NCBI RefSeq assembly: GCF_016907925.1
Contig: NZ_JAFBCZ010000003.1
Span: forward strand, 1 to 64,000
DNA: 64,000 nt
Direction: 5' to 3'
From: Herpetosiphon giganteus
Lineage (GTDB): Bacteria > Chloroflexota > Chloroflexia > Chloroflexales > Herpetosiphonaceae
Shown here: positions 1 to 64,000 of the stretch, in pieces
Layout: every line of letters starts with the position of its first letter
Position numbering within the stretch: the stretch's first letter is position 1
Program-made: the position numbers and the translations under genes
Notes under the pieces: model-generated
What the model was told of the DNA's origin: nothing
What the model saw: the letters and a program-made list of their open reading frames with translations, nothing else
The model's database searches: none

Positions 1-1
1 C

Positions 2-91
2 ATCACGTGGAAACTCCCTGCCTTTCGGACGCTTGACTATGAACGGGTTGTCGTCCCATTGCCCGTTCTTGGGCTGGATGTCATGCAGTAA
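2..91 (+). CDS. 3' end of an unidentified gene (partial)
   Basis: An open frame enters from the left edge and ends at a TAA at 89-91. It gives 29 residues ending RVVVPLPVLGLDVMQ. I do not recognise the family. The hydrophobic, low-complexity-free ending and plausible codon use suggest a real C-terminus, but so short a fragment cannot be assigned. It converges on the rmd-like gene that ends at 120. The 28 bases between them are G-rich. Confidence 0.35.
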   Translation: MTWKLPAFRTLDYERVVVPLPVLGLDVMQ

Positions 92-119
92 GGGGGTTGG
101 GGGGTGAGGGAATTGTCGA

Positions 120-1082
120 TTACAAAATTCCGTAGCGGGCGCGCCAAAAATCCAACACTTCTTGGACAATTTGCTCCATGCCGATTTGTGGCTCCCAGCC
201 AGTGGCTTGGCGCAACTTGCTATTATCGCCCTGCAAAATTGGCTCATCGACAGGCCGCAAACGGCTTGGATCGAGCCTAACTTCGATTGGCACGCGGCCA
301 AAGCGCTGCACTAAATCAACAATATCGCTGATGCGTGTCGCTACGCCAGAACAAAGATTATAGACCTCGCCCGCTGGCGCTTTTTCGAGCAGCAACCACA
401 AGGCCCGCGCCACATCGCTAAAATGGCTAAAATCGCGCTGTGGCTCCAAATTGCCAACGTGCATCACTGGCTCGCTCTGGCCTGCCTCGATTGCTGCCAT
501 TTGCTGGCAAAAGGTCTGAATCGAACAGCGATCACCTTGGCGTGGCCCAACGTGATTGAATGAGCGGGTGACGACCACATGCAAGCCATACGATTGATGA
601 TATTGCAAGCCCAACATTTCGGCGGCGGCTTTGCTCACGCCATACGGGCTGCCTGGGCGCAACGGGTGGCTCTCTTTAATTGGCACATCAGCAGGATTAA
701 CGATGCCATATTGGGCGCTGGTGCAGGCAATGTGCAACCGAGCTTGGGGTACGTTGGTGCGCAAGGCCTCTAAAATGTTCAACGTGCCTTCGGTGTTGGC
801 GCGCAAGGTGGTAACTGGCGCATCCCACGAGGCGCTGGGGTAGCTTTGCGCCGCAAGGTGAAACACCCGATCTGGCTGAACGCGGCGCATCAAGGTTGCC
901 ATCGAGAAGCTATCTTCAATATCGCCTTCGTGCAAGGTTACGTTGCCCTGCAAATGCTCAATCGGGCGTGGATCAGAGCGCCAACGCTTGAGCGCATGAA
1001 TCTCAAGATCGGGCAAGGTTAATAAATAATCGGCCAGAAAACTACCAACTGGCCCAGTAATGCCAGTAATTAAAACACGCAT
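120..1082 (-). CDS. rmd: NAD(P)-dependent epimerase/dehydratase, probable GDP-4-dehydro-6-deoxy-D-mannose reductase
   Basis: This is a 320-residue extended short-chain dehydrogenase. The N-terminal Rossmann motif GITGPVGSF is at residues 6-14. A Ser/Thr-rich catalytic loop (CTSAQYG) near residue 119 and the Y-x3-K catalytic pair in SPYGVSKAAAE near residue 145 follow, then the NHVGPRQ segment seen in GDP-mannose-derived sugar reductases. Rmd reduces GDP-4-keto-6-deoxymannose, the product of Gmd, to GDP-D-rhamnose; a gmd gene is present at 47255-48235. The start codon overlaps the stop of manA by one base (TGATG), so the two are probably translationally coupled. Related UDP- or dTDP-sugar epimerases share the fold, so substrate assignment is inference; the fold and class are firm. 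Confidence 0.75.
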   Translation of the reverse strand: MRVLITGITGPVGSFLADYLLTLPDLEIHALKRWRSDPRPIEHLQGNVTLHEGDIEDSFSMATLMRRVQPDRVFHLAAQSYPSASWDAPVTTLRANTEGTLNILEALRTNVPQARLHIACTSAQYGIVNPADVPIKESHPLRPGSPYGVSKAAAEMLGLQYHQSYGLHVVVTRSFNHVGPRQGDRCSIQTFCQQMAAIEAGQSEPVMHVGNLEPQRDFSHFSDVARALWLLLEKAPAGEVYNLCSGVATRISDIVDLVQRFGRVPIEVRLDPSRLRPVDEPILQGDNSKLRQATGWEPQIGMEQIVQEVLDFWRARYGIL

Positions 1083-2053
1083 CAGAGTTCCTCAGTAGGG
1101 ACGTAACAGCGCAGCAAGGTCACTGAGTTGGCGACTTCGTAGGTGTATGCGCCCAAACTTGCTGGCAAAACCAAGGTTGTGCCCAGCGTTAGCTCCCAAA
1201 CCCCATGGAATGAGCGCAATGTGGCCGCACCATCGATTACGGTGATAATTTCGAAGCTGGTGGGCAGGGTTGCCGAATCGGCCCGCCCATGCAATTGCCA
1301 ACGCTCCATGGCAAAGTAGCGGCATTTAACCAACAGGGTGCGACGCGAATCAAGCTGGGTTGGTGGCGTTTCGGCTGGCTCAGCAGCCCGATAATCCAAC
1401 ACATCAAGCGCCTGTTCGATGTGCATTTCCCGTGGTCGGCCATAATCGTAAATTCGATAGGTCAGGTCGGAAGTTTGCTGAATTTCAAACAGCATCACGC
1501 CAGCGTTAATGGCGTGGATCGTGCCAGCAGGCACAAAAATTGTGGTTCCAGCATGGGCTGGCACGGAGCGCAATAATTCGGGCAAGCGCTCGGCTTCAAT
1601 CAATTCCCTACATTCTTCGCGGCTGGTTGCACGCTTAAAGCCATGAATCAATTGAGCATTGACTTCGGTTTGCAGCAAATACCAGGCTTCGGTTTTGCCG
1701 TTGAAGCCACTCGCGGCCTCGACCGTATGGGCATAGTCATCGTCGGGATGCACTTGCACCGACAGATGATCGGCGGCATCGATAAATTTGGCCAAGAGCG
1801 GAAACTGGCTGCCTGAGCGCTCAAATGAGACGCTGCCAAGCAACAATGCGCCGTATTGTTCGGCCACAGCGGCCAAGGTTTGGCCTTGTAGTGGGCCATC
1901 AGCGATGCGATTTTCGGCATAGACCAGCCAAATTTCGCCGAGTGGGCTTGGGGCAGCGGGCAGATTCAGCCATTGAGCTAAGCGATTGCCGCCCCAAACA
2001 CGGCTATCGTAGCGGGCTTCAAGTTGGAGAGGTGGTAAGGTTTTGGCTTCCAT
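1082..2053 (-). CDS. manA: Mannose-6-phosphate isomerase, class I
   Basis: The 323-residue protein matches type I phosphomannose isomerases of the short bacterial kind. It has the N-terminal SRVWGG region near residues 16-22, the metal-site motif VQVHPDDDYA near residue 100, KTEAWY near residue 120 and AGTIHAINAG near residue 175. It interconverts fructose-6-phosphate and mannose-6-phosphate in the cytoplasm and feeds GDP-mannose synthesis. That role fits the overlapping downstream gene for a GDP-deoxymannose reductase. No mannose-1-phosphate guanylyltransferase or phosphomannomutase gene lies in the window. The gene follows the secreted protein at 2130-3215 after a 76-base spacer and may share its transcript. 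Confidence 0.88.
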   Translation of the reverse strand: MEAKTLPPLQLEARYDSRVWGGNRLAQWLNLPAAPSPLGEIWLVYAENRIADGPLQGQTLAAVAEQYGALLLGSVSFERSGSQFPLLAKFIDAADHLSVQVHPDDDYAHTVEAASGFNGKTEAWYLLQTEVNAQLIHGFKRATSREECRELIEAERLPELLRSVPAHAGTTIFVPAGTIHAINAGVMLFEIQQTSDLTYRIYDYGRPREMHIEQALDVLDYRAAEPAETPPTQLDSRRTLLVKCRYFAMERWQLHGRADSATLPTSFEIITVIDGAATLRSFHGVWELTLGTTLVLPASLGAYTYEVANSVTLLRCYVPTEEL

Positions 2054-2129
2054 AATTTAATACTTCTTCGCGATCGCAACGACGCTGAGGATCACCCCAG
2101 CGCCGCTCCTGAGATCAATCGTGATAACG

Positions 2130-3215
2130 CTAGCGATGAATAAAACTTGTCCAAGTGCGATATTCGCGGCCTTCAAAGGTTGCAACAATTTCAACTGGAA
2201 TCGTGCCAATTGGCAGATCGCGCACATGGAACACAAAACTGGCAGTTCCATCAAGCCCGGTTGTATGGCCAGTGCCTGGAATGCGTTCGTTGCCAATATA
2301 GCGGTAGATATTGACAAACGCTGGGTGCGCAGCCTCGCCATTGACAATCAAGCGCACACAAATAACTTCATCTTCTGGCGGGCTGACCACGGGCAACGTC
2401 GCCCAAGCTTGAATGCCTTCGACTGGCGCTGGCACATTGATATGGCAAGGCCGATCAGGGAATGGCACATTGATCGGAATTGGCAAGACCGCTGTTGGAA
2501 TCGCGGTTGGTTGAATTGGCTCTGGCGTGGGCGAGACTGGAATAATTGGCGTAGCGGTTGGGCGTGGTGGTTGCTCGCGATTGCGATACTCAGACCCCAC
2601 CAAACCCAAAACAATCAAGTTGCTTTGGTGCAATTCCATACGCCCGCGCTCAAACCATTGAAACGAAATAGGATTGCCCGCCGGATCGCGCCCAATCAAG
2701 AGTGGACTAATCGGCAAGCCAAAAATTTCGAGGCTGGTTGCGCCTGGGGTTGTGCCAACCGTTTCCCATTTGGTGCGAAACGGCTCACACACATTAAAGC
2801 CAGTGCGCTCGAAATAGCGACACCCAGCGCGTGCTGTTTCCCGTTCATTGCGCACAAGATACAGCTCTGCGCCTAAACGGCCAAGCTCTACTTCGAATTG
2901 GCGCGAGTGCTCAGGATGATATTCAAAGCGCGCCCGCTCAAAATATTGCGCTGTAAAAATGCCATTGCTGGTTGTTTCGCGAATTTCAGCAGTAATTGGA
3001 TAGCCGAATTGACTCAGACCGCCGTTGGTCTCCCAATAGCGCCGAAATGCCCCGTTGATACAAAAGCTGGTTGTTGAAAAACAGAGCGGTTGTTCAACTG
3101 CAGGCGGATTATCATCTTCGGGATTTTGGGCGGCAACTGGCTGCCAGCGCCAACTTGCCACACTGATACAGATGATCATCAAGCCTAGACCAAAGGCGAG
3201 CCGCCAACGGTGCAT
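2130..3215 (-). CDS. Secreted protein with FGYPIT-type repeats
   Basis: This 361-residue protein begins with a signal peptide (positive start MHRWR, hydrophobic core, cleavage near PVAAQ at about residue 30). Residues about 45-210 hold two related blocks with the pattern F-x-RYW-x-x-NGGL-x-x-FGYPIT and FERTGF/ISPLLIG plus QYFERARFEYH / QWFERGRMELH. I associate this pattern with exported Chloroflexota proteins of unknown role. A Pro-Thr-rich linker (about 215-245) leads to a C-terminal domain of about 110 residues that looks like an Ig-like beta-sandwich. The start at 3215 has a GAGGGGG ribosome site 8 bases upstream. It lies 17 bases after the cyclic-nucleotide-binding gene, so co-transcription is likely. 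Function unknown; a cell-surface or wall-hydrolase-associated role is possible. Confidence 0.7.
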   Translation of the reverse strand: MHRWRLAFGLGLMIICISVASWRWQPVAAQNPEDDNPPAVEQPLCFSTTSFCINGAFRRYWETNGGLSQFGYPITAEIRETTSNGIFTAQYFERARFEYHPEHSRQFEVELGRLGAELYLVRNERETARAGCRYFERTGFNVCEPFRTKWETVGTTPGATSLEIFGLPISPLLIGRDPAGNPISFQWFERGRMELHQSNLIVLGLVGSEYRNREQPPRPTATPIIPVSPTPEPIQPTAIPTAVLPIPINVPFPDRPCHINVPAPVEGIQAWATLPVVSPPEDEVICVRLIVNGEAAHPAFVNIYRYIGNERIPGTGHTTGLDGTASFVFHVRDLPIGTIPVEIVATFEGREYRTWTSFIHR

Positions 3216-3232
3216 ACGTCAATCCCCCTCAA

Positions 3233-3736
3233 CTATGGTTGGCTTGTTTGAACACTTAATGTTGTCAGGCGGGCGCGTAAGGCCAGCATTGCCGCTAAAT
3301 TGCGCATCAAACGATAGCCAAAAATTGGATCGTGCTCACAATGATTCAGAATCGCAGCTTGCGAGATGCAAATCACTCGCACGCCTGCATCGCCTGCTTG
3401 GAGGCGGGCCGAACGCACCCCGCCATCGACCAGCGCCAATTCGCCAGCAATTTCATCAGCAAACAAGGTTGCCAATTTACGCTCTGGCCCTTCCGACCCA
3501 ATCGTTTTTGGGTCGAGCCAAACTTCCAAATGGCCCCGAATTACCACATACAGATCGTTTTCGCTGGCTTGTTGCGCCGAAAGCACAACCGCAGGGTCGC
3601 ATTGCTGAATCTGGGCGTGATTGGCCAAAAAATCGAGATCAGCGGGGCGCATTTGTTCAAATAATGGAACATCGGCTAAACGCTGGGCGATTTCGGCTGG
3701 GGTTGGTTGCTCAGCTGAATCTGGGGGCAGTGCCAT
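3233..3736 (-). CDS. Cyclic nucleotide-binding domain protein without an HTH
   Basis: The 167 residues are a single cyclic-nucleotide-binding-like beta-barrel. Residues about 24-55 hold the entry helix (LADVPLFEQMRPADLDFLANH), followed by DLYVVIRGHLEVW and the phosphate-binding-cassette-like stretch GELALVDGGVRSARLQAG. There is no C-terminal DNA-binding domain as in CRP/FNR, so it is more likely a sensor or scaffold partner than a transcription factor. The GVRSA segment retains an Arg where cAMP receptors have one, but ligand binding cannot be decided from sequence. It opens the probable four-gene minus-strand run leading to manA and rmd. Confidence 0.75.
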   Translation of the reverse strand: MALPPDSAEQPTPAEIAQRLADVPLFEQMRPADLDFLANHAQIQQCDPAVVLSAQQASENDLYVVIRGHLEVWLDPKTIGSEGPERKLATLFADEIAGELALVDGGVRSARLQAGDAGVRVICISQAAILNHCEHDPIFGYRLMRNLAAMLALRARLTTLSVQTSQP

Positions 3737-4012
3737 ATGGCCTCCAAACTAGGTTCATGCCTGTATTCTAGCGGTTCTTGCAGCGATCAGCAACATTGCG
3801 CCAATTTTGGCGTACAATGCTGATAGACCATTGTTCATCCCCCCAAATTGGCAACAAAATATGTTAATATCCCCATACTGCCGATTTTGGTGGGACTCTG
3901 GAACTATATCATGCGGCGCGATTATGGCATAGTCTGTGCTTTATAGCTAGCCATACACACAATTGGATTTAAAGAGACACAGTACAAACAACTAAAAATA
4001 GGAGGTCACAGG

Positions 4013-4237
4013 GTGCACTGTCCTCATTGTAACGCACCCTGTCGCTACATAGGTGAGCAACGGGGCGCAGAAAAATATAGTCGTGGCCGGAAGATGTTGT
4101 TGTGGACGTGTGTTGCCTGTGGTTCAACATTAAGCCAATTGGTGGATGAGGATACTCCGATTCCAGCAGTTGGCACGCTTTCCTCGCAGCAACAAACCAA
4201 AACAACCGTCGTTAGTGGTCGCTCTGCACGAGACTAA
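4013..4237 (+). CDS. Small zinc-ribbon-like protein
   Basis: A 74-residue protein starts at a GTG preceded by GGAGG at 4001-4005, 7 bases upstream, which supports expression. Cys pairs CPHC (residues 3-6) with Cys10 and CVAC near residue 37 form a rubredoxin/zinc-ribbon-like four-to-five-Cys arrangement; the rest is basic and then polar and probably disordered. The 3' end overlaps the convergent ABC ATPase gene by 26 bases. A nucleic-acid or protein-interaction role is possible, but there is no specific evidence. Confidence rests on the ribosome site and the paired Cys motifs. Confidence 0.6.
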   Translation: MHCPHCNAPCRYIGEQRGAEKYSRGRKMLLWTCVACGSTLSQLVDEDTPIPAVGTLSSQQQTKTTVVSGRSARD

Positions 4238-5252
4238 GTTGCTGGGCATCAAATGTTAGATCGAGCGTTTGGCCTTGGCTCAATTGATAGCTGCTTGGGA
4301 GATCAAGCTGGAGCAATCCATGCTGATAGCGCCAAGCGATTCGTTGATAACTGCCACGGAAGCTCTGCTCGACCACAATGCCCTGAAAACTTTGGTTAGC
4401 CGTTTGGGCGATTTGGGCTGCTTCAGGCCGAATCAACAGATAAGCGGCATTGGTTTGCGAGCTTTGAATTTGGAATGGGCCTAAATTGGTTTCTACTGCT
4501 TGCAATTCAGGGCTGAGGCTGGTTTGCTGCTCAATTGGCAACAAATTGGTCAAGCTCAGAAAACGGGCAACAAAGGCGGTTTTGGGTTGCTGATAGATCG
4601 CTTGGGGCGTGGCAAGTTGGATGATCTGACCTGCATTCATTACCGCCAAGCGATCAGCAACCACAAAGGCCTCATTCTGATCATGGGTCACGTAGATCGC
4701 CGTAACTTCTGCTGCCTTGATAATCTGGCGCAATTCCTCGGTTAAGCGTTCGCGCAAGGTTCGATCCAACGATCCCAGTGGTTCATCGAGCATCAATAAT
4801 TGCGGGCGGGGCGCTAACGAGCGCGCCAAGGCAACCCGCTGGCGCTCGCCACCAGATAATTCCTGCACTGACCGCTGTTGATAGCCCACTAAGCCTACTA
4901 GTTCCAGCATTTCGGCCAGCCGCTGTTGGCGCTGGGCTTTGGCCATGCCTTCCATCCGCAAGCCAAATTCAATATTCTCGCCAACATTGCGATGGGGAAA
5001 GAGCGCCCAATCTTGAAACATCAGGCCAAAATTGCGCCGATGAATCGGAATGGGATTGAGCGGCTGACCATGCAACAACAACTGGCCTTGATCCGCAGAT
5101 TCAAGGCCAGCAATAATCCGTAAGAGGGTTGATTTACCACAACCACTGGGGCCAAGCAAGGCCAGAATTTCACCCCGATTGAGCGTTAGGTCAATATCAC
5201 GTAAGACAAGTGTTTGTTCAAATTGCTTACGAATGCCTTGCATATGCAACAT
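4212..5252 (-). CDS. ABC transporter ATP-binding protein with TOBE-like C-terminus
   Basis: The 346-residue protein (start chosen at MLHMQGIRK, because upstream in-frame codons overlap the preceding gene) is an importer-type ATPase. It has Walker A GPSGCGKST near residue 35, a Q-loop in FQDWALFPH, signature LSGGERQRVALARS near residue 132, Walker B LLMLDEPLGSLD and the H-loop in YVTHDQNEAF. The last about 100 residues resemble the TOBE regulatory part found in Fe3+, thiamine, sulfate and polyamine importers. No permease or binding protein is adjacent. It starts 7 bases after the stop of the DUF11 surface protein at 5260-6492, so the two probably share a transcript. The transported substrate is unknown. 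Confidence 0.85.
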   Translation of the reverse strand: MLHMQGIRKQFEQTLVLRDIDLTLNRGEILALLGPSGCGKSTLLRIIAGLESADQGQLLLHGQPLNPIPIHRRNFGLMFQDWALFPHRNVGENIEFGLRMEGMAKAQRQQRLAEMLELVGLVGYQQRSVQELSGGERQRVALARSLAPRPQLLMLDEPLGSLDRTLRERLTEELRQIIKAAEVTAIYVTHDQNEAFVVADRLAVMNAGQIIQLATPQAIYQQPKTAFVARFLSLTNLLPIEQQTSLSPELQAVETNLGPFQIQSSQTNAAYLLIRPEAAQIAQTANQSFQGIVVEQSFRGSYQRIAWRYQHGLLQLDLPSSYQLSQGQTLDLTFDAQQLSLVQSDH

Positions 5253-5259
5253 AGTTTGT

Positions 5260-6492
5260 TTATCCACGACTGCGTTGAGTAAGGCCAATGCCGAGCAGCA
5301 GTATAGCAAGAATCGCCGCACCAAGCCACCACGTGTTTTGCGAATTTGAGCCAGTGCTGGTATCGGGCAAGACTGCGGGAATAACCGTTGGCGTGGCGGT
5401 GCTGCCGCTACCTTGTTCTGGGGTAAGCGTGGCAATTGCCTCAATCGTGGCGGTGCTGCTAATTGCAATCGTGGGAGTTGTAATTATCACTTCGGTGGCG
5501 CTGACCACACTGGTCGCCGTTGCTTGATTAATTGCGGTTGCCGCTGGGGTTGGGCGCGGCGTGCGGGTTGGCGTTGCGGTAGCAGGCCCAGCAATAATCC
5601 GAATTGGCACATCGTCGGCAGCAGGCGCAAGATTATTGCCAAAGCTATCGCCAGCACCCACGACTCGCGCGCTGTTGGTGGTTTGCTCGATGCCTTTGAG
5701 CGCCGTAAAGACTGTCGTGATTGAGATAAATTCGTTGGGTGGTAGGCGAACTGGGCGCGGCGGCGTAAGCAGATTGGCCCAGGTTAATTTGCCTGGCTCA
5801 ATCGTATCGGGCATTGGCTCCGAGGCGATAAATTGCAACGCAGTTGGATCAAACGTATCTTCCAACGGCAAACTCACCACATCCACGAGGCCAGCATTTT
5901 GCACGCGAATCGTGAAGGTGATACGTTGACCAGCTTGGGGCAACACGCCGGCATCGAGGGTTTTTTCGAGTGGCGTATTGCCGCCAACTGCTTCATTATC
6001 GTGCTCGGCCTCGCCATCGCCCACCAAATTGCCTAATGAATCGTAGGCATCGTGGGTTGCAGCGTGGTTAACCACCCGTGGCGAGGGGTGTTCAGCAGTA
6101 AAGCGCACCAAAATCACCACTTGCTCGCCTGGCGCGAGCGGCCCTGTGGTTGCCAGAATATTATCCCAATTGATCACGCCAGTGCTGGCGTTGTGGCTAT
6201 CTTCTGCTGGCGTAGCGTTGATATAGGCCAAAACCGAGCGATCGTAGGTATCGACGACTGGCAAGGTGATCACGGTGGTATGCCAGTTATTGGTGATGGT
6301 AATTGCAAAGGTCAGGGTTTCGCCAACCATTACCACATTGCTCGATTTGAGCAAGGTTTTTTCAACTCGCAAGCCATTGCTTTGGGCAGCAGCAGGCCGA
6401 ATTGAATGGCCAAAAAATAGAACTCCGACTACCAACAGAAAAAGTGCGGTCGTTATGGCCAACAATAATCCAAACATGCGCGAACGAAGCAT
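5260..6492 (-). CDS. Surface protein with DUF11-type repeats and LPDT-like C-terminal anchor
   Basis: This 410-residue exported protein has a signal peptide ending near AAAQ (residues 1-37). Two DUF11/conserved-repeat domains follow at about 40-165 and 170-290, each with the LTFAITITNN / ITFTIRVQNAG start and a DTYDRS or DTFDP segment. A Thr/Ala/Ile-rich linker spans about 295-370. The end is VLPDTSTG, polar residues, a hydrophobic segment WWLGAAILAILLLGIGL and a TQRSRG tail, the tripartite layout of a sortase signal or simply a C-terminal membrane anchor. The AAGGAG site just upstream supports the start at 6492. It precedes the ABC ATPase by 7 bases. Likely role is cell-surface structure or adhesion. 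Confidence 0.75.
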   Translation of the reverse strand: MLRSRMFGLLLAITTALFLLVVGVLFFGHSIRPAAAQSNGLRVEKTLLKSSNVVMVGETLTFAITITNNWHTTVITLPVVDTYDRSVLAYINATPAEDSHNASTGVINWDNILATTGPLAPGEQVVILVRFTAEHPSPRVVNHAATHDAYDSLGNLVGDGEAEHDNEAVGGNTPLEKTLDAGVLPQAGQRITFTIRVQNAGLVDVVSLPLEDTFDPTALQFIASEPMPDTIEPGKLTWANLLTPPRPVRLPPNEFISITTVFTALKGIEQTTNSARVVGAGDSFGNNLAPAADDVPIRIIAGPATATPTRTPRPTPAATAINQATATSVVSATEVIITTPTIAISSTATIEAIATLTPEQGSGSTATPTVIPAVLPDTSTGSNSQNTWWLGAAILAILLLGIGLTQRSRG

Positions 6493-6592
6493 CGTTTTGC
6501 TCCTTGGCGAGAATTAAAAAGTGGTTAAATACTACCATAGAACGTATCAAGCGTTGTAGAGGCTATAGGTTTTTGGCTGTTGGCTGGCGGAG

Positions 6593-7168
6593 ATTTGGTT
6601 GGAAATATGATTAATGAAGGAGACGAAGAGCAGGAAGCACGGAAACCGCGAAGGACACGAAGAGCGCGAAGGTTAAGTTTTTCGCCACAGATTGGCACAG
6701 ATTTTTCTGATTATCTTCTTGCCAACCCATAGCCAATAGCCAAGAGCCATGCGCCGCTGCGTTAAAACGTGAATAATGAAGTTTTTTCGCCACAGATTGC
6801 ACAGATTCCACAAATGATTATTTTCACCACCCTTCCGTCCCGCCTCCAGGCGGGAGACGCAGGGGGTTTTCAGCCCCCTGCACCCCCAAATATTTACTTT
6901 TTGGATTATCTGTGTTTGTCCCAATGAGACAATATTTGCTCTGCGCCTCTGCGTTAAAATGTGAGCCATAAACTTTTTTGCCACGAATTTCCCGAATGAT
7001 TATTTTTGCAACCAATAATTCTTCCGCTAGCCCATAGCCTGATCCCTGACCCCTGACCTCTACTCTGTATGTTCTATTGCTCTATGTTCTTACTGCCCTT
7101 TTTGACATTCATCCGTGAGACGGGTAGAATCGCGATAGCCTACGAGTTCACTCGAACAGGAGTCAATT
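6593..7168. repeat. Intergenic mosaic of short repeat words (island A)
   Basis: No convincing gene lies in this 575-base gap. It is built from recurring words: CGAAGGACACGAAGAGC-type 9-mers at about 6615-6675; CCACAGATTGGCACAGATT at about 6683-6705 and again at about 6789; CCATAGCCAATAGCCAAGAG at about 6725-6745; CTGCGCCTCTGCGTTAAAA at about 6940-6958; and TATGTTCTATTGCTCTATGTTC at about 7068-7090. The GC-rich double hairpin listed separately sits inside it. The same words recur at 17.1, 34.3 and 50.1 kb. The last 80 bases before purL probably hold its promoter and the AGGAG site at 7158-7162. Confidence 0.7.
6826..6889. repeat. GC-rich double-hairpin repeat, copy 1
   Basis: About 62 bases form two adjacent hairpins: CCGCCT/AGGCGG with a CC loop and GCAGGGGG/CCCCCTGC with loop TTTTCAG. 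A second copy lies in the opposite orientation at about 12013-12085 with different loop bases, so the stems are conserved while the loops vary. The two copies bracket the purL-to-purQ block. Confidence 0.75.
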
Positions 7169-10048
7169 GTGTCCGCATATTTGGTCACTGTTTGCCCACG
7201 CGAGGCCGACAACCACGAACGGCTGTACCTTCTCGCTGGCGATCTTTCCTCAGAAGATGTCCAACGCCTGACCCTCGAATTATTGCATGACCCCGTTGCT
7301 CATACTGCTACTTGGCAAGCGCTCGACGCTGAGCTTGCTGCGCCCAAAGCTGGAGCATTGGTGGAGATTGCCTTTCGCCCAGGCGTGACCGATAACGAAG
7401 CTGAGACGATTTTAGTTGGCGCGCGCCATATTGGGATTACTGGCTTGAAACAGGCCAAAACCCTGCGCCGCGTCTATGTGTCCGCTGGCCAAGACGAAGC
7501 TGTTTTGCGTCAATACGCTGGTGAACATCTGTTAAATGATTTGATTGAAACTGCTTATATAACGCTTGAAGCTCGTAGCGCTGAACGCTTGCAGTTTTAT
7601 CAACACCTATTGCAACTTCCTGCGCCACACACGCCTACTGTCACCCGCGTGGCCTTGCGTGGCGTTAGCGATAGCGAACTCGAACGGATTAGCCGTGAAG
7701 GTATTTTGGCCTTGAGTTTGGCCGAAATGCAGGCAGTTCGCGATTATTTTGAAGATTTGGGCCGCGACCCAACCGATGGTGAGCTTGAAACCCTTGCTCA
7801 AACGTGGTCAGAACACTGCCGCCACAAAACCTTCCGCGCCACAATCAGCTACCAACAAACTGGCTCGGATGGTGCGATTGACCCAGCTTTGCACCCCGCC
7901 TTGGCTGAACTCAACGCCGCCAACGGCGCGACGATCAATGGCCTGCTTAATCATTATTTGCGCAGCGCCACCGATGCGGTCAGCAATGCAGCCTTGCTCT
8001 CGGCATTTGTCGATAATGCAGGCATCGTCGCCTTCGACGAGAATTATGAAATTTCCTTCAAGGTCGAAACCCACAATCACCCTTCAGCGCTTGAGCCGTT
8101 TGGCGGCGCAAATACTGGGGTTGGTGGGGTTGTACGCGATGTGTTGGGGGTTTCTGCCAAGCCAATCGCCGTGACCGATGTGCTTTGTTTTGGCTACCCC
8201 GACTTGCCTGAAAGCGAGCTTTCACAGGGTGTGTTGCACCCACGACGGATTCGCGAAGGCGTGGTGGCTGGCGTGCGCGATTATGGCAACAAACTTGGTA
8301 TCCCGAATGTCAACGGGGCAGTTTGGTATGATCATGGCTACACCGCCAACCCGTTAGTCTTCTGTGGCACATTGGGCATTGCGCCACGCGGCAGCCACCC
8401 ACGCGGTGTTCAGCCTGGCGATGCAATTGTGGTGATCGGCGGGCGCACTGGCCGTGATGGCATTCACGGCGCAACGTTCTCTTCGGTAGAATTGACCCAC
8501 GACACCGCCGAAACCGTTGGCGCTGCGGTGCAAATTGGCGATCCCGTCACCGAAAAAACCGTGATCGATGTGTTGTTGCAAGCCCGCGATTTGGGCTTGT
8601 ATAGCGCAATTACCGATTGTGGCGCGGGCGGGCTTTCCTCGGCGGTTGGCGAAATGGGCGAAGAAACGGGCGCAGTTGTCGAATTGCGCGACGTGCCGCT
8701 CAAATATGCTGGCCTGCAACCTTGGGAAATTTGGATCTCTGAAGCGCAAGAGCGCATGGTTGTCTCCGTACCGCCGCAAAATGTCCAAACCCTGCTTGAT
8801 CTTTGCCGTGGCGAAGATGTTGAAGCCACCGTTATCGGCCACTTTACTGCCGATGGCGTGCTAACCGTCAAACACAACCAACTAACCGTGGTCGAGCTGG
8901 ATATGGCGTTTTTGCATAGCGGCGGGGTGCAATTTAAGCTGAATGCTGCTTGGCAGCCAGCAGCAAAGCCAGCAGCAAAGCCAGCCAATGTTGATCACAA
9001 TGCCTTGCTCAAGGCAACCTTGGGCCAGCCAATTGTGGCCAGCAACGAAAATATTGTGCGCACCTACGACCACGAAGTACAAGCAGCGACCGTGCTCAAG
9101 CCCTTGGTTGGCGTAGATGAAGATGGCCCAGGCGATGCAGGGGTTTTGCAACCGCTGGTTGATTCACGCCGTGGCGTGGTGCTTGGCTGTGGCCTAAATC
9201 CGCTGTATGGCAAAATTGACCCCTATTGGATGGCCTTGGCAGCGGTTGATGAGGCCTTGCGCAACATCGTGGCTGCTGGCGGCGACCCAGAACAAACCTG
9301 GATTCTGGATAACTTCTGCTGGGGCGACCCCAAATTGCCTGACCGTTTGGCGGGCTTGGTGCGGGCTTCGGCTGGTTGTCACGATGCAGCCTTGGCTTAT
9401 CGCACGCCCTTCATTTCGGGCAAAGATTCGCTGAACAACGAATATCGTGATGCAGAAGGCAAGCGGGTGGCGATTCCGCCAACCTTGCTGATTTCGGCCA
9501 TGGCCTTGGTTCCCGATGTTTTGCAAACGATCTCGATGGATGCCAAAGCCGCTGGCAATGCGATCTATTTGGTTGGTTTGACCCACGACGAACGTGGTGG
9601 CGCGGTCAGTGGCTTAGTTGGCGGGATTGATAATGGCGCTGTGCCCAAAGTCAATTTAGCCACCGCCCCAAGCGTGCATAAAGCGATGCATGCGGCAATT
9701 CGCGCCAACAGCGTGCGTGCCTGCCACGATTTGAGCGAAGGTGGCTTGGCGGTTGCTGCTGCCGAAATGGCGTTTGCTGGCGGTTTTGGCTTGAGCTTAG
9801 AATTAAGCGCCGTACCAACATCAACCGCCCTGAGCGCTGATGCCTTGTTGTGGAGCGAATCGGCCACCCGTTTCTTGGTCGAAGTTGCGCCAGAGCAAGC
9901 AGCCAATTTTGAAGCCCAACTCGGCACGATTGCTTATGCCAAAATCGGTCATGTGATTGCTGAACCACGCTTGATCATCAACGATCTTGCTGGTCAAGCG
10001 CTGATCGATAGCGATTTGGCAGCACTCAAGGCTGCATGGCAAGCGTAA
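7169..10048 (+). CDS. purL: Phosphoribosylformylglycinamidine synthase, PurS-PurL fusion type
   Basis: The 959-residue protein converts FGAR to FGAM in purine synthesis, using ammonia supplied by PurQ. It starts at GTG, with AGGAG 6 bases upstream. Residues 1 to about 170 resemble PurS, apparently as two tandem PurS-like units (VTVCPR... and VEIAFRPGVTDNEAE...). The PurL part begins near residue 180 and carries the diagnostic motif DPTDGELETLAQTWSEHCRH, then FKVETHNHPSALEPFGG. The C-terminal ATPase half includes SGKDSLNNE and CHDLSEGGLAVA. Its length lies between small PurL (about 740) and the large enzyme with a built-in glutaminase (about 1300), which agrees with a separate purQ at 12210. 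purL and purQ are separated by two unrelated genes. Confidence 0.95.
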   Translation: MSAYLVTVCPREADNHERLYLLAGDLSSEDVQRLTLELLHDPVAHTATWQALDAELAAPKAGALVEIAFRPGVTDNEAETILVGARHIGITGLKQAKTLRRVYVSAGQDEAVLRQYAGEHLLNDLIETAYITLEARSAERLQFYQHLLQLPAPHTPTVTRVALRGVSDSELERISREGILALSLAEMQAVRDYFEDLGRDPTDGELETLAQTWSEHCRHKTFRATISYQQTGSDGAIDPALHPALAELNAANGATINGLLNHYLRSATDAVSNAALLSAFVDNAGIVAFDENYEISFKVETHNHPSALEPFGGANTGVGGVVRDVLGVSAKPIAVTDVLCFGYPDLPESELSQGVLHPRRIREGVVAGVRDYGNKLGIPNVNGAVWYDHGYTANPLVFCGTLGIAPRGSHPRGVQPGDAIVVIGGRTGRDGIHGATFSSVELTHDTAETVGAAVQIGDPVTEKTVIDVLLQARDLGLYSAITDCGAGGLSSAVGEMGEETGAVVELRDVPLKYAGLQPWEIWISEAQERMVVSVPPQNVQTLLDLCRGEDVEATVIGHFTADGVLTVKHNQLTVVELDMAFLHSGGVQFKLNAAWQPAAKPAAKPANVDHNALLKATLGQPIVASNENIVRTYDHEVQAATVLKPLVGVDEDGPGDAGVLQPLVDSRRGVVLGCGLNPLYGKIDPYWMALAAVDEALRNIVAAGGDPEQTWILDNFCWGDPKLPDRLAGLVRASAGCHDAALAYRTPFISGKDSLNNEYRDAEGKRVAIPPTLLISAMALVPDVLQTISMDAKAAGNAIYLVGLTHDERGGAVSGLVGGIDNGAVPKVNLATAPSVHKAMHAAIRANSVRACHDLSEGGLAVAAAEMAFAGGFGLSLELSAVPTSTALSADALLWSESATRFLVEVAPEQAANFEAQLGTIAYAKIGHVIAEPRLIINDLAGQALIDSDLAALKAAWQA

Positions 10049-10100
10049 TGATTCAAAGGCTTAGCGTTTTGGGCGTAATGGTAAGGTTAACCACGACTTG

Positions 10101-10204
10101 CCCCCTCACCCCCTAGCCCCCTCTCCCGTCGAACGGGCGATGGGGAACCACTAGGTCGAAGCTCCCCTCGCCCGCATTTAGTGGGCGAGGGGTTGGGGGT
10201 GAAG
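10101..10204. repeat. CCCCTCACCCC hairpin element E1
   Basis: An imperfect inverted repeat of about 104 bases lies just after purL. The left arm is CCCCCTCACCCCCTAGCCCC at 10101-10120 and the right arm GGGCGAGGGGTTGGGGGTGA at about 10183-10202. A smaller CCCGTCGAACGGG hairpin sits inside. It belongs to the same subtype as E2 at 29384-29488: both lack a long central segment and both are followed by GGCATGCT and then GTTGCCAA or ATTGCCAA. The function is unknown; it could act as an RNA-processing or termination structure. Confidence 0.8.
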
Positions 10205-10289
10205 GCATGCTCCTCGTTGCCAATCCAGTGAACCATTACGTTTTTGGGCGCTAGGCCTTTGGCTTTTAACCTACAATAAGGACAAGGCT

Positions 10290-11123
10290 ATGGAAGAACG
10301 GCCACTTTTAGATCAAGAAGAATTTGGCGATGTTGTTGAGGAACGCCTCGAGCAACTTGGCGGCATCGAAGAGCTTAGCCGCGAAGGCATGGAAATTCGC
10401 TTTCGCTGGCATGGACGGGCGGTCGTTTCGGAGCTAGAACATTTTTACAATGCCTATCGCCGCTCGCCAGCCCAACTCGAATCAATTTTGCAATCGCTTG
10501 AAGCAGCGGTGCGTTCGTTCGCTCCCGATCGCGGCCAAGAACTTTGGGATGAACTCGAAGATCGCATTTACCCAATGATCAAGCCCGCCACGATGTTGCT
10601 GGAAGTTGCCGAGCGCAATTTGCCTCAACTGGTGTATCGCCCGTTTCTGGCCGATTTGATCATTTGCTATGTGATCGACGAGCCAGAGAGCGTGGCCTAC
10701 ATCAACGAAGAACATCTCAAAACCTGGGGTGTGCTCGAAACGACGATCTACACCAAAGCCGTCGATAACTTGCGGATCAAAACCCTCAAGCCTGGCATGG
10801 CCCAAGTGGTCGGCGAGGGCAATCAGATGCTGTTTATCTACTCAACCAGCGATGGCTACGATGCGTCGCGGATTTTGCTGACCGATGTTTTGAACGAATG
10901 GGCCGATTTGTTGCCTGGTAATTTGGTGCTGGGGATTCCCAACCGCGATTTCCTGATTGGCTTTAGCGATGCCAACGCCGAAATTTTGCAGCGAATTGCC
11001 ATGCAAATTGCCCAAGATGCCTATAAACTCGATTATGGCCTGAGCGATCAGCTTTGGACGGTCAAACAAGGCCAAATTTTAATTTACGAGTACGATTGGT
11101 CATCGAGCGAACGTAAAAATTAG
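10290..11123 (+). CDS. DUF1444/YtpQ-like protein
   Basis: This 277-residue soluble acidic protein resembles the DUF1444 (YtpQ) family: a helical N-terminal part (YNAYRRSPAQLESILQSL), then IYPMIKP, a VYRPFLADLIICYVIDEP strand region, ETTIYTKAVDNLRIKTLKPG and the C-terminal GNLVLGIPNRDFLIGFSD. The biochemical role of that family is not known to me. The neighbours offer little help: it sits between purL and a small membrane protein that begins 15 bases downstream. It is probably co-transcribed with that membrane protein. Confidence 0.65.
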   Translation: MEERPLLDQEEFGDVVEERLEQLGGIEELSREGMEIRFRWHGRAVVSELEHFYNAYRRSPAQLESILQSLEAAVRSFAPDRGQELWDELEDRIYPMIKPATMLLEVAERNLPQLVYRPFLADLIICYVIDEPESVAYINEEHLKTWGVLETTIYTKAVDNLRIKTLKPGMAQVVGEGNQMLFIYSTSDGYDASRILLTDVLNEWADLLPGNLVLGIPNRDFLIGFSDANAEILQRIAMQIAQDAYKLDYGLSDQLWTVKQGQILIYEYDWSSSERKN

Positions 11124-11138
11124 TGCGAGGTTTGGTGC

Positions 11139-11855
11139 ATGGCAACAATCTTCATTGGAATTACGGTCATTTGTTATGCCGTCGCGATGTTATTGTGGCT
11201 GCGCTTTCGCTCATACCGCTATTTGCTGGTGTTGATTGCAGGCCATTGCACCATTGTAGCCGAGCCGATTTTACAACGTTTCTATAGCTTGACTTACCCT
11301 GCTGAGGTGGCGGCACTCAGCATTTTTGGCAATCCTGTGCCAATTTATAGCCTGCTTGCCGCTAGTTGGATTGGCGCATTGCCGGTGTTGTTGATGTATT
11401 TTGGCCAACAGCAACATTGGTGGACGCGCCATTATCTAACTGGATTGGTGGCCTATATTGCGCTGGTGCTGTATCACATCATCGTGCAGGGCTTGGCGGC
11501 GCGCACCGGTTTGTGGCGTTATAGCCAAACTGTCGGGGCTTGGGGCATTAATTTCTATCTGTTGATGGCGATTTTTGCTGGGCTAAGCTCATTATTGTTG
11601 TTCTATGCCATGGTTGCCACCCGCTACTATGCAGCAGAAATCGCCGTGCCAACCTTATTGGCGGCCACGGTGCTCTCGCCGTTGGTTTGCTTTGGCGTGC
11701 TCGGCGCGCCGTTTTGGCTGCCACGGCTGATTGGCAGTAGCAGCAATTTCACCAAGCCAGCCTTGGTGGTGATTGCAGGTTTGGTGCTGTGGGTGGTGCA
11801 TTTGGCCAGCGCTGGCATTCATGCTTCACGCCAACACCATGTGATTGAACGCTAG
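11139..11855 (+). CDS. Multi-pass membrane protein of unknown function
   Basis: The 238 residues contain about seven hydrophobic segments (near 2-17, 27-40, 62-85, 98-122, 132-158, 165-190 and 205-228) with short polar loops and no recognisable catalytic motif. A GCGAGG stretch upstream and the 15-base gap from the DUF1444-like gene suggest an operon of two. I could not place it in a family. Its position between purL and purQ is probably incidental. Confidence 0.6.
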   Translation: MATIFIGITVICYAVAMLLWLRFRSYRYLLVLIAGHCTIVAEPILQRFYSLTYPAEVAALSIFGNPVPIYSLLAASWIGALPVLLMYFGQQQHWWTRHYLTGLVAYIALVLYHIIVQGLAARTGLWRYSQTVGAWGINFYLLMAIFAGLSSLLLFYAMVATRYYAAEIAVPTLLAATVLSPLVCFGVLGAPFWLPRLIGSSSNFTKPALVVIAGLVLWVVHLASAGIHASRQHHVIER

Positions 11856-12209
11856 CAGAACAAAGAACAAAGAACATAGAACATAGATTAGATATAATGG
11901 TTCATTAGGTTATCAATCGTGGCATTCCCGCATCCCAGCCGCTTCTATGGATCGGTTTTCACTGCGCACCACGCATCCGCAGGTTCATCAACGCATGCGG
12001 TCTGGTCGCGGCTTGTCCTTGAGGGGGTGCAGGGGGATTAAAGCCCCCTGCGTCTCCCGCCTAGAGGCGGGACGGAAGGGTGGTGAGCAATCCATAGATG
12101 AACAACGAATCTTTGGATGGTATGGAAAGCGTATTGTTAATGCTACGAACCATTACACTTAGAACATAAACATTTGAATAATCGACCTTCACGATAAGGA
12201 ACTCTGATT
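11856..12209. repeat. Intergenic region with repeat words and double-hairpin repeat copy 2
   Basis: This gap before purQ begins with AGAACAAAGAACATAGAACATAGA (period about 7-8) near 11860-11885 and carries the second, inverted copy of the GC-rich double hairpin at about 12013-12085: CCCGCCTAGAGGCGGG and GCAGGGGG/CCCCCTGC with loop ATTAAAG. A 71-codon open frame crosses it but is explained by the repeat. The region next to purQ holds AAGGAA 12 bases before its ATG. Confidence 0.7.
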
Positions 12210-12980
12210 ATGACAAAGGTATTGGTGCTGCGTGCACCGGGGATTAACTGCGATGCCGAGGCCGCCGAAGCCCTCGAATTAGCGGGAGCTACAGCTGAGC
12301 GGGTTCACGTTAATCGCTTGGCCGAGGGCAGTGTTCAATTGGCCGATTATGGCATGTTGCTGATTCCTGGCGGTTTTGCCTATGGCGATCATCTGGGCGC
12401 TGGGCGCATGCTGGCGGTCGATTTGATCTATCGTTTGCGCGAAGATTTGAGCCGCTTTGTGGCCGATGGTCGGCCAGTGCTTGGTATTTGCAACGGCTTT
12501 CAAGTGTTGGTCAAAACTGGCCTCTTGCCCAGCGATAACGTTGGTCAAGCAACCTTGATCGATAATGCCAGCGGCAATTATGAATGTCGCTGGATTAAAT
12601 TGGGCCTCAACAGCGCCAGCCCGTGTATCTTTACCCAAGGCCTGAGTGGCACGCTCGATTTGCCAGTTGGCCATGGCGAAGGGCGCTTCCTGACCGACCA
12701 AGCCACCTTTGAAAAACTCCAAGCCAACAACCAAATCGTGGTGCAATATCTTGATCAAGCAGACCAACCAACCATGGAATATCCTGCCAATCCCAATGGC
12801 GCGTTGCATGGAATTGCGGGCATTTGTAACCCTGCGGGCAATGTGTTTGGTTTGATGCCGCACCCCGACCGTGCCTTCTTGCCCCAACATCACCCGCAAT
12901 GGCGGCGACGCGGCCTCGATAAAGAAGGCCCAGGCATGGCAATTTTCCGCAATGGCGTGCGGGCAATGGCTTTAGTTTAA
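12210..12980 (+). CDS. purQ: Phosphoribosylformylglycinamidine synthase, glutaminase subunit PurQ
   Basis: The 256-residue class I glutamine amidotransferase supplies ammonia to PurL. The N-terminus VLVLRAPGINCDAE is typical of PurQ. The nucleophile Cys lies in GVLGICNGFQVL-like GICNGFQ near residue 93, and the catalytic His lies in LMPHPDRAF near residue 220, with the GHGEGRF segment between them. Its start follows AAGGAA. It ends at a strong bidirectional terminator (13001-13037). It is about 30 residues longer than the usual 220-230. It lies 2.2 kb from purL, separated by two unrelated genes. Confidence 0.95.
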   Translation: MTKVLVLRAPGINCDAEAAEALELAGATAERVHVNRLAEGSVQLADYGMLLIPGGFAYGDHLGAGRMLAVDLIYRLREDLSRFVADGRPVLGICNGFQVLVKTGLLPSDNVGQATLIDNASGNYECRWIKLGLNSASPCIFTQGLSGTLDLPVGHGEGRFLTDQATFEKLQANNQIVVQYLDQADQPTMEYPANPNGALHGIAGICNPAGNVFGLMPHPDRAFLPQHHPQWRRRGLDKEGPGMAIFRNGVRAMALV

Positions 12981-13000
12981 ATCAAGTATTAACCCTAAAA

Positions 13001-13037
13001 AAACGGCCTTGATCACTCTGATTGATCAAGGCCGTTT
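13001..13037. terminator. Bidirectional terminator between purQ and the convergent secreted-protein gene
   Basis: A perfect 15-bp stem AAACGGCCTTGATCA / TGATCAAGGCCGTTT closes on a 7-base loop. A-rich sequence on the left gives a U-tract for the minus strand, and the GTTT end serves the plus strand more weakly. It sits between the purQ stop (12980) and the stop of the convergent gene (13044). Confidence 0.85.
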
Positions 13038-13043
13038 GGCAAT

Positions 13044-14135
13044 TTAGGCCAATTTGCGCAGGCGCAGGCCAACTAAGACACAGGTAGCAAGCACGCCAAG
13101 GATAATTGGCAGAGTCAGATTTGTGTTTGTACCAGCATCTGGCAGCACAACTGGCAGCCTAGGCTGGGGAATGGGAGTAGCCGTTGCACCGTCGCTGGGA
13201 GCCAAGGTTGGCGTAATTGTAATTCCAACCTGCGCAAGCTCGATCAATGGATAGGTTATATGCAGTAAAGCTGGCACAGCCGAGCAGGTTGACATGGTAT
13301 CTGGCTGTGGAGTCGCTGAATCATGCACAAAGCCACCATCTCCCATCTGCAAGCGACTCAAGGCTTTGAATGGATTCGAGTTCGCATCGGCCCATGGTGC
13401 TTCATTGGGGTTGCCACCGGTCGCCAAAATCGCTTGGATGGCCAAAGCGGTTGAAACAGCATCTTTAAACGCCACTGGTGGAAAGTTGCGATTCTGCATA
13501 AACCCACGATCACTATCTTGTTGGGTTTGTAAGTAGGCCAAAGCACGGGTAATCGCAGCGGATTGCTGTTGATCTGCCGCAACGAGGGCTTGAATCAGCA
13601 AGGATGTGGTTTGGGTATTTGTAGCCCACGCTCCGTCGGCAGCCTGCTGATCGAAGATTGTTTGGATTGCTTGAGGTTCGATCGGCTCACCAGCAGCGTT
13701 CAAAGCCAAGATTGCTAAGCCATGAGCGGTTAAGTCTTCGCCATACATCCCAGTCGCCGAATTGTAGCTTTGCATCATCGCAGCTACTAAATCGACTCCG
13801 CCAACCGAGCGCGGATTATGGCCAGTGAGTAATTGAGCCAGCACAAATGCAGCTGCTTGACGCGGATTTTGAGCATAGGTTGCTGCATTTTGTTCAATAA
13901 ACTTTTGGGTTGCTGGGTCAATTTGGTAGCCTGCGGCGTTTAAGGCATACACTGAGCATGCCGTTGGGTCAACGGGATAGAAATAATACGACGCAAAACT
14001 ACCATCTGCCTGCTGTTGGCGCTGTAACCAATCTGCGCCGCGATTCTTTTCTCGCGTTTGAGCAGCAATTGGGACCGCTACCAAGCAGGCAATTAAGACC
14101 AACAACCAGCGATAACGAACCATCGTTTGAAGCAT
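13044..14135 (-). CDS. Secreted terpenoid-cyclase-fold repeat protein with LPDAG-like C-terminal anchor
   Basis: The 363-residue protein begins with a signal peptide (MVRYRWLLVLIACLVAVPIAAQ). Residues about 32-290 form repeated helical hairpins with GADWLQRQQQADGSF, AAADGAWATNTQTTSLLIQAL and LQMGDGGFV, the pattern of prenyltransferase/squalene-oxidase repeats found in secreted proteins without cyclase chemistry. A short Thr-Pro linker follows, then LPVVLPDAGTNTN, a hydrophobic segment LPIILGVLATCVLVGL and a basic RLRKLA end: a sorting-signal-like anchor, as in the protein at 5260. GGAGG lies 8-12 bases before the ATG. The binding or structural role is unknown; no catalytic DxDD-type motif was seen. 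Confidence 0.7.
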   Translation of the reverse strand: MLQTMVRYRWLLVLIACLVAVPIAAQTREKNRGADWLQRQQQADGSFASYYFYPVDPTACSVYALNAAGYQIDPATQKFIEQNAATYAQNPRQAAAFVLAQLLTGHNPRSVGGVDLVAAMMQSYNSATGMYGEDLTAHGLAILALNAAGEPIEPQAIQTIFDQQAADGAWATNTQTTSLLIQALVAADQQQSAAITRALAYLQTQQDSDRGFMQNRNFPPVAFKDAVSTALAIQAILATGGNPNEAPWADANSNPFKALSRLQMGDGGFVHDSATPQPDTMSTCSAVPALLHITYPLIELAQVGITITPTLAPSDGATATPIPQPRLPVVLPDAGTNTNLTLPIILGVLATCVLVGLRLRKLA

Positions 14136-14278
14136 GCCAGTACCTCCTAGAACAATAGTTCAGCCCAAGCAGGGCTAGATTTATTAATTAATTCTTGGGC
14201 TGGTACAAACATTATCAAAAATTAATGGCTATCTAGATATAGAACTAAGGTCATGGTTTTGAACTAAGCGAAATAAAA

Positions 14279-14310
14279 AGCCCCTCGATGCTTCTGGGCA
14301 TCGAGGGGCA
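14279..14310 (-). terminator. Terminator downstream of lysC
   Basis: A 12-bp perfect stem (GCCCCTCGATGC / GCATCGAGGGGC, 14280-14291 and 14298-14309) with a 6-base loop is followed on the minus strand by TTTTTATTTC. It lies 21 bases beyond the lysC stop. Confidence 0.88.
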
Positions 14311-14330
14311 AGCTTTAGCAGGCGCAATGT

Positions 14331-15767
14331 TTATTCGCAGGGAGCGCGATGTTGGGCATTGATCGTTTCACGATACGTTAGGGCGTGAATTGCTCGCACC
14401 CCAGCTTTGGCGCTATCGCCAGAAACCACCAAGCTAATTGCACATTCTGACGAGCCTTGGGCAATCGCAATCACATTAATTTCTGCATCGCCGATTGCAC
14501 TAAATACCCGTTTGGCCACGCCAGTTGTGCCGCGCATGCCAGCGCCAACCGCCGTGATGATCGAAACGCCTTCTTCAAGCGCAATTGTGTCGATGTCACG
14601 CCGCTCTAATTCCACTGCCAGCTCTTGATTGAGCGAGGCAACCACCCGTTTTGCGCCGCCATCGGGAATCACAAAACAGATGCTTTGCTCGGAAGAAGCT
14701 TGTGAAATCATCAAAATGCTGGCATCTTCGCGCGCCACAGCGCCAAAGGTACGGGCAGCGATGCCAGGCACGCCCAACATCCCGCGCCCCGCCACGGTAA
14801 TCATGGTCAGGTTGTGAATTGCCGTGACCGCTTTGATTGCGCCGACAATTGGCGCAGTTTTGCCGACAATCACCGTGCCAGCATGGCTAGGATTGAAGGT
14901 ATTTTTGACTCGCAAGGGAATGCCGCGCTCTACCACAGGCCGAATCGTTTTGGGGTGCAGCACCTTCGCGCCATAGTAGGCCAATTCGCTGATTTCATTG
15001 TAGGAAAGTGTGCTGATCACATGGGCATCTGGGGCAATTCGTGGGTCGGCGGTCATCACGCCATCAACATCGGTGTAGATCCAGACTTCGCTGGCTTCGA
15101 GGGCTGCACCCAAAATTGCCGCGCTCCAATCGGAGCCACCACGGCCAAGCGTGGTTTTGACTCCAGCCAAGGTCGCGCCAATAAAACCAGTCACAACTGG
15201 CGTGATGTTTTGTTCCAAGATTGGGCCAAGGGTTGCGGTGGTGCGCTCGGTGGTTTCGGCCATCAACGGCGAAGCATCTTGATAGCGATCATCGGTCACA
15301 ATCAAATCGCTTGCATCAAAATGCTGGGCTGGCACGCCTTGGTTGCGCAAGGTTGCAGCGACGATGCGGGCACTCATGCGCTCGCCTAAACCAGCAATTG
15401 CATCGAGCGTGCGCGGCGTTAATTCGCCCAAAACCCGCACGCCTTCGCACAAACGAGCACACTCAGCCAGCAAGCCATCAATTTCGGCTTGGATGGCAGC
15501 TTGTTCTGCATCAAGTAATTCGCCAATAACCGTATGATGACGTTGGCGCAACTCGTCGTGCAAGGCAGCGACCGCCACCGCATCGCCCGTCGTTTGGGCA
15601 ACGCGCACAATATTCAACAATTTATCGGTGACACCGCTGAGGGCCGACACCACCACAACAACATGATCCCATGTAGTGCGATTAGTGGTAGTGATTGCAG
15701 TTAAGCCACGAATAGCTTCGGCTGAACCGACCGACGTACCACCAAATTTCGTCACTAACAAACGCAT
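14331..15767 (-). CDS. lysC: Aspartate kinase
   Basis: The 478-residue enzyme phosphorylates aspartate, the first step toward lysine, threonine and methionine. The start is placed at MRLLVTKFGGTSVGS because a GGAG site lies 6 bases upstream and the KFGGTS kinase motif is then at residues 7-12. The kinase domain contains GRGGSDWSAAILGAAL and IYTDVDGVMTADPR. The C-terminal region, from about residue 310, carries two ACT regulatory units (TMITVAGRGMLGVPG and IITAVGAGMRGTTGV), so feedback inhibition by lysine and/or threonine is expected. It is a monofunctional kinase without a homoserine dehydrogenase domain. It lies 146 bases downstream of thrC on the same strand and may share its transcript. 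Confidence 0.93.
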   Translation of the reverse strand: MRLLVTKFGGTSVGSAEAIRGLTAITTTNRTTWDHVVVVVSALSGVTDKLLNIVRVAQTTGDAVAVAALHDELRQRHHTVIGELLDAEQAAIQAEIDGLLAECARLCEGVRVLGELTPRTLDAIAGLGERMSARIVAATLRNQGVPAQHFDASDLIVTDDRYQDASPLMAETTERTTATLGPILEQNITPVVTGFIGATLAGVKTTLGRGGSDWSAAILGAALEASEVWIYTDVDGVMTADPRIAPDAHVISTLSYNEISELAYYGAKVLHPKTIRPVVERGIPLRVKNTFNPSHAGTVIVGKTAPIVGAIKAVTAIHNLTMITVAGRGMLGVPGIAARTFGAVAREDASILMISQASSEQSICFVIPDGGAKRVVASLNQELAVELERRDIDTIALEEGVSIITAVGAGMRGTTGVAKRVFSAIGDAEINVIAIAQGSSECAISLVVSGDSAKAGVRAIHALTYRETINAQHRAPCE

Positions 15768-15913
15768 AACATGCTCCAAATGAAAAAATTGAATCCACCG
15801 TGCAGGCGAGCAGCAACTCAACAACTTTTTGCCCCCAGCAATTCAGTTGCTGCTCAAATGCCAGCATGTGGCTAAATCAATAGCATCAAAACCAACTCAC
15901 TCTCGCCGCGCCA

Positions 15914-16987
15914 TTACAAATTTAAGGCTGCCACCACAGCGCTCAATTCAGCAGGAATGGCCTGCGGAACCGAGAACTGCTCGACGGCCAATTGTGGATC
16001 TTTCAAGCCGTGGCCAGTAATCACCGCCACAAACCGCCCATTGGGATCGATGCTGCCACTCGCCAAGAGCTTGCGAATGCCTGCAACACCCGCAGCCGAA
16101 GCTGGCTCGCAGAAAACACCTTCGAGCGCTGAAAGGTCGCGCCATGCCGCCAAAATTTCTTCATCGCTGACATGATCGATCGTGCCTTCTGATTCGTCGC
16201 GAGCATTGACTGCCAAATGCCACGAAGCTGGATTGCCAATCCGAATCGCGGTTGCCACGGTTTCGGGATAGGCAATTGGCTCGCCGCGCACGATTGCCGC
16301 AGAGCCAGTAGCTTCGAAACCCAAAATCTTGGGCAAGCTTTCGGAGCGATGCGCTTCGTAATAGCGTTTGAAGCCCATCCAATAAGCCGAAATATTGCCT
16401 GCATTGCCCACGGGCAAGGCCAAGTAATCGGGTGCATCGCCGAGCACATCGCAAATTTCGTAGGCAGCGGTCGCTTGGCCTTCCAAGCGATAGGGATTGA
16501 CTGAATTGACCAACGTAATTGGGTGTTGGTCGGCCAAAACGCGCACCATATCGAGGGCTTGGTCGAAATTGCCTTCGATGACCAGCAATTTGGCTCCGTA
16601 CATCAAGGCTTGAGCCAATTTACCCAAGGCGATTTTGCCTGCTGGCACGACCACCACGCATTCCATGCCCATACGGGCAGCATAGGCAGCGGCGGCAGCA
16701 CTGGTATTGCCGGTCGAGGCACAAACAACAGCTTTGCTGCCAGCTTCTAAAGCCTTGGCAATTGCCATCACCATGCCGCGATCCTTGAACGAACCAGTTG
16801 GATTCATGGATTCGAGTTTGAGCCACAATTCGCGCACACCCAAGTGGGCGGCCAAACGAGGCACATTGATCAACGGAGTGTTGCCTTCGTGCAAGGTAAC
16901 AATCGGAGTTTGGGCGGTGATCGGCAAAAATTGACGGTAGCGTTCGAGTAACGGCACCGCCGAAGCATGGGTGGTTAGCTGACTCAT
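15914..16987 (-). CDS. thrC: Threonine synthase
   Basis: The 357-residue PLP enzyme makes threonine from O-phosphohomoserine. The PLP lysine is in [15 protein letters not shown] near residue 68. The phosphate-loop region [15 protein letters not shown] follows near residue 95, and [16 protein letters not shown] near residue 197. Its length matches the short, bacterial, non-plant class. The ATG has an AGGA site about 10 bases upstream. A terminator-like hairpin lies between the likely promoter and the start codon (see 17008-17060). lysC follows downstream, so both genes of the aspartate pathway may be controlled together. Confidence 0.93.
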
Positions 16988-17007
16988 AGCTGGTGTATCC
17001 TACAAAA

Positions 17008-17060
17008 AAAGCCCCTTCCCAAGGAGGAAAAGGGCATCATCGCCGATAGCGCTGATTATA
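17008..17060 (-). promoter_or_regulatory. thrC promoter -10 and leader hairpin with U-tract (possible attenuator)
   Basis: On the minus strand a consensus TATAAT is at 17060-17055. About 20 bases further on, a hairpin of GCCCTTTTCC and GGGAAGGGGC is followed by seven T's (17014-17008), and thrC starts 21 bases after that. This places an intrinsic-terminator-like structure inside the 5' leader. No good -35 box was found. No threonine-rich leader peptide was found: a small frame beginning at the ATGATG before the hairpin has no Thr codon. Alternatively the hairpin ends read-through from the upstream DUF1294 gene. Confidence 0.5.
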
Positions 17061-17441
17061 GCATATTTAGATTATTGTTGAGTTAGTTACTGAAGATTAG
17101 CAGTTTTATACCCACGAATTGATTTTTGATCCACGAAGAGCACGAAGGATAGGAACCGCGAAGGACGCGAAGATCGCGAAGCACGAATTTTTAGCCACGA
17201 ATTCCACGAATTTCACGAATAAACTTCCGATAGCCCAAAGCCGAGAGCCATATCTTCTCTGCGCCGCTGCGTTAAAAGCTTGATCCACAAAGGACACAAA
17301 GAGTACGAAGCACGTTTTTAGCTATGAATTTCATGAATGAATTAGACGACTAATCTTCATAAATACTCTATGTTCTATGCTCTATGTTCATCTCTCTGCG
17401 TTACAAGTTTAGTGCGGCTTCGCGTTCTTCGTGGTTACGGC
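17061..17441. repeat. Intergenic mosaic of short repeat words (island B)
   Basis: The gap between thrC and the DUF1294 gene holds no gene that I can support. It is made of CCACGAAGAGCACGAAGGATA and GAAGGACGCGAAGATCGCGA type 9-mers (about 17130-17185), CCACGAATTCCACGAATTTC (about 17195-17217), GATAGCCCAAAGCCGAGAGC (about 17227-17246), CTGCGCCGCTGCGTTAAAA (about 17258-17276), and TCTATGTTCTATGCTCTATG (about 17363-17382). The word set and partly the order match islands at 6.6, 34.3 and 50.1 kb. Confidence 0.7.
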
Positions 17442-17804
17442 TCAATTTACCAAGAAATTGCGCACCAGCCCGACGGCCAATAAACCAACAACTTGGCAGC
17501 CAACAATCAGCCAAAAGCCTTGCAAAAAAGTGGTTTTTTGCGATTTATGCCGAAAAAACCAAATCCCAACCACCGCTCCCAAAGTTCCGCCAACCGCCAC
17601 AAACCACAGCAACGTGCGCTCGGCAATTCGGCGACTGCGGCCTTGCGATTTTTGTTTATCAAGGATAAAGGCAATCAGGGTGATAAATGAAATAACGATT
17701 AGCCCAATTAAGCCATAACTATAGCCCAAATTAAATGCAGCACCCACCCCAAAGGCCACCAGAAAATGACCTAAACCTGCTGGAATTCGCCCACGTTGCG
17801 CCAT
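17442..17804 (-). CDS. DUF1294-family small membrane protein
   Basis: The 120-residue protein has four hydrophobic segments. Between segments two and three is a conserved cytoplasmic loop DKQKSQGRSRRIAERTLLW, followed by GGTLGAVVGIWFFRHKSQKTTF. This DK...RRI-E...GG-G...RHK-K pattern is characteristic of DUF1294 proteins. In some family members a cold-shock domain is fused at the N-terminus; here that part is replaced by a short membrane segment. No function is established for the family that I can cite. The upstream gene on the same strand (17909-19258) ends at its own terminator, so this gene is probably transcribed alone. Confidence 0.8.
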   Translation of the reverse strand: MAQRGRIPAGLGHFLVAFGVGAAFNLGYSYGLIGLIVISFITLIAFILDKQKSQGRSRRIAERTLLWFVAVGGTLGAVVGIWFFRHKSQKTTFLQGFWLIVGCQVVGLLAVGLVRNFLVN

Positions 17805-17847
17805 TGTTCAACCTCAATCACAAACGATGCAGGCTATTATAACGAAA

Positions 17848-17886
17848 AAAGGTGGTGCTTCGGGAAATACCTGAAGCACCACCTTT
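17848..17886 (-). terminator. Terminator downstream of the repeat-rich secreted protein
   Basis: A 14-bp stem AAAGGTGGTGCTTC / GAAGCACCACCTTT (17848-17861 and 17873-17886) is followed on the minus strand by a T-rich run. It lies 23 bases beyond the stop at 17909. Confidence 0.85.
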
Positions 17887-17908
17887 GAAACAACTAGCGG
17901 ATTGTGAA

Positions 17909-19258
17909 TTAGTTACAGTGGCCTGGGCCAATCAAACCGTTGTTATAGCGATCCAATTGGGTAGCATAGCTGTTGCCAGTGCTGGCGGCTGCGCCGCTTG
18001 GCTTGCTGCCTAATGGATATTGTTGTAACCAAGCATCGGCGGCGGCAATCGTTGCATTGATCGCGCTACCATTGGCACCTTGAGCGGTGTTCAACTTGGC
18101 AGCAATCAATTGATGGATCAAGATATAGGTTGTGTCGCCACGTGGTGACGTGTTGAAGATAGCCATCAATTGGCTTTGGTTGTAGGTTACGCCGCCAACA
18201 ACCAAGGTCGTTACTGGCCAAGCACTTGGGTGGTTCTTCCAATAGCCTTGGGTATAGCTACAATCCTTGCCAACAGGTGTGCTGGTTGGGCTAGGAGCAG
18301 GTGTTTTGGTCGCCGTTGGCACTGGTGTTTTGGTCGCGGTTGGTGCAGGCGTGTTAGTTGCCGTTGGTGCAGGCGTGTTAGTTGCCGTTGGTGCAGGCGT
18401 GCTGGTTGCCGTTGGTGCAGGCGTATTGGTTGGCACTGCGGTTGCGGTTGGTTCAACGGTTGGAACCGTAGTTGGCTCTACGGTTGGTTCAACGGTTGGA
18501 ACCGTGGTTGGCTCTACGGTTGGTTCAACAGTTGGAACCGTGGTTGGTTCTGGCGTTGGCTCAAGCGTTGGCTCAACGGTTGGAACCGTGGTTGGCTCTA
18601 CGGTTGGTTCTGGCGTTGGCTCAAGCGTTGGCTCAACGGTTGGAACCGTGGTTGGCTCTACGGTTGGTTCTGGCGTTGGCTCAACCGTTGGAATGACACC
18701 ACAATAGTTGGTGCCACCAGTGTGGCGAGCAGTGATCAAGCGATCGCCATAGCGCTGGCCATCGAGTGAGTGCAAGACTCCGCCATAGAACAAATCGATT
18801 TGGGCGGCACATGCAGGTACACCAACACTCAAGGCCAAAATCGAGTTTGGCCCAACTTGGCCAGTAGCCCACGAATAAATCACTTGATGATCAATCACTT
18901 CATCCATTTTTTCATATGAAGCCATGCCTACATTGTAGGAACATGTCGTTGATTTATTCTGAATTTTGCCAACTGAATTGCTTGAGAACCAGCCCGAAAG
19001 ATCAACTTTTGGGTTACAGACTGGCACAGCAGTTGGGGCCGTGGTTGCGGTTGGCGCAACCGTTGGAGCTACTGTTGGCTCGGCGGTTGGCTCTGCTGTA
19101 GGTTCGGCGGTTGGCTCAAGCGTTGGCTCAGTTACCGTATCAACGCTTGCGGTGTCGACTTTGCTCACGTTAGCAAACGTGGCGCTTGGCCCACCAACAG
19201 CCAAAATTGTTGCAAGTAGTACAACCCTGGTTGTCCATCGTCGCAGTGTCGGGGTCAT
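17909..19258 (-). CDS. Secreted protein with VEPT repeats and a GYWKNHP domain
   Basis: This 449-residue protein has a signal peptide (about residues 1-29, ending ATFA), a first Thr-Pro-Glu stretch of TAEPT/TVAPT units (about 42-75), and a first globular domain of about 110 residues with CNPKVDLSGWFS, VIYSWATGQVG and several Cys. A long linker of VEPTTVPT and TPAPTAT units spans about residues 190-330, then a C-terminal domain DCSYTQGYWKNHPSAWP...LMAIFNTSPRGDTTYILIHQLIAAKLN. I associate the GYWKNHP domain with exported proteins of Chloroflexota and Actinobacteria; its role is unknown to me. The linker DNA contains exact 60-base repeats. Function is unknown; a cell-surface binding role is plausible. 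Confidence 0.7.
   Translation of the reverse strand: MTPTLRRWTTRVVLLATILAVGGPSATFANVSKVDTASVDTVTEPTLEPTAEPTAEPTAEPTVAPTVAPTATTAPTAVPVCNPKVDLSGWFSSNSVGKIQNKSTTCSYNVGMASYEKMDEVIDHQVIYSWATGQVGPNSILALSVGVPACAAQIDLFYGGVLHSLDGQRYGDRLITARHTGGTNYCGVIPTVEPTPEPTVEPTTVPTVEPTLEPTPEPTVEPTTVPTVEPTLEPTPEPTTVPTVEPTVEPTTVPTVEPTVEPTTVPTVEPTATAVPTNTPAPTATSTPAPTATNTPAPTATNTPAPTATKTPVPTATKTPAPSPTSTPVGKDCSYTQGYWKNHPSAWPVTTLVVGGVTYNQSQLMAIFNTSPRGDTTYILIHQLIAAKLNTAQGANGSAINATIAAADAWLQQYPLGSKPSGAAASTGNSYATQLDRYNNGLIGPGHCN
18541..18690. repeat. 60-base tandem repeat inside the VEPT linker
   Basis: The block 18541-18600 is repeated at 18601-18660 with at most one base difference, and its first half again at 18661-18684. 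Each unit encodes twenty residues of VEPTTVPT and LEPTPEPT type. A looser TPAPTAT repeat of 24-30 bases runs at about 18290-18430. Identity at the DNA level indicates recent slippage or unequal exchange. Confidence 0.85.
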
Positions 19259-19795
19259 AGGAACTCCTTACAATAAAAAATAGTTAAAAAAATAATAAAT
19301 TAACCCAAATAATATGCTACTAGCTAGTATAATGTCATCAATTTGTAATAGCTAGTTCAACATGAGCGTGATCTTTTTGTGGTAAAGGGACTATGTTTAA
19401 GCAGTACTTGTGTTATTTTTGCTCGTAAGGTTCTTCGTAAGGTTCAATTAATTAAAAAACCTATTCTAATGATAGAATAGTCATGAAATTAATATTTAAA
19501 ACATTTATTTCCGTTTTTACTGTAATAAAATTTCATTTATCCTCATATATTCATTAAATCATGTAAATATTTATTGATTAAACGTATTAATCTAAGCACC
19601 ATGGACTTGATTTAATTACGCAACAAGTACTAATCAAAAAAACCGCTGTTACTCACCCTTTTGCTAGGAGTTGGTAACAACGGTTTGCTCTACATCAGCC
19701 CGGTTAACGATTAAGCGTTAGGTTCCAAAACTTCTGGGGAATGCTCTATAATTGGCAACTTGATGCTACAAGCTCGATTTGTTGATAGGTGGATT
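19259..19795. other. AT-rich intergenic region with minus-strand terminator and plus-strand promoter -10
   Basis: The region between the divergent genes is clearly more AT-rich than its surroundings, especially 19280-19620, and has no supportable gene. It holds a CTAGCTAGTATAATG segment near 19320-19334, a hairpin with a minus-strand U-tract at 19636-19686 (listed separately), and TATAAT at 19747-19752 that would start a transcript near 19759 for the downstream membrane-protein gene. Confidence 0.6.
19636..19686 (-). terminator. Terminator-like hairpin reading on the minus strand with no gene upstream
   Basis: Arms AAACCGCTGTTAC (19640-19652) and GTAACAACGGTTT (19674-19686) pair with one mismatch around a 21-base loop. 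Seven A's on the left (19636-19642) give a U-tract only in the minus direction. No minus-strand gene lies upstream; the nearest gene in that direction is on the plus strand. Confidence 0.6.
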
Positions 19796-21940
19796 ATGCT
19801 GCTTGGTTTGCGCTCGCGCTGGGGAAGTCTGTTGCCATTGTTGCTGTTGTGGCTGATTATTGGCTGGTGGGCCAATGCTCAACCAACCCGCCAAGCAGAT
19901 GTGTTGCAGCATAGCTCAACCAGCGTTGGCGGCTTGTATGGCCTTGAACAATCGAGCACGTTACCAGGCGCAAGCGGCCCAACCAGCCGCAGCTATCGTT
20001 GGAGCAATGGCAATTTGCAGGTACCACTCTGGCCTGCTAGCGAGCATGCACGTGTAGTTCAGTTTGAATATTTGGCCCCATTCAGCCCCACGATGCTGCA
20101 ATTTGAGCAAACCCAAGCCTTGAGCTTGCCAATGCAGCCTGAGCTACGCCAACTCAGCGTATTTGTGCCAGCAGCAATCAAGCATATTAACATGATCAAT
20201 CAGCCAAGCGCGCAAAATGGCCGGCCTTTGGGTTTATTATTGAGCAATCTTAATTGGCAAGAACTAGGCGCAACAGGCTGGTCAGGTTTGCGGGCGGCAA
20301 CTCCATTTAATCCCAGTAATTTGTTGCTGCTCAGCGCCGTAGCAATCCTGCTGAGCCTTGGGCTGGCACGCCATTGGATCGCGTTGGCTGGTACGGCATT
20401 AAGCCTTGGCTTAGCACTTTTGGCATGGTCGGGCAATTGGCTGCATCGGGCAGCAATTAGTAGTTTGAGCCAATTGGTGTTGGTCGCAGCCCTCGCGGCA
20501 GGAGCATGGTATGGCTGGCAGCGCTGGCAACGGCACGTCAATTGGCGTTGGCTGCTGGTGGCAATTTGGCTGATTACAACCGTTTGTCTGTGGACTCCAA
20601 CTGTGCAATATGATGGCGTGGGCTATTACGCCTATCTGCACTCAGCGGGGATTGACCACGATTTTGATTTTAGCAATGAATTCAGCCAAACGCCGCTCGA
20701 ACTCAACACAGGCGTAAAAATTACCAAAACTGGCTATGCCGCCAACCCGTGGAGCGTTGGGCCAGCTATGGCTTTTGCGCCGCTGTGGTGGCTGGGTCAT
20801 GGCAGTGCGCTGCTCGGCGGTTGGCCAAGCGATGGCTATAGTCAGCCCTATTTGGCCCTTACCACTTGGGGCAGTGCCTTGGCGGGCTTGATCTTTATCT
20901 TGAGTTGCGAGGCCCTGCTGCGCCGCCAATTTAGCCCCAAGATTGCCGCCTTGGCAACCATCAGTGTCTATCTGGCCAGCAATTTGCTCTACTACAGCTT
21001 ATTGCAAGGAGCCTACGCCCACAGCCTTTCGGCTGCCTGCGTGAGCCTGATGGCGCTAGCGAGCGTGCGTTTGCGCGAGCAACCAAGCCTTGGGCGTTGG
21101 GCACAACTTGGCCTAACTATGGGCGCAACCATCGTCAGCTATTGGATTGGCGCGTTGGTGCTGATTTTGCCAGCGCTGATTATTTGGCCCTTGCTGGTTG
21201 GCAAACACCGCCGCGCATGGCCAGATTTGCTCAAAGGCTTATTGCTTGCAGCGCTGGCTGGGCTGCTGATCGTGTTGCCGCAGTTGGCAATGTGGAAGCT
21301 GCTCTATGGCTCGTGGCTGACGATTCCGCAGGGTGGAAATTTTGCCACGCCACGCAGTAGCCAGCTTGGGCCGATGTTAGTTGGCTCGCTGTATGGCATG
21401 CTTTGGTGGACCCCAATCTATGTGCTTGGTTTGCTGGGGCTTGGATTAAGCCTCCGCCAGCGCCAAGCCTGGCCGTATCTGGCAGCGGTAATTATCTATT
21501 TAATCTATATTTCGCGCTTGCCCGATTGGCATGGCAGCGGAGCCTTTGGTTTGCGCCGCTTGACCACAATCGCGCCATGTTTGGCGTGGGGTGTGGCGGC
21601 CTTACTCCAACGCTGGCGACGCTGGCCGAGCGCAGCAATTGGCCTGCTTGCAAGTTTAGCCTGCTGGAATCTAGCCCTGATGGCGCGTTATATCACCTAT
21701 GCGATTCCGCGGGGCTATCCGGCGATTGCCGAGCTACCACTGAGCGCAATTTTGCTCTCCAACGAGCCATTAGAACTATCGCGGCTGGGCATGCTGCTTG
21801 GCAACGGCTGGTTTAGCAGCCAAGTGAGCAATTTCCAAGCGCGCAGTTTGTGGATATTCTTGGGGTTGTTGGGCAGTTTAGCGGGAGTATTGGCACTTGG
21901 GCGTTGGTTGGGGCGGGCCAACTCGCCCAGCCTCAATTAA
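19796..21940 (+). CDS. Multi-pass membrane protein, glycosyltransferase (PMT/GT39-like)
   Basis: This is a 714-residue protein with about a dozen hydrophobic segments. A first segment (LLPLLLLWLIIGWW) is followed by an extracytoplasmic beta-rich region of about 130 residues, then a run of helices. A loop with DGVGYYAYLHSAGIDHDFDF resembles the first acidic loop of GT-C glycosyltransferases (PMT, GT39), though without a clear DD pair. ATG 19796 is preferred over ATG 19763 because it has AGGTGG upstream and because the TATAAT at 19747 would make the earlier start nearly leaderless. The likely role is transfer of sugars from lipid carriers to cell-surface molecules; this is inference. Confidence 0.6.
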   Translation: MLLGLRSRWGSLLPLLLLWLIIGWWANAQPTRQADVLQHSSTSVGGLYGLEQSSTLPGASGPTSRSYRWSNGNLQVPLWPASEHARVVQFEYLAPFSPTMLQFEQTQALSLPMQPELRQLSVFVPAAIKHINMINQPSAQNGRPLGLLLSNLNWQELGATGWSGLRAATPFNPSNLLLLSAVAILLSLGLARHWIALAGTALSLGLALLAWSGNWLHRAAISSLSQLVLVAALAAGAWYGWQRWQRHVNWRWLLVAIWLITTVCLWTPTVQYDGVGYYAYLHSAGIDHDFDFSNEFSQTPLELNTGVKITKTGYAANPWSVGPAMAFAPLWWLGHGSALLGGWPSDGYSQPYLALTTWGSALAGLIFILSCEALLRRQFSPKIAALATISVYLASNLLYYSLLQGAYAHSLSAACVSLMALASVRLREQPSLGRWAQLGLTMGATIVSYWIGALVLILPALIIWPLLVGKHRRAWPDLLKGLLLAALAGLLIVLPQLAMWKLLYGSWLTIPQGGNFATPRSSQLGPMLVGSLYGMLWWTPIYVLGLLGLGLSLRQRQAWPYLAAVIIYLIYISRLPDWHGSGAFGLRRLTTIAPCLAWGVAALLQRWRRWPSAAIGLLASLACWNLALMARYITYAIPRGYPAIAELPLSAILLSNEPLELSRLGMLLGNGWFSSQVSNFQARSLWIFLGLLGSLAGVLALGRWLGRANSPSLN

Positions 21941-21971
21941 GAACCTGAGTGAGTTGGCTTGGAAGATTGAG

Positions 21972-22490
21972 CTATTTGTGGGCATCGCGCAGAAAGCGCC
22001 GCACCACTTCGCGCACGGAATTTTTATCGGTTGCCGTGCACAAATAAATATGAATTTCTGGCGAAAGATTCAATTGTTGGCGTAGCTCAGTTTGGCTGAT
22101 GACGGTGTTCAAATCGCTTTTATTGGCCACAACCGCATAGGGCACCTCGCCATGGTCGCGGAATTGGGCCAAAATTGTTGCTGCCTCGTCGATCGTTGCA
22201 GGCTGTGAAAGATCAACGAGCACCAAAAATCCGTCCATGTTTCTGGCCAAAATATCGCGCATAAAGTCGAAACGGGTTTGGCCGGGCGTACCAAATAATT
22301 GCAACGTATAATCGTCGAGCCTCACGCGGCCATAATCCATCGCAACAGTCGTATTAGCTTTAATCCGCTGCTCGTCGGGCGATGAGGTAGCTTTATCGGT
22401 ATTAACAGCATTAATATCCGATAATGATCGAATAAAGGTGCTTTTGCCCGTGTTAAAGGCTCCGGTGATCACGAGCTTAAATGGTTCCAC
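21972..22490 (-). CDS. Small Ras/Arf-like GTPase (COG2229 type)
   Basis: The 172-residue protein has a P-loop GAFNTGKSTF (residues about 9-18), a switch segment ANTTVAMDYGRV, a G3-like LFGTPGQTRFDFM in which DxxG is replaced by FGTPG, and G4 VVANKSDLN. This combination marks bacterial COG2229 GTPases related to MglA. A GTG start at 22490 is chosen: AAGGAG lies 7 bases upstream and glgA would otherwise be overlapped by 22 bases. Such GTPases commonly pair with roadblock/LC7 proteins and act in polarity, motility or signalling; no roadblock gene is in the window. It follows glgA by 17 bases, so the two are co-transcribed. Confidence 0.8.
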   Translation of the reverse strand: MEPFKLVITGAFNTGKSTFIRSLSDINAVNTDKATSSPDEQRIKANTTVAMDYGRVRLDDYTLQLFGTPGQTRFDFMRDILARNMDGFLVLVDLSQPATIDEAATILAQFRDHGEVPYAVVANKSDLNTVISQTELRQQLNLSPEIHIYLCTATDKNSVREVVRRFLRDAHK

Positions 22491-22507
22491 AGGAATGCTC
22501 CTTTCAT

Positions 22508-23890
22508 TTAGCGCAAGCTCAGCGCCCAACGGTACACATCTTCATAACGCGTTGCGGCGGTATCCCAGCTAAAATCGTGGCTCATAGCGCGCCGCATAAA
22601 ATAGCTCCAATCATTTGGGTAGCGATAGGCGGCCAAGGCGCGGCCCAAGGCATGCAGCATGGCCTCGACGTTGTAATCGCTAAAGACCACTCCAATGCCT
22701 TCTGGTTGGCTCATATCGGGCACGGTATCAACCAAGCCGCCCGTTGCCCGCACCACCGGAATCGTGCCATAGCGCATAGAGATCATTTGGCTCAAGCCGC
22801 ATGGCTCAAAGGCCGAGGGCATGAGAAAAATATCAGCCCCAGCATACACCCGTTGTGCTAAGGGCGCATTAAATCCAATATAATTTGCAACTCGGTCGGG
22901 CGCAGCGCGGCTGGCATCGCGAAAGGCATCTTCGTAGGGGCCATAGCCCGAGCCAAGCACCATCAGTTGAGCATCAGTGTCAGCAATAATTTGGCCGAGG
23001 CCTTGCACAATTAAATCGATGCCTTTTTGGCTATCGAGCCGCGAAACAACCGCCACCAACGGCACATCAGCCCGCTCTGGTAGGCCAACCTCACGTTGCA
23101 GCGCTGCCTTGCACACCGCCTTGCCCGCCAAATCATCAAGGCTAAATGGTTGGGCAATATGCTGGTCGGTTGCAGGATCAAAGTGGCGTGGATCGATCCC
23201 ATTCAAAATGCCAATTAGGCGATCGGAACGCTCGCGCAGCATATGGTCAAGCCCAAAGCCATATTCAGACCGCTTAATTTCCTCGGCATAAGTTGGGCTG
23301 ACGGTGGTAATCACATCGCTGGTATAGAGCGCTTGCTCCATCAAATTGAGTTCGCCAAAGGCATCGTAAACTCCAACCAAGGGCCAAGCGTCGTTGGCAA
23401 AGCGCCCTTGATGGGCCAAATTGTGAATCGTAAAGACCAAGGCAGGCCGAGCAGCATTGCCCCAAGCAATTCGAATGGCGGCGGCTGCATGCCAATCGTG
23501 GGCATGAATCACATCGGGCCACCAATCCATCTGGCGGCAAGCTTCGAGGGCAGCGTGGCAAAAGAGGCCAAAACGCACATCATCATCGCCATGGCCATAA
23601 ATCGTGGTGCGCGAGCCAAAGAAATATTGATTTTCAATAAACCACGTGTGTTGATCAGCCGTGGCCCAAAGTTGACATTCTTCCGTGCGCCAATCCAAAC
23701 GAACTGGGAAATTATCGCGTAGCTGCCCCAAATTCCAGCGCAAAGGGTCAATCGTACCATAGCGTGGGATCACCAGCCGAACATCCAGCCCCCGGCGGCG
23801 AAGTGCCTCTGGCAATGCACCCGCCACATCGCCCAACCCCCCGACCTTAACAAATGGAACGCTTTCCGCTGCCAGAAACAAGACCTTCAT
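22508..23890 (-). CDS. glgA: Glycogen (starch) synthase
   Basis: The 460-residue GT5 enzyme transfers glucose from ADP-glucose (or UDP-glucose) to growing alpha-1,4-glucan. The N-terminal KVGGLGDVAGALPEAL carries the KxGGL nucleotide-sugar motif at residues 15-19. DVIHAHDWHAAAAI follows, with TIHNLAHQG, and the C-terminal half ends in MPSAFEPCGLSQMISMRYGT and the ATGGLVDTV region, including the catalytic Glu of the E-x7-E motif. Length is slightly below the usual 475-480. It is followed by the small GTPase gene. No branching or debranching enzyme is nearby. Confidence 0.93.
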   Translation of the reverse strand: MKVLFLAAESVPFVKVGGLGDVAGALPEALRRRGLDVRLVIPRYGTIDPLRWNLGQLRDNFPVRLDWRTEECQLWATADQHTWFIENQYFFGSRTTIYGHGDDDVRFGLFCHAALEACRQMDWWPDVIHAHDWHAAAAIRIAWGNAARPALVFTIHNLAHQGRFANDAWPLVGVYDAFGELNLMEQALYTSDVITTVSPTYAEEIKRSEYGFGLDHMLRERSDRLIGILNGIDPRHFDPATDQHIAQPFSLDDLAGKAVCKAALQREVGLPERADVPLVAVVSRLDSQKGIDLIVQGLGQIIADTDAQLMVLGSGYGPYEDAFRDASRAAPDRVANYIGFNAPLAQRVYAGADIFLMPSAFEPCGLSQMISMRYGTIPVVRATGGLVDTVPDMSQPEGIGVVFSDYNVEAMLHALGRALAAYRYPNDWSYFMRRAMSHDFSWDTAATRYEDVYRWALSLR

Positions 23891-23994
23891 GGTTGCCCCT
23901 TTGCGCTCGCAACAGGAAAGGGCATCCTGTGCTTGCCTGCATTATACTCGTTCAGTTGGCTTGATAGAAGATCGCGTTTGTTGACGGTTGGAAC

Positions 23995-26811
23995 TTAGCA
24001 ATTAACCGCCTGGACTAATGACGGATGATCCCAACGAACAACAGCAAATGGTTGATGCATGTGCCATACCCGTTGCTGCACGCTCGCAGTGTTGGGTGCG
24101 TTCAATTGGGTTTCGGCCACAATTCGATAATATTCATAGCCAGTGATCGCGGCTCGCTGAGCCAGTTGCTGCCATTCATGCTGAGCAGTTGATTGATCAC
24201 CGCTGGCATGGCTAATTAGCGCCGCCAACGCTGCATAATCTAGTGCAGCTTCGCCATTGCCTGTTGGCGGCACGCTTTGGCTCAAAAGGCTGTGAGCCTG
24301 CGCAGCACCTTCAGCGAGCAAACTCAACAGCAAGTTGTGGCGTTGCCAAGCCATGTGCAGGCCGCTATTATTTTGGGCATTTGCTAAGGCTGCAAGCTGC
24401 TCAAGGCCTTGGCGCGCTGCGGCAAAATCAGCCTGTAAAAGCTGACAGAGCACCGCCGTATCGAGCATTGCCCCACGAAACAGTGGCTCGCCAGTATCCC
24501 CAAGCAGCTGCAAATGTTGGCTACTCATTTGTTTTGCTTGGTCAGTTTGGCCTAAAGCAAGCAAGGTGATCGCCATTTGGTTGCGCGAATTGAACCAGCC
24601 TTGTTGATCAGCGATCTGTTGTTTGAGCGCACAGGTTTGTTCGAGGGTTGTTAAGGCAAGCTGAGGCTGGCCACGCATCAACTGAATAATGGCTTGGGTG
24701 TGTTGCAGCCGCGCTTGCGCATACAGATCGCCAATTTGGCGCAAACCAGTTACGGCCTGCTCAATCGTCATTTCTGCCTGCTGCAAATCGCCTTGGGTGT
24801 AGTATAAATTGGCGAGATTGGCCAAGGCCCGCGGGCGCACTCGCTCCAAGCGGCCAAGCTTGGTTTGGGCCAACACGTCGTGCCAAGTTTGAATACTGGC
24901 CTCAATTTCGCCAGTGTATTGCTGCACAATGGCTATGGTTCCGCCAGCCCGCGCCCGAATTTCGGCCAGCGTCGGAAGGTGGTTTGCATCGAGCTGGTTG
25001 GCTAAACCAATCGCTTGTTCTGCAGCTGCCCGGGCAGGGCCAAATTGCGATTGCAACAACAATGCCTTGCTGAGCGCCATCTGCAACAAGCCATGCAAAC
25101 GAATTTCATTGCGATCAAGGTTGGCAATTGTTTGTTCGAGCAAGCTTTGGGCTGCATTTGCTTGATTGAGATGGAGCATTGCGCCCGCCAAACGCCAAAC
25201 CAAATCTGCGCGTTGGGTTGGCTGCCATGCCACAACCAAGGCCTCGCGAAAGATCGCCTCGGCGGCGCTGGCTTGGCTGGTTGCCATCAGAAACTCGCCA
25301 TAGGTTTGCAGCCATTGCAATAAACAGCTTGGATGTTGCTGCTCAATGGTTGGACGCATAGTCTGCAATATCAGCGCAGCAGCGCTCGCCAAACCGCGAT
25401 CAATCAAGCGATCGCGTTGTTGGTACAAACAATCTAAGGCGGCTGGAAGCTCAGCGGCAGCGATCGAATGCTGGGCAGATCGAATTGGATCAAGCTGATG
25501 TAAGGCATTGGCTAATTGACGGTGCAAACCTTTGCGCCGCGCAGGTTGGCTGCGTAATTGGGCATACAAATAGTCTTGGACCAATGGCAAAACAGTGGCA
25601 TGGCTTGGGGTATCAATCAATTGGCGGCGGGTCAAATCGCTCAGCGCTTGGTGCCATTGATATGGCCCATCGACCGCAAAGCTACACTCCATTGGCCATT
25701 CGGCGTGCAAATTCAATGGCTGGGAGGCAACTGCCAACAGCGTTAGCAAGCGTTCGCTACTACGTGGCAATTGGCGCAGCAACTGTTCAAGCACAAAACT
25801 AGCGATCTGTGGCTCATCAATCAAATGCTGCAATCCAGCAGCGTCAGCATCACGATCGGCCAATAAGCCAATTGTTAACCGCAATAACGCAGGGTTTGCG
25901 TGGGTGCGTTCGATCACATGCTGGCCTGCTTCAACGCCATAATGGGCAAGCAACGCTTGGGCTTCGCTAGGCTCAAATCCATGCAAAGCCCAATAACTAA
26001 ACCCTTGCAGATTGAATTGCTCACGGCTCAACACCAGCATATGGCTGTTGGTTTTTTGGGCTAGCTGCTCAAGCATCAGCCGCAGTCGGGGCTGGTCGAT
26101 TAACAGTTGCGCATTATCAAAACACAGCAAGGCCGGAATTTGCTGCAAGCCATGAATTAATAGCGCTAGCTGGCGCTCGAAACTCAAGCCAGGCTCACCA
26201 TCATTGGGCAGATGTAGCAATGGTTCAACCTGATCAGCGCCGTGGGTCAGCAAAAACAGCGCTAGTTGGCGCAGCAAAATCTCGCTTGTAAGGTTAATTG
26301 TGGCAGTAAAACTAAACCAAAAACAGCGCTCGCCCCAGCCTTGAGCCAGTTGGCTAGCGAGCACCGTTTTGCCAACCCCAGCTAGGCCATTGACAAGCAA
26401 ATAGCGTTCGCTGGCTAAACGTTGTTGAAGTTGGCTCGTGGCCTTGCGTTCAATCAAGCAAAGCGGCAACGGTGGTGGCAACTCAAGCAAGCCCAACTCG
26501 CTCTGCTGGTGCTCGATTTTTTTGCTCAGCGAGACATTTGCGCCAACCAAGGTTTCTCCGCGCGCTGCCGCTGCAAGCTCCAACAAACGTGCCACACTCG
26601 TTGCATCATCATTCAGATCGAGGGCTGGCACTATTAATGCTACCACGCTGGTCAGGTCGGGCAGGCGTTGATTATTTTCCAAGCGCGAGATATGGGCCTC
26701 GCTATAGCCCGTTGCAATTGCCAAATCGCGCTGAGTGATTCGCGCTCTGCGCCGCAGAAAATGGAGCAACGCACCGAACGTCACAAACGAATCGAGCTTA
26801 ACTGCTGGCAT
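23995..26811 (-). CDS. STAND-type regulator: XRE HTH, NB-ARC-like ATPase and TPR repeats
   Basis: The 938-residue protein is read from MPAVKLDSFVTFGALL, where GGAGGC lies about 6 bases upstream; an in-frame extension of 30 residues is possible. Residues about 8-65 are an XRE-type helix-turn-helix (LRRRARITQRDLAIATGYSEAHISRLENNQ). The P-loop GLAGVGKT is at about 142-149 and a Walker B-like IPALLCFDNAQLL near 235. Two-thirds of the protein, from about residue 430, is helical TPR-like repeat rich in Ala, Leu and Gln. This architecture is that of signal-transduction ATPases (MalT/AfsR/LuxR-like), where ligand or partner binding to the TPRs triggers ATP-driven oligomerisation. Its target is unknown. 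Two small plus-strand genes diverge from it. Confidence 0.82.
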   Translation of the reverse strand: MPAVKLDSFVTFGALLHFLRRRARITQRDLAIATGYSEAHISRLENNQRLPDLTSVVALIVPALDLNDDATSVARLLELAAAARGETLVGANVSLSKKIEHQQSELGLLELPPPLPLCLIERKATSQLQQRLASERYLLVNGLAGVGKTVLASQLAQGWGERCFWFSFTATINLTSEILLRQLALFLLTHGADQVEPLLHLPNDGEPGLSFERQLALLIHGLQQIPALLCFDNAQLLIDQPRLRLMLEQLAQKTNSHMLVLSREQFNLQGFSYWALHGFEPSEAQALLAHYGVEAGQHVIERTHANPALLRLTIGLLADRDADAAGLQHLIDEPQIASFVLEQLLRQLPRSSERLLTLLAVASQPLNLHAEWPMECSFAVDGPYQWHQALSDLTRRQLIDTPSHATVLPLVQDYLYAQLRSQPARRKGLHRQLANALHQLDPIRSAQHSIAAAELPAALDCLYQQRDRLIDRGLASAAALILQTMRPTIEQQHPSCLLQWLQTYGEFLMATSQASAAEAIFREALVVAWQPTQRADLVWRLAGAMLHLNQANAAQSLLEQTIANLDRNEIRLHGLLQMALSKALLLQSQFGPARAAAEQAIGLANQLDANHLPTLAEIRARAGGTIAIVQQYTGEIEASIQTWHDVLAQTKLGRLERVRPRALANLANLYYTQGDLQQAEMTIEQAVTGLRQIGDLYAQARLQHTQAIIQLMRGQPQLALTTLEQTCALKQQIADQQGWFNSRNQMAITLLALGQTDQAKQMSSQHLQLLGDTGEPLFRGAMLDTAVLCQLLQADFAAARQGLEQLAALANAQNNSGLHMAWQRHNLLLSLLAEGAAQAHSLLSQSVPPTGNGEAALDYAALAALISHASGDQSTAQHEWQQLAQRAAITGYEYYRIVAETQLNAPNTASVQQRVWHMHQPFAVVRWDHPSLVQAVNC

Positions 26812-27022
26812 GAGAAGCCTCCTCAATAGCGGGGAAAGTGGCCTGGTCACAAAATCGTCATTCAGATGATATTGCGCATGAGGAGTACGTACTACGAGCA
26901 TTGCTCGTTACTTGCTTCAATAAAGGGCAGCTATTTGGTAAGAATTGTCATATTTTGCAGCCTGAGGTTTGCTATGCTAGCACGCAAACGAGCTTGAGCA
27001 GCTAAACCAAAGGAGTTGCCCA

Positions 27023-27226
27023 ATGCGCCGAATTGTGCGCCGCACAGTAACGACGGTTACAACAATTACCACAACTATCACATGGCAAGAAACCGCGACC
27101 GATCAAGCCAACCAGCCTGAAACAAGCCCTGACCAGCCGCCCAATGATGAGCAGAGCATTCAAGCTGCAAGCAATCACGCAGATTCATTTGGCCCGCTTG
27201 AGGCTGAGCCAAACCCAATTGGGTAA
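27023..27226 (+). CDS. Small Thr-rich protein of unknown function
   Basis: The 67-residue protein starts with MRRIVRRTVTTVTTITTTITW, a basic and then Thr-rich segment of alternating beta-like residues, and continues into an acidic, Gln/Asn/Pro-rich tail that looks disordered. AGGAG lies 9 bases before the ATG, a good reason to believe it is translated. It lies 57 bases before the next gene, on the same strand. No homologue is recognised. Confidence 0.5.
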   Translation: MRRIVRRTVTTVTTITTTITWQETATDQANQPETSPDQPPNDEQSIQAASNHADSFGPLEAEPNPIG

Positions 27227-27282
27227 TTCGCAGCAAGGTCTAGTCAATTGAGCAACTAGACGCTATCGATGGAGAACATTCC

Positions 27283-27993
27283 ATGAGCAACGATCAATAT
27301 TCCAACCAACCACCTGTTGATCCCAGTCAACAACCGTATCAACCGTATAATCAAACGCCGCCGAATCAGCAGCAACCGTATAATCAAGCGCCGCCCAACC
27401 AGCAGCAACAGCCCTATCAACCCTATCAGCCGTATAATCAACCACCACCCGGCCAACAACAACCGTATCAACCTTATCAGCCCTACAATCAAGGGCCACA
27501 AACCCAACCCCAAGGCCAATTTGTTGTGCCTAGTAGCGATCAATTGGTAAGTGGCTTTAAGGGCTTATCGCAAGGTCGACGTTTGGCAATTGGCGGCGGC
27601 CTCGTGGCCTGGATTAGCTATTTCTTGCCGTGGTATCATGTGCGCTCAACCCTTGTTAATGTTAATGAAACAGTGAATGGGATAACTGATTTCTTACCAT
27701 CGCTCGGCTTTCTATTGCTCAGTGTTATTCTCGCTAGCTTAATTGCGCCGCTTTTTGGCAAACATATTTATCCGCTGATCCAACGCACTCTTAATCTAAC
27801 ATTCGGTAAAGCAGTTTTTCTTGCCAATGCAGCAGTGCTTGTTATGGCCTTAATTGGCGGCTTAATCGCGAAGCCAGATAATGGTGGCTTTGCAGAAATT
27901 GAGGCTGGCTTCAGTTTTGGCTTCTATTTGGCAATTTTGGCCTTGGGTGCAGCCACGGCTGGCGGCTGGATGATGCAGCAAAATCGCGAATAA
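27283..27993 (+). CDS. Membrane protein with Pro/Gln/Tyr-rich N-terminal tail
   Basis: The 236-residue protein has an about 85-residue cytoplasmic-type tail made of repeats of QQPYQPYNQ and PPNQQQPYNQ, followed by GLSQGRRLAIGGGLVAWISYFLPWY and four hydrophobic segments (near 100-115, 140-160, 178-200 and 210-230). Such proline/tyrosine-rich tails on small membrane proteins are often self-associating or protein-binding, but no function is known here. GGAG lies 7-10 bases upstream of the ATG. A terminator follows at 28029-28070. Confidence 0.65.
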   Translation: MSNDQYSNQPPVDPSQQPYQPYNQTPPNQQQPYNQAPPNQQQQPYQPYQPYNQPPPGQQQPYQPYQPYNQGPQTQPQGQFVVPSSDQLVSGFKGLSQGRRLAIGGGLVAWISYFLPWYHVRSTLVNVNETVNGITDFLPSLGFLLLSVILASLIAPLFGKHIYPLIQRTLNLTFGKAVFLANAAVLVMALIGGLIAKPDNGGFAEIEAGFSFGFYLAILALGAATAGGWMMQQNRE

Positions 27994-28028
27994 CCCTCAA
28001 TAGCGTTTAATCGATCGAATTAATCGTG

Positions 28029-28070
28029 TGCCCCAGCCAAGCGTTTGCAGCATGGCTGGGGCATTTATTT
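28029..28070 (+). terminator. Terminator after the Pro/Gln/Tyr-rich membrane protein
   Basis: Stem GCCCCAGCC / GGCTGGGGC (28030-28038 and 28054-28062) with a 15-base loop is followed by ATTTATTT on the plus strand. Confidence 0.75.
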
Positions 28071-28093
28071 AAGCAATTCACGCCTTGGTCTTT

Positions 28094-29296
28094 TCAGCAA
28101 ACCCAGCATGCTCGACATTGGGCAGGCCTAAAAAGCCATTGACATCTGCTGGTCGCCATGGCAGCCGAAAAGTGCGCAGAACTCGTTCGATTTCGGCATC
28201 CACATCTTCCACATCGATCAGACCTAAGCCATGGCAGCCGAAAAGTGCGCAGAACTCGTTCGATAGCCTCGCGATCATGCTTGGTGGTTGTGAATAGCTG
28301 CTGGCCAATCCAGAGCACCACTTTTGAGTGAATAGCGGCACGCTCAATCGTCGATTTCTTATAGCGCAGAGTGCCCAAGGCCAACATTAAGAGTGCTGCA
28401 ACATCGTAATCGTTCAAGGCTGCGTCTTGGCCTTGAAGGTAGGCAAGGCATTGCTCAGCAAGCGGAATGCGCTCACTCAATGGTCGCCGATACAGCATCA
28501 AGGCACAATCGAACCAATAGCTATGGGTTAGTTTAAGCGCATTATAGGTTTCAATCAGGCTCAGATTATTGACGCTGATGGTGGCAATCAGCCATGCATA
28601 CATTGATTCAGGCAGTTGCTGCACGGTTTGGGTCATAATGAATACCGCTGCAAGCTTCACCAACGGCTCTCGTGTTTGCGCAACGTTCTCGGCCACCCAC
28701 GCCAGCGCCGCCGGATCGGCGCTCGCCCAAGCAACAAACTGATAGCTCGCTCGCAACAGCGGACGCTTCTCTGCCAGCGCAAATGGCAAAACCTCTGCCC
28801 ACAACCCGCCATCAGATGCTACACAACAAGCAACAATCCGCAAAATCATTTGGGCAAACTGTTCATCAGGGTCATGCAACAATCGCAGCAGGTTGGGAAA
28901 TTCCTCAATAACTAATGCGTAGGGCATTGCGCGCTTGGTATCAGCACCATACTGATCTCTAAATGTCCAATTATCGTAGACAAAATAGAACCAAGGAATG
29001 CGTGATGGGTGGGCTGGAGCGAGTCTTTCAATAATCTGCATCACCAAGTCGCTAATGTAAGTTCGCGAGTAGCCCTTAGCCTTAAACAGCTTACTCAGCA
29101 GATAGGGAAAGGCCGCCAATGCAGCAGGTGAGACCCACTGAATATACAAGGTCGTATCAACTAATGCTTGATGGGCTTCGGCAATCACTTTTGGATCGGG
29201 ATGACTCAGATTGCGCAGATGCTGTGGAGTATCAAGCCCTTTACCATAGGCATGGTAGATTGTGCTCCATGGAATTTGGTCAAGATCATCGGTCAT
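28094..29296 (-). CDS. HEAT-repeat-like protein with a frame-shifted C-terminus
   Basis: The 400-residue reading frame begins MTDDLDQIPWSTIYHAYGKG, an opening I have seen on HEAT-like helical-repeat proteins (W-x-x-I-x-HAYG-x-x-x-D-P), and continues as hydrophobic helices. After the motif REAIERVLRTFRLPW near residue 358 the frame becomes Arg/Cys-rich (LRSDRCGRCGCRNRTSS) and implausible. A 36-base direct repeat, offset by 73 bases, lies at this point (28156-28191 and 28229-28264). In the other frame the second copy continues RPADVNGFLGLPNVEHAGF to a stop at 28078. The natural C-terminus is therefore probably the one at 28078 and the gene is damaged at its 3' end, or has been spliced by recombination. 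Function unknown; such proteins are sometimes immunity proteins. Confidence 0.6.
   Translation of the reverse strand: MTDDLDQIPWSTIYHAYGKGLDTPQHLRNLSHPDPKVIAEAHQALVDTTLYIQWVSPAALAAFPYLLSKLFKAKGYSRTYISDLVMQIIERLAPAHPSRIPWFYFVYDNWTFRDQYGADTKRAMPYALVIEEFPNLLRLLHDPDEQFAQMILRIVACCVASDGGLWAEVLPFALAEKRPLLRASYQFVAWASADPAALAWVAENVAQTREPLVKLAAVFIMTQTVQQLPESMYAWLIATISVNNLSLIETYNALKLTHSYWFDCALMLYRRPLSERIPLAEQCLAYLQGQDAALNDYDVAALLMLALGTLRYKKSTIERAAIHSKVVLWIGQQLFTTTKHDREAIERVLRTFRLPWLRSDRCGRCGCRNRTSSAHFSAAMATSRCQWLFRPAQCRACWVC
28156..28264. repeat. 36-base direct repeat that shifts the reading frame
   Basis: The 36-base sequence at 28156-28191, starting CCATGGCAGCCGAAAAGTGC, is repeated exactly at 28229-28264, an offset of 73 bases. 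73 is one more than a multiple of three, so both copies encode IERVLRTFRLPW only in different frames. Confidence 0.9.
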
Positions 29297-29383
29297 AATT
29301 ACCTCGCTGGGTTATTGGGAATTGGAGTCAGTGCCTAGTCTAGCGCATTCATGTAATAGTTCATTGCGTTAACCATGGCCTGA

Positions 29384-29488
29384 TCCCCTCACCCCCTAGC
29401 CCCCTCTCCCGCCCGCGAGGCGAGGGGGAACCGCGCGTTCAGTGCTCCCCTCGCCCGCGTTCCGTGGGAGAGGGGCTGGGTGTGAGGG
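29384..29488. repeat. CCCCTCACCCC hairpin element E2
   Basis: Left arm CCCCTCACCCCCTAGCCCCC at 29385-29404 pairs with GGGAGAGGGGCTGGGTGTGA at about 29466-29485. As in E1, a short inner hairpin region is followed by CTCCCCTCGCCCGC and, outside, by GGCATGCT. It lies between divergent genes. Confidence 0.8.
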
Positions 29489-29571
29489 CATGCTTCGGAT
29501 TGCCAACCTAATGAATCAACATTCATGCTAAGCTGTGCTGAAATGCGAAACCTACGCAGCAAAGGAACTGT

Positions 29572-30000
29572 ATGCAATCGAAAATGTACGTGGCCTTGCA
29601 ATTTATTTGCTTGGGATTGTTGGCGGTCAGCACGCCATTGCACAATGTACCAACGCTGTGGTTTATTGTGTTTGGCTTGGGATTTGCTTTAGGCATCTGG
29701 GCAATGATCAGCATGCGACTCAACAATTTATCGATTATGCCCGAATTGCTTGCGACAGCCCAATTAACCGTCCATGGTCCCTATCGCTGGATTCGCCACC
29801 CCATGTACACTGCTTTGGCGATCTGTAGTTTGGCGTGGGTCATGGTTGATCCTCGGCTTTGGCGCTGGTTGGTTTTAGCAATGTTGCTAATGGATTTGTG
29901 GCTCAAGGCACGCTACGAAGAGCAATTGCTCATCCAGCGTTTTCCCAATTATGCCGCCTATCAACAACGCACCAAGCGCTTTATTCCTTGGTTGGTGTAG
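29572..30000 (+). CDS. Isoprenylcysteine carboxyl methyltransferase-like membrane protein
   Basis: The 142-residue protein has three to four membrane segments and the signature of the ICMT/PEMT superfamily: GPYRWIRHPMYTALAI near residues 66-81 and the C-terminal KARYEEQLLIQRFPNYAAYQQRTKRFIPWL, where RHPMY and the EE pair contribute to S-adenosylmethionine binding. Bacterial members methylate lipids or small molecules, and the substrate is not predictable. AAGGA lies 7 bases before the ATG. The 3' end overlaps the convergent gene at 29981 by 20 bases. Confidence 0.8.
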   Translation: MQSKMYVALQFICLGLLAVSTPLHNVPTLWFIVFGLGFALGIWAMISMRLNNLSIMPELLATAQLTVHGPYRWIRHPMYTALAICSLAWVMVDPRLWRWLVLAMLLMDLWLKARYEEQLLIQRFPNYAAYQQRTKRFIPWLV

Positions 30001-30469
30001 CCAACACAACCACATCGGGATAGCGCGGGTGAACCTTCAGGCTGAGATATTGGTTGCGGCGTGGCGTTTGGGCAATATCAAAATAGCGATAGAGCGTTAC
30101 TTGGCGACTTGGCTGATTGGGCTGATTAATTTCAACCTGCAAGCGATATTCGCGTTCGGTAATTCGGTTGGAAAAGCCCCGCGAACGCTTATGTTTCCAG
30201 CCAGTTGGTGCAACATCGACGATGCGACCTTGCACTAGCAGGCCGATTTTTTCTGCTTCGCGATAGCGTGGCGGCTTGAGTGCCCAGCGCGTCGTCAAAT
30301 AAATCCCTATTCCAAAACCAATACAGCCAAGCAATGTTACAACCACAAACAAAGTCGTGTATTGCTTGGGATCGATTAAAAAAATTGAGCCAATGTTGAG
30401 AATTAAATACCCAATAATCGTACCAAGCAGCGCCAACATCAACCGCCCTGACGTTTGTGACGAACCCAT
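29981..30469 (-). CDS. Small membrane protein with a soluble beta-rich domain
   Basis: The 162-residue protein starts at MGSSQTSGRLMLALLGT, preceded by GAGG, and has two N-terminal membrane segments (residues about 9-30 and 38-60). A soluble C-terminal part follows with EAEKIGLLVQGRIVDVAPTGW, YRLQVEINQP and YLSLKVHPRYPDVVVL, resembling DUF3592-type small beta domains. The function is unknown. It is divergent from the MBL gene (start 30502, 32 bases apart), so the two may share a control region. Confidence 0.6.
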   Translation of the reverse strand: MGSSQTSGRLMLALLGTIIGYLILNIGSIFLIDPKQYTTLFVVVTLLGCIGFGIGIYLTTRWALKPPRYREAEKIGLLVQGRIVDVAPTGWKHKRSRGFSNRITEREYRLQVEINQPNQPSRQVTLYRYFDIAQTPRRNQYLSLKVHPRYPDVVVLATPTKE

Positions 30470-30501
30470 CTTTAGCCTCACTTGTTGGAGAATGAAACTC
30501 A

Positions 30502-31386
30502 ATGGTTGCGCTCGATCAATTACAACCGCTGACTGAACGGATTTTTTGGTTACCCGCCGATAGCCGCACCGATCGCCCAATGTTGGGCTTGGTGGTGGGC
30601 GATCGTGAGTGTTTATTAATTGATGCTGGCAATTCGCCCGCCCACGTTGGCTTATTACGCCAAGCGATTCAGGCCCACGGCTTGCCGCAACCAACCAGAC
30701 TCGCCATCACCCACTGGCATTGGGATCATGTGTTTGGCATGGCCACCCTCGACTTGCCAAGCTACGCCTCGCAGGAAACCGACCGCATTTTGCGCGTGTT
30801 GGCCACCCTCGATTGGAGCGATGCAGCCTTGGATCAACGGGTTGAGGCTGGCCTAGAAATCGCCTTTTGCCGCGATATGATCAAGGCCGAAATGCCCGAG
30901 CGCAGCCAGTTGCAGGTTGTGCCCGCAACCAGCACCATCGCCCAGCAATTAAGCCTTGATTTAGGTAATTGTGCTGCCGAATTAATCGTTGTTGGTGGCG
31001 ATCATGCCCACGATTCAATGATTGTGTTTGTTCCAAGCCAATCAGTGGTCTTTTTGGGCGATTGCATCTACGACGACCTCTATCATGGAGCAAGACGCTT
31101 AACCAGCAGCCAACTTTTCCCTTTGTTGGAGCGTTTATTGGCCTTGCCAGCCGAATATTATTGTGCAAGCCACCATGGCCAGCCGCTAACTCGGGCTGAA
31201 TTTGAGGCCGAAGCCCAGCTTTTACGCCAAATTGGCACAATTGTGATGCAGTTTGGGGCGAATCCTGAGGCAATTTTGGCCCAAATGAGCCAACAATTCA
31301 ATGGCCTATTAACCGACGACCACCATGCAATTATGGCGGCCTTTTTGGCAGGCTTGGCCCTGCCCGAGGTTGCGTCGATTTACTGA
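30502..31386 (+). CDS. MBL-fold metallo-hydrolase
   Basis: The 294-residue protein belongs to the metallo-beta-lactamase fold. The zinc-site motif THWHWDHVFGM lies at about residues 71-81, LIDAGNSPAHVGLLRQ precedes it, a VVGGDHAHDSMIVFVP segment with the third His lies near 165, SVVFLGDCIYDDLY carries the bridging Asp near 190, and CASHHGQPLTRAEF carries the last His near 223. These hydrolases act on thioesters, lactones, beta-lactams or phosphodiesters, and the substrate here is unknown. The HWHWDH form replaces the usual HxHxDH. GGAG lies 14 bases upstream of the ATG. Confidence 0.85.
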   Translation: MVALDQLQPLTERIFWLPADSRTDRPMLGLVVGDRECLLIDAGNSPAHVGLLRQAIQAHGLPQPTRLAITHWHWDHVFGMATLDLPSYASQETDRILRVLATLDWSDAALDQRVEAGLEIAFCRDMIKAEMPERSQLQVVPATSTIAQQLSLDLGNCAAELIVVGGDHAHDSMIVFVPSQSVVFLGDCIYDDLYHGARRLTSSQLFPLLERLLALPAEYYCASHHGQPLTRAEFEAEAQLLRQIGTIVMQFGANPEAILAQMSQQFNGLLTDDHHAIMAAFLAGLALPEVASIY

Positions 31387-31399
31387 AAACGGAGTACCT

Positions 31400-31582
31400 T
31401 CCCTCACCCCCAGCCCTTTCAAGGGTAGGTTTTAAAAAGCGTGGTGATTAAACGTCCCCTCACCCCCCAGCCCCCTCTCCCACGAAAACGCGGGCGAGGG
31501 GGAGCAGACGTTTTTACCAACATATTGCGGCAAAACCATCAGATTGAGCCCGTCGGACGGGAGAGGGGTTGGGGTGAGGGGA
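31400..31582. repeat. CCCCTCACCCC hairpin element E3 with half-copy
   Basis: A full element (31455-31582) has arms CCCCTCACCCCCCAGCCCCC and GAGAGGGGTTGGGGTGAGGG and an inner segment TTTTTACCAACATATTGCGG plus CAAAACCA that is shared with E4 and E5. A half copy CCCTCACCCCCAGCCCTTTC with AAGGGTAGGTTTT precedes it. It ends next to the stop of the small membrane gene. Confidence 0.8.
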
Positions 31583-31759
31583 TCATGATTGTTCAGATTT
31601 AACCTCATGGACATCGTTGAGCGAATAATCCAATTGATCGCTATGCGGTGGCTCTTTGGCTTTTTGAACCACGATGCTAGCCCGTTGCCACAATTTTGAA
31701 ATTGCTTTGGCCAAGCCCACCAAGCCTAGCCCAGCGACAATCGCGATAATAATTGGCAT
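31583..31759 (-). CDS. 58-residue single-pass membrane protein, paralogue 1
   Basis: A 58-codon gene too short for a usual gene call starts at ATG 31759, with GGAGG 6-10 bases upstream. The N-terminal hydrophobic segment PIIIAIVAGLGLVGLAKAI (residues 2-20) precedes SKLWQRASIVVQKAKEPPHS and DQLDYSLNDVHEVKSEQS. The C-terminal tail closely matches that of the neighbouring 58-residue protein at 31828-32004 (IVVQKAxExPHxDQxxYS...EVKxE). The function is unknown, but the matching lengths and tails argue for a duplicated, real pair. Confidence 0.6.
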   Translation of the reverse strand: MPIIIAIVAGLGLVGLAKAISKLWQRASIVVQKAKEPPHSDQLDYSLNDVHEVKSEQS

Positions 31760-31787
31760 TGCGCACCCTCCAGCCTACAATTAAATA

Positions 31788-31821
31788 AACAGCGTACTGA
31801 AAAAAACTCCAGTACGCTGTT
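31788..31821 (-). terminator. Hairpin between the two small membrane-protein genes
   Basis: A perfect 12-bp stem AACAGCGTACTG / CAGTACGCTGTT with a 10-base A-rich loop lies between the two paralogues. On the minus strand TTTATTTAATT follows, a modest U-rich tail. It probably ends the upstream gene (31828-32004) or stabilises its message. Confidence 0.6.
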
Positions 31822-31827
31822 GCAAAT

Positions 31828-32004
31828 TTATTGGTCTTCGGCCTTCACTTCGCGGCCTTGATCCATCGAATAATTGCCCTGATCGATGTGGGGTGCTTCG
31901 CCAGCTTTTTGCACAATCACCCCAATTTGGAGCAAGAAAACAATTAAGCCACTAATCGTAATCAAACCCAAAATAACGAAACAGCCAATCCAAAACAGTG
32001 ACAT
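31828..32004 (-). CDS. 58-residue single-pass membrane protein, paralogue 2
   Basis: A 58-residue protein starts at ATG 32004, with GGAGG 7 bases upstream. A TTG two codons earlier is in frame but lies too close to that ribosome site. It has a hydrophobic segment (FWIGCFVILGLITISGLIVF and a few more residues) and the polar tail VIVQKAGEAPHIDQGNYS then MDQGREVKAEDQ. Its tail is homologous to that of the downstream paralogue while the membrane segments differ. It is oriented away from the promoter at 32094, so the two regions may be controlled separately. The function is unknown. Confidence 0.6.
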   Translation of the reverse strand: MSLFWIGCFVILGLITISGLIVFLLQIGVIVQKAGEAPHIDQGNYSMDQGREVKAEDQ

Positions 32005-32093
32005 ACACAATCCTCCTATAGTATTCCGGTCAATTCGTGGTCTAAGCGGCAGAACTCAGCCACGCCCTAGCCCGCCAATCCGACCAATAGTGC

Positions 32094-32122
32094 TTGACGA
32101 GCGATCCGAGCGGGTGTAGAAT
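32094..32122 (+). promoter_or_regulatory. Sigma-70-like promoter upstream of the GNAT-gdhA leader
   Basis: TTGACG at 32094-32099 and TAGAAT at 32117-32122 are separated by 17 bases. A transcript would start near 32129, run into the terminator-like hairpin at 32174-32197, and continue to the GNAT gene. This is among the closest matches to the consensus promoter in the window. Confidence 0.65.
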
Positions 32123-32173
32123 GCGCCTAGCTAACGTGCCGGATCAACGTTGATTGTGGTACGCTCCAATCAT

Positions 32174-32197
32174 CCGTGCAGGTTGCACGGTTTTTTT
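32174..32197 (+). terminator. Leader terminator hairpin upstream of the GNAT gene
   Basis: A 7-bp stem CCGTGCA / TGCACGG with a GGT loop is followed directly by seven T's. It lies about 45 bases after the predicted start site and 15 bases before the ATG of the acetyltransferase. It may be an attenuator or the end of a small RNA of about 65-70 bases. A perfect 12-base palindrome ATCAACGTTGAT precedes it at 32142-32153. Confidence 0.6.
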
Positions 32198-32212
32198 GTT
32201 TGGAAAATATCA

Positions 32213-32890
32213 ATGATTGTACCATCACCGCAAATCCGTGCAACGGTGCCTTTCCAAATAGGCGACTTGGCTTTGACGATTCGTCCGGCCATGATGGATG
32301 ATCTTGGGCCAATGCTGCAATTGCAGGCGCTGGCATTTGCCGATAAATTTAGCTCGGCTTTTGGTAAGCGTGGAGTGCAACGCGGCGTTGCGGCCTTACA
32401 TCAATCGCATCAAATGCAAGGGCCAAGCAGCTTACAGGGAATGTATGTCATGTTAGCTGGCAGCGAAATTGTAGGCACAATTACGTTGCGCACAATCGAG
32501 ATGCGCCCAGACGATGTTGGCTTAGTTGAGCAAGCGTTTTTACGCGAGCTTGGCGCTTGGGGTGCGTTTCGCGCCGTGCATGCGCTTTCCCAAATTGACC
32601 ATCGGATTGGGCGGGATGAAGGTTTTATTAGCGACGTTGCGGTTGCTGAACGTTATCGCCGCCGAGGCATTGCCCAAGCCATGATGCAGCATAGCATGAC
32701 CATTGCGCGTGAGCTTGGCAAACGCAAACTCGGCTTATACGTCAGTGCCTCCAATCATAACGCGCGCGCTTTATACCGTAATTTGGGCTTTAGCGAGGGC
32801 GAGGTGCGCCGCTCATGGTGGAACGCCCTGTTTCTCGGTGAACGCCGCTGGATTTATATGTCGTATAATCTTAGAGAGACTTCCGCATAA
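32213..32890 (+). CDS. GNAT-family N-acetyltransferase
   Basis: The 225-residue protein is read from MIVPSPQIRATVPF; an earlier in-frame ATG at 32150 would place its start in the leader before the terminator hairpin. Motif A of the GNAT fold is clear: EGFISDVAVAERYRRRGIAQAMMQHSM (acetyl-CoA-binding RRRGIA), followed by motif B KLGLYVSASNHNARALYRNLGF. The substrate could be a protein amine, an antibiotic or a small molecule. It is followed by gdhA after about 50 bases, and no terminator lies between, so the two are probably co-transcribed. Confidence 0.85.
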   Translation: MIVPSPQIRATVPFQIGDLALTIRPAMMDDLGPMLQLQALAFADKFSSAFGKRGVQRGVAALHQSHQMQGPSSLQGMYVMLAGSEIVGTITLRTIEMRPDDVGLVEQAFLRELGAWGAFRAVHALSQIDHRIGRDEGFISDVAVAERYRRRGIAQAMMQHSMTIARELGKRKLGLYVSASNHNARALYRNLGFSEGEVRRSWWNALFLGERRWIYMSYNLRETSA

Positions 32891-32940
32891 CCGAGGAGCC
32901 TCTTTTGATCAAAGGCGATCAATTAGAAAGGAACAAGTCA

Positions 32941-34200
32941 ATGGCTGACTCTCATCGCAACGCATTCGAGAACGCTCAGCGTCAATTCGATCTCGCTGCT
33001 GAAAAGCTGAATCTCGACCAAAGCTTGCGTCGAGTTCTTCGCGTCCCTCAACGTGAATTAAGCGTCAATTTCCCAGTCAAGATGGACAATGGTGAGATTC
33101 AAGTGTTTAGCGGCTATCGCGTCCAACACAATGTCTCACGTGGCCCAGCCAAAGGCGGGATTCGCTATCACCCAGCAGTCGATATCGATGAAGTGCGCGC
33201 GCTCGCAATGTGGATGACGTGGAAATGTGCGCTGGTTAATATTCCCTATGGCGGCGCAAAAGGTGGGGTCATCGTCGACCCAACAAAATTATCCCAAAGT
33301 GAATTAGAACGGCTAACGCGGCGTTTTGCAACCGAAATTAGCATTTTGGTTGGCGCTGAAAAAGATATTCCAGCTCCCGATGTTGGCACCAACGGTCAAG
33401 TGATGGCTTGGTTTATGGATACGATCTCGATGCACCGTGGCTACACTGTGCCTGCCGTGATTACTGGCAAGCCGGTTGAAGTTGGCGGTTCGTTGGGTCG
33501 GGTCGAAGCCACTGGACGCGGGGTCAGTATTGTGGCCCGCGAAGCCGCCAAACACCTTGGCTTGCGCATCGAAGGCGCAACCGTGGTTATTCAAGGCTTT
33601 GGCAACGTGGGTAGCGTTACCGCCGATATGATGCAGCGCATGGGCAGCAAAGTAATTGCAGTCAGCGATGTTTCTGGTGGCTACTACAACCGCAATGGCC
33701 TGAATATCCCCGAAATGATTGCCTACACCAAGCAAAACCGCTCGCTCGAAGGCTATCAAGCAGCTGGTATCGAACGGGTCAGCAACCAGCAAATTCTCGA
33801 GCTTGAGTGCGATATTCTGGCTCCATGTGCCTTGGAAAACCAAATTACCGAGGAAAATGCTGGCCGCATCAACTGTAAATTGCTGGTCGAAGGCGCAAAC
33901 GGCCCAACCACGCCCGAAGCTGATGATATTTTGTTTGAACGCGGCATTTTCGTCGTGCCCGACATCTTGGCTAACGCTGGCGGTGTGACCGTTTCCTACT
34001 TCGAATGGGTCCAAGGCCTGCAAGAATTTTTCTGGACCGAAGAAGAAATTAACAACAAGCTTGAACGGATCATGCAGCACAGCTTTGAATCGGTGTTGGC
34101 CCAAACGCTGAAACACAAAGTTTCAATGCGCATGGGTGGCTATATGGTTGCGGTGGCCCGCGTTGCCGAAGCAACTCAAATCCGTGGCATCTACCCATAA
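32941..34200 (+). CDS. gdhA: Glutamate dehydrogenase (Glu/Leu/Phe/Val dehydrogenase family)
   Basis: The 419-residue enzyme interconverts glutamate and 2-oxoglutarate plus ammonia. The substrate-side motifs are GYRVQHNVSRGPAKGGIRYH and WKCALVNIPYGGAKGGVIVDP, which includes the catalytic Lys, and the coenzyme domain has IQGFGNVGSVTADMM near residue 220. The ATG at 32941 with AAGGA upstream gives the usual length; a TTG at 32905 after GAGGAG would add 12 residues. Downstream lies a strong terminator at 34212-34247. Being in one unit with a GNAT gene and behind a leader terminator suggests regulation at transcription elongation. Confidence 0.95.
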   Translation: MADSHRNAFENAQRQFDLAAEKLNLDQSLRRVLRVPQRELSVNFPVKMDNGEIQVFSGYRVQHNVSRGPAKGGIRYHPAVDIDEVRALAMWMTWKCALVNIPYGGAKGGVIVDPTKLSQSELERLTRRFATEISILVGAEKDIPAPDVGTNGQVMAWFMDTISMHRGYTVPAVITGKPVEVGGSLGRVEATGRGVSIVAREAAKHLGLRIEGATVVIQGFGNVGSVTADMMQRMGSKVIAVSDVSGGYYNRNGLNIPEMIAYTKQNRSLEGYQAAGIERVSNQQILELECDILAPCALENQITEENAGRINCKLLVEGANGPTTPEADDILFERGIFVVPDILANAGGVTVSYFEWVQGLQEFFWTEEEINNKLERIMQHSFESVLAQTLKHKVSMRMGGYMVAVARVAEATQIRGIYP

Positions 34201-34211
34201 GCAATGCTGGC

Positions 34212-34247
34212 AGCTCCTCGCTCATACACATGGGCGAGGAGCTTTTT
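34212..34247 (+). terminator. Terminator after gdhA
   Basis: Stem AGCTCCTCGC / GCGAGGAGCT (34212-34221 and 34234-34243) with a 12-base loop is followed by TTTTTG. Confidence 0.9.
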
Positions 34248-34668
34248 GTTTAAGGATGAAGGATGAATTATGAGGGAGGAAGGCAAAAGTCAAAAGTCAG
34301 AAGGCAAAAATCAAAAGGCAAAAATCAAAAGGCAAAAGTCAGAATGAAAGGCTATGGGCTGACACGAACGCAATCAAGTAAATCTGTGCGAATCTGTGGT
34401 TAAAAAACTTAACCTTCGCGCTCTTCGCGGTCTTCGTGGTTCCAACTTCGTGCCCTTCGTGCTCTTCGTGGATCAATCTTAACGCAGAGGCACAGAGAAC
34501 GAGGGCTATTGGCAGTAGACTTTGGGCTGGCAAGAACATAATCCTAAAAATCTGTGCCGATCTGTGCGAAAAAACTTAACCTTCGCGTCCTTCGTGCTCT
34601 TCGTGGTTTCTATAGCATATAGCCTCGTGGGCTTCGTGGATCAATATTAAATTGAGAAGGAGCTACCA
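34248..34668. repeat. Intergenic mosaic of short repeat words (island C)
   Basis: No gene is supported here. It opens with AAGGATGAAGGATGAATTATG, then GTCAAAAGTCAGAAGGCAAA and repeated AAATCAAAAGGC units at about 34285-34345. After that come CTTCGCGCTCTTCGCGGTCTTC and CTTCGTGCTCTTCGTGGATC type 9-mers (about 34410-34475), AACGCAGAGGCACAGAGAA, and a second copy of the CTTCG words (about 34580-34650). The macro-domain gene starts just beyond, preceded by AAGGAG. Confidence 0.7.
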
Positions 34669-35193
34669 ATGACTTCACGGATCGAGATTCTCCAAGGCGA
34701 TATTACAAAATTTAGCGGCGCAGCGATTGTGAATGCTGCCAATGAATGGTTGCTTGCAGGCGGCGGCGTAGATGGCGCAATTCACCATGCTGCTGGCGAC
34801 GAATTACAGGCCGAATGCGATCAATTAGGTGGTTGCGAAATAGGCCAGGCCAAAATCACCAAAGGCTATCGCTTACCCGTCCGCGCCATCATCCACACAG
34901 TTGGGCCAGTTTGGCAGGGTGGCAGCAAACACGAAGCCGAATTATTGAGCGCCTGCTATCAAAATAGCCTTGAACTTGCCGCCAAGCACCAGCTCGAAAC
35001 TATCGCCTTTCCCGCAATTAGCTGTGGCATTTATGGCTATCCGGTCGAATTAGCCGCGCCGATTGCCATTCAGACCGTCGCCAACTTCCTTACAACCAAT
35101 GCCATCCCCGAAAAAGTCACCTTCATCTGCTTTGAATCGGCAATTTATCATGCCTACTGCGCCGCGTGGGCTGCCTATCAAGCAAACCACTAA
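34669..35193 (+). CDS. Macro-domain protein (O-acetyl-ADP-ribose deacetylase-like)
   Basis: The 174-residue single macro domain binds ADP-ribose derivatives. The conserved loop AAIVNAANEWLLAGGGVDGAIHHAAG is at residues about 18-43, followed by TKGYRLPVRAIIHTVGPVW and TIAFPAISCGIYGYP near residue 122. This is the YmdB/MacroD pattern with the N-A-A-N and GGGVDGAIH residues intact, so de-ADP-ribosylation or O-acetyl-ADP-ribose hydrolysis is likely. GAAGGAG is 6-12 bases upstream of the ATG. The next gene, about 340 bases downstream, may be functionally related. Confidence 0.9.
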   Translation: MTSRIEILQGDITKFSGAAIVNAANEWLLAGGGVDGAIHHAAGDELQAECDQLGGCEIGQAKITKGYRLPVRAIIHTVGPVWQGGSKHEAELLSACYQNSLELAAKHQLETIAFPAISCGIYGYPVELAAPIAIQTVANFLTTNAIPEKVTFICFESAIYHAYCAAWAAYQANH

Positions 35194-35530
35194 GCAAATT
35201 TAACTGCATCCAAAAGCATACAAGCCATGGTACCGAGTTATAGCGTACAGCCAGATTCCTCAACCCAAACAAGTACCAGACGTAGTACGAGACCCCGGGA
35301 TATGGACAGCTAGGAAGCTTTCGAAATAGCGTTCCCGTCATTCTTGTAGTACTGACCTAACCCAAATTGGGGCCAAAAATCCCTTGATTTATCAGCGTTT
35401 CTCATGCAAAATTAAAGCCTAATCTGTATCTAAATAGATGTGGAATAAATTTCAGCCAGAAAGACCTTTTGAGACTACGTTATAGCTTCTGACAAGCATG
35501 CCTTGGTGGCACAAGGGAAAGGACAAGCAA
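35194..35530. other. Intergenic region between the macro-domain gene and its neighbour
   Basis: No gene, repeat of the island type or terminator was found. The sequence is of ordinary composition to about 35380 and then AT-rich to about 35450. A short palindrome CCCAAATTGGGG lies near 35361. The downstream gene has AAAGGA at about 35517-35522. Confidence 0.5.
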
Positions 35531-35941
35531 ATGATCCTGTATCGACCTGTTGGGTTACAAGAATTAACGTTAATTGCACAAGCGGGCTATCGTTCATTCC
35601 CAGCACAATTGGCCGAGCCACCAATTGCTTATCCAATTCTCAACTTGGATTATGCGAGTCACATCGCTAAAGATATTAAAACCCGCGAGGTTGATGCTGG
35701 CTATGCAGGTTTTGTGGCCGAATTTGAAATTAGCGAGCAATATGCGCGCCAATTTGCGGTTAAATCGGTTGGCCTGCGCCGCCGTCATCGCGAGCTTTTA
35801 GTGCCAAGCGAAGAATTCCACAATTTCAATACCCGCATTCTGGGCCACATCAAAGTTGTTGCCGCATTCTATGGCAAACTCTTTCGCGGCATGGTCAACC
35901 CCACAACCGAGCTACCAACCTTTATCTCGCCTGTTTTATAA
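35531..35941 (+). CDS. Uncharacterised protein of a family sometimes labelled ADP-ribosylation/crystallin J1
   Basis: The 136-residue protein starts MILYRPVGLQELTLIAQAGYRSFPAQL and continues AEPPIAYPILNLDYASHIAKD and EEFHNFNTRILGHIKVVAAFYG. The YRPVGxxELxLIxxxGxxxFPxRL-P-x-x-PIxYPVLN pattern marks a small widespread family that I recall being annotated with an ADP-ribosylation name, without any direct evidence known to me. The start is chosen for the AAAGGA site 6-8 bases upstream. It is on the same strand as, and next to, the macro-domain gene, so an ADP-ribose-related role is a hypothesis. A terminator follows at 35949-35974. Confidence 0.55.
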   Translation: MILYRPVGLQELTLIAQAGYRSFPAQLAEPPIAYPILNLDYASHIAKDIKTREVDAGYAGFVAEFEISEQYARQFAVKSVGLRRRHRELLVPSEEFHNFNTRILGHIKVVAAFYGKLFRGMVNPTTELPTFISPVL

Positions 35942-35948
35942 CGAATAA

Positions 35949-35974
35949 GGCTCCTATCTCGTTAGGTAGGAGCC
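35949..35974. terminator. Terminator-like hairpin between convergent genes
   Basis: Stem GGCTCCTA / TAGGAGCC with a 10-base loop lies 8 bases after the stop at 35941 and just before the stop of the convergent lipoprotein gene. U-tracts are poor on both sides, so it may be a weak terminator. Confidence 0.6.
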
Positions 35975-35979
35975 ATCCT

Positions 35980-36891
35980 TCACTCATGAAAAGCGCCAAC
36001 TGGTAAGAAATCAAGGTATTTCAGCACTGCTCCATCATCAAGAAATGGCGGCGAGAAAACTTGGAGCGGCAAAATGAATTGTTGGCGCGGGTTTTGCGCT
36101 TGTTGATAGCTCAGCAGCGGTTGAATGACTAAAAACTCGGTTGGTAATTGCTCAATTCCATGCAGTTGGAAAAAAATGGTTTGGGTTTGTTGCGGTTGAA
36201 GCTCAATTGTTGCACTGGCTAAAGGTTGAATCGGCTGTGGTCGAGCATCACCAAGCACTGGTTGCAGCGCAACCGCTCCATGTTGCGCCAAATGTAGGCT
36301 TGCAGAAAGCGGATAGGTCGAGCTGTTGATCGTGCTATCAAACACTCGAATCGATTGATCAGTTGGATTAATCAATTCAACCTCAAAACGCTCTGGTTTG
36401 CCAACCGTCAGCACGCTATGGCTGCCGATTTTGAGCGGCGCAGTTGGCAAATCAAGGATGCTTAGCTCCCAATCGCCAACGCTGAGTGTTTGCTCACGTT
36501 GCTGTGCATCAACATAGCGCACTTGGCTAAAGCGATAAACACCTGGCTCAAGCCCATCGAGCATCGCCAACACTGAGAAAAAGCGATAGTTGGTTGTGGC
36601 TGGCGATGGAGTAAGCGTAACTGATTCGGTGGATAATTCGCCTTTATCACTCAACAAGGTTAAGTGATTGAATTGAATTTCGCTGCTCCGGCGCGGTTCG
36701 CCAACATCAATAAATGTGAGCTGAATTGGCACAACTTCATGGGCTTTCGCACTGATTAATCCAATAAATTGCACTGCATAGCGCCCAGATCTATACCAAG
36801 CGTCGTTTGATGCTTGGGTTGCACAACCACTAAGCAAAACTAGCAACGCGATACACTGGATTAATCGACCTAATCCTCGTTTGAAAATCAT
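35980..36891 (-). CDS. Lipoprotein of unknown function
   Basis: The 303-residue protein has a lipobox LVLLSGCATQ with Cys at residue 24, so it is predicted to be lipid-anchored. The mature part is beta-rich: QFIGLISAKAHEVVPIQLTFIDVGEP and RFEVELINPTDQSIRVFDST look like Ig-like or bacterial Ig domains. No enzyme motif is visible. The GGAG-type site AGGAGAACGCC precedes the ATG. It follows the CPBP protease gene on the same strand at a 74-base distance. Confidence 0.65.
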   Translation of the reverse strand: MIFKRGLGRLIQCIALLVLLSGCATQASNDAWYRSGRYAVQFIGLISAKAHEVVPIQLTFIDVGEPRRSSEIQFNHLTLLSDKGELSTESVTLTPSPATTNYRFFSVLAMLDGLEPGVYRFSQVRYVDAQQREQTLSVGDWELSILDLPTAPLKIGSHSVLTVGKPERFEVELINPTDQSIRVFDSTINSSTYPLSASLHLAQHGAVALQPVLGDARPQPIQPLASATIELQPQQTQTIFFQLHGIEQLPTEFLVIQPLLSYQQAQNPRQQFILPLQVFSPPFLDDGAVLKYLDFLPVGAFHE

Positions 36892-36965
36892 GGCGTTCTC
36901 CTCAGCATAAGCATATCTTGTGACGATAATACTATAGCTTTGGGTTATTTACCCAACAAAAGTAT

Positions 36966-37820
36966 TTAGTTTTTAATATATTGCTCGTCTCGTCGCCAAA
37001 ATCCTAAGACCAAACCACTCACCACCAGTACCAAACCTAGCCCAAATTCGTCGATTATATACGGCGTGACGCTATTTTTGCTGGTCAGTGGATTGAAAAC
37101 GGTTTGAATAAAAATGTTATGGCTGGCATGCAAGAGCACTGCGGGCCAAACACTGGCCGTTTTCATGCGCAGCCACGTCAGCACAAAACTCAGGCCGATG
37201 ACCAAACCAGTAAAACAGAGCAAGCCAAACCACAACGGTGCGCCAGCATTATTATATTCGACCAGCAAAATTGCTGGATAATGCCAAATTGCCCAAATAA
37301 TGCCGCTGATAGTAGCAGTTGCGGCGAACGAATAGCGTTTTAGCAACTCAGGCACCAAAAAACCACGCCAGCCAAGTTCTTCGCCAAAGGCTAGCAAGGC
37401 CGAGCGCAAAATGCCCACGGTTGCCGTCTCGCCCAGATAAGCCCAGAATGCGCCAATTGTTAGTGGCGTGGCTAAACCAACGTGGGTTGCCAAGGCTTGC
37501 AGCGAAAACCCGCCAATGCCGCTCAGCCAGACCACACCATACACCAGCAAGCCATAACCCAACGGCAAACCATAACTCAACAATAAATCTTTGGCGGGGG
37601 CGATTTGCCAACCTAAGCCTTTTAAACTGCGTTCAAAGCCTAATTGGGTGACGATTGCGGCCAAGGCTGGGCTAAAAATTACGCCTAAGCCAAACGCCGC
37701 TTGCGGATTGGGGCCAACTAAAAAAGCGTAACAAATCGTGGTCAGAACGGTGGTTATGAGTAAAAATGTGATGACTTTCGGGCCTGATTTGGCTGCTTGG
37801 GCTGATTGAAGCTGGTTCAC
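36966..37820 (-). CDS. CPBP-family intramembrane metalloprotease
   Basis: The 284-residue protein has about eight hydrophobic segments and the Abi/CPBP motifs: FGEELGWRGFLVPEL (EExxxR) in the middle, WHYPAILL and the C-terminal HASHNIFIQ. Related proteins include CAAX prenyl proteases and bacteriocin-immunity proteins. A GTG start at 37820 is chosen because TAGGAG lies 7 bases upstream; longer in-frame starts would overlap the divergent racemase leader. Its substrate is unknown. Confidence 0.82.
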   Translation of the reverse strand: MNQLQSAQAAKSGPKVITFLLITTVLTTICYAFLVGPNPQAAFGLGVIFSPALAAIVTQLGFERSLKGLGWQIAPAKDLLLSYGLPLGYGLLVYGVVWLSGIGGFSLQALATHVGLATPLTIGAFWAYLGETATVGILRSALLAFGEELGWRGFLVPELLKRYSFAATATISGIIWAIWHYPAILLVEYNNAGAPLWFGLLCFTGLVIGLSFVLTWLRMKTASVWPAVLLHASHNIFIQTVFNPLTSKNSVTPYIIDEFGLGLVLVVSGLVLGFWRRDEQYIKN

Positions 37821-38020
37821 AGCAATGCTCCTACGTTCAAAAAATGCATAATTTGAGCATAGATGTGAGCTGTCATAAACCAATCCCAAGTTTGTTGTAG
37901 AACTGTCGCAAAAGCCAGGCTGCCAACGCTGAGCAAAAAGCGCGTATGATAGGCGGCGTAGCATATGGCCAACCAACCATTGCTCCAATTGTGTTTGAAC
38001 CTAGTGCGAAGGAGCATTGT

Positions 38021-38716
38021 ATGAAAACGATTGGCCTGATCGGTGGGATGAGCTGGGAATCGAGTGTCAGCTATTATCAGGTGCTCAACAACACAATCAA
38101 GCAGCGCTTTGGGGGCTTACATTCGGCCAAATGTGTGCTCTATTCGGTCGATTTTGCCGAAATTGCCGCCTTGCAAAAAGCCGATCAATGGGAAACCGCT
38201 GGTGAGATTTTGGCCCAAGCTGCCCGCAATTTGGTTGCTGCTGGCGCAGAATGTATTGTGCTTTGTACCAATACGATGCACTTAGTGGCCACGGCGATTG
38301 AGCAAGCAGTTGAAGTGCCATTTATTCATATCGTCGATCCAACCGCAGCGGCGATTCAAGCCCAACAATTGCGCACAATTGGTTTGCTTGGCACGCGCTT
38401 CACCATGGAGCACGATTTTTATGCTGGGCGCTTGCGCGAACGCTATGGTTTGGGAGTCGTCACGCCTGGCTTAGAACAACGCGACGAAGTGCATCGGATT
38501 ATTTTCGATGAATTGTGCCTTGGCAAAATCGAAGCGCGCTCAAAAGCCTATTATTTGGCAGTCATCAACGATTTGGTGGCAGCTGGCGCAGAAGGCATTA
38601 TTTTGGGCTGTACCGAAATTGGCTTGTTGATTAACCAAGCTGATTGCGCTGTACCACTCTTCGATACAACGCTGTTGCATGGCCAAGCAGCAGTGGCCTG
38701 GAGCCTAGAAAAATAG
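38021..38716 (+). CDS. Aspartate/glutamate racemase family protein
   Basis: The 231-residue cofactor-independent racemase has the N-terminal motif IGLIGGMSWESS (residues 3-14), the first catalytic Cys in CIVLCTNTMHLVA near residue 83 and the second in GIILGCTEIGLLI near residue 194. It interconverts L- and D-Asp (or Glu), perhaps for peptidoglycan or a secondary product. ATG 38021 is chosen for GAAGGAG 6 bases upstream; the longer frame to 37946 lacks a ribosome site. Confidence 0.87.
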   Translation: MKTIGLIGGMSWESSVSYYQVLNNTIKQRFGGLHSAKCVLYSVDFAEIAALQKADQWETAGEILAQAARNLVAAGAECIVLCTNTMHLVATAIEQAVEVPFIHIVDPTAAAIQAQQLRTIGLLGTRFTMEHDFYAGRLRERYGLGVVTPGLEQRDEVHRIIFDELCLGKIEARSKAYYLAVINDLVAAGAEGIILGCTEIGLLINQADCAVPLFDTTLLHGQAAVAWSLEK

Positions 38717-38727
38717 CACAAATTTTT

Positions 38728-38758
38728 CAAGGTTGTGACACTGATTGTCACAACCTTG
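38728..38758. repeat. Perfect inverted repeat after the racemase gene
   Basis: A 12-bp stem CAAGGTTGTGAC / GTCACAACCTTG (38728-38739 and 38747-38758) with a 7-base loop lies 12 bases after the stop. No U-tract follows on either strand, so it may stabilise or process the transcript rather than end it. Confidence 0.7.
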
Positions 38759-38805
38759 AGCGATACTTAACCCCGATACGAGTATATGTAATAAGGGGTT
38801 GAGCT

Positions 38806-39684
38806 ATGGCAACAATCATGACGGCGCAACGGCAGGAACGACGACATCTAACCACGGGAATACGGGTTGGTCGGGCGGTGATGCTCATGCCAGAATTGGT
38901 GGTGTTTCCAGCGCTCTGTGGCTTGTACTTTTTAACCAATCAAGCAGTTGGCGTGGCTTTGCTCAGCGAATTGTTGATTGGCTTATTCGTTGCTCGCATC
39001 GCCTTAGTTTGGTACGCAGGCCGGGCTTGGTCGCATGGTTCGTATGCCCAAGCAGAACGCTTAGTCTTGTGGTCACTGCGCATTTATCCCGATTCGGCTG
39101 ACGCTTGGTTGGCCATGGGTTCGATTCAATTGGCCCAAGGCGAAACCGAAGCCGCGATCAAAGCCATCGAACGGGCCGATCAATTGTATCCCTTCCATGC
39201 GCCAATTTATTTAGAAATGAGCCGGGCGCTGGCTGCGCATGGCGATTGGAACGAAGCCCGCCATTATGCCAGCATGGCCTTGGTGTTGGATGAGCAATTG
39301 GCCTTGAGCTATAGCCACAATGCCTTGTTGAGCTTGCATTTTGACGAAGCCAGCCAAACCACCAAACAATGGATCGAAGCAGGCTTGGCCTTGGCTCCGC
39401 ATGTTGCCGCCAAAGCCAGCCTGTATGTTGCGCGCGCCGAATTGGCATTCTTGGCCAACGAGGAGCGCCAAGTTCAATTGGCCTTGGATCAAGCAGAATT
39501 GCTCTTGAATGGTTGCCCAATCCCGCAACAAGCAGAATTACTTTATCGTATTGGCCAACTCCAACGCTCGTTAGGCCAAGTTGATGCCGCTCGCGCTAGT
39601 TTTGAACGCATCGAACATTCCGACCGTGAAGGTGGCTATGTCCATGCAGCATGGCGGGCCAAAGTTGAAACCAGCGTCATTTAA
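38806..39684 (+). CDS. Membrane-associated TPR protein
   Basis: The 292-residue protein has a basic N-terminus, two hydrophobic segments (about 24-45 and 52-72) and then tetratricopeptide-like helices over residues about 80-280: SYAQAERLVLWSLRIYPDSADAWLAMGSIQLAQGE, AAIKAIERADQLYPFHAPIYLEMSRALAAHGD and GQVDAARASFERIE. It is likely a scaffold for protein complexes at the membrane. The 3' end overlaps the convergent GlpC-like gene by 8 bases. GGGG lies 6-10 bases upstream of the ATG. Confidence 0.72.
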   Translation: MATIMTAQRQERRHLTTGIRVGRAVMLMPELVVFPALCGLYFLTNQAVGVALLSELLIGLFVARIALVWYAGRAWSHGSYAQAERLVLWSLRIYPDSADAWLAMGSIQLAQGETEAAIKAIERADQLYPFHAPIYLEMSRALAAHGDWNEARHYASMALVLDEQLALSYSHNALLSLHFDEASQTTKQWIEAGLALAPHVAAKASLYVARAELAFLANEERQVQLALDQAELLLNGCPIPQQAELLYRIGQLQRSLGQVDAARASFERIEHSDREGGYVHAAWRAKVETSVI

Positions 39685-41041
39685 GTTGGCGCTGTTGATC
39701 AAAGCGTCGATAGGCCTCGGCTAGCAACTCCACGGGATGGCGGGTTTCCAACCCCGTCCCGTGGCTAATTTGCCAGCGACAAGTTTCGCTATCGCAGAGC
39801 ACGGTATCAGCAGCATGGGCGTTGGCCCACTCAAACAAGGGCTTGCCCACATCCATTGCAATGCCATATTTTTCGGTTTTTAGGCCATAGGTTCCGGCGA
39901 TGCCACAACAAGCAGCTTGGCTGCGATCAATCTTCAAGCTTGGAATATGGGCCAAAATATCACGGGCTGGCAGGCCAATGCGATGCGCTTTTAATTGACA
40001 TGGCGGATGATAAGGCAACGTTTCTTCAATCGCCCCCAAGTTGCGATCAAATTCCCCTGCTTGGTCAAGCAAACGCAAATATTCGAAAATATCGTAGGTT
40101 TGTTCGGCCACCAACTTAACCTCGGGATCGTGCCAACCCAATAATTCGGGCGCTTCATCTTTGAGCGTCAAGGTACAGCTAGTCGAGGTTCCGACCACCA
40201 CATAGCCTTGGCGAATCCATGGCAACAGCGAACGCACATTGGCGGCATGATAGCGTCGCGCCGCATTAAACTCGCCATTCGAAAGCATGGGCAAGCCACA
40301 ACAGCCTTGATTGGCCAAAACCACCTCGCAGCCATTGCGGTTCAAAACCTCAAGCGCAGCTTTGCCAACGTGTGGCTCGTAATAATTGGTTGAGCAGCCA
40401 TGAAAATAGACCACTTTACGCGAAATTGTTGGCACAGCTGTTTGCTGTTGGGCTTGATTTTGGATCAAGCGGCGTTGTTCGAGCGGCACAAGCGCAGTGC
40501 TGCTAAGCCACGAACGCAGGCCATACGTCCAACGCAAGGGCGTAGCAGCCCGAGGCAGATGTTTGCGCGCCCAACCACGCAACGTATAGCCAGCCCACTG
40601 TGGCAGCGGCGCACGCCGATCAATCTTAAATAGTTTTTCGATCAACCAACGAATTGGCCGATTGTTCATTGTCCAGTTGGCGAGCGGCGCGAAGGGCGTG
40701 CCAAGCATGCCCAGCAACTCCGAGCGCCCAAGCATGCGATTACGCAAGGGCAAGCCATTTTCACGCACCATCTGCGCGCGGGCACGAGCGTTGAGTTCGG
40801 CAATTGGCACGCCAGTTGGGCAAACTTCGTTGCAAACCCGACAGCCAGAGCAATAATCGACCGAATGATCGGGCGAGTGTTCAGCCTGATCGTGGCGGAA
40901 GCGGGCTGCTTGCGGGCCAACATATTTCGGGCCAGGAAAGAGATCAGTCACCGCTGCAACCGGACATGCCGTGGTGCAGATATTACATTTAATACAAAAA
41001 TCGAGCGATTGCTCCAAGCGGATTGATAATCGATCATCCAT
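39677..41041 (-). CDS. GlpC-like Fe-S oxidoreductase subunit
   Basis: The 454-residue protein has two N-terminal 4Fe-4S motifs (DFCIKCNICTTACPV and DYCSGCRVCNEVCPTG) within the first 75 residues, then a linker and two cysteine-rich CCG domains: HGCSTNYYEP...NQGCCGLPM and HPPCQLKAH...AACCGIAG. This is the architecture of GlpC, the electron-transfer subunit of anaerobic glycerol-3-phosphate dehydrogenase, and of related lactate/glycolate oxidase subunits. No GlpA/B or other flavoprotein gene is adjacent, so the partner is unknown. It diverges from the ROK regulator. Confidence 0.85.
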   Translation of the reverse strand: MDDRLSIRLEQSLDFCIKCNICTTACPVAAVTDLFPGPKYVGPQAARFRHDQAEHSPDHSVDYCSGCRVCNEVCPTGVPIAELNARARAQMVRENGLPLRNRMLGRSELLGMLGTPFAPLANWTMNNRPIRWLIEKLFKIDRRAPLPQWAGYTLRGWARKHLPRAATPLRWTYGLRSWLSSTALVPLEQRRLIQNQAQQQTAVPTISRKVVYFHGCSTNYYEPHVGKAALEVLNRNGCEVVLANQGCCGLPMLSNGEFNAARRYHAANVRSLLPWIRQGYVVVGTSTSCTLTLKDEAPELLGWHDPEVKLVAEQTYDIFEYLRLLDQAGEFDRNLGAIEETLPYHPPCQLKAHRIGLPARDILAHIPSLKIDRSQAACCGIAGTYGLKTEKYGIAMDVGKPLFEWANAHAADTVLCDSETCRWQISHGTGLETRHPVELLAEAYRRFDQQRQLK

Positions 41042-41125
41042 AACGCCTAGCCTCAGTTACGATTTAAAGCCTTGGAATAGCCTAAATCGCATTCTATAAT
41101 AAAACGCTTATGTTTGTTTGTTGTC

Positions 41126-41154
41126 TTGACAAAGTACCAAATAGTTGCTAAAAT
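41126..41154 (+). promoter_or_regulatory. Sigma-70-like promoter of the ROK gene
   Basis: TTGACA at 41126-41131 and TAAAAT at 41149-41154 with a 17-base spacer form a near-consensus promoter. Transcription would begin near 41161, about 24 bases before the ATG at 41185. TAGGAG lies 7 bases upstream of that ATG. Confidence 0.75.
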
Positions 41155-41184
41155 CGGAGCCACTTACCAAGTAGGAGCTTCCAA

Positions 41185-42429
41185 ATGAATCGTCCTTCGG
41201 CACTGACAGCTGATCTGAGTTTGATGCGAGAACTCAACCGCGCCCTGGTACTCCAGTTAATTCGGCGTGAAGGACGAATTTCGCGAGCCGATATTGCTAA
41301 GCATACCAAGTTAAGTCGTTCAACGGTTTCGAGCATCATCAACGATCTGATTGATGCCAGCCTCGTGACTGAAACTGGGATTGGGACTTCAAAAGGTGGC
41401 CGTCGGCCAATCATCCTCGAATTCAATTATCAAGCTAATTATATTATTGGGCTTGATGTTTCGCGCAACGCGGTTAGCGCCGTTATTACCGATTTGAACG
41501 CTCGCATCTGTTCACGTCGCCAAATCTCCTTTAATGTCAATGATGGCCCCACGGTTGGCATGCCGCTGATCAAACAATTAATTAGCACGATGCTGACCGA
41601 ATCGCCAGTTGGTCGGGGCCGCATTAGTGCGATTGGGGTTGGCGTGCCTGGCCCACTCGATTTTCGCAATGGTCGCACAATTGCGCCGCCAGTTATGCCT
41701 GGCTGGGATAACGTGCCAATTCGCGAAGAGTTAAGCCAAACCTTCCGCTTACCCGTCTCAATTGATAACGATGCCAACTTGGCAGCCATGGCCGAATATC
41801 GCTGGGGCGCTGGCCAAGGCGCGCAAAACATGGTCTATTTATATATGAGTAGCGCTGGGATTGGCGCTGGCCTGATTATTGATAGTCATCTATTCCGTGG
41901 CTCGATTGGCAGTGCAGGCGAGGTTGGTCATACCACGCTCAGCGTCGAAAACGACGAATCATTTGGGCCAATCAATGCTGGCTCGCTGGAAGCCTTGGCA
42001 TCACAAATTACGGTTTTACGGCTAGCGCGTGAGCAAAAGCTGATTAATGCCGATGATGATGTGCATGCCTTGGTGCGCAAAGCAGAGAGCAGCCCCGAAA
42101 TTCAAGCTATTTTGCGGCGCACTGCCCACTATCTTGGGGTAGCAATCGCCAGTATCATTAATATCTTCAACCCCGATCGGGTTGTCATTGGCGGGGTTAT
42201 TCCGGAAACCTCACCATTATTGATCGAGACTATTCGGGCAACGGTTGCGCGCCGCGCATTATCGATTGCTGTGAATAATACCTCGATTGTGCCCGGCGCA
42301 CTAGGCCGCAACGTCGCAGCCTTGGGAGCCGCAGCCCTTGCCACCGAGCGCTTATTTGCGCCGCCAGCCTTGGAACGGCCCGCCACCTTAGGCGTGCATT
42401 CCAACGAAGTTGGGTCGTTGGCAAGCTAA
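41185..42429 (+). CDS. ROK-family transcriptional regulator (NagC/XylR-like)
   Basis: The 414-residue protein has an N-terminal winged helix-turn-helix (RALVLQLIRREGRISRADIAKHTKLSRSTVSSIINDLI, residues about 19-55), then a ROK actin-like fold starting at YIIGLDVSRNAVSAVITDL with DNDANLAAMAEYRWGAGQG near residue 193. In a typical ROK protein a GH...CxCGxxGCxE zinc motif follows; here it reads GEVGHTTLSVENDESFGPINAG with no Cys. It probably represses the downstream ABC sugar-import genes and is released by the imported sugar. It also diverges from the GlpC-like gene. Confidence 0.88.
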   Translation: MNRPSALTADLSLMRELNRALVLQLIRREGRISRADIAKHTKLSRSTVSSIINDLIDASLVTETGIGTSKGGRRPIILEFNYQANYIIGLDVSRNAVSAVITDLNARICSRRQISFNVNDGPTVGMPLIKQLISTMLTESPVGRGRISAIGVGVPGPLDFRNGRTIAPPVMPGWDNVPIREELSQTFRLPVSIDNDANLAAMAEYRWGAGQGAQNMVYLYMSSAGIGAGLIIDSHLFRGSIGSAGEVGHTTLSVENDESFGPINAGSLEALASQITVLRLAREQKLINADDDVHALVRKAESSPEIQAILRRTAHYLGVAIASIINIFNPDRVVIGGVIPETSPLLIETIRATVARRALSIAVNNTSIVPGALGRNVAALGAAALATERLFAPPALERPATLGVHSNEVGSLAS

Positions 42430-42446
42430 CCATTGCCCTTGACGGA

Positions 42447-42464
42447 TCGTGGCCAACACCACGA
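42447..42464. promoter_or_regulatory. Candidate operator before the sugar-binding protein gene
   Basis: The inverted repeat TCGTGG-CCAACA-CCACGA lies between the ROK stop and the substrate-binding gene, about 73 bases before its ATG. It is the size of a repressor site. Assignment to the ROK protein is only by position. Confidence 0.35.
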
Positions 42465-42536
42465 GATTATATTCACCTGTTCGCCCTAATCGGCACGGTA
42501 CAGATTTCCTAATTTGGTACAAAGGAGTGTACAGCA

Positions 42537-43859
42537 ATGAAGCGATTTATGAGCTTCCTGCTCGTCAGCGTGATGATGGTCGGTTTATTGGCAGCCTGTG
42601 GTAGCGCAACCCCAACCACGGCCCCAGCGACCAGCGCACCAACCACCGCACCAACCACCGCAGCAGAAGCAACTGCCGCACCAACCGCCGCAACTACAGA
42701 TGCAACCGCTGAAGCAACTGCTGAAGCAACCGCCGCTGCAACCACCGCCCCAACCACTGGTGGCGATGCAATGGTAGCAACTGGCGATATTACCTTGTGG
42801 CACGCCTATAGCACTGGTGGCAGCGAAGATGCAACGTTAACCACGTTGATCGAAAACGCCAAAACCGCTTTCCCAGATGCCAACATCACCGTGTTGCAAG
42901 TTCCATTCGACCAAGTGTTCAGCAAGTTTGAAAACGACGTTGCCACTGGCAGCGGCCCAGACTTGTTCTTGGCTCCAAACGATAGCTTGGGCGATTTGGC
43001 TCGCAAAAACTTGTTGGCCGACCTCGATGCTTACAAAGCAAACTTGACCAACATCGGCCCAGCTGGCGTTGCCGGTATGTCGGTTGATGGCAAGTTGTAC
43101 GGGATTCCAGAATCATACAAAGCTGTAGCCTTGTACTACAACAAATCAACCATCGCAACCCCACCAGCAACCACCGACGAGTTGTTGCAAATGGTCAAAG
43201 ATGGCAAGAAATTGGTCTTGAACCAAAGCGCTTACCACAACTTTGGCTTCTTCCAAGCCTTCGGTGCTAGCTTGTTCACCGCCGATAAAGCCTGTGGCTT
43301 GACCAACGGTGGCGGCGAAGCATTCAAGTATTTGCAAGACCTCAAAGCTGCTGGCGCAACCTTCCTCACCGATGGTCCTAGCGCTGATGCTGCTTTCCGC
43401 GAAGGCAAAGCCGACATGATCATCAACGGGCCATGGGTTTTGGCCGACTACCAAAAAGATTTGGGCGAAAACTTGGCTGTAGCTCCAATGCCTGCTGGGC
43501 CAAAAGGTCCTGCTGGTCCGTTGACCGGTGTTGACGGTTTCTATGTCAATATCAACAGCCAAAATGTTGAAGGTGCAGTTGCCTTGGCAATGTACTTGAC
43601 CAACACCGAATCACAAAAATTGTACACCGAACAAGCTGGCCACGTGCCAACCGACATCAATGTTGTTCCAACCGATGCTTTGGTCTTGGGCTTCAGCCAA
43701 GCCGCTTCAACCGGCTATGCTCGCCCACAAGACAAAGAGCTTGGTAACTTCTGGACACCAGTTGGTGACGCATTGACCAAGGCTCTTGACGGCGGCGAAG
43801 AAGCAACCAAGGCTATCACCGATGCCTGTGCTGCAATGGACCTCGCCAACGGTAAATAA
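42537..43859 (+). CDS. Extracellular solute-binding protein of a sugar ABC importer
   Basis: The 440-residue lipoprotein has a lipobox VGLLAACGS (Cys at residue 21), a 55-residue Thr/Ala/Pro linker, and the family 1 solute-binding fold: DITLWHAYSTGGSEDATL, GSGPDLFLAPNDSLGDLA, YGIPESYKAVALYYNKS near residue 190 and INGPWVLADYQKD near residue 300. The motif set is that of maltose/maltodextrin-type proteins. It binds a sugar outside the membrane and delivers it to the two permeases that follow. GGAG lies 9-12 bases upstream. A hairpin separates it from the first permease gene. Confidence 0.87.
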   Translation: MKRFMSFLLVSVMMVGLLAACGSATPTTAPATSAPTTAPTTAAEATAAPTAATTDATAEATAEATAAATTAPTTGGDAMVATGDITLWHAYSTGGSEDATLTTLIENAKTAFPDANITVLQVPFDQVFSKFENDVATGSGPDLFLAPNDSLGDLARKNLLADLDAYKANLTNIGPAGVAGMSVDGKLYGIPESYKAVALYYNKSTIATPPATTDELLQMVKDGKKLVLNQSAYHNFGFFQAFGASLFTADKACGLTNGGGEAFKYLQDLKAAGATFLTDGPSADAAFREGKADMIINGPWVLADYQKDLGENLAVAPMPAGPKGPAGPLTGVDGFYVNINSQNVEGAVALAMYLTNTESQKLYTEQAGHVPTDINVVPTDALVLGFSQAASTGYARPQDKELGNFWTPVGDALTKALDGGEEATKAITDACAAMDLANGK

Positions 43860-43867
43860 GGCAAGTA

Positions 43868-43902
43868 GCGGCCCGTTCCTTCTTCGTGAGGGAATGGGCC
43901 GC
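43868..43902. other. Intercistronic hairpin after the binding-protein gene
   Basis: Arms GCGGCCCGTTCC (43868-43879) and GGAATGGGCCGC (43891-43902) pair with one G-T wobble. No U-tract follows. Such hairpins after binding-protein genes typically protect the abundant upstream message while transcription continues to the permeases. Confidence 0.65.
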
Positions 43903-44026
43903 GCCAAGGCTATGGTGGACTTACCAAAGATAGTGCTGTAAACGATGCCGTAGTCTTGCACCCTGTTCCTCGCTCACGCGATACCAATCAATCCGACCCC
44001 GCCCCTGTCAGCAAAGGAGCACCGCC

Positions 44027-45064
44027 ATGGCATCGGCAGAAAGTAGCGTCGAGCGTGCTAGTGAGAGTGACCTTCCACGCCAATCGTGGTGGACACGCAC
44101 CAGAACGTCGCGCACAGCGTATACCTATCTTTTTCCCGCTCTGATCGTGATGGCGATCATCACGTTCTATCCGATTGTCTATCAATTCTGGATGTCGCTG
44201 ACCGATTTCGGCCCTTCCAGCATTAACCCAAACGTTGCGAACTACAAAGCCCCCAATTATGTTGGCTTCGAAAACTATCGCTTGATTTTGCAAGATAAGT
44301 TGGCAACTGTTGATGCCGACTTGAATAGTTTTCGCTTCTGGCGCACCTTGGGCTTCAACATCTGGTGGACATTCTCGAATGTGATTTTTCACGTTTCACT
44401 GGGGATCGTCATCGCGGTTATGTTGAACGTCGAGGGTTTGTGGTTTAAAAAAATCTATCGCGCAATTTATATTTTGCCGATGGTGCTGCCACAGCTGGTT
44501 ATTGCCACGATTTGGCGCAATATGTTCGATGCCAAAGAAGGCGCTGTCAATCTGTTTCTCAAGATTTTTCTTGGGCCAGCCTTTCCTGAGGCTGGAATCG
44601 ATTGGTTGCAACGGGTTGATCCGGTTGCCTTTGGCTTGCCGCTCTCGTATTTTGCCATGCTGATTGCTAATATTTGGCTGGGCTGGCCGTTTATGACGAT
44701 TGTGGCCACCGGCGCGCTGCAAAGTATCCCCAAAGAATTATATGAAGCAGCCTCGATCGACGGCGCAACTGGCTGGAATAAATTCTGGACGATTACGCTG
44801 CCCTTGCTGCGCCCCGCGATGGTTCCAGCAACCATCTTGGGGATTATCCAAACCTTCAATCTCTTCCACGTGATTTACTTCATCAGCGGTGGCGGCCCGC
44901 TCGGCCAAACCGAAATCTTGGTAACCCAAGCCTATAAGCTGATCAATGGTAACTCGCTGTTTGGGATTGGCGCAGCATTTAGCGTCTTTATCTTTATTAT
45001 TCTTGGCTGTATCTCGGCAATTACTGCCCGGATTTCACGAGTAGCGGAGTCGTATGATGGCTAA
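44027..45064 (+). CDS. Sugar ABC transporter permease (MalF-like)
   Basis: The 345-residue protein has about seven hydrophobic segments and the permease coupling motif EAASIDGATGWNKFWTITLPLLRPA (EAA-x3-G) near residue 250. The first segment follows SRTAYTYLFPALIVMAII. It is a little longer than the usual 290-310 because of an extracytoplasmic loop (residues about 60-125). AAAGGAG is 9-15 bases upstream of the ATG. The next permease gene overlaps its end by 11 bases, so translation is coupled. Confidence 0.87.
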   Translation: MASAESSVERASESDLPRQSWWTRTRTSRTAYTYLFPALIVMAIITFYPIVYQFWMSLTDFGPSSINPNVANYKAPNYVGFENYRLILQDKLATVDADLNSFRFWRTLGFNIWWTFSNVIFHVSLGIVIAVMLNVEGLWFKKIYRAIYILPMVLPQLVIATIWRNMFDAKEGAVNLFLKIFLGPAFPEAGIDWLQRVDPVAFGLPLSYFAMLIANIWLGWPFMTIVATGALQSIPKELYEAASIDGATGWNKFWTITLPLLRPAMVPATILGIIQTFNLFHVIYFISGGGPLGQTEILVTQAYKLINGNSLFGIGAAFSVFIFIILGCISAITARISRVAESYDG

Positions 45065-46190
45065 TTCATCTATTACACAATCGACCAGCCGCAAAGGCCT
45101 GTTTGCTCGTGGGCGCGGTGCTGGCCGTCAATTGGAATGGTGGCAACAACTGTTACTCCAAGTGTTTTGCTTGGTCGTCGCAGTTTCGGTGTTGTTCCCA
45201 ATTATGTGGATCGTCACGCTTTCGTTCAAGGAAGCAGGCAGCCCGCGTTCAAGCAGACTCGAAATTATTCCCTCGTCGATTTCGCTTAGCTCATATCAAG
45301 CGGTGATTGATCAGCCGCTTTCGAAAACTGCTGGCGATATTTCCTTTTGGAAGCTGATGGGCAATAGCTTTTTCTTGGCAGCTGGCGTTTCATTCTTCTC
45401 AGTAATGATTGGGGTTGCCGCAGCCTATGCCTTCTCACGCTTGAACTTTGTAGGCCGCAAGTTTCTGTTCTTGAGCATTGGTTTTATTTTGCTGATGCCT
45501 GGGATTGCCACGCTTGCGCCATTGTTCGCGATGTTGGCCAAAATTCGCACCAGCCTTGAAGTGCTGCGAATTATCTATTTTGTGCTGGCAGGCTTAATTG
45601 TCACAGGCTTGATCTTGATGACGATTTCGCGGATTCGCTCCGACGATTTCAGGGCTGGCTCAATCGCTGTGGTCTTTGGGGGCTTGGCGGTGGCTGGCTT
45701 ATTATTATGGGGTGGCCTCGGGATTGATATTCCCAAAAATGCCAAACCTTTTGACCTTGGCCGCTCGCTGTATGGCGTAGGCTTGGCGATGATCTCCGGC
45801 GCGTTGCCATTTGCGATCTGGAATCTCAAAGGCTATTTGGATACGATTCCCAAGGAATTGGAAGAAGCGGCGATTATTGACGGCGCTTCACCAAACCAGA
45901 TTTTCTTCCGGATAATTCTGCCGCTGGCAACTCCAGCGCTGGCTGTGACTGCCTTCCTTGGCTTTATGGCTGGCTGGACTGAATTTGCCTTGACGGCGCG
46001 CTTTATCAACAAGGCCGAAAATTACACCTTGGCAATTGCCTTGCAAACCATGACTGGCCAATACACCACGGTTTCATGGTCGAACTTCGCGGCGATGTCG
46101 ATTATGATTTCGCTGCCAGTCTCGATTGTCTACTTGGCGCTGCAAAAATATATCGTTGGCGGCTTAACCTTGGGCGGGGTAAAAGGTTAA
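45054..46190 (+). CDS. Sugar ABC transporter permease (MalG-like)
   Basis: The 378-residue inner-membrane protein carries the coupling motif EEAAIIDGASPNQIFFRIILPLATPA near residue 275 and the first half YAFSRLNFVGRKF. An unusual insertion of about 90 residues (LEVLRIIYFVLAGLIVTGLI to SLYGVGLAMISGA) with extra hydrophobic segments interrupts the usual 280-residue layout. Together with the two preceding genes it forms an importer. No ATPase gene is in the cluster, so a shared MsmX/MalK-like ATPase elsewhere is needed. A bidirectional terminator follows at 46221. Confidence 0.85.
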   Translation: MMANSSITQSTSRKGLFARGRGAGRQLEWWQQLLLQVFCLVVAVSVLFPIMWIVTLSFKEAGSPRSSRLEIIPSSISLSSYQAVIDQPLSKTAGDISFWKLMGNSFFLAAGVSFFSVMIGVAAAYAFSRLNFVGRKFLFLSIGFILLMPGIATLAPLFAMLAKIRTSLEVLRIIYFVLAGLIVTGLILMTISRIRSDDFRAGSIAVVFGGLAVAGLLLWGGLGIDIPKNAKPFDLGRSLYGVGLAMISGALPFAIWNLKGYLDTIPKELEEAAIIDGASPNQIFFRIILPLATPALAVTAFLGFMAGWTEFALTARFINKAENYTLAIALQTMTGQYTTVSWSNFAAMSIMISLPVSIVYLALQKYIVGGLTLGGVKG

Positions 46191-46220
46191 TTCCTTCAGC
46201 GGGCTTTTGGTATCGCAAAC

Positions 46221-46254
46221 AAAAAACCACTCCAGCAATTGGAGTGGTTTTTTT
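46221..46254. terminator. Bidirectional terminator between the permease gene and sucD
   Basis: Stem AAAAAACCACTCC / GGAGTGGTTTTTTT with a 7-base loop has a long U-tract for the plus strand and A-rich sequence giving one for the minus strand. It separates the convergent genes ending at 46190 and 46271. Confidence 0.9.
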
Positions 46255-46270
46255 ATACCAACAAATTGGC

Positions 46271-47152
46271 TTATTTGCCGAGGCTTTCGGCGACCAATTT
46301 GGCAATATCGGTGGGCAATTTGGCAACTTTCGCGCCAACTGCTTCCAAAGCGGCAATTTTTTCTTGGGCTGTGCCTTCGCCACCAGCGCCGATAATTGCG
46401 CCAGCGTGGCCCATGCGTTTGCCTGGAGGTGCCGATTGGCCAGCGATGAACGAGACGACTGGCTTGGTGACGTTTTCCTTGATGAAGGCAGCGGCATCTT
46501 GCTCAGCGTTCCCACCAATTTCACCAATCAAAACGATGGCTTCGGTGGCTGGGTCAGCTTGGAACATTGCCAAAACATCGATGAAGTTGGTGCCGATAAT
46601 GGGGTCGCCGCCAATCCCAACGATTGAGGTTTGGCCCAAACCGATGCGGGTCAAAGCATCAACTGCTTCATAGGTCAACGTACCCGATTTTGAAACCACG
46701 CCGACAGGGCCAGGCTTGGCGATTGAGCCGGGGATAATCCCCAATTTGGCTTCGCCAGGAGTGAGCAAACCGGGGCAGTTTGGCCCGATCAAGCGTGAGC
46801 CTTTGAGCTTAACAAACTCGTAGGTTGCCACCATATCGAGGGCTGGCACGCCTTCGGTAATACAGACGATCAAGGGAATGCCAGCATCGGCGGCTTCGCG
46901 CACAGCGTCGGGAGCAAAGGCGGCTGGCACATAAATGACGGTTGCATTTGCGCCAGTTTCCTTGACAGCTTCTTTGACGGTGTTGAACACAGGCACGCGG
47001 CCATCAACGGCTTTTTGGCCGCCGCGACCTGGTGTAACCCCACCAACCAAATTTGTGCCATATTCCAGCATTTGGCGCGAATGAAACTCACCTTCGCGGC
47101 CTGTAATCCCCTGCACAATCAGGCGGGTATTTTTATCAGCCAAAATACTCAA
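46271..47152 (-). CDS. sucD: Succinyl-CoA synthetase alpha subunit
   Basis: The 293-residue subunit binds CoA and carries the phosphorylated His. The N-terminus [20 protein letters not shown] is characteristic, and [21 protein letters not shown] near residue 240 holds the active His. The TTG start at 47152 is chosen: GGAGG lies 9 bases upstream and it gives the usual length; longer frames add low-complexity residues from the intergenic repeat. sucC, normally adjacent, lies 1.7 kb upstream, separated by gmd and an XRE gene. It converges with the ABC permease operon. Confidence 0.93.
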
Positions 47153-47164
47153 TGGAAATGTCCT

Positions 47165-48256
<1,092 letters not shown>

Positions 48257-48375
48257 CTAGGTTAATCTCGGCCTAGCATACATCGATATGGTTGCGGCGA
48301 ATGCTAAGTTGCTTAGCAATCACCATGGCGAATGTGCAGTATGATCAAGCTCAATCTGCGTAGGAGTAGTGCTCA

Positions 48376-48807
48376 ATGCCAGAATCTTTTGGCCAGCGCT
48401 TAGGCCGTTTACGGGCGTTGCATGGCTGGACCCAACAAGCCCTCGCTGATCGCTTGGCGCTTTCGCGGGTGGCGATCTCCCACTTTGAAATGGGTTTGGC
48501 CACGCCATCGGAACGCACAGTTATTTTGCTCGCAGGGTTGTTTCGGCTCGAACCGCATGAGTTGGTTGCCGATACGTTTTACCCTGAGGGCAAAAGCCTC
48601 CGTTTGCCGAGTGTTGCGCCGCGCTACAGCGAAGTTGAGCACCAGCTCGCCTTGTGTGCCCGTGATTTGGCATGGTGCGAACGCTTGCCAAGCGCCAGAG
48701 CCGAAACCCTGCTGCATTGGCAAACCAGCTTAGAACAGCTCCAGCGCAATTGTGTTGATCTGCACGAGCGCCAGCTGATTCAGGCGATGTTAGCCCAACT
48801 CTGCTAA
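48376..48807 (+). CDS. XRE-family HTH regulator
   Basis: The 143-residue protein has an N-terminal HTH of the XRE type (LRALHGWTQQALADRLALSRVAISHFEMGLATPS, residues about 12-46) followed by a helical region without a known effector domain. AGGAG lies about 9 bases upstream of the ATG. It is divergent from gmd (starts 141 bases apart), so it may control gmd or itself. It converges with sucC with a single base between the two stops. Confidence 0.82.
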   Translation: MPESFGQRLGRLRALHGWTQQALADRLALSRVAISHFEMGLATPSERTVILLAGLFRLEPHELVADTFYPEGKSLRLPSVAPRYSEVEHQLALCARDLAWCERLPSARAETLLHWQTSLEQLQRNCVDLHERQLIQAMLAQLC

Positions 48808-48808
48808 C

Positions 48809-49945
48809 TTATTGTTTGGCAATATCGACAGCTTTTTGAGCAGCATCGGCCAAGGTTGAAGCAGGCGTTAAGCTGGCATCAGCCAAGATCCGTTGGCCTT
48901 CTTCTTCGTTGGTGCCAACCAAACGCACGACCATTGGGACTTGGCGCTTGATGATCTTTTGGGCTTCGACGATGCCTTTGGCCACTTCATCGCAGCGGGT
49001 AATCCCACCGAAGATATTGACCATGACGACTTTAACATTGGGATCGTCGAGAATAATATCGAGGGCTGCGGCCACTTTTTGGGCATTCGCACCGCCACCA
49101 ATGTCTAGGAAGTTTGCTGGTTCGCCGCCGAAGAGGTTTACCACGTCCATGGTTGCCATTGCCAAGCCAGCGCCATTGACCATACAGCCAATATTGCCAT
49201 CGAGCTTGATAAAGGTCAGGCCATTTTCGCGAGCCTTGATTTCCGATTCTGGTTCGCCAGCAATGTCGCGCATACCTGCAACTTCAGTGTGGCGGAACAA
49301 ACCGCTGTCATCAAGCACAATCTTCGAGTCGAGGGCTTGCAATTGACCATTTGGCAACACCACCAAGGGGTTGATTTCGGCTAATTCAGCATCGTTTTCG
49401 ACAAATGCGCGATACAAGCCGGTGGCAATGCTAGCAAATTGGCGCGCTTGCTTAGCATCGGTCAAGCCAATGCTATAGGCCAATTCTTGGGCTTGGTAGG
49501 GTTGCAGGCCCAATAATGGGTCGGCTGCTAATTTGATAATTGCATCAGGATTGGTTTTGGCGACTTCTTCAATTTCAACGCCACCCTCTGATGAGGCAAT
49601 CAGCACAACCCGCTTGGTCGCCCGATCCAAAATCACCCCAAGGTAAATTTCTTTTTCGAAGGTGATCGCTTCGGCAACCAATACTTTTTCAACCGTCAGG
49701 CCTTTGATATCCATGCCCAAGATTGCTTTGCCAGCATCGAAGGCTTCTGCTGGCGTGTTGGCCAACTTGATCCCACCTGCTTTGCCCCGACCGCCAACAT
49801 GCACTTGCGCCTTGACCGCCACAGGGCCGCCAATTTGCTCGGCAACTTTTTGAACTTCTTCCGCCGTCGCAGCAACGCCGCCGCCTGTCACTGGAATGCC
49901 ATAACGAGCCACGATGTCACGGGCTTGATATTCGTGGAGCTTCAT
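48809..49945 (-). CDS. sucC: Succinyl-CoA synthetase beta subunit
   Basis: The 378-residue ATP-grasp subunit makes succinyl-CoA from succinate in the TCA cycle, or the reverse. The N-terminus [17 protein letters not shown] and [20 protein letters not shown] (ATP-grasp lysine) are typical. [23 protein letters not shown] and [13 protein letters not shown] lie in the C-terminal CoA-binding half. The length is slightly below the usual 385-390. Its subunit partner sucD lies downstream on the same strand at 46271 but is separated by gmd and a plus-strand XRE gene. Confidence 0.95.
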
Positions 49946-50302
49946 TGCACCTCCGCACGAGTAAATGCATTAATCAAGATGGCTAAACAAAGCTATTTAG
50001 CCCCTCGGCATGGTAGCAGGCTCACCAAGAGAAGTCAAAGATAAGGATGAGGGATGAAGTTGAGAACATAGAGCATAGAGCATAGAGCAGAGGAGTAGGG
50101 GTCAGAGATGGCTGTAGGCTATTGGCTATTGGCTTTGGGCTTTGGGAACATAATCTGTGGTCATCTGTGTCAATCTGTGGCTAAAACGTCCTTCGCGATC
50201 TTCGCGTTCTTCGCGGTTCCAAGCCTTCGTGCGCTTCGTGTTCTTCGTGGATCAAAACCGATCCCCAGCCCCAATAACCAAACCCCATCTATGTTCTATG
50301 TT
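49946..50302. repeat. Intergenic mosaic of short repeat words (island D)
   Basis: After a short ordinary stretch the gap holds AAGGATGAGGGATGAAG at about 50041-50057, AGAACATAGAGCATAGAGCA to about 50088, GGCTATTGGCTATTGGCTTT (about 50118-50140), TCTGTGTCAATCTGTGGCT (about 50162-50182), CTTCGCGATCTTCGCGTTCT with TCGCGG (about 50190-50216), and CTTCGTGCGCTTCGTGTTCT (about 50226-50245), then CTATGTTCTATGTTCTATGT near 50289. No gene is supported. Confidence 0.75.
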
Positions 50303-51307
50303 CTATGTTCTTCCCCGTTGTTCAACACTCGATTCGCGCACGATCAACTCGCCTTGCAAAATAATTTTGCGGGTTGGACGCTGGGGATCAGCAAACCGTT
50401 GCAAGAGCAGTTCGGTGGCTGAGCGGCCAATTTCATCGGTTGGTTGGGCAAGCACGGTAATTGCAGGCTGAACCAAGCTTGCCCACGCAGTATCATCGAA
50501 GCCAACCAAGCCAATTTGGGCTGGAATGTGCAAACCCTGTTCGCGGATGGCTTGCAACGCACCAGCAGTCAACAAACTATTACTGGTCAAGATTACTTGT
50601 GGTGGCGCGGGCAGGGCCAACAATTCCAACGTTGTGCGATAGCCAGCCTCGCTCTGTGGGCGCACAAACCGCACATATTCAGGCCGGATGGGAATCCCTG
50701 CATCGTGTAACGCAGCTTCGAACCCGCGCTGGCGTTCGCGTCCAGTTGTGCTCGCCTCACCAAAGATTGCCCCAATCCGCCGATAGCCTTGGCTCAGCAC
50801 ATGTTGGGCAAGTAGTGAGCCTGCGCTCAGATTATCCAACAACACCGCATCAACATCGCCGCTCTGCAACGAACGATCAATTAACACCGTCGGAAAGCTC
50901 AAATGTAACTCATGCCAGCGATTGAGGGTTTGCAAAGTGGGCGAGAATATCACACCAGCCACTTGTTCATCGCCCATCAATTGCAAATACAGTAGCTCTT
51001 TTTCGGGATTCTCATCGGTGTTGCAGAGCAGCAGATTGTAGCCATTGGCATAGGCTGTATCTTCAACCGCCCGACTAACCGCAGTAAAAAAGGGATTGCG
51101 AATATCGGAAACGATCAAGCCCAAGGTTTTCGATTGCTGCGAGCGCAAGTTGCGCGCAATCAAATTAGGCCGATAGTCAAGCTGGGCCACTGCCGCCAGC
51201 ACGCGTTCGCGCACCGCTGGGCGCACATGAGGATGCTTAGCAAGCACCCGCGAAACTGTCGCCGTCGAAACATTCGCTGCTTTGGCAACATCTTTGATGC
51301 TGGACAT
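50303..51307 (-). CDS. LacI-family transcriptional regulator
   Basis: The 334-residue protein has an N-terminal LacI HTH (SSIKDVAKAANVSTATVSRVLAKHP, residues 2-26) and hinge region, followed by a periplasmic-binding-protein-like effector domain (KTLGLIVSDIRNPFFTAVSRAVED, then GLVGFDDTAWASLVQPAITVL). It is divergent from the PfkB kinase gene. Two perfect 14-bp palindromes TGTAATCGATTACA in the intergenic region (51396 and 51483) are the expected operators, so it likely represses both itself and the kinase. Its sugar-phosphate effector is unknown. Confidence 0.9.
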   Translation of the reverse strand: MSSIKDVAKAANVSTATVSRVLAKHPHVRPAVRERVLAAVAQLDYRPNLIARNLRSQQSKTLGLIVSDIRNPFFTAVSRAVEDTAYANGYNLLLCNTDENPEKELLYLQLMGDEQVAGVIFSPTLQTLNRWHELHLSFPTVLIDRSLQSGDVDAVLLDNLSAGSLLAQHVLSQGYRRIGAIFGEASTTGRERQRGFEAALHDAGIPIRPEYVRFVRPQSEAGYRTTLELLALPAPPQVILTSNSLLTAGALQAIREQGLHIPAQIGLVGFDDTAWASLVQPAITVLAQPTDEIGRSATELLLQRFADPQRPTRKIILQGELIVRESSVEQRGRT

Positions 51308-51395
51308 GGCTCACTCCCCTTGGCAGTCGTCGATTGCATGGCTGAAAACGATTGCGCCATTATAGCAGATTCTAGCGCTATTTCTTGAAATATAT

Positions 51396-51409
51396 TGTAA
51401 TCGATTACA
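51396..51409. promoter_or_regulatory. LacI-type operator 1
   Basis: A perfect palindrome TGTAATCGATTACA. It lies 89 bases upstream of the lacI start and 87 bases (centre to centre) from operator 2, a spacing close to eight helical turns that would allow looping. Confidence 0.85.
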
Positions 51410-51469
51410 TAAATAATGAGAGTAAAAATCTAGAACCTGATTGAAAATGAATGCTGTATTCGATTTATT

Positions 51470-51498
51470 TTGACAAAATCTTTGTAATCGATTACATT
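51470..51498 (+). promoter_or_regulatory. Kinase promoter with overlapping operator 2
   Basis: TTGACA at 51470-51475 and TACATT at 51493-51498 are 17 bases apart. The palindrome TGTAATCGATTACA (51483-51496) lies in the spacer and overlaps the -10, so bound repressor would block RNA polymerase. Confidence 0.8.
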
Positions 51499-51630
51499 CA
51501 TTTTAGCGTCTGAATGGAGGTTTGATTACACCAATCAGCGCTAGCTCATTTAGCCAATTTGGAGTTCTACCAATTTACAAGCACTGGCGCAAGCTGCAGA
51601 GGCATAGCGCGGTGCTGCTGAGGTACAGCA
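51499..51630. other. Leader before the PfkB kinase gene
   Basis: About 120 bases of transcribed leader precede the ATG at 51631. TGGAGG at 51515-51520 is followed almost at once by a TTG that opens a 60-codon frame overlapping the kinase start, but the one-base spacing makes translation unlikely. No hairpin of note was found. Confidence 0.4.
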
Positions 51631-52626
51631 ATGATGAGCATTGTGACATTAACCCTCAATCCAGCCATCGACCAAACGATTTTTATCAACGATTTTCAGC
51701 TTGAAACCGTCAATCGCGCTTACGATCTGAAAAACCATGCTGGCGGCAAAGGCGTAAACGTCGCCTCGCTTTTGGCCGCCACCGGCCATCCAGTCGTCGC
51801 AACTGGCTTCTTAGGCGACCAAAACGCCGAAATCTTCGATCGCTTGTTTGCCGAAAAACAGATTGACGATCAATTTATTCGGATTCCAGGTCAGCCACGG
51901 GTTGGCATCAAAATTAGCGATCAACAAACCCAACGCACAACTGAAATCAATTTGCCTGGCCTAACCCCAACCAACGCTGAATTAGCAGCAATCCACACGA
52001 CGATAACTCGCTTGGCTGCTCAAAATAACCAGTGGTTTATTTTGGCTGGCAACGTGCCACCTGGCATTCCCAACACTATTTATGGCCAATTGATCGAAAT
52101 CATTCAGGCAGCAGGCAAGCAGGTGGTGTTGGATACTAGTGGCGAAGCCTTGCGCTATGGGCTGGCGGCTGCCCCAACCATCGCCAAACCCAACCTTGCA
52201 GAGCTTGAGCAATTCGTGGGCTACCCGCTTACCAGCGAACAAGCAGCCGAAAAAGCAGGCCGCGAGCTATTAAATCATGGCATCAAAATCGTCGTGATTT
52301 CGATGGGCGAGCATGGGGCGCTGTTTCTTGATGCTGAACAAAGTTTGGTGGCGATTCCACCAAGCGTTGCCGTGCAAAGCACTGTCGGCGCTGGCGATGC
52401 GATGGTTGCAGGACTTGTTGCAGCCCAAACCCAAGGGCTGGATCTGGCAGCGAGTGCCCGTTTGGCGACCGCTTTTGCCGCCGCCAAAATCACCCAACTT
52501 GGCAGCAACTTACCTGCCAATGCGATTGTTGAGCAAATTCGGGCCGAGGTCGTGGTGCGCCCATGCAACGCCCAACACGATGTTTTGCAATGGAATACCA
52601 GCCAACTCAAAGGCGTTCCGCTTTAA
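51631..52626 (+). CDS. PfkB-family sugar-phosphate kinase, probable 1-phosphofructokinase
   Basis: The 331-residue kinase matches the FruK/LacC branch: N-terminal IVTLTLNPAIDQTIFIND, GGKGVNVASLLAATGH (residues about 38-53), NLAELEQFVGYPLTSEQAAEKAG and the C-terminal ATP-site motif STVGAGDAMVAGLVAA near residue 248, where GAGD is the catalytic anion hole. Substrates may be fructose-1-phosphate, tagatose-6-phosphate or fructose-6-phosphate. No PTS component is next to it, so an outside supply of fructose-1-phosphate is not evident. A 20-residue tail beyond the usual end is present. GAGG lies 8-11 bases upstream. Confidence 0.85.
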   Translation: MMSIVTLTLNPAIDQTIFINDFQLETVNRAYDLKNHAGGKGVNVASLLAATGHPVVATGFLGDQNAEIFDRLFAEKQIDDQFIRIPGQPRVGIKISDQQTQRTTEINLPGLTPTNAELAAIHTTITRLAAQNNQWFILAGNVPPGIPNTIYGQLIEIIQAAGKQVVLDTSGEALRYGLAAAPTIAKPNLAELEQFVGYPLTSEQAAEKAGRELLNHGIKIVVISMGEHGALFLDAEQSLVAIPPSVAVQSTVGAGDAMVAGLVAAQTQGLDLAASARLATAFAAAKITQLGSNLPANAIVEQIRAEVVVRPCNAQHDVLQWNTSQLKGVPL

Positions 52627-52689
52627 CATTCCCTTCACTCCCCCACCTTACAAGGGTAGGTTTTGAGAGATTGATCGGCGGTGGAGCGT

Positions 52690-52966
52690 TCCCTCACCCC
52701 CCAACCCCCTCTCCCACTAAACGCGGGCGAGGGGGAGCCGACCATTTTTCGCCAAGGAATTGCGGGAGAACCACGATGTTAAAGCCCCTCGCCCATCGGA
52801 TGGGAGAGGGGTTGGGGTGAGGGGATCTTAACAACCTACCCTTGAAAGACCCCCTCTCCCACTAAACGCGGGCGAGGGGAACACCTGTTTTTACCGAGGA
52901 ACTGCGGGAGAACCAGCGCGTTAAAGCCCCTCGCCCATCGGATGGGCGAGGGGTTGGGGTGAGGGG
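52690..52966. repeat. Tandem CCCCTCACCCC hairpin elements E4 and E5
   Basis: Two elements lie in the gap between the kinase and the convergent xylanase gene: E4 at about 52690-52825 and E5 at about 52849-52966. Each has a left arm with CCCCTCTCCCACTAAACGCG, a centre (GGAATTGCGGGAGAACCA or GGAACTGCGGGAGAACCA), TTAAAGCCCCTCGCCCATCG and a right arm GGGGTTGGGGTGAGGGGA. CAACCTACCCTTGAAAG between them is the reverse complement of the half-copy next to E3. Confidence 0.85.
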
Positions 52967-52975
52967 AAATTACCA

Positions 52976-54832
52976 TTATGGCACGATGCTACAGGCAACT
53001 CCATTCAAAATAAAGCTGGCTGGAACTGCATTTGCGCCACTATAGCTGGCTTGGAAGCCAAACGAGGCTGAGCCTTGCGGCGCAATCACACTATTCCAGC
53101 TAAGATTACCAGCAACCACAGCATTGCCAGTTTGGGTTAAGCTGCTATTCCAGCCGTTGATAATTTGTTGATTACCAGCGAAATTCCAATTCAGCGCCCA
53201 GCCATTGATTGGCGTGTTGCTGGTATTCGTCACGATCACATTGCCGATAAAACCAGTATTCCATTGGCTGGCAATTGTGTAGTGGACACTGCAAGCATTA
53301 CTAGTGGGTGTTGGGCTGGGAGTTGGCGTTGGCGTATTTGTTGGCGTTGGTGTGCTATTTACAATCGTGACACTGACTGGATTTTGAGCCAGCGCCCCGC
53401 CCCACGTCCAGCCGCCCCCAGCAATCGGCACTTCGCCCGTTGCGCTCGCATTCAATTGCACTGTACCCAAGGCGGTTGCTTTAAAGGTGATATTTTTGCA
53501 TTGAGTTGGGTGTTGATTATATTTACAAGGCATGCTCAACGGTGGATCAAGCTGCACCAAGCCAGCTGGACTGCTGGTCACAGTCGTATATTGCAAGCCA
53601 ATATTCACATATTGAATCGTCAAGGTAAACACTTGTCCAAGTGTCACTTGGCTTGGCGCGCTCAAAATCAGCTTTGGTTGCGGCGCGGCTTGAGTTGGCG
53701 TTGCACTCGCCGTTGGGGTGTTGGTTGGCTGAGCTGTTGGTGTGCTCGTGGCGTTTGGGGTTGGGGTTGGCGTAGTGCTGCGTCCTTGCAATAAGCGGTT
53801 GTAAATTGCCGTGTAGGCTGGCTTAGGATTGTACTGTTCATCGTAGATCAAAGCAGCGCCATAGCCAGGAAAGGTACTTGGAACCCACGAATATTTATCG
53901 CTAAAGCCCCAAAATTGAAAGGCTTGGCAAGCTGGCTGGCGCAAACAGCGATCAAGCACATTTTGATAGACCGTTGCTTGTTGAGCCAAACTGGCGCTAG
54001 TTGCTGGCAATTGCAAGCGCACATCGGCCTCAGTTACATAAATTTTCAAGCCCAAATCAGCAAAACGCTGCATATTTTGGGCAAAACTGTTGTAATTAAT
54101 CCCAGAGCCAAGCAAGTGCATCTGAAAACCAATCCCATCGATCGGAATCCCACGGGCCAAAAAGTCTTTGGCCATGGCATACACAGCGTTGGATTTGGCA
54201 TTAATTTCTTCGATGTTGTAATCGTTGTAAATCAGCACCACATCGGAATCAACTTGGCGCGCCCGTTTGAAGGCCAACTCTACATAGCTTTGGCCGATGG
54301 TGTTATACCAAAACGAGCGCCGATAAACGCCGCTATCATCAAAAACTTCGTTGGCTACATCCCAAATTGCAATGTCGTTTTTGTAGCGCCCAACCACCGT
54401 GTCGATATGATCATACAAAATGTTGGTTAGCTCGCTGGCTGTCCAGGTTTGGTTGGCAACCCAACCTGGGTTTTGCTGATGCCAGAGTAACGTATGGCCG
54501 TGGATTTGCTGGCCATAGCTTTTGGCAATTTGAATATGGCGATCAACCGGAGTAAAATTGTAGCTTGTGCGTTGCGGATGCACCGCATCCCATTTGAGTT
54601 GGTTGCCTGGGGTATAAATATTAAACTGGCCGCCCAAAATTGCCTCATATTGCGCAGCATCGCTAAAATTCCAAAAATCGCTATCAGCAGCGCTGCCAAT
54701 TAAAAATGAGCCAGCAGCTGCGCGCAGCGTTTGGGCACTCGTTTGACCACTGCTTGATTGCGACCAAGCGAATTGGCCAAGGATCAATCCGAGCATCACT
54801 GCAATCCACCAGTACCGTCGTCGGCTGTTCAT
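52976..54832 (-). CDS. Secreted endo-1,4-beta-xylanase, GH10 with C-terminal CBM2
   Basis: The 618-residue protein has a signal peptide (residues about 1-25), a GH10 catalytic domain at about 37-350 with the acid/base Glu in WDVANEVFDD near residue 163 and the nucleophile Glu in LKIYVTEADVRL near residue 270. Then come a Thr-Pro linker, a middle beta-sandwich of about 105 residues, a second linker and a CBM2 (NTGFIGNVIVTNTSNTPINGW, WNSVIAPQGSASFGFQ) at about 515-618. It cuts xylan outside the cell, and the CBM2 binds cellulose or xylan. It converges with the kinase gene. The start is preceded by GGAGGATCGATG. Confidence 0.93.
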   Translation of the reverse strand: MNSRRRYWWIAVMLGLILGQFAWSQSSSGQTSAQTLRAAAGSFLIGSAADSDFWNFSDAAQYEAILGGQFNIYTPGNQLKWDAVHPQRTSYNFTPVDRHIQIAKSYGQQIHGHTLLWHQQNPGWVANQTWTASELTNILYDHIDTVVGRYKNDIAIWDVANEVFDDSGVYRRSFWYNTIGQSYVELAFKRARQVDSDVVLIYNDYNIEEINAKSNAVYAMAKDFLARGIPIDGIGFQMHLLGSGINYNSFAQNMQRFADLGLKIYVTEADVRLQLPATSASLAQQATVYQNVLDRCLRQPACQAFQFWGFSDKYSWVPSTFPGYGAALIYDEQYNPKPAYTAIYNRLLQGRSTTPTPTPNATSTPTAQPTNTPTASATPTQAAPQPKLILSAPSQVTLGQVFTLTIQYVNIGLQYTTVTSSPAGLVQLDPPLSMPCKYNQHPTQCKNITFKATALGTVQLNASATGEVPIAGGGWTWGGALAQNPVSVTIVNSTPTPTNTPTPTPSPTPTSNACSVHYTIASQWNTGFIGNVIVTNTSNTPINGWALNWNFAGNQQIINGWNSSLTQTGNAVVAGNLSWNSVIAPQGSASFGFQASYSGANAVPASFILNGVACSIVP

Positions 54833-54984
54833 CGATCCTCCTTGATCAAGGTGCGATGCGCCTTTTGCTTCGGTGCTTGGCTACAATGTTTAAGCAGCAT
54901 CACGGTAAAACTTTATTTGAGACCGCTCCCAAAGTAAAGATACGTTAAGGAATATCAGCTTGTCAAGAGGCATTTTTAGAGAAA

Positions 54985-55692
54985 TTAAGGATTAGGCTTA
55001 AGCAAGATTGGGGTAAAGCCGAGGGCATCACAGGCAGTTAATTGATAAAACACGCTCTCGACGTGGCCAGTTGTGGCGTTGGCCCATTGTTCTGCTTGAT
55101 GCAAATGACCATAAACACAAACGTGGGCGTTGGCAGCAGCAATGCGTTTGGCAAATTCGGTAGGCTGGCCATCGCGGAAAGGGGGGAAATGCAGCAGCAC
55201 ATAAATCGGACGCACATCCTCGGCCAAAACTTGCGCTCCGGCCAAGGCACGTTCTAAGCGGCCAAGCTCGCGCTCATATATGCGCATATCGGTGGTTTTA
55301 TCAAAATCACGGTCGCCGGGCACGGCCCAACCGCGCGTGCCACAAACCACAATCTCATCAACGATCACCGCATCACAATCGACAATCTGCAACGAGGCAG
55401 GCAAGATTGCACGCACCTTATTTTTGCTGCTCCACCAATAATCGTGATTGCCCTTGCAGAGCACTTTTTTGCCTGGCAGCGAGTCGATCCAAGCGAGGTC
55501 GGCGCGCACATCGTTGAGATGCATCGCCCATGAAATATCGCCAGCGATCAAGACCAGATCATCGGCGGCAACACATTCGTGCCAAGCCTTGGCAATGGTT
55601 GCTGCATGATTGCGCCAATGAGCGCCAAAAACATCCATTGGTTTATCTTGCCCGCCAGCAAGGTGCAAGTCGGCAATAGCCCAGATTCGCAT
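54985..55692 (-). CDS. Metallophosphoesterase (calcineurin-like)
   Basis: The 235-residue protein is read from MRIWAIADLHLAGG. The five metal motifs are in order: IADLHL (DxH), LIAGDISWAMHL (GDx), CKGNHDYWW (GNHD), LLHFPPFRDGQ (H) and VYGHLHQAEQW (GHxH). Residues 57 codons upstream in the same frame are not convincing and overlap the divergent gene. The substrate may be a phosphodiester or nucleotide; many such proteins are UDP-2,3-diacylglucosamine hydrolases or nucleotidases, but no close match is clear. Confidence 0.85.
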   Translation of the reverse strand: MRIWAIADLHLAGGQDKPMDVFGAHWRNHAATIAKAWHECVAADDLVLIAGDISWAMHLNDVRADLAWIDSLPGKKVLCKGNHDYWWSSKNKVRAILPASLQIVDCDAVIVDEIVVCGTRGWAVPGDRDFDKTTDMRIYERELGRLERALAGAQVLAEDVRPIYVLLHFPPFRDGQPTEFAKRIAAANAHVCVYGHLHQAEQWANATTGHVESVFYQLTACDALGFTPILLKPNP

Positions 55693-55811
55693 AATATCAG
55701 CCCTAGCAGATTGTCCTAAGCAGCTATTGTAGCATAGCTCGCTTGATCGAGGCATTCTATTCAACGTGGTATCATAGCCCAAATAGTATTGATTTAGCGG
55801 AGCATGGTGTC

Positions 55812-57920
55812 GTGTTGAGTACAGTGCTGAAAAAACAGCAACGCTATCTATTAATTGCAATCTGGAGCAGCTTAATTGGCTTAATGATCATTGGCTGGAA
55901 TCAAGCGAGCCACGTTGTAATTGATGTTGGAGCGAGCAAGCAGCAAGATGGCTTCAGCGGCTTCAATGATCCTGAAAAGAATGAGCAATTTACTTATCGT
56001 TGGACGAAGAGCGATGCAACAATTGCCATACCTTTTCAGCATGGCTCAACGCTTTTAACCTTTAATGGCACGGTTAATCCGCAAGCGCAACAAGTTGAAT
56101 TACTGGTTGCCAATAATCAAAAGCTCCAAATCAATAATTCTAGCAGTGAAGCATTAGCAATTCGCAATTATCATATCCTCATTCCACGACACACAAATCC
56201 TTGGGGTCATGTTATCATCGGAATTAAGAGCTTAATTCCTGAAGAACGAACAGATAATCGTGAATTGGGCTTATTGATCGATCAATTAACGATTAGGAAT
56301 AACAAAAGTGCGTGGTCATTACCACCATTGGGTTTGCTTGGTGTTGTCTTACTATTACCGTTATTATGGCTCTATGTATTAACCAAACTATTTTCAGGCA
56401 AATTTTATCTCATGCTAGGGCTAAGTATTGTCAGCATTATTAGTATTATTAGCCTATGGATTTGGCAAGCGGGATTAATCGAGCCACATTTAGTGAGCCT
56501 CGCGATTGGCAGCTTTGTTCTTTGTGTATTTACTGCATGGATGCAGAAACTATATGATACAGATTGGGAACCAGTTAAGAAAATAGTCTTTTTATTAATT
56601 GCTGGAATATTCATCCTATCTGGCTATTCGATGTGGTTTTATGGAGTTGAAAACTGGCTTGATTGGTGGAATTTAGCGGTTGTTGGTTCGCTATTTGGTT
56701 TGCTCATGCCATTTATTCCGCAACGCTATAGCAAAATTATTGCGTTTTTCGTAATTGTTGGCATCATTGGCTATGGCATTCGTAAGTATATTTATGTTTT
56801 TGAACGTGATTATGCTGATGATTTTAAAGCCTTATATCGTGGCCCAAGCTATTATTTTCAAGGCACTGGGCTTTACGATTTTGCGGCAATTGCTGCCAAC
56901 CAATTTGGCAATAGTTACAAATATCCACCATTTTTTGTCTTTTTTATGGCTCCGTTTACCTTATTGAAATTTACGCCTGCAATTCAATCGTGGCGCGTAT
57001 TTAACCTTGTGATTATGCTGATTGCGAGTGGAGTGTTGTTACGTGGTTATCGTCAGCAATGGCGCTCGTGGGCAGCGATCGGGCTTGGGCTGATGATCTT
57101 AGTATTTCAACCGATCAACGATAGCCTGCGCTATGGCCAAGTTGATATGCTGATGCTTTTGCCCTTGGCGATTGCGACTGTCGCGTTGCTCAAGGAGCGT
57201 TGGCAATGGTTTGGGGCAATGCTGGCGATTCCGACCATGCTGAAACTGTATCCTGCATTTCTCTTAGCCCAAGCAGTTATTGCCAAGCGTTGGCGCGCGC
57301 TCATAGCCTTCGGGCTGACATGCAGCGCAATCCTGGTTCTCAGCGTGCTTGTTTTAGGTTGGGATGTGCATGCCCAATTTGTTCAGCATGTGCTGCCAAC
57401 CACCAGCGGCGGCACGGTCTGGGTCGAAAACCAAACCTGGAACGGCTGGCTCAATCGGCTCATCAACCAAACAATTGGCTTAACTCCCGATAGCTCGCAA
57501 GCGGTTAAACTGCTGACCTATCTGATTGCGGCGGTCTTTAGCGGCTTGGCTTGGTGGTTTAGTCGCAAAATGACCTTGGCCAATGGCTTTGGCTTATGGA
57601 TTATCACCATGCTGATGGTCTTGCCATCGACGTGGATTCACTATCATGTGCTATTGCTGATACCGCTATTTCAACTTTTGGTGCGGGTACAACAAACCAA
57701 AAAACTGCCAGCTTGGCCAATTTTTGGCTTCTATGGCTTGGCTTGGGTTTGCTTGAGCACCGGCAATCAATGGACATTCTATGATCGCAGTTACCATGGC
57801 ATTTTTTGGGCGCTACTGCTTTCGTATAAATTATATGGCTTAGTGTTGCTGTGGTTTGCCGTAGCATTTGATTCGACTGCTCGGTTAGCAACACCAATGC
57901 AAGATTCAAGTAACGTGTAG
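55812..57920 (+). CDS. GT87-like (DUF2029) membrane glycosyltransferase
   Basis: The protein of about 702 residues has a first hydrophobic segment after a short N-terminus, an extracytoplasmic domain of about 120 residues, and about ten further segments. The loop DDFKALYRGPSYYFQGTGLYDF with YKYPPFFVFFMAPF and the later SLRYGQVDMLMLLPLAIA plus MLKLYPAFLLAQA match the GT87/DUF2029 family, relatives of PimE mannosyltransferases that use polyprenyl-linked sugar donors. A GTG start at 55812 with GGAG upstream is likely; ATG 55743 is an alternative. It may build cell-surface glycolipid or glycan. Confidence 0.7.
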   Translation: MLSTVLKKQQRYLLIAIWSSLIGLMIIGWNQASHVVIDVGASKQQDGFSGFNDPEKNEQFTYRWTKSDATIAIPFQHGSTLLTFNGTVNPQAQQVELLVANNQKLQINNSSSEALAIRNYHILIPRHTNPWGHVIIGIKSLIPEERTDNRELGLLIDQLTIRNNKSAWSLPPLGLLGVVLLLPLLWLYVLTKLFSGKFYLMLGLSIVSIISIISLWIWQAGLIEPHLVSLAIGSFVLCVFTAWMQKLYDTDWEPVKKIVFLLIAGIFILSGYSMWFYGVENWLDWWNLAVVGSLFGLLMPFIPQRYSKIIAFFVIVGIIGYGIRKYIYVFERDYADDFKALYRGPSYYFQGTGLYDFAAIAANQFGNSYKYPPFFVFFMAPFTLLKFTPAIQSWRVFNLVIMLIASGVLLRGYRQQWRSWAAIGLGLMILVFQPINDSLRYGQVDMLMLLPLAIATVALLKERWQWFGAMLAIPTMLKLYPAFLLAQAVIAKRWRALIAFGLTCSAILVLSVLVLGWDVHAQFVQHVLPTTSGGTVWVENQTWNGWLNRLINQTIGLTPDSSQAVKLLTYLIAAVFSGLAWWFSRKMTLANGFGLWIITMLMVLPSTWIHYHVLLLIPLFQLLVRVQQTKKLPAWPIFGFYGLAWVCLSTGNQWTFYDRSYHGIFWALLLSYKLYGLVLLWFAVAFDSTARLATPMQDSSNV

Positions 57921-58031
57921 CCAGGTACAACAGGTCAGCATGGCCTTGATCAAGCAATAGAATATGCTAATCATAAAAACGTTGCTCAATTCGTGCTTGC
58001 ATATTGTTAATCTTTTGTTATAATCGCAATG

Positions 58032-58181
58032 ATGAGTAAATTAGAGATTGTAAGGGAGGTATACGTTAAGAGAGTATTGTTGAAGGTTGAGTTAAGGTTT
58101 GATTTTGAGACAATCAGACTTTACGATGAGACAGAGAATACAGAACTACCTTCATTCAAAAAAAATAAAGTTAATCCGTAG
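58032..58181 (+). CDS. Possible leaderless 49-residue protein
   Basis: An open frame MSKLEIVREVYVKRVLLKVE... ends in ...LPSFKKNKVNP with TAG at 58179-58181. Its start lies one base after the predicted transcription start of a TTGCAT/TATAAT promoter, so it would be leaderless. The composition is plausible for a small basic-acidic protein but no homologue is known to me. It may equally be chance. Confidence 0.25.
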   Translation: MSKLEIVREVYVKRVLLKVELRFDFETIRLYDETENTELPSFKKNKVNP

Positions 58182-58208
58182 CTAACTCTATCCATGATGT
58201 TGGCATAA

Positions 58209-58240
58209 CACGATTATGATTAATTGTAATCATAATTGTG
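58209..58240. promoter_or_regulatory. Inverted repeat upstream of the RHS gene
   Basis: A 10-bp perfect inverted repeat ATTATGATTA-ATTG-TAATCATAAT (58213-58236), extended to CAC/GTG by one mismatch, lies 36 bases before the ATG and immediately before TTGACC. It is a candidate operator; no U-tract follows, so a terminator is unlikely. Confidence 0.5.
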
Positions 58241-58275
58241 TTGACCTTGCATGTTTTCTTATTTGAGAGAATTCT

Positions 58276-61200
58276 ATGTTAATTTCTTCACGCCTTAAGC
58301 GTGCTGTTAATGCTGTCTTATTAACAGCATTAACTACTTCTTTGCTTCCTAGCCAAGCAATCAATGCCCAAGAAAACGTTCGCACACCAGATCAAGCATT
58401 ACCTAATCAACAACCAATTTTGGTTAATCAAGCTGCGCGCTATGCTAGCGTTGCAATTAATCTACGTTCCGAAAAATCTTTCGTCAAAGTAGGTAGTACT
58501 ACAACATTTAAAGTAGATATTCGTAATGTTGGAGCGCTTGTTGCATCGAATATCATTGTTTCATTGCCTGTTCCTAAAGGTGTAACCCCAATTTCAAAAG
58601 ATGGACTTAACGCTGATGGTAGTGAATGGATCTGGCAAATGAGTACGTTAGAGCCAGGAAAATCACATTATTTTGAAGTAAGCGTTCAAGCTAATGAAAA
58701 TATTTCCGCAGGCGCAATTATTGCAACTGCTACAGTCAACAGTCCCCAGATGGCCCAGCCAATCGCTAGCAATAGTGGATTTGTACTCATTCCTAACATA
58801 GCCGAGCGCAATCCCAACCCAACAACCTCTGCTGATGGGCGGGTGGTACTCGCTGAAAGCAAAGCAGTTAATCCTACGTGGACGATGACAACTGATGTAT
58901 CAACTGTGCATCCAACCCAACGTGGGCTTGCACCAGTTGTTGTTTCAAGCTCATTGCAAAGCCGAGGAGCAGTTAAAATCCCAACAACACTGGTATGGAA
59001 TTACACTGATGCTCAATTAACTGCCTTAGGGATTGATGCAGCCGATTTAACGCTCTATCATTATGTTGCCGAGCAAAATCGCTGGGAAGTGGTAGCTAGC
59101 GATTTAGATTTGGTTAAGCGCCAAGTAACAGCCCGAATTGCAGCCCAAGGGCCGTATCAGCTTGGTGATGGTTCAACCCCTGCGGAAGCCTTTTTGCCAA
59201 GTTTGCAAGCTTGGCAAACGAGCCTTTTTACTGGGGCAGCAACCAGCTCGTATCCAATTGATGTTCCTGCAGGCCCAGCTGGAATCAAGCCAAATATCGC
59301 GCTTTCCTACAATAGCACCAGCAGCGATGGGCGCAGCGGAATGCGAGCCAAACAACAAGCTGGTTGGGTTGGGCGTGATTGGAGCCTTGATAGCGGTTCA
59401 ATTAGCGCCAATGTGATTAGCGTAAACCCTGCAACCGCTAATATCATTAACTATTACTCATTAAGTGTCAATGGCATCGCATCCGATCTCATGCGTGGTG
59501 ATGCGCTGATTGCAAACCCACAAATGAGCAACCCAACCCATTGGGCATGGCGCATGACCGATGAATCGTTTGCGAAAGTTCAAGTTGCGGCAAATGGGGT
59601 TTCAACCAGCAGCCGTGGTGGGTTTGTTAATGGACAAGCGCAAGCCCGTTATACCTGGACAATTTGGAGCAAAGATGGCACGCGCTATGAGTTCCAAGAT
59701 GATCTTTGGTGGGGCTGGAATGATTGTAGTATTTCGAATAAATTACGCCTCGAAACCTACAAATGGATGCTCACGCGGACGGTTGATCCCCATGGCAACA
59801 GCATTAATTACAGCTATGGCCGCGATACATTTGCTGGCGCTTTGCGCTCGTGCGACCCATATAACAATGCACAGGCAAAGGTTGATCGAGAAGTTTGGCC
59901 AACCGAAATTACATGGGGCGGCAATATCAACACTGGGGCGATTGATCGCTATCGGGTTGTTTTTGATGTCGAAGCTCGAACCAATGACTTAACTTTTGAT
60001 GATGCGCCAAATCAATATGAAGGCACGAATGGCGCAGTTCGTCAAACCAAGTTGCTTGATCAAATTTTAGTCTATAGTAAACAAGCAACCACATGGGAGC
60101 TTGTGCGCGGCTATGATTTAAATTACGATTATAGTACAAGTGCGAATATTTCAATTCAAAATGGCTCGAACTATACCAGCGACACAAGTACGAGTAAATT
60201 GACCCTTACCAGTATTCAACGCCTTGGCAATACAGGCACAACAGGCTTACCATTAACAACATTTACCTATGGTGCGCGGGTTAACGCCCCAACGCCAAAT
60301 GCTAGTTGGAATCGTTTGACCCAAGTTAATAATGGCCAAGGTGGAACGATCAATTTTGCCTATGAAACCATTGGCTTGCTCAACGGTAACAATAAATTTA
60401 TCAATAATCATCGGGTTACCAGCAAAACACTCAATGATGGACGAGGCAATAGCTATACAACCAACTATAGCTATAGCAATGCCGCCTACAATTCAATTGG
60501 GACGCTCCTCGATACAACCCAATCGTCAGTCCAGCAGTATGCAAACTCAGCGGTGCTGTATTACAATCTCAAATTTGATCAATCGCATGATAATAGTGCA
60601 TGGCTGCAACACCAAGCTAACACTGAGTTTCGTGGTCACTCAAAAGTGGTTGAACGCGACTCAAATGGCAACGAAACCGATCACTATTTCTATCAAGGCG
60701 ATGCTGGCTGTAATCCTACCGCCACAGGCACTGGCTCACAGATTTTCAATGATCTGTGCTTCCAACAAATTCGCGATCGTGAAATTCTTAAAGGCAAAGA
60801 ATATCGCACGGTGCAACGCCAAGGCGTAAGTAGCACAATGCTCTGGGAGGCCCTCAATACCTATACGGTTGAAATGTATAGTTATGGTGCAACACCGCTT
60901 TCAGGTCTTTGGTCGTCATTCAACTACACCAACGAAGTCGCCAATATCAATCGTGATGCTGCGCCTTCTGGTGGGCCAACCGAAACTGTCAATCGCACCA
61001 AGTATTACTACGAGCCAATCAATCAAGGTGGCGCGCAATACGGCAATGTCACCAAAGTTGAGGAATTGGATGTAACTGGTGCAGTCTATCGTTCAACCAT
61101 CAATACCTACAGCCCCAACACCAGTAGCGCCTATATCGTCGATCGCTTGGTCACCCAAGTGATTCGTGACGGCCAAAACCGCGTCTTGGCCTTAACCGAA

Positions 61201-64000
61201 AATCGCTACGACAATGCGGTAACAACCCAAGCTGTGGGTACACGCGGCTTGCCGACCTTGGTGCGCAAATATACCAATGTGCCGCTTGCAGCTAGCACAA
61301 CCGGCGTAACCCTCACCAGCAGGGATACTAGCTTTGGCTATGATACCTATGGCAATCAAACAACGGTGACAACCTATGCCCAAGCAGGCACACGCTTGTT
61401 CAATGGCTCAACCACCACGTTTAGCGCACCAGGCAATGGCTCAACCAGTAGCACCGTTACCACAACCTACGATGCCACCTTCCATGCCTTCTCTACCAGC
61501 ATCAGCCAACCAACGGGCAATACCAATAGCCCAACGCTGAATGAAAGTGCTGGTTACAACTATCGTATGGGTACCTTGACCAGCGTGACTGATGCAAATG
61601 GCATTATAACCAACGCTGAATATGATGCCTTTGGCCGTATGGTGGCATTAATCAAGCCAGGTGATAGCAGCACATTGCCAACGGTCAAGGCTCATTATGA
61701 GGATGCGAAAATCCCCTTCCACTATTGGACTGAAACTCGTGAGCATAGTGGCTTAAGTGGCGTGCGCATCGATAGCCAATTCTATGACGGCATAGGCCGC
61801 AAAATTCAAACCAAACAAGAAAGTGTCAATGCTAGCCAAACTATCGTAATTGATGCCAAATACGATGGGATGGGCCAAGTTACTCATCAATCCCAACCTC
61901 GCTATGTTGCGGAAACCAGCACATCGTTCTGGGAATATACCGCGATTCCAGGCACTGGGGTCAATTGGGCAACCACGACCTACGATAGCCTTGGGCGCGT
62001 ATTAACTCTAACCACGCCCGATGGAGCCAAAACCAACAATCGCTATTGGCAATACAACAACATGAGTGTGATCGATACGATCGATCCCAATCGCTCTCGG
62101 ACTCAACAACGCTTTGATCAATTTGGCCGTTTGGTCCAAGTGCAAGAATTAAGCGGTAATTGTACAACCTGGGCCTTCTTCAGCGACTTCAGCTGTACTG
62201 GCAACTACACCACCACGTGGGCCAGCTATGGCATGACAACCTATGCCTATAGCCCACTTGATTTGTTGACCACCAGCACCGATGCTAATAACAATGTCAC
62301 CAGCATGACCTACGACTCTGCTGGTCGCAAATTGACCATGAATGACCCCGACATGGGCGCATGGAGCTATAGCTACGATGTTGATGGCAACCTCGTGAGC
62401 CAAACCGATGCCAATAACCAAACGCTGAGCTTCGATTATGACACCCTCAATCGCTTGACAGCTAAAAAGCAAGGTTCAACCACCCTTGCGAGCTACAGTT
62501 ACGACCAGTTTGGCAACGGGTATCCGTATGGCAAAGGTCAGTTGACGACGATGACCAATGCCAGTGGCAGCACAACCTATGGTTACACTCCTCGTGGCGA
62601 GATTCAATATCGCTCAACAACGATAGATGGAACACTCTATTCAATCATGAATACCTATCGATCCGATGGGAATATCAATAGTGAAATCTATCCAACTGGT
62701 GAAATCATCAGCTATAGCTATGATGATGCGGGTCGCCAAAATGGCGTTACATCAAGCCTTGGGGAAATGTTCCAAACCAATGTCACCTATGATGCCCTTG
62801 GCCAAAAAACCAACGAATTCTTGGGGAATGGGCAACAATCGAACTATAGCTATGATTCGCTGTCGCAACGCTTGACCAGCATGCAGACCTATGACGTTGC
62901 ACTCCTGCAAGAGCGCTTCAGTCGCGCCTTTACCTATGATCTGGCAGGCAATGTCCAAACGATCACATCGCGCGATGCCTTGAACCCGAATGAAATCATG
63001 CGCTACAGCTATGATCACCGTGATCGGGTAACCAATGCCTGTGCCGTCAGCAGCGCTAGCAGCAGCATCTGTATTGGGGGCGCAACCTTCAATCAAAGCT
63101 ATGGCTACGATGTGATTGGTAATATCACCACCAAAGCTGGGGTCAATTACAGCTATACCAATGGCAAGCCCCACGCGGTTTCGAGCGTTGGCGGTCAAAA
63201 CTATTTGTACTATAGCAATGGCAATATGTTCAGTGGTGGCGGGCGCAGCTACACCTGGAACATCGAAAACCAACCAACTCAAATTAGCACCAGCACGGTC
63301 ACCGAAACCTACAAATACGATGGCAACAATGCCCGCGTCAAAAAAACGACAACCACCGGCAGCACGGTCAAGAGCGTTGTCTATATTGGAGCTGTTGAGT
63401 ATTGGAGCGATGGTAAGGTTGTTTCGAATTATGCAGGTATTGCTTCGCGAACAACTACTGGCAATCCAAGCACCACCAATCGGGGCAGCGTGATCTACTT
63501 CCACACCGATCACCTTGGCTCAATCGGCGCAGTTACCAATAGTAGTGGTACGGTTATCGAAGCTGAACGCTATGACCCCTGGGGTGCAACCCGCAGTGGC
63601 AACCTCAGCAGCACCGAGTTTGGCTACACAGGCCAACGTAAAGATGATGGTACGGGCTTGCTATTCTACAACGCCCGTTACTATGATCCAGCAATTGCCC
63701 GCTTCACCAGTGCTGATAGTATTGTGCCAAATGCATCTCATCGTTCTCTAACTATTGATTTCCATGAGGTTGCATTCTTAGCGAAATTGGCCCAAGAAAA
63801 TAGACAAAAATTCTGGTTTCAGATGGATGCACGCAATATGCAATCATCGATGCCATCATGGGGAACCGAAAATCCCCAAGCGCTAAATCGGTATAGTTAT
63901 GTAGCCAACAACCCACTAAATTATGCCGATCCTAGTGGCCATGAATGGAAAACTTATTGGGAGGGCGAACTTGAAATTTGGGAAGCCCAAATGGTTGGTG
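58276..64000 (+). CDS. RHS/YD-repeat secreted protein, 3' end outside the window
   Basis: The frame stays open from ATG 58276 to the end of the window (1,908 codons). A signal peptide ends at about residue 32 (SQAINAQ). Residues about 60-170 form a DUF11-like domain. The motif YPIDVPAGPAGIKPNIALSY near residue 325 matches the SpvB/TcaC-type N-terminal part. YD repeats (YDxxGxxxxxTD..., e.g. NLVSQTDANNQTLSFDYDTL) run from about residue 680 to 1730. The RHS core end YFHTDHLGSIGAVTNSSGTV and ERYDPWG lies at 1737-1771, followed by NARYYDPAIARFTSAD and NRYSYVANNPLNYADPSG near 1890. A variable toxin or processing domain is expected just beyond 64000. The protein is probably exported and may act in contact-dependent competition or in cell-surface structure. 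Confidence 0.88.
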   Translation, partial: MLISSRLKRAVNAVLLTALTTSLLPSQAINAQENVRTPDQALPNQQPILVNQAARYASVAINLRSEKSFVKVGSTTTFKVDIRNVGALVASNIIVSLPVPKGVTPISKDGLNADGSEWIWQMSTLEPGKSHYFEVSVQANENISAGAIIATATVNSPQMAQPIASNSGFVLIPNIAERNPNPTTSADGRVVLAESKAVNPTWTMTTDVSTVHPTQRGLAPVVVSSSLQSRGAVKIPTTLVWNYTDAQLTALGIDAADLTLYHYVAEQNRWEVVASDLDLVKRQVTARIAAQGPYQLGDGSTPAEAFLPSLQAWQTSLFTGAATSSYPIDVPAGPAGIKPNIALSYNSTSSDGRSGMRAKQQAGWVGRDWSLDSGSISANVISVNPATANIINYYSLSVNGIASDLMRGDALIANPQMSNPTHWAWRMTDESFAKVQVAANGVSTSSRGGFVNGQAQARYTWTIWSKDGTRYEFQDDLWWGWNDCSISNKLRLETYKWMLTRTVDPHGNSINYSYGRDTFAGALRSCDPYNNAQAKVDREVWPTEITWGGNINTGAIDRYRVVFDVEARTNDLTFDDAPNQYEGTNGAVRQTKLLDQILVYSKQATTWELVRGYDLNYDYSTSANISIQNGSNYTSDTSTSKLTLTSIQRLGNTGTTGLPLTTFTYGARVNAPTPNASWNRLTQVNNGQGGTINFAYETIGLLNGNNKFINNHRVTSKTLNDGRGNSYTTNYSYSNAAYNSIGTLLDTTQSSVQQYANSAVLYYNLKFDQSHDNSAWLQHQANTEFRGHSKVVERDSNGNETDHYFYQGDAGCNPTATGTGSQIFNDLCFQQIRDREILKGKEYRTVQRQGVSSTMLWEALNTYTVEMYSYGATPLSGLWSSFNYTNEVANINRDAAPSGGPTETVNRTKYYYEPINQGGAQYGNVTKVEELDVTGAVYRSTINTYSPNTSSAYIVDRLVTQVIRDGQNRVLALTENRYDNAVTTQAVGTRGLPTLVRKYTNVPLAASTTGVTLTSRDTSFGYDTYGNQTTVTTYAQAGTRLFNGSTTTFSAPGNGSTSSTVTTTYDATFHAFSTSISQPTGNTNSPTLNESAGYNYRMGTLTSVTDANGIITNAEYDAFGRMVALIKPGDSSTLPTVKAHYEDAKIPFHYWTETREHSGLSGVRIDSQFYDGIGRKIQTKQESVNASQTIVIDAKYDGMGQVTHQSQPRYVAETSTSFWEYTAIPGTGVNWATTTYDSLGRVLTLTTPDGAKTNNRYWQYNNMSVIDTIDPNRSRTQQRFDQFGRLVQVQELSGNCTTWAFFSDFSCTGNYTTTWASYGMTTYAYSPLDLLTTSTDANNNVTSMTYDSAGRKLTMNDPDMGAWSYSYDVDGNLVSQTDANNQTLSFDYDTLNRLTAKKQGSTTLASYSYDQFGNGYPYGKGQLTTMTNASGSTTYGYTPRGEIQYRSTTIDGTLYSIMNTYRSDGNINSEIYPTGEIISYSYDDAGRQNGVTSSLGEMFQTNVTYDALGQKTNEFLGNGQQSNYSYDSLSQRLTSMQTYDVALLQERFSRAFTYDLAGNVQTITSRDALNPNEIMRYSYDHRDRVTNACAVSSASSSICIGGATFNQSYGYDVIGNITTKAGVNYSYTNGKPHAVSSVGGQNYLYYSNGNMFSGGGRSYTWNIENQPTQISTSTVTETYKYDGNNARVKKTTTTGSTVKSVVYIGAVEYWSDGKVVSNYAGIASRTTTGNPSTTNRGSVIYFHTDHLGSIGAVTNSSGTVIEAERYDPWGATRSGNLSSTEFGYTGQRKDDGTGLLFYNARYYDPAIARFTSADSIVPNASHRSLTIDFHEVAFLAKLAQENRQKFWFQMDARNMQSSMPSWGTENPQALNRYSYVANNPLNYADPSGHEWKTYWEGELEIWEAQMVG

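Follow-up and report, generated by a model that had tools for sequence, protein, structure and literature searches.

What do two very short genes, lying in tandem in the genome of Herpetosiphon giganteus, encode, and what could their products do for the cell? We analyzed the question in a window of 64,000 nucleotides (contig NZ_JAFBCZ010000003.1, positions 1 to 64,000), which is the whole stretch of DNA under study. The original prediction of two 58-residue genes, each starting at a GGAGG-supported ATG, was confirmed by the open reading frames, which lie on the minus strand. The two genes are referred to as A and B, and their features are listed in Table 1. A is first in transcription and B second, with 68 bases between them, and the spacing from the Shine-Dalgarno site to the ATG is 7 nt in both. 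The order A, hairpin, B is conserved in all six genomes of the genus Herpetosiphon that were searched. The stem of the intergenic hairpin is also conserved in 6/6 genomes and its loop is variable; this hairpin is a possible partial terminator or processing site. The block around the Shine-Dalgarno site of A is near-identical in the same six genomes.

Table 1. Positions of the features at the A/B locus within the window.
Feature	Position	Strand	Basis
Gene A, predicted 58-residue single-pass membrane protein and ancestral family member, tail VIVQKAGEAPHIDQGNYSMDQGREVKAE	31828..32004	-	ORF
Gene B, 58-residue paralogue of A confined to genomes of the genus Herpetosiphon	31583..31759	-	ORF
Shine-Dalgarno site AGGAGG of gene A	32012..32017	-	sequence; inside block ACCGGAATACTWTAGGAGGATTGTGTATG
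Shine-Dalgarno site GGAGG of gene B	31767..31771	-	sequence
A/B intergenic hairpin, stem ACAGCGTACTG...CAGTACGCTGT, followed by a T-rich stretch	31788..31821	-	sequence, genus comparison
GNAT-GDH leader	32094-32213; model R1 at 32131-32195	+	genus alignment, covariance model

A GC-rich inverted-repeat element (CCCCTCACCCC...GGGGTGAGGGG, positions 31453-31585) ends exactly at the stop codon of gene B. Four other genomes of the genus carry a hairpin after gene B in place of this element. Matches to its core motif number 78 across the genome, against none in a reversed control; the window copy has a different length and stands outside these 78 matches.

Translation of A and B is supported by codon-level selection in the six Herpetosiphon genomes. 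Pooled pS and pN were 0.407 and 0.044 for A, and 0.531 and 0.109 for B. Pairwise dN/dS ranged from 0.028 to 0.154 for A (15 pairs) and from 0.076 to 0.179 for B (14 pairs, the fifteenth having no finite dS), where the 15 genome pairs are mutually non-independent. Furthermore, the reading frame, the length (58 codons, once 59) and the Shine-Dalgarno sites of both genes are conserved across the six genomes. The pattern of substitution indicates that A and B are real proteins under purifying selection.

The two proteins are 46% identical over 46 residues (BLASTP, E 1e-11). The tail halves align with a score of 78 against a shuffled maximum of 34, so that none of 5000 shuffles reached the observed score, while the membrane halves, with a score of 13, only equal the shuffled mean (13.0), and 2468 of 5000 shuffles did as well or better. 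The combination of a shared tail with a divergent membrane segment, which had been proposed from the letters of the window, is therefore real and not due to chance. A has the features by which the family is recognized, i.e., an N-terminal helix with A34, D41, Y45 and Q49-G50. B retains A34, D41 and Y45, together with the tail half K-A-x-E-P-P-x-x-D-x-x-x-Y-S, and lacks Q49, G50 and R51 of the tail in 6/6 Herpetosiphon genomes. Both proteins had also been predicted to span the membrane once. The 19-residue hydropathy maximum is 2.71 for A and 2.29 for B, and an AlphaFold2 (AF2) model of A, computed from 15 sequences, has a helix over residues 2-35, which together identify A as a predicted single-pass membrane protein. 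The prediction is less secure for B: only 17 residues precede its first charge, compared with 32 in A, and its purely hydrophobic stretch is short because charged residues occur from position 18 on, so that membrane crossing by B is uncertain. In a 23-row tree the B sequences form one group on a long branch with a support of 100/100; this group is placed with the Herpetosiphonaceae sequences with a weak support of 57/83. The tree fits an undated duplication that gave rise to B within the Herpetosiphonaceae lineage.

A two-row profile found matches in 9/9 Herpetosiphonaceae genomes. The pair of A and B was present in all six genomes of the genus, and the three other genera of the family had a single copy and no pair. 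A profile of 27 rows detected A in 46 of 82 Chloroflexales genomes, with E-values of about 4e-15 to 7e-30. These homologues with the same tail, on whose existence the original prediction hinged, are spread over four families: f1 (Herpetosiphonaceae, 9/9 genomes), f2 (24/41; it includes Chloroflexus and Oscillochloris, and we take it to be Chloroflexaceae), f3 (4/6) and f4 (9/26; presumably Roseiflexaceae or Roseiflexus). The copy number was one in each matching genome of the order, save the six with A and B. A is not universal in the Chloroflexales, since 36 of the 82 genomes, many of them near-complete, do not have it. Beyond the order there was one convincing match in 158 genomes of the class (G087, E 8.7e-9) and one in 400 genomes of the phylum (G320, E 2.2e-9, a 56-residue ORF). 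Two further hits, in G498 (E 0.0061, within a 346-residue frame) and G086 (E 0.005, with an internal stop), were left out as members. The boundary of the family, as drawn by these profiles, is the Chloroflexales with rare relatives outside. Inheritance of A appears to be mostly vertical, with a single copy in one conserved chromosomal place per genome.

Conservation and charge were counted over a family alignment of 27 rows. The mean entropy is 1.38 bits at positions 27-58 versus 2.12 bits at positions 1-26. Y45, Q49 and G50 are invariant in 27/27 rows and A34 and D41 are found in 26/27; R51 occurs in 23/27 rows, V53 in 25/27, and position 52 is E or D in every row. The helix contains a G19 column conserved in 21/27 rows and, in members from Chloroflexaceae, a common GxGIFWFL pattern. 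The column blocks 1-4 and 5-25 each hold a single charged residue over all 27 rows, and columns 26-36 hold 47 K/R with 23 E. Applied to this charge pattern, the positive-inside rule would place the tail in the cytosol and suggests that A is oriented N-out, C-in. In the AF2 model the helix is followed by a loose coil (residues 36-48) and a short helix over QGREVKAE (49-56); the mean pLDDT is 80.8, with low values of 57-60 over the last tail residues. A profile made from the tail only, run against the 82 genomes of the order, retrieved all 46 A genes and all 6 B genes; its other matches were three fragments 12-16 residues long (E 0.06-0.1), and it found the tail on no other Chloroflexales protein. 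As A and B were the only genes recovered, the tail does not serve as a tag in wide use.

The profile also hit a motif reminiscent of the tail, ANYALEQGREV (cf. YSLDQGREV in A), in G236 inside a 364-residue ORF assigned to DprA by eye (locus L089, positions 829-1923). DprA as a carrier of the tail was rejected, and NYALEQGREV was judged to be probably a chance resemblance.

The original prediction also suggested a shared partner of the tails and proposed a test for co-occurrence with a partner gene. A gene of this kind was found in part of the order. Gene C encodes a second small hydrophobic protein of about 54-150 residues and lies directly 3' of A, in the same orientation, in 30 of the 33 Chloroflexaceae and f4 genomes with A, a count made with a 15-row model of C in which 11 rows were drawn from loci that it then scored. 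With a 6-row model, which is more independent and misses some f4 copies, C adjoins A in most of the same genomes. The three genomes outside the 30 of 33 have a weak match (G027), a contig end (G039) and a locus with no C (G041). The gap between A and C is -4 to 209 nt and mostly below 55. The genes beyond A and C differ between Chloroflexaceae and f4; the A-C link persists across two families while the wider context changes. However, C was found in 0/9 Herpetosiphonaceae genomes, and it was next to A in none of the four f3 loci examined, from which it follows that A works without C. Co-occurrence with a partner gene holds for two families and fails in the family of the window. A shared partner of the tails is plausible, but the synteny analysis found no gene that adjoins A in all four families.

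Several neighbors of A in other genomes look like nuclease-type genes. In G001 (locus L043, about 5171-5866) the stop codon of A and the start codon of a YacP-like NYN-domain gene overlap (TAATG); Pfam recognized this gene (PF05991, 43.3 bits). In the f4 loci L051, L054, L055 and L056, A and C are followed by a uracil-DNA glycosylase-like gene (by eye) and a gene for an unnamed 191-residue membrane protein; most of these loci also have an RNase J-like gene (by eye) on the same strand downstream of A and C. A gene assigned by eye to RNase Y is located near A in G051, on the opposite strand. A membrane anchor for RNA decay was considered and dropped to the status of a lead, since direct adjacency to a nuclease-type gene on the same strand was seen in G001 only.

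In the Herpetosiphonaceae genera g1, g3 and g4, A is divergent from a GNAT gene and a glutamate dehydrogenase (GDH) gene, the window copies of which were identified by Pfam. The DNA between A and the GNAT gene is near-invariant over about 165 bases in six species. Its plus strand shows a promoter-like TTGACG-17-TAGAAT, a stem and a hairpin that resembles a terminator, carries seven T and stops about 24 nt short of the GNAT ATG. A three-sequence covariance model of this leader found it once each in 8 of the 9 Herpetosiphonaceae genomes and gave no convincing match among the other genomes of the 158 in the class; two further matches there had E-values of 0.005-0.01, and one of these lies within or next to a WD40-protein gene (by eye). 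A T-box or a known riboswitch was rejected: Rfam gave no match at the gathering threshold anywhere in the window, and a search of 31380-32500 gave none within the leader even at E≤5. Covariation was not significant (one pair changed on both sides; 135/500 shuffles scored as high) and is too scarce to prove the fold. The leader is a candidate attenuator or riboswitch.

What could A do? The most likely reading, which we hold tentatively, is that A is a membrane-anchored cytosolic docking tail. We favor it because conservation peaks in the presumably cytosolic part and because the paralogue with the changed helix keeps half of the motif. Residues 2-35 would make up a single membrane-spanning helix whose N-terminus lies outside, followed by the docking tail in the final ~25 residues (KAxEPPxxDxxxYSLDQGREVxxE). 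This tail may tether a partner, cytosolic or peripheral, to the membrane, by analogy with what has been proposed for Prli42 and the stressosome. In Chloroflexaceae and f4, A probably works together with C as one unit. C is gone from Herpetosiphon, where the tandem duplicate B stands beside A. B probably binds the partner of A in a changed way, or else modulates A, since it keeps the K-A-x-E-P-P...Y-S half and has lost Q-G-R. Docking by A must be dispensable or replaceable, given that A is missing from 36 of the 82 genomes. The conserved GxGIFWFL in the Chloroflexaceae helix would equally fit a membrane partner of A. A bolder version, which we regard as rather unlikely, is that A and C form an undescribed Chloroflexales membrane scaffold that recruits a core cytosolic machine via YSLDQGREV. 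Herpetosiphon would then have lost C and duplicated A to give B, which, minus Q-G-R, would serve as a second, regulatory docking site.

Ranked second, behind the docking tail, is the possibility that A serves as an accessory subunit buried in a larger complex of integral membrane proteins, with the helix as its main interface and the tail as a cytosolic cap, in the manner of CydX. The size and the single helix of A resemble those of known small subunits, the operon-like link with the small hydrophobic C would fit, and the G-x-G-I-F-W-F-L pattern and G19 could mark a helix interface. However, conservation across the family is lower in the helix than in the tail, and the helices of A and B are alike only at chance level. 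Furthermore, no cytochrome, respiratory or transport complex genes were recognized beside A in the loci read, and a search of PDB chains with the family profile gave a best E of only 2.5. We consider this subunit role possible and less likely than docking.

The genes upstream of A raise a further explanation. In 12 of 40 loci, from nine genera, a methyltransferase-like ORF lies 5' of A in the same orientation, and the one such ORF that was scanned passes the Pfam methyltransferase cut-offs. A and C could thus serve this adjoining SAM-dependent enzyme, as an anchor or as a substrate, and A in Herpetosiphon would be a remnant or be used by another enzyme. The enzyme is absent, however, from eight of the nine Herpetosiphonaceae genomes, among them all six Herpetosiphon genomes; the ninth has it on a different contig from A. 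Roseiflexus-type loci have A and C and no adjoining methyltransferase. The purifying selection on A in Herpetosiphon also argues against a remnant. Although genus g15 links the enzyme to C, we judge this explanation improbable.

In g15, four of five genomes (loci L117, L118, L119 and L122) have a methyltransferase-like gene followed directly by C, and A is missing. These loci indicate that C can persist without A.

The original prediction had suggested an antitoxin-like or quality-control role. The small size, the single helix and the tandem genes are what one might expect of a small toxin-antitoxin or membrane quality-control module. No toxin or antitoxin protein gene was recognized next to A in 40 loci, in which selected neighbors were searched with Pfam, and neither protein has a library match at a curated cut-off in Pfam, NCBIfam or PHROGs. 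Together with one fixed locus per genome, mostly vertical inheritance and a long conserved, presumably cytosolic tail, these results make such a module very improbable. The antitoxin-like role found no support; for quality control taken separately, the results point in neither direction. That the ORFs are untranslated and owe their conservation to an RNA or regulatory element is hardly credible: the near-invariant leader of the GNAT gene does point to non-coding constraint nearby, but most substitutions in A and B are synonymous, frame and Shine-Dalgarno sites are conserved, and the protein profile reaches E-values of about 4e-15 to 7e-30 across the order.

Returning to the docking tail, A and B belong to a family of small Chloroflexales membrane proteins with a tail that is conserved order-wide and is predicted to be intracellular. 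The family now has a profile, defined limits (the Chloroflexales and a few outliers), C as a partner gene, and a short set of invariant residues open to mutation at the bench. In a phylum that has received little study, small membrane proteins with conserved docking tails offer a practical route to the cytosolic machine recruited by such tails. Should the partner prove to be ordinary, the gain in annotation will be modest.

The family is unnamed in the libraries searched here. A and B had no match at the curated cut-off in Pfam, NCBIfam or PHROGs. The nearest Pfam entry was DUF2749 (PF10907), which 6 of 27 family members matched at E≤1, with a best score of 23.4 bits over the helix part; none of the 27 reached the curated cut-off of 25.5 bits, and A and B from the window gave no match at E≤10. 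These matches end at residue 43-48 of 59-63, which leaves most of the conserved tail uncovered. Two of 12 members matched phrog_8550 (best E 0.0012; P0001, E 0.0032), a family without an annotated function; most members of the A family, including A, had no match to it. A search of the open-licence PMC literature found no paper on small membrane proteins of Herpetosiphon, and none of the papers listed by a wider search of the same collection contained the word Chloroflexi.

Two known systems bear comparison with A. CydX-type small subunits have a single helix and a few dozen residues and are encoded in operons; A differs from them in that its conservation peaks in the tail. The other system is Prli42 of Listeria, a Firmicutes protein to which A is likened by its proposed role and not by sequence. 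Prli42 is a membrane miniprotein proposed to tether the stressosome, and its deletion had only small effects (PMC9840623). Like Prli42, A would be a small, conserved, single-pass protein that holds a cytosolic complex at the membrane.
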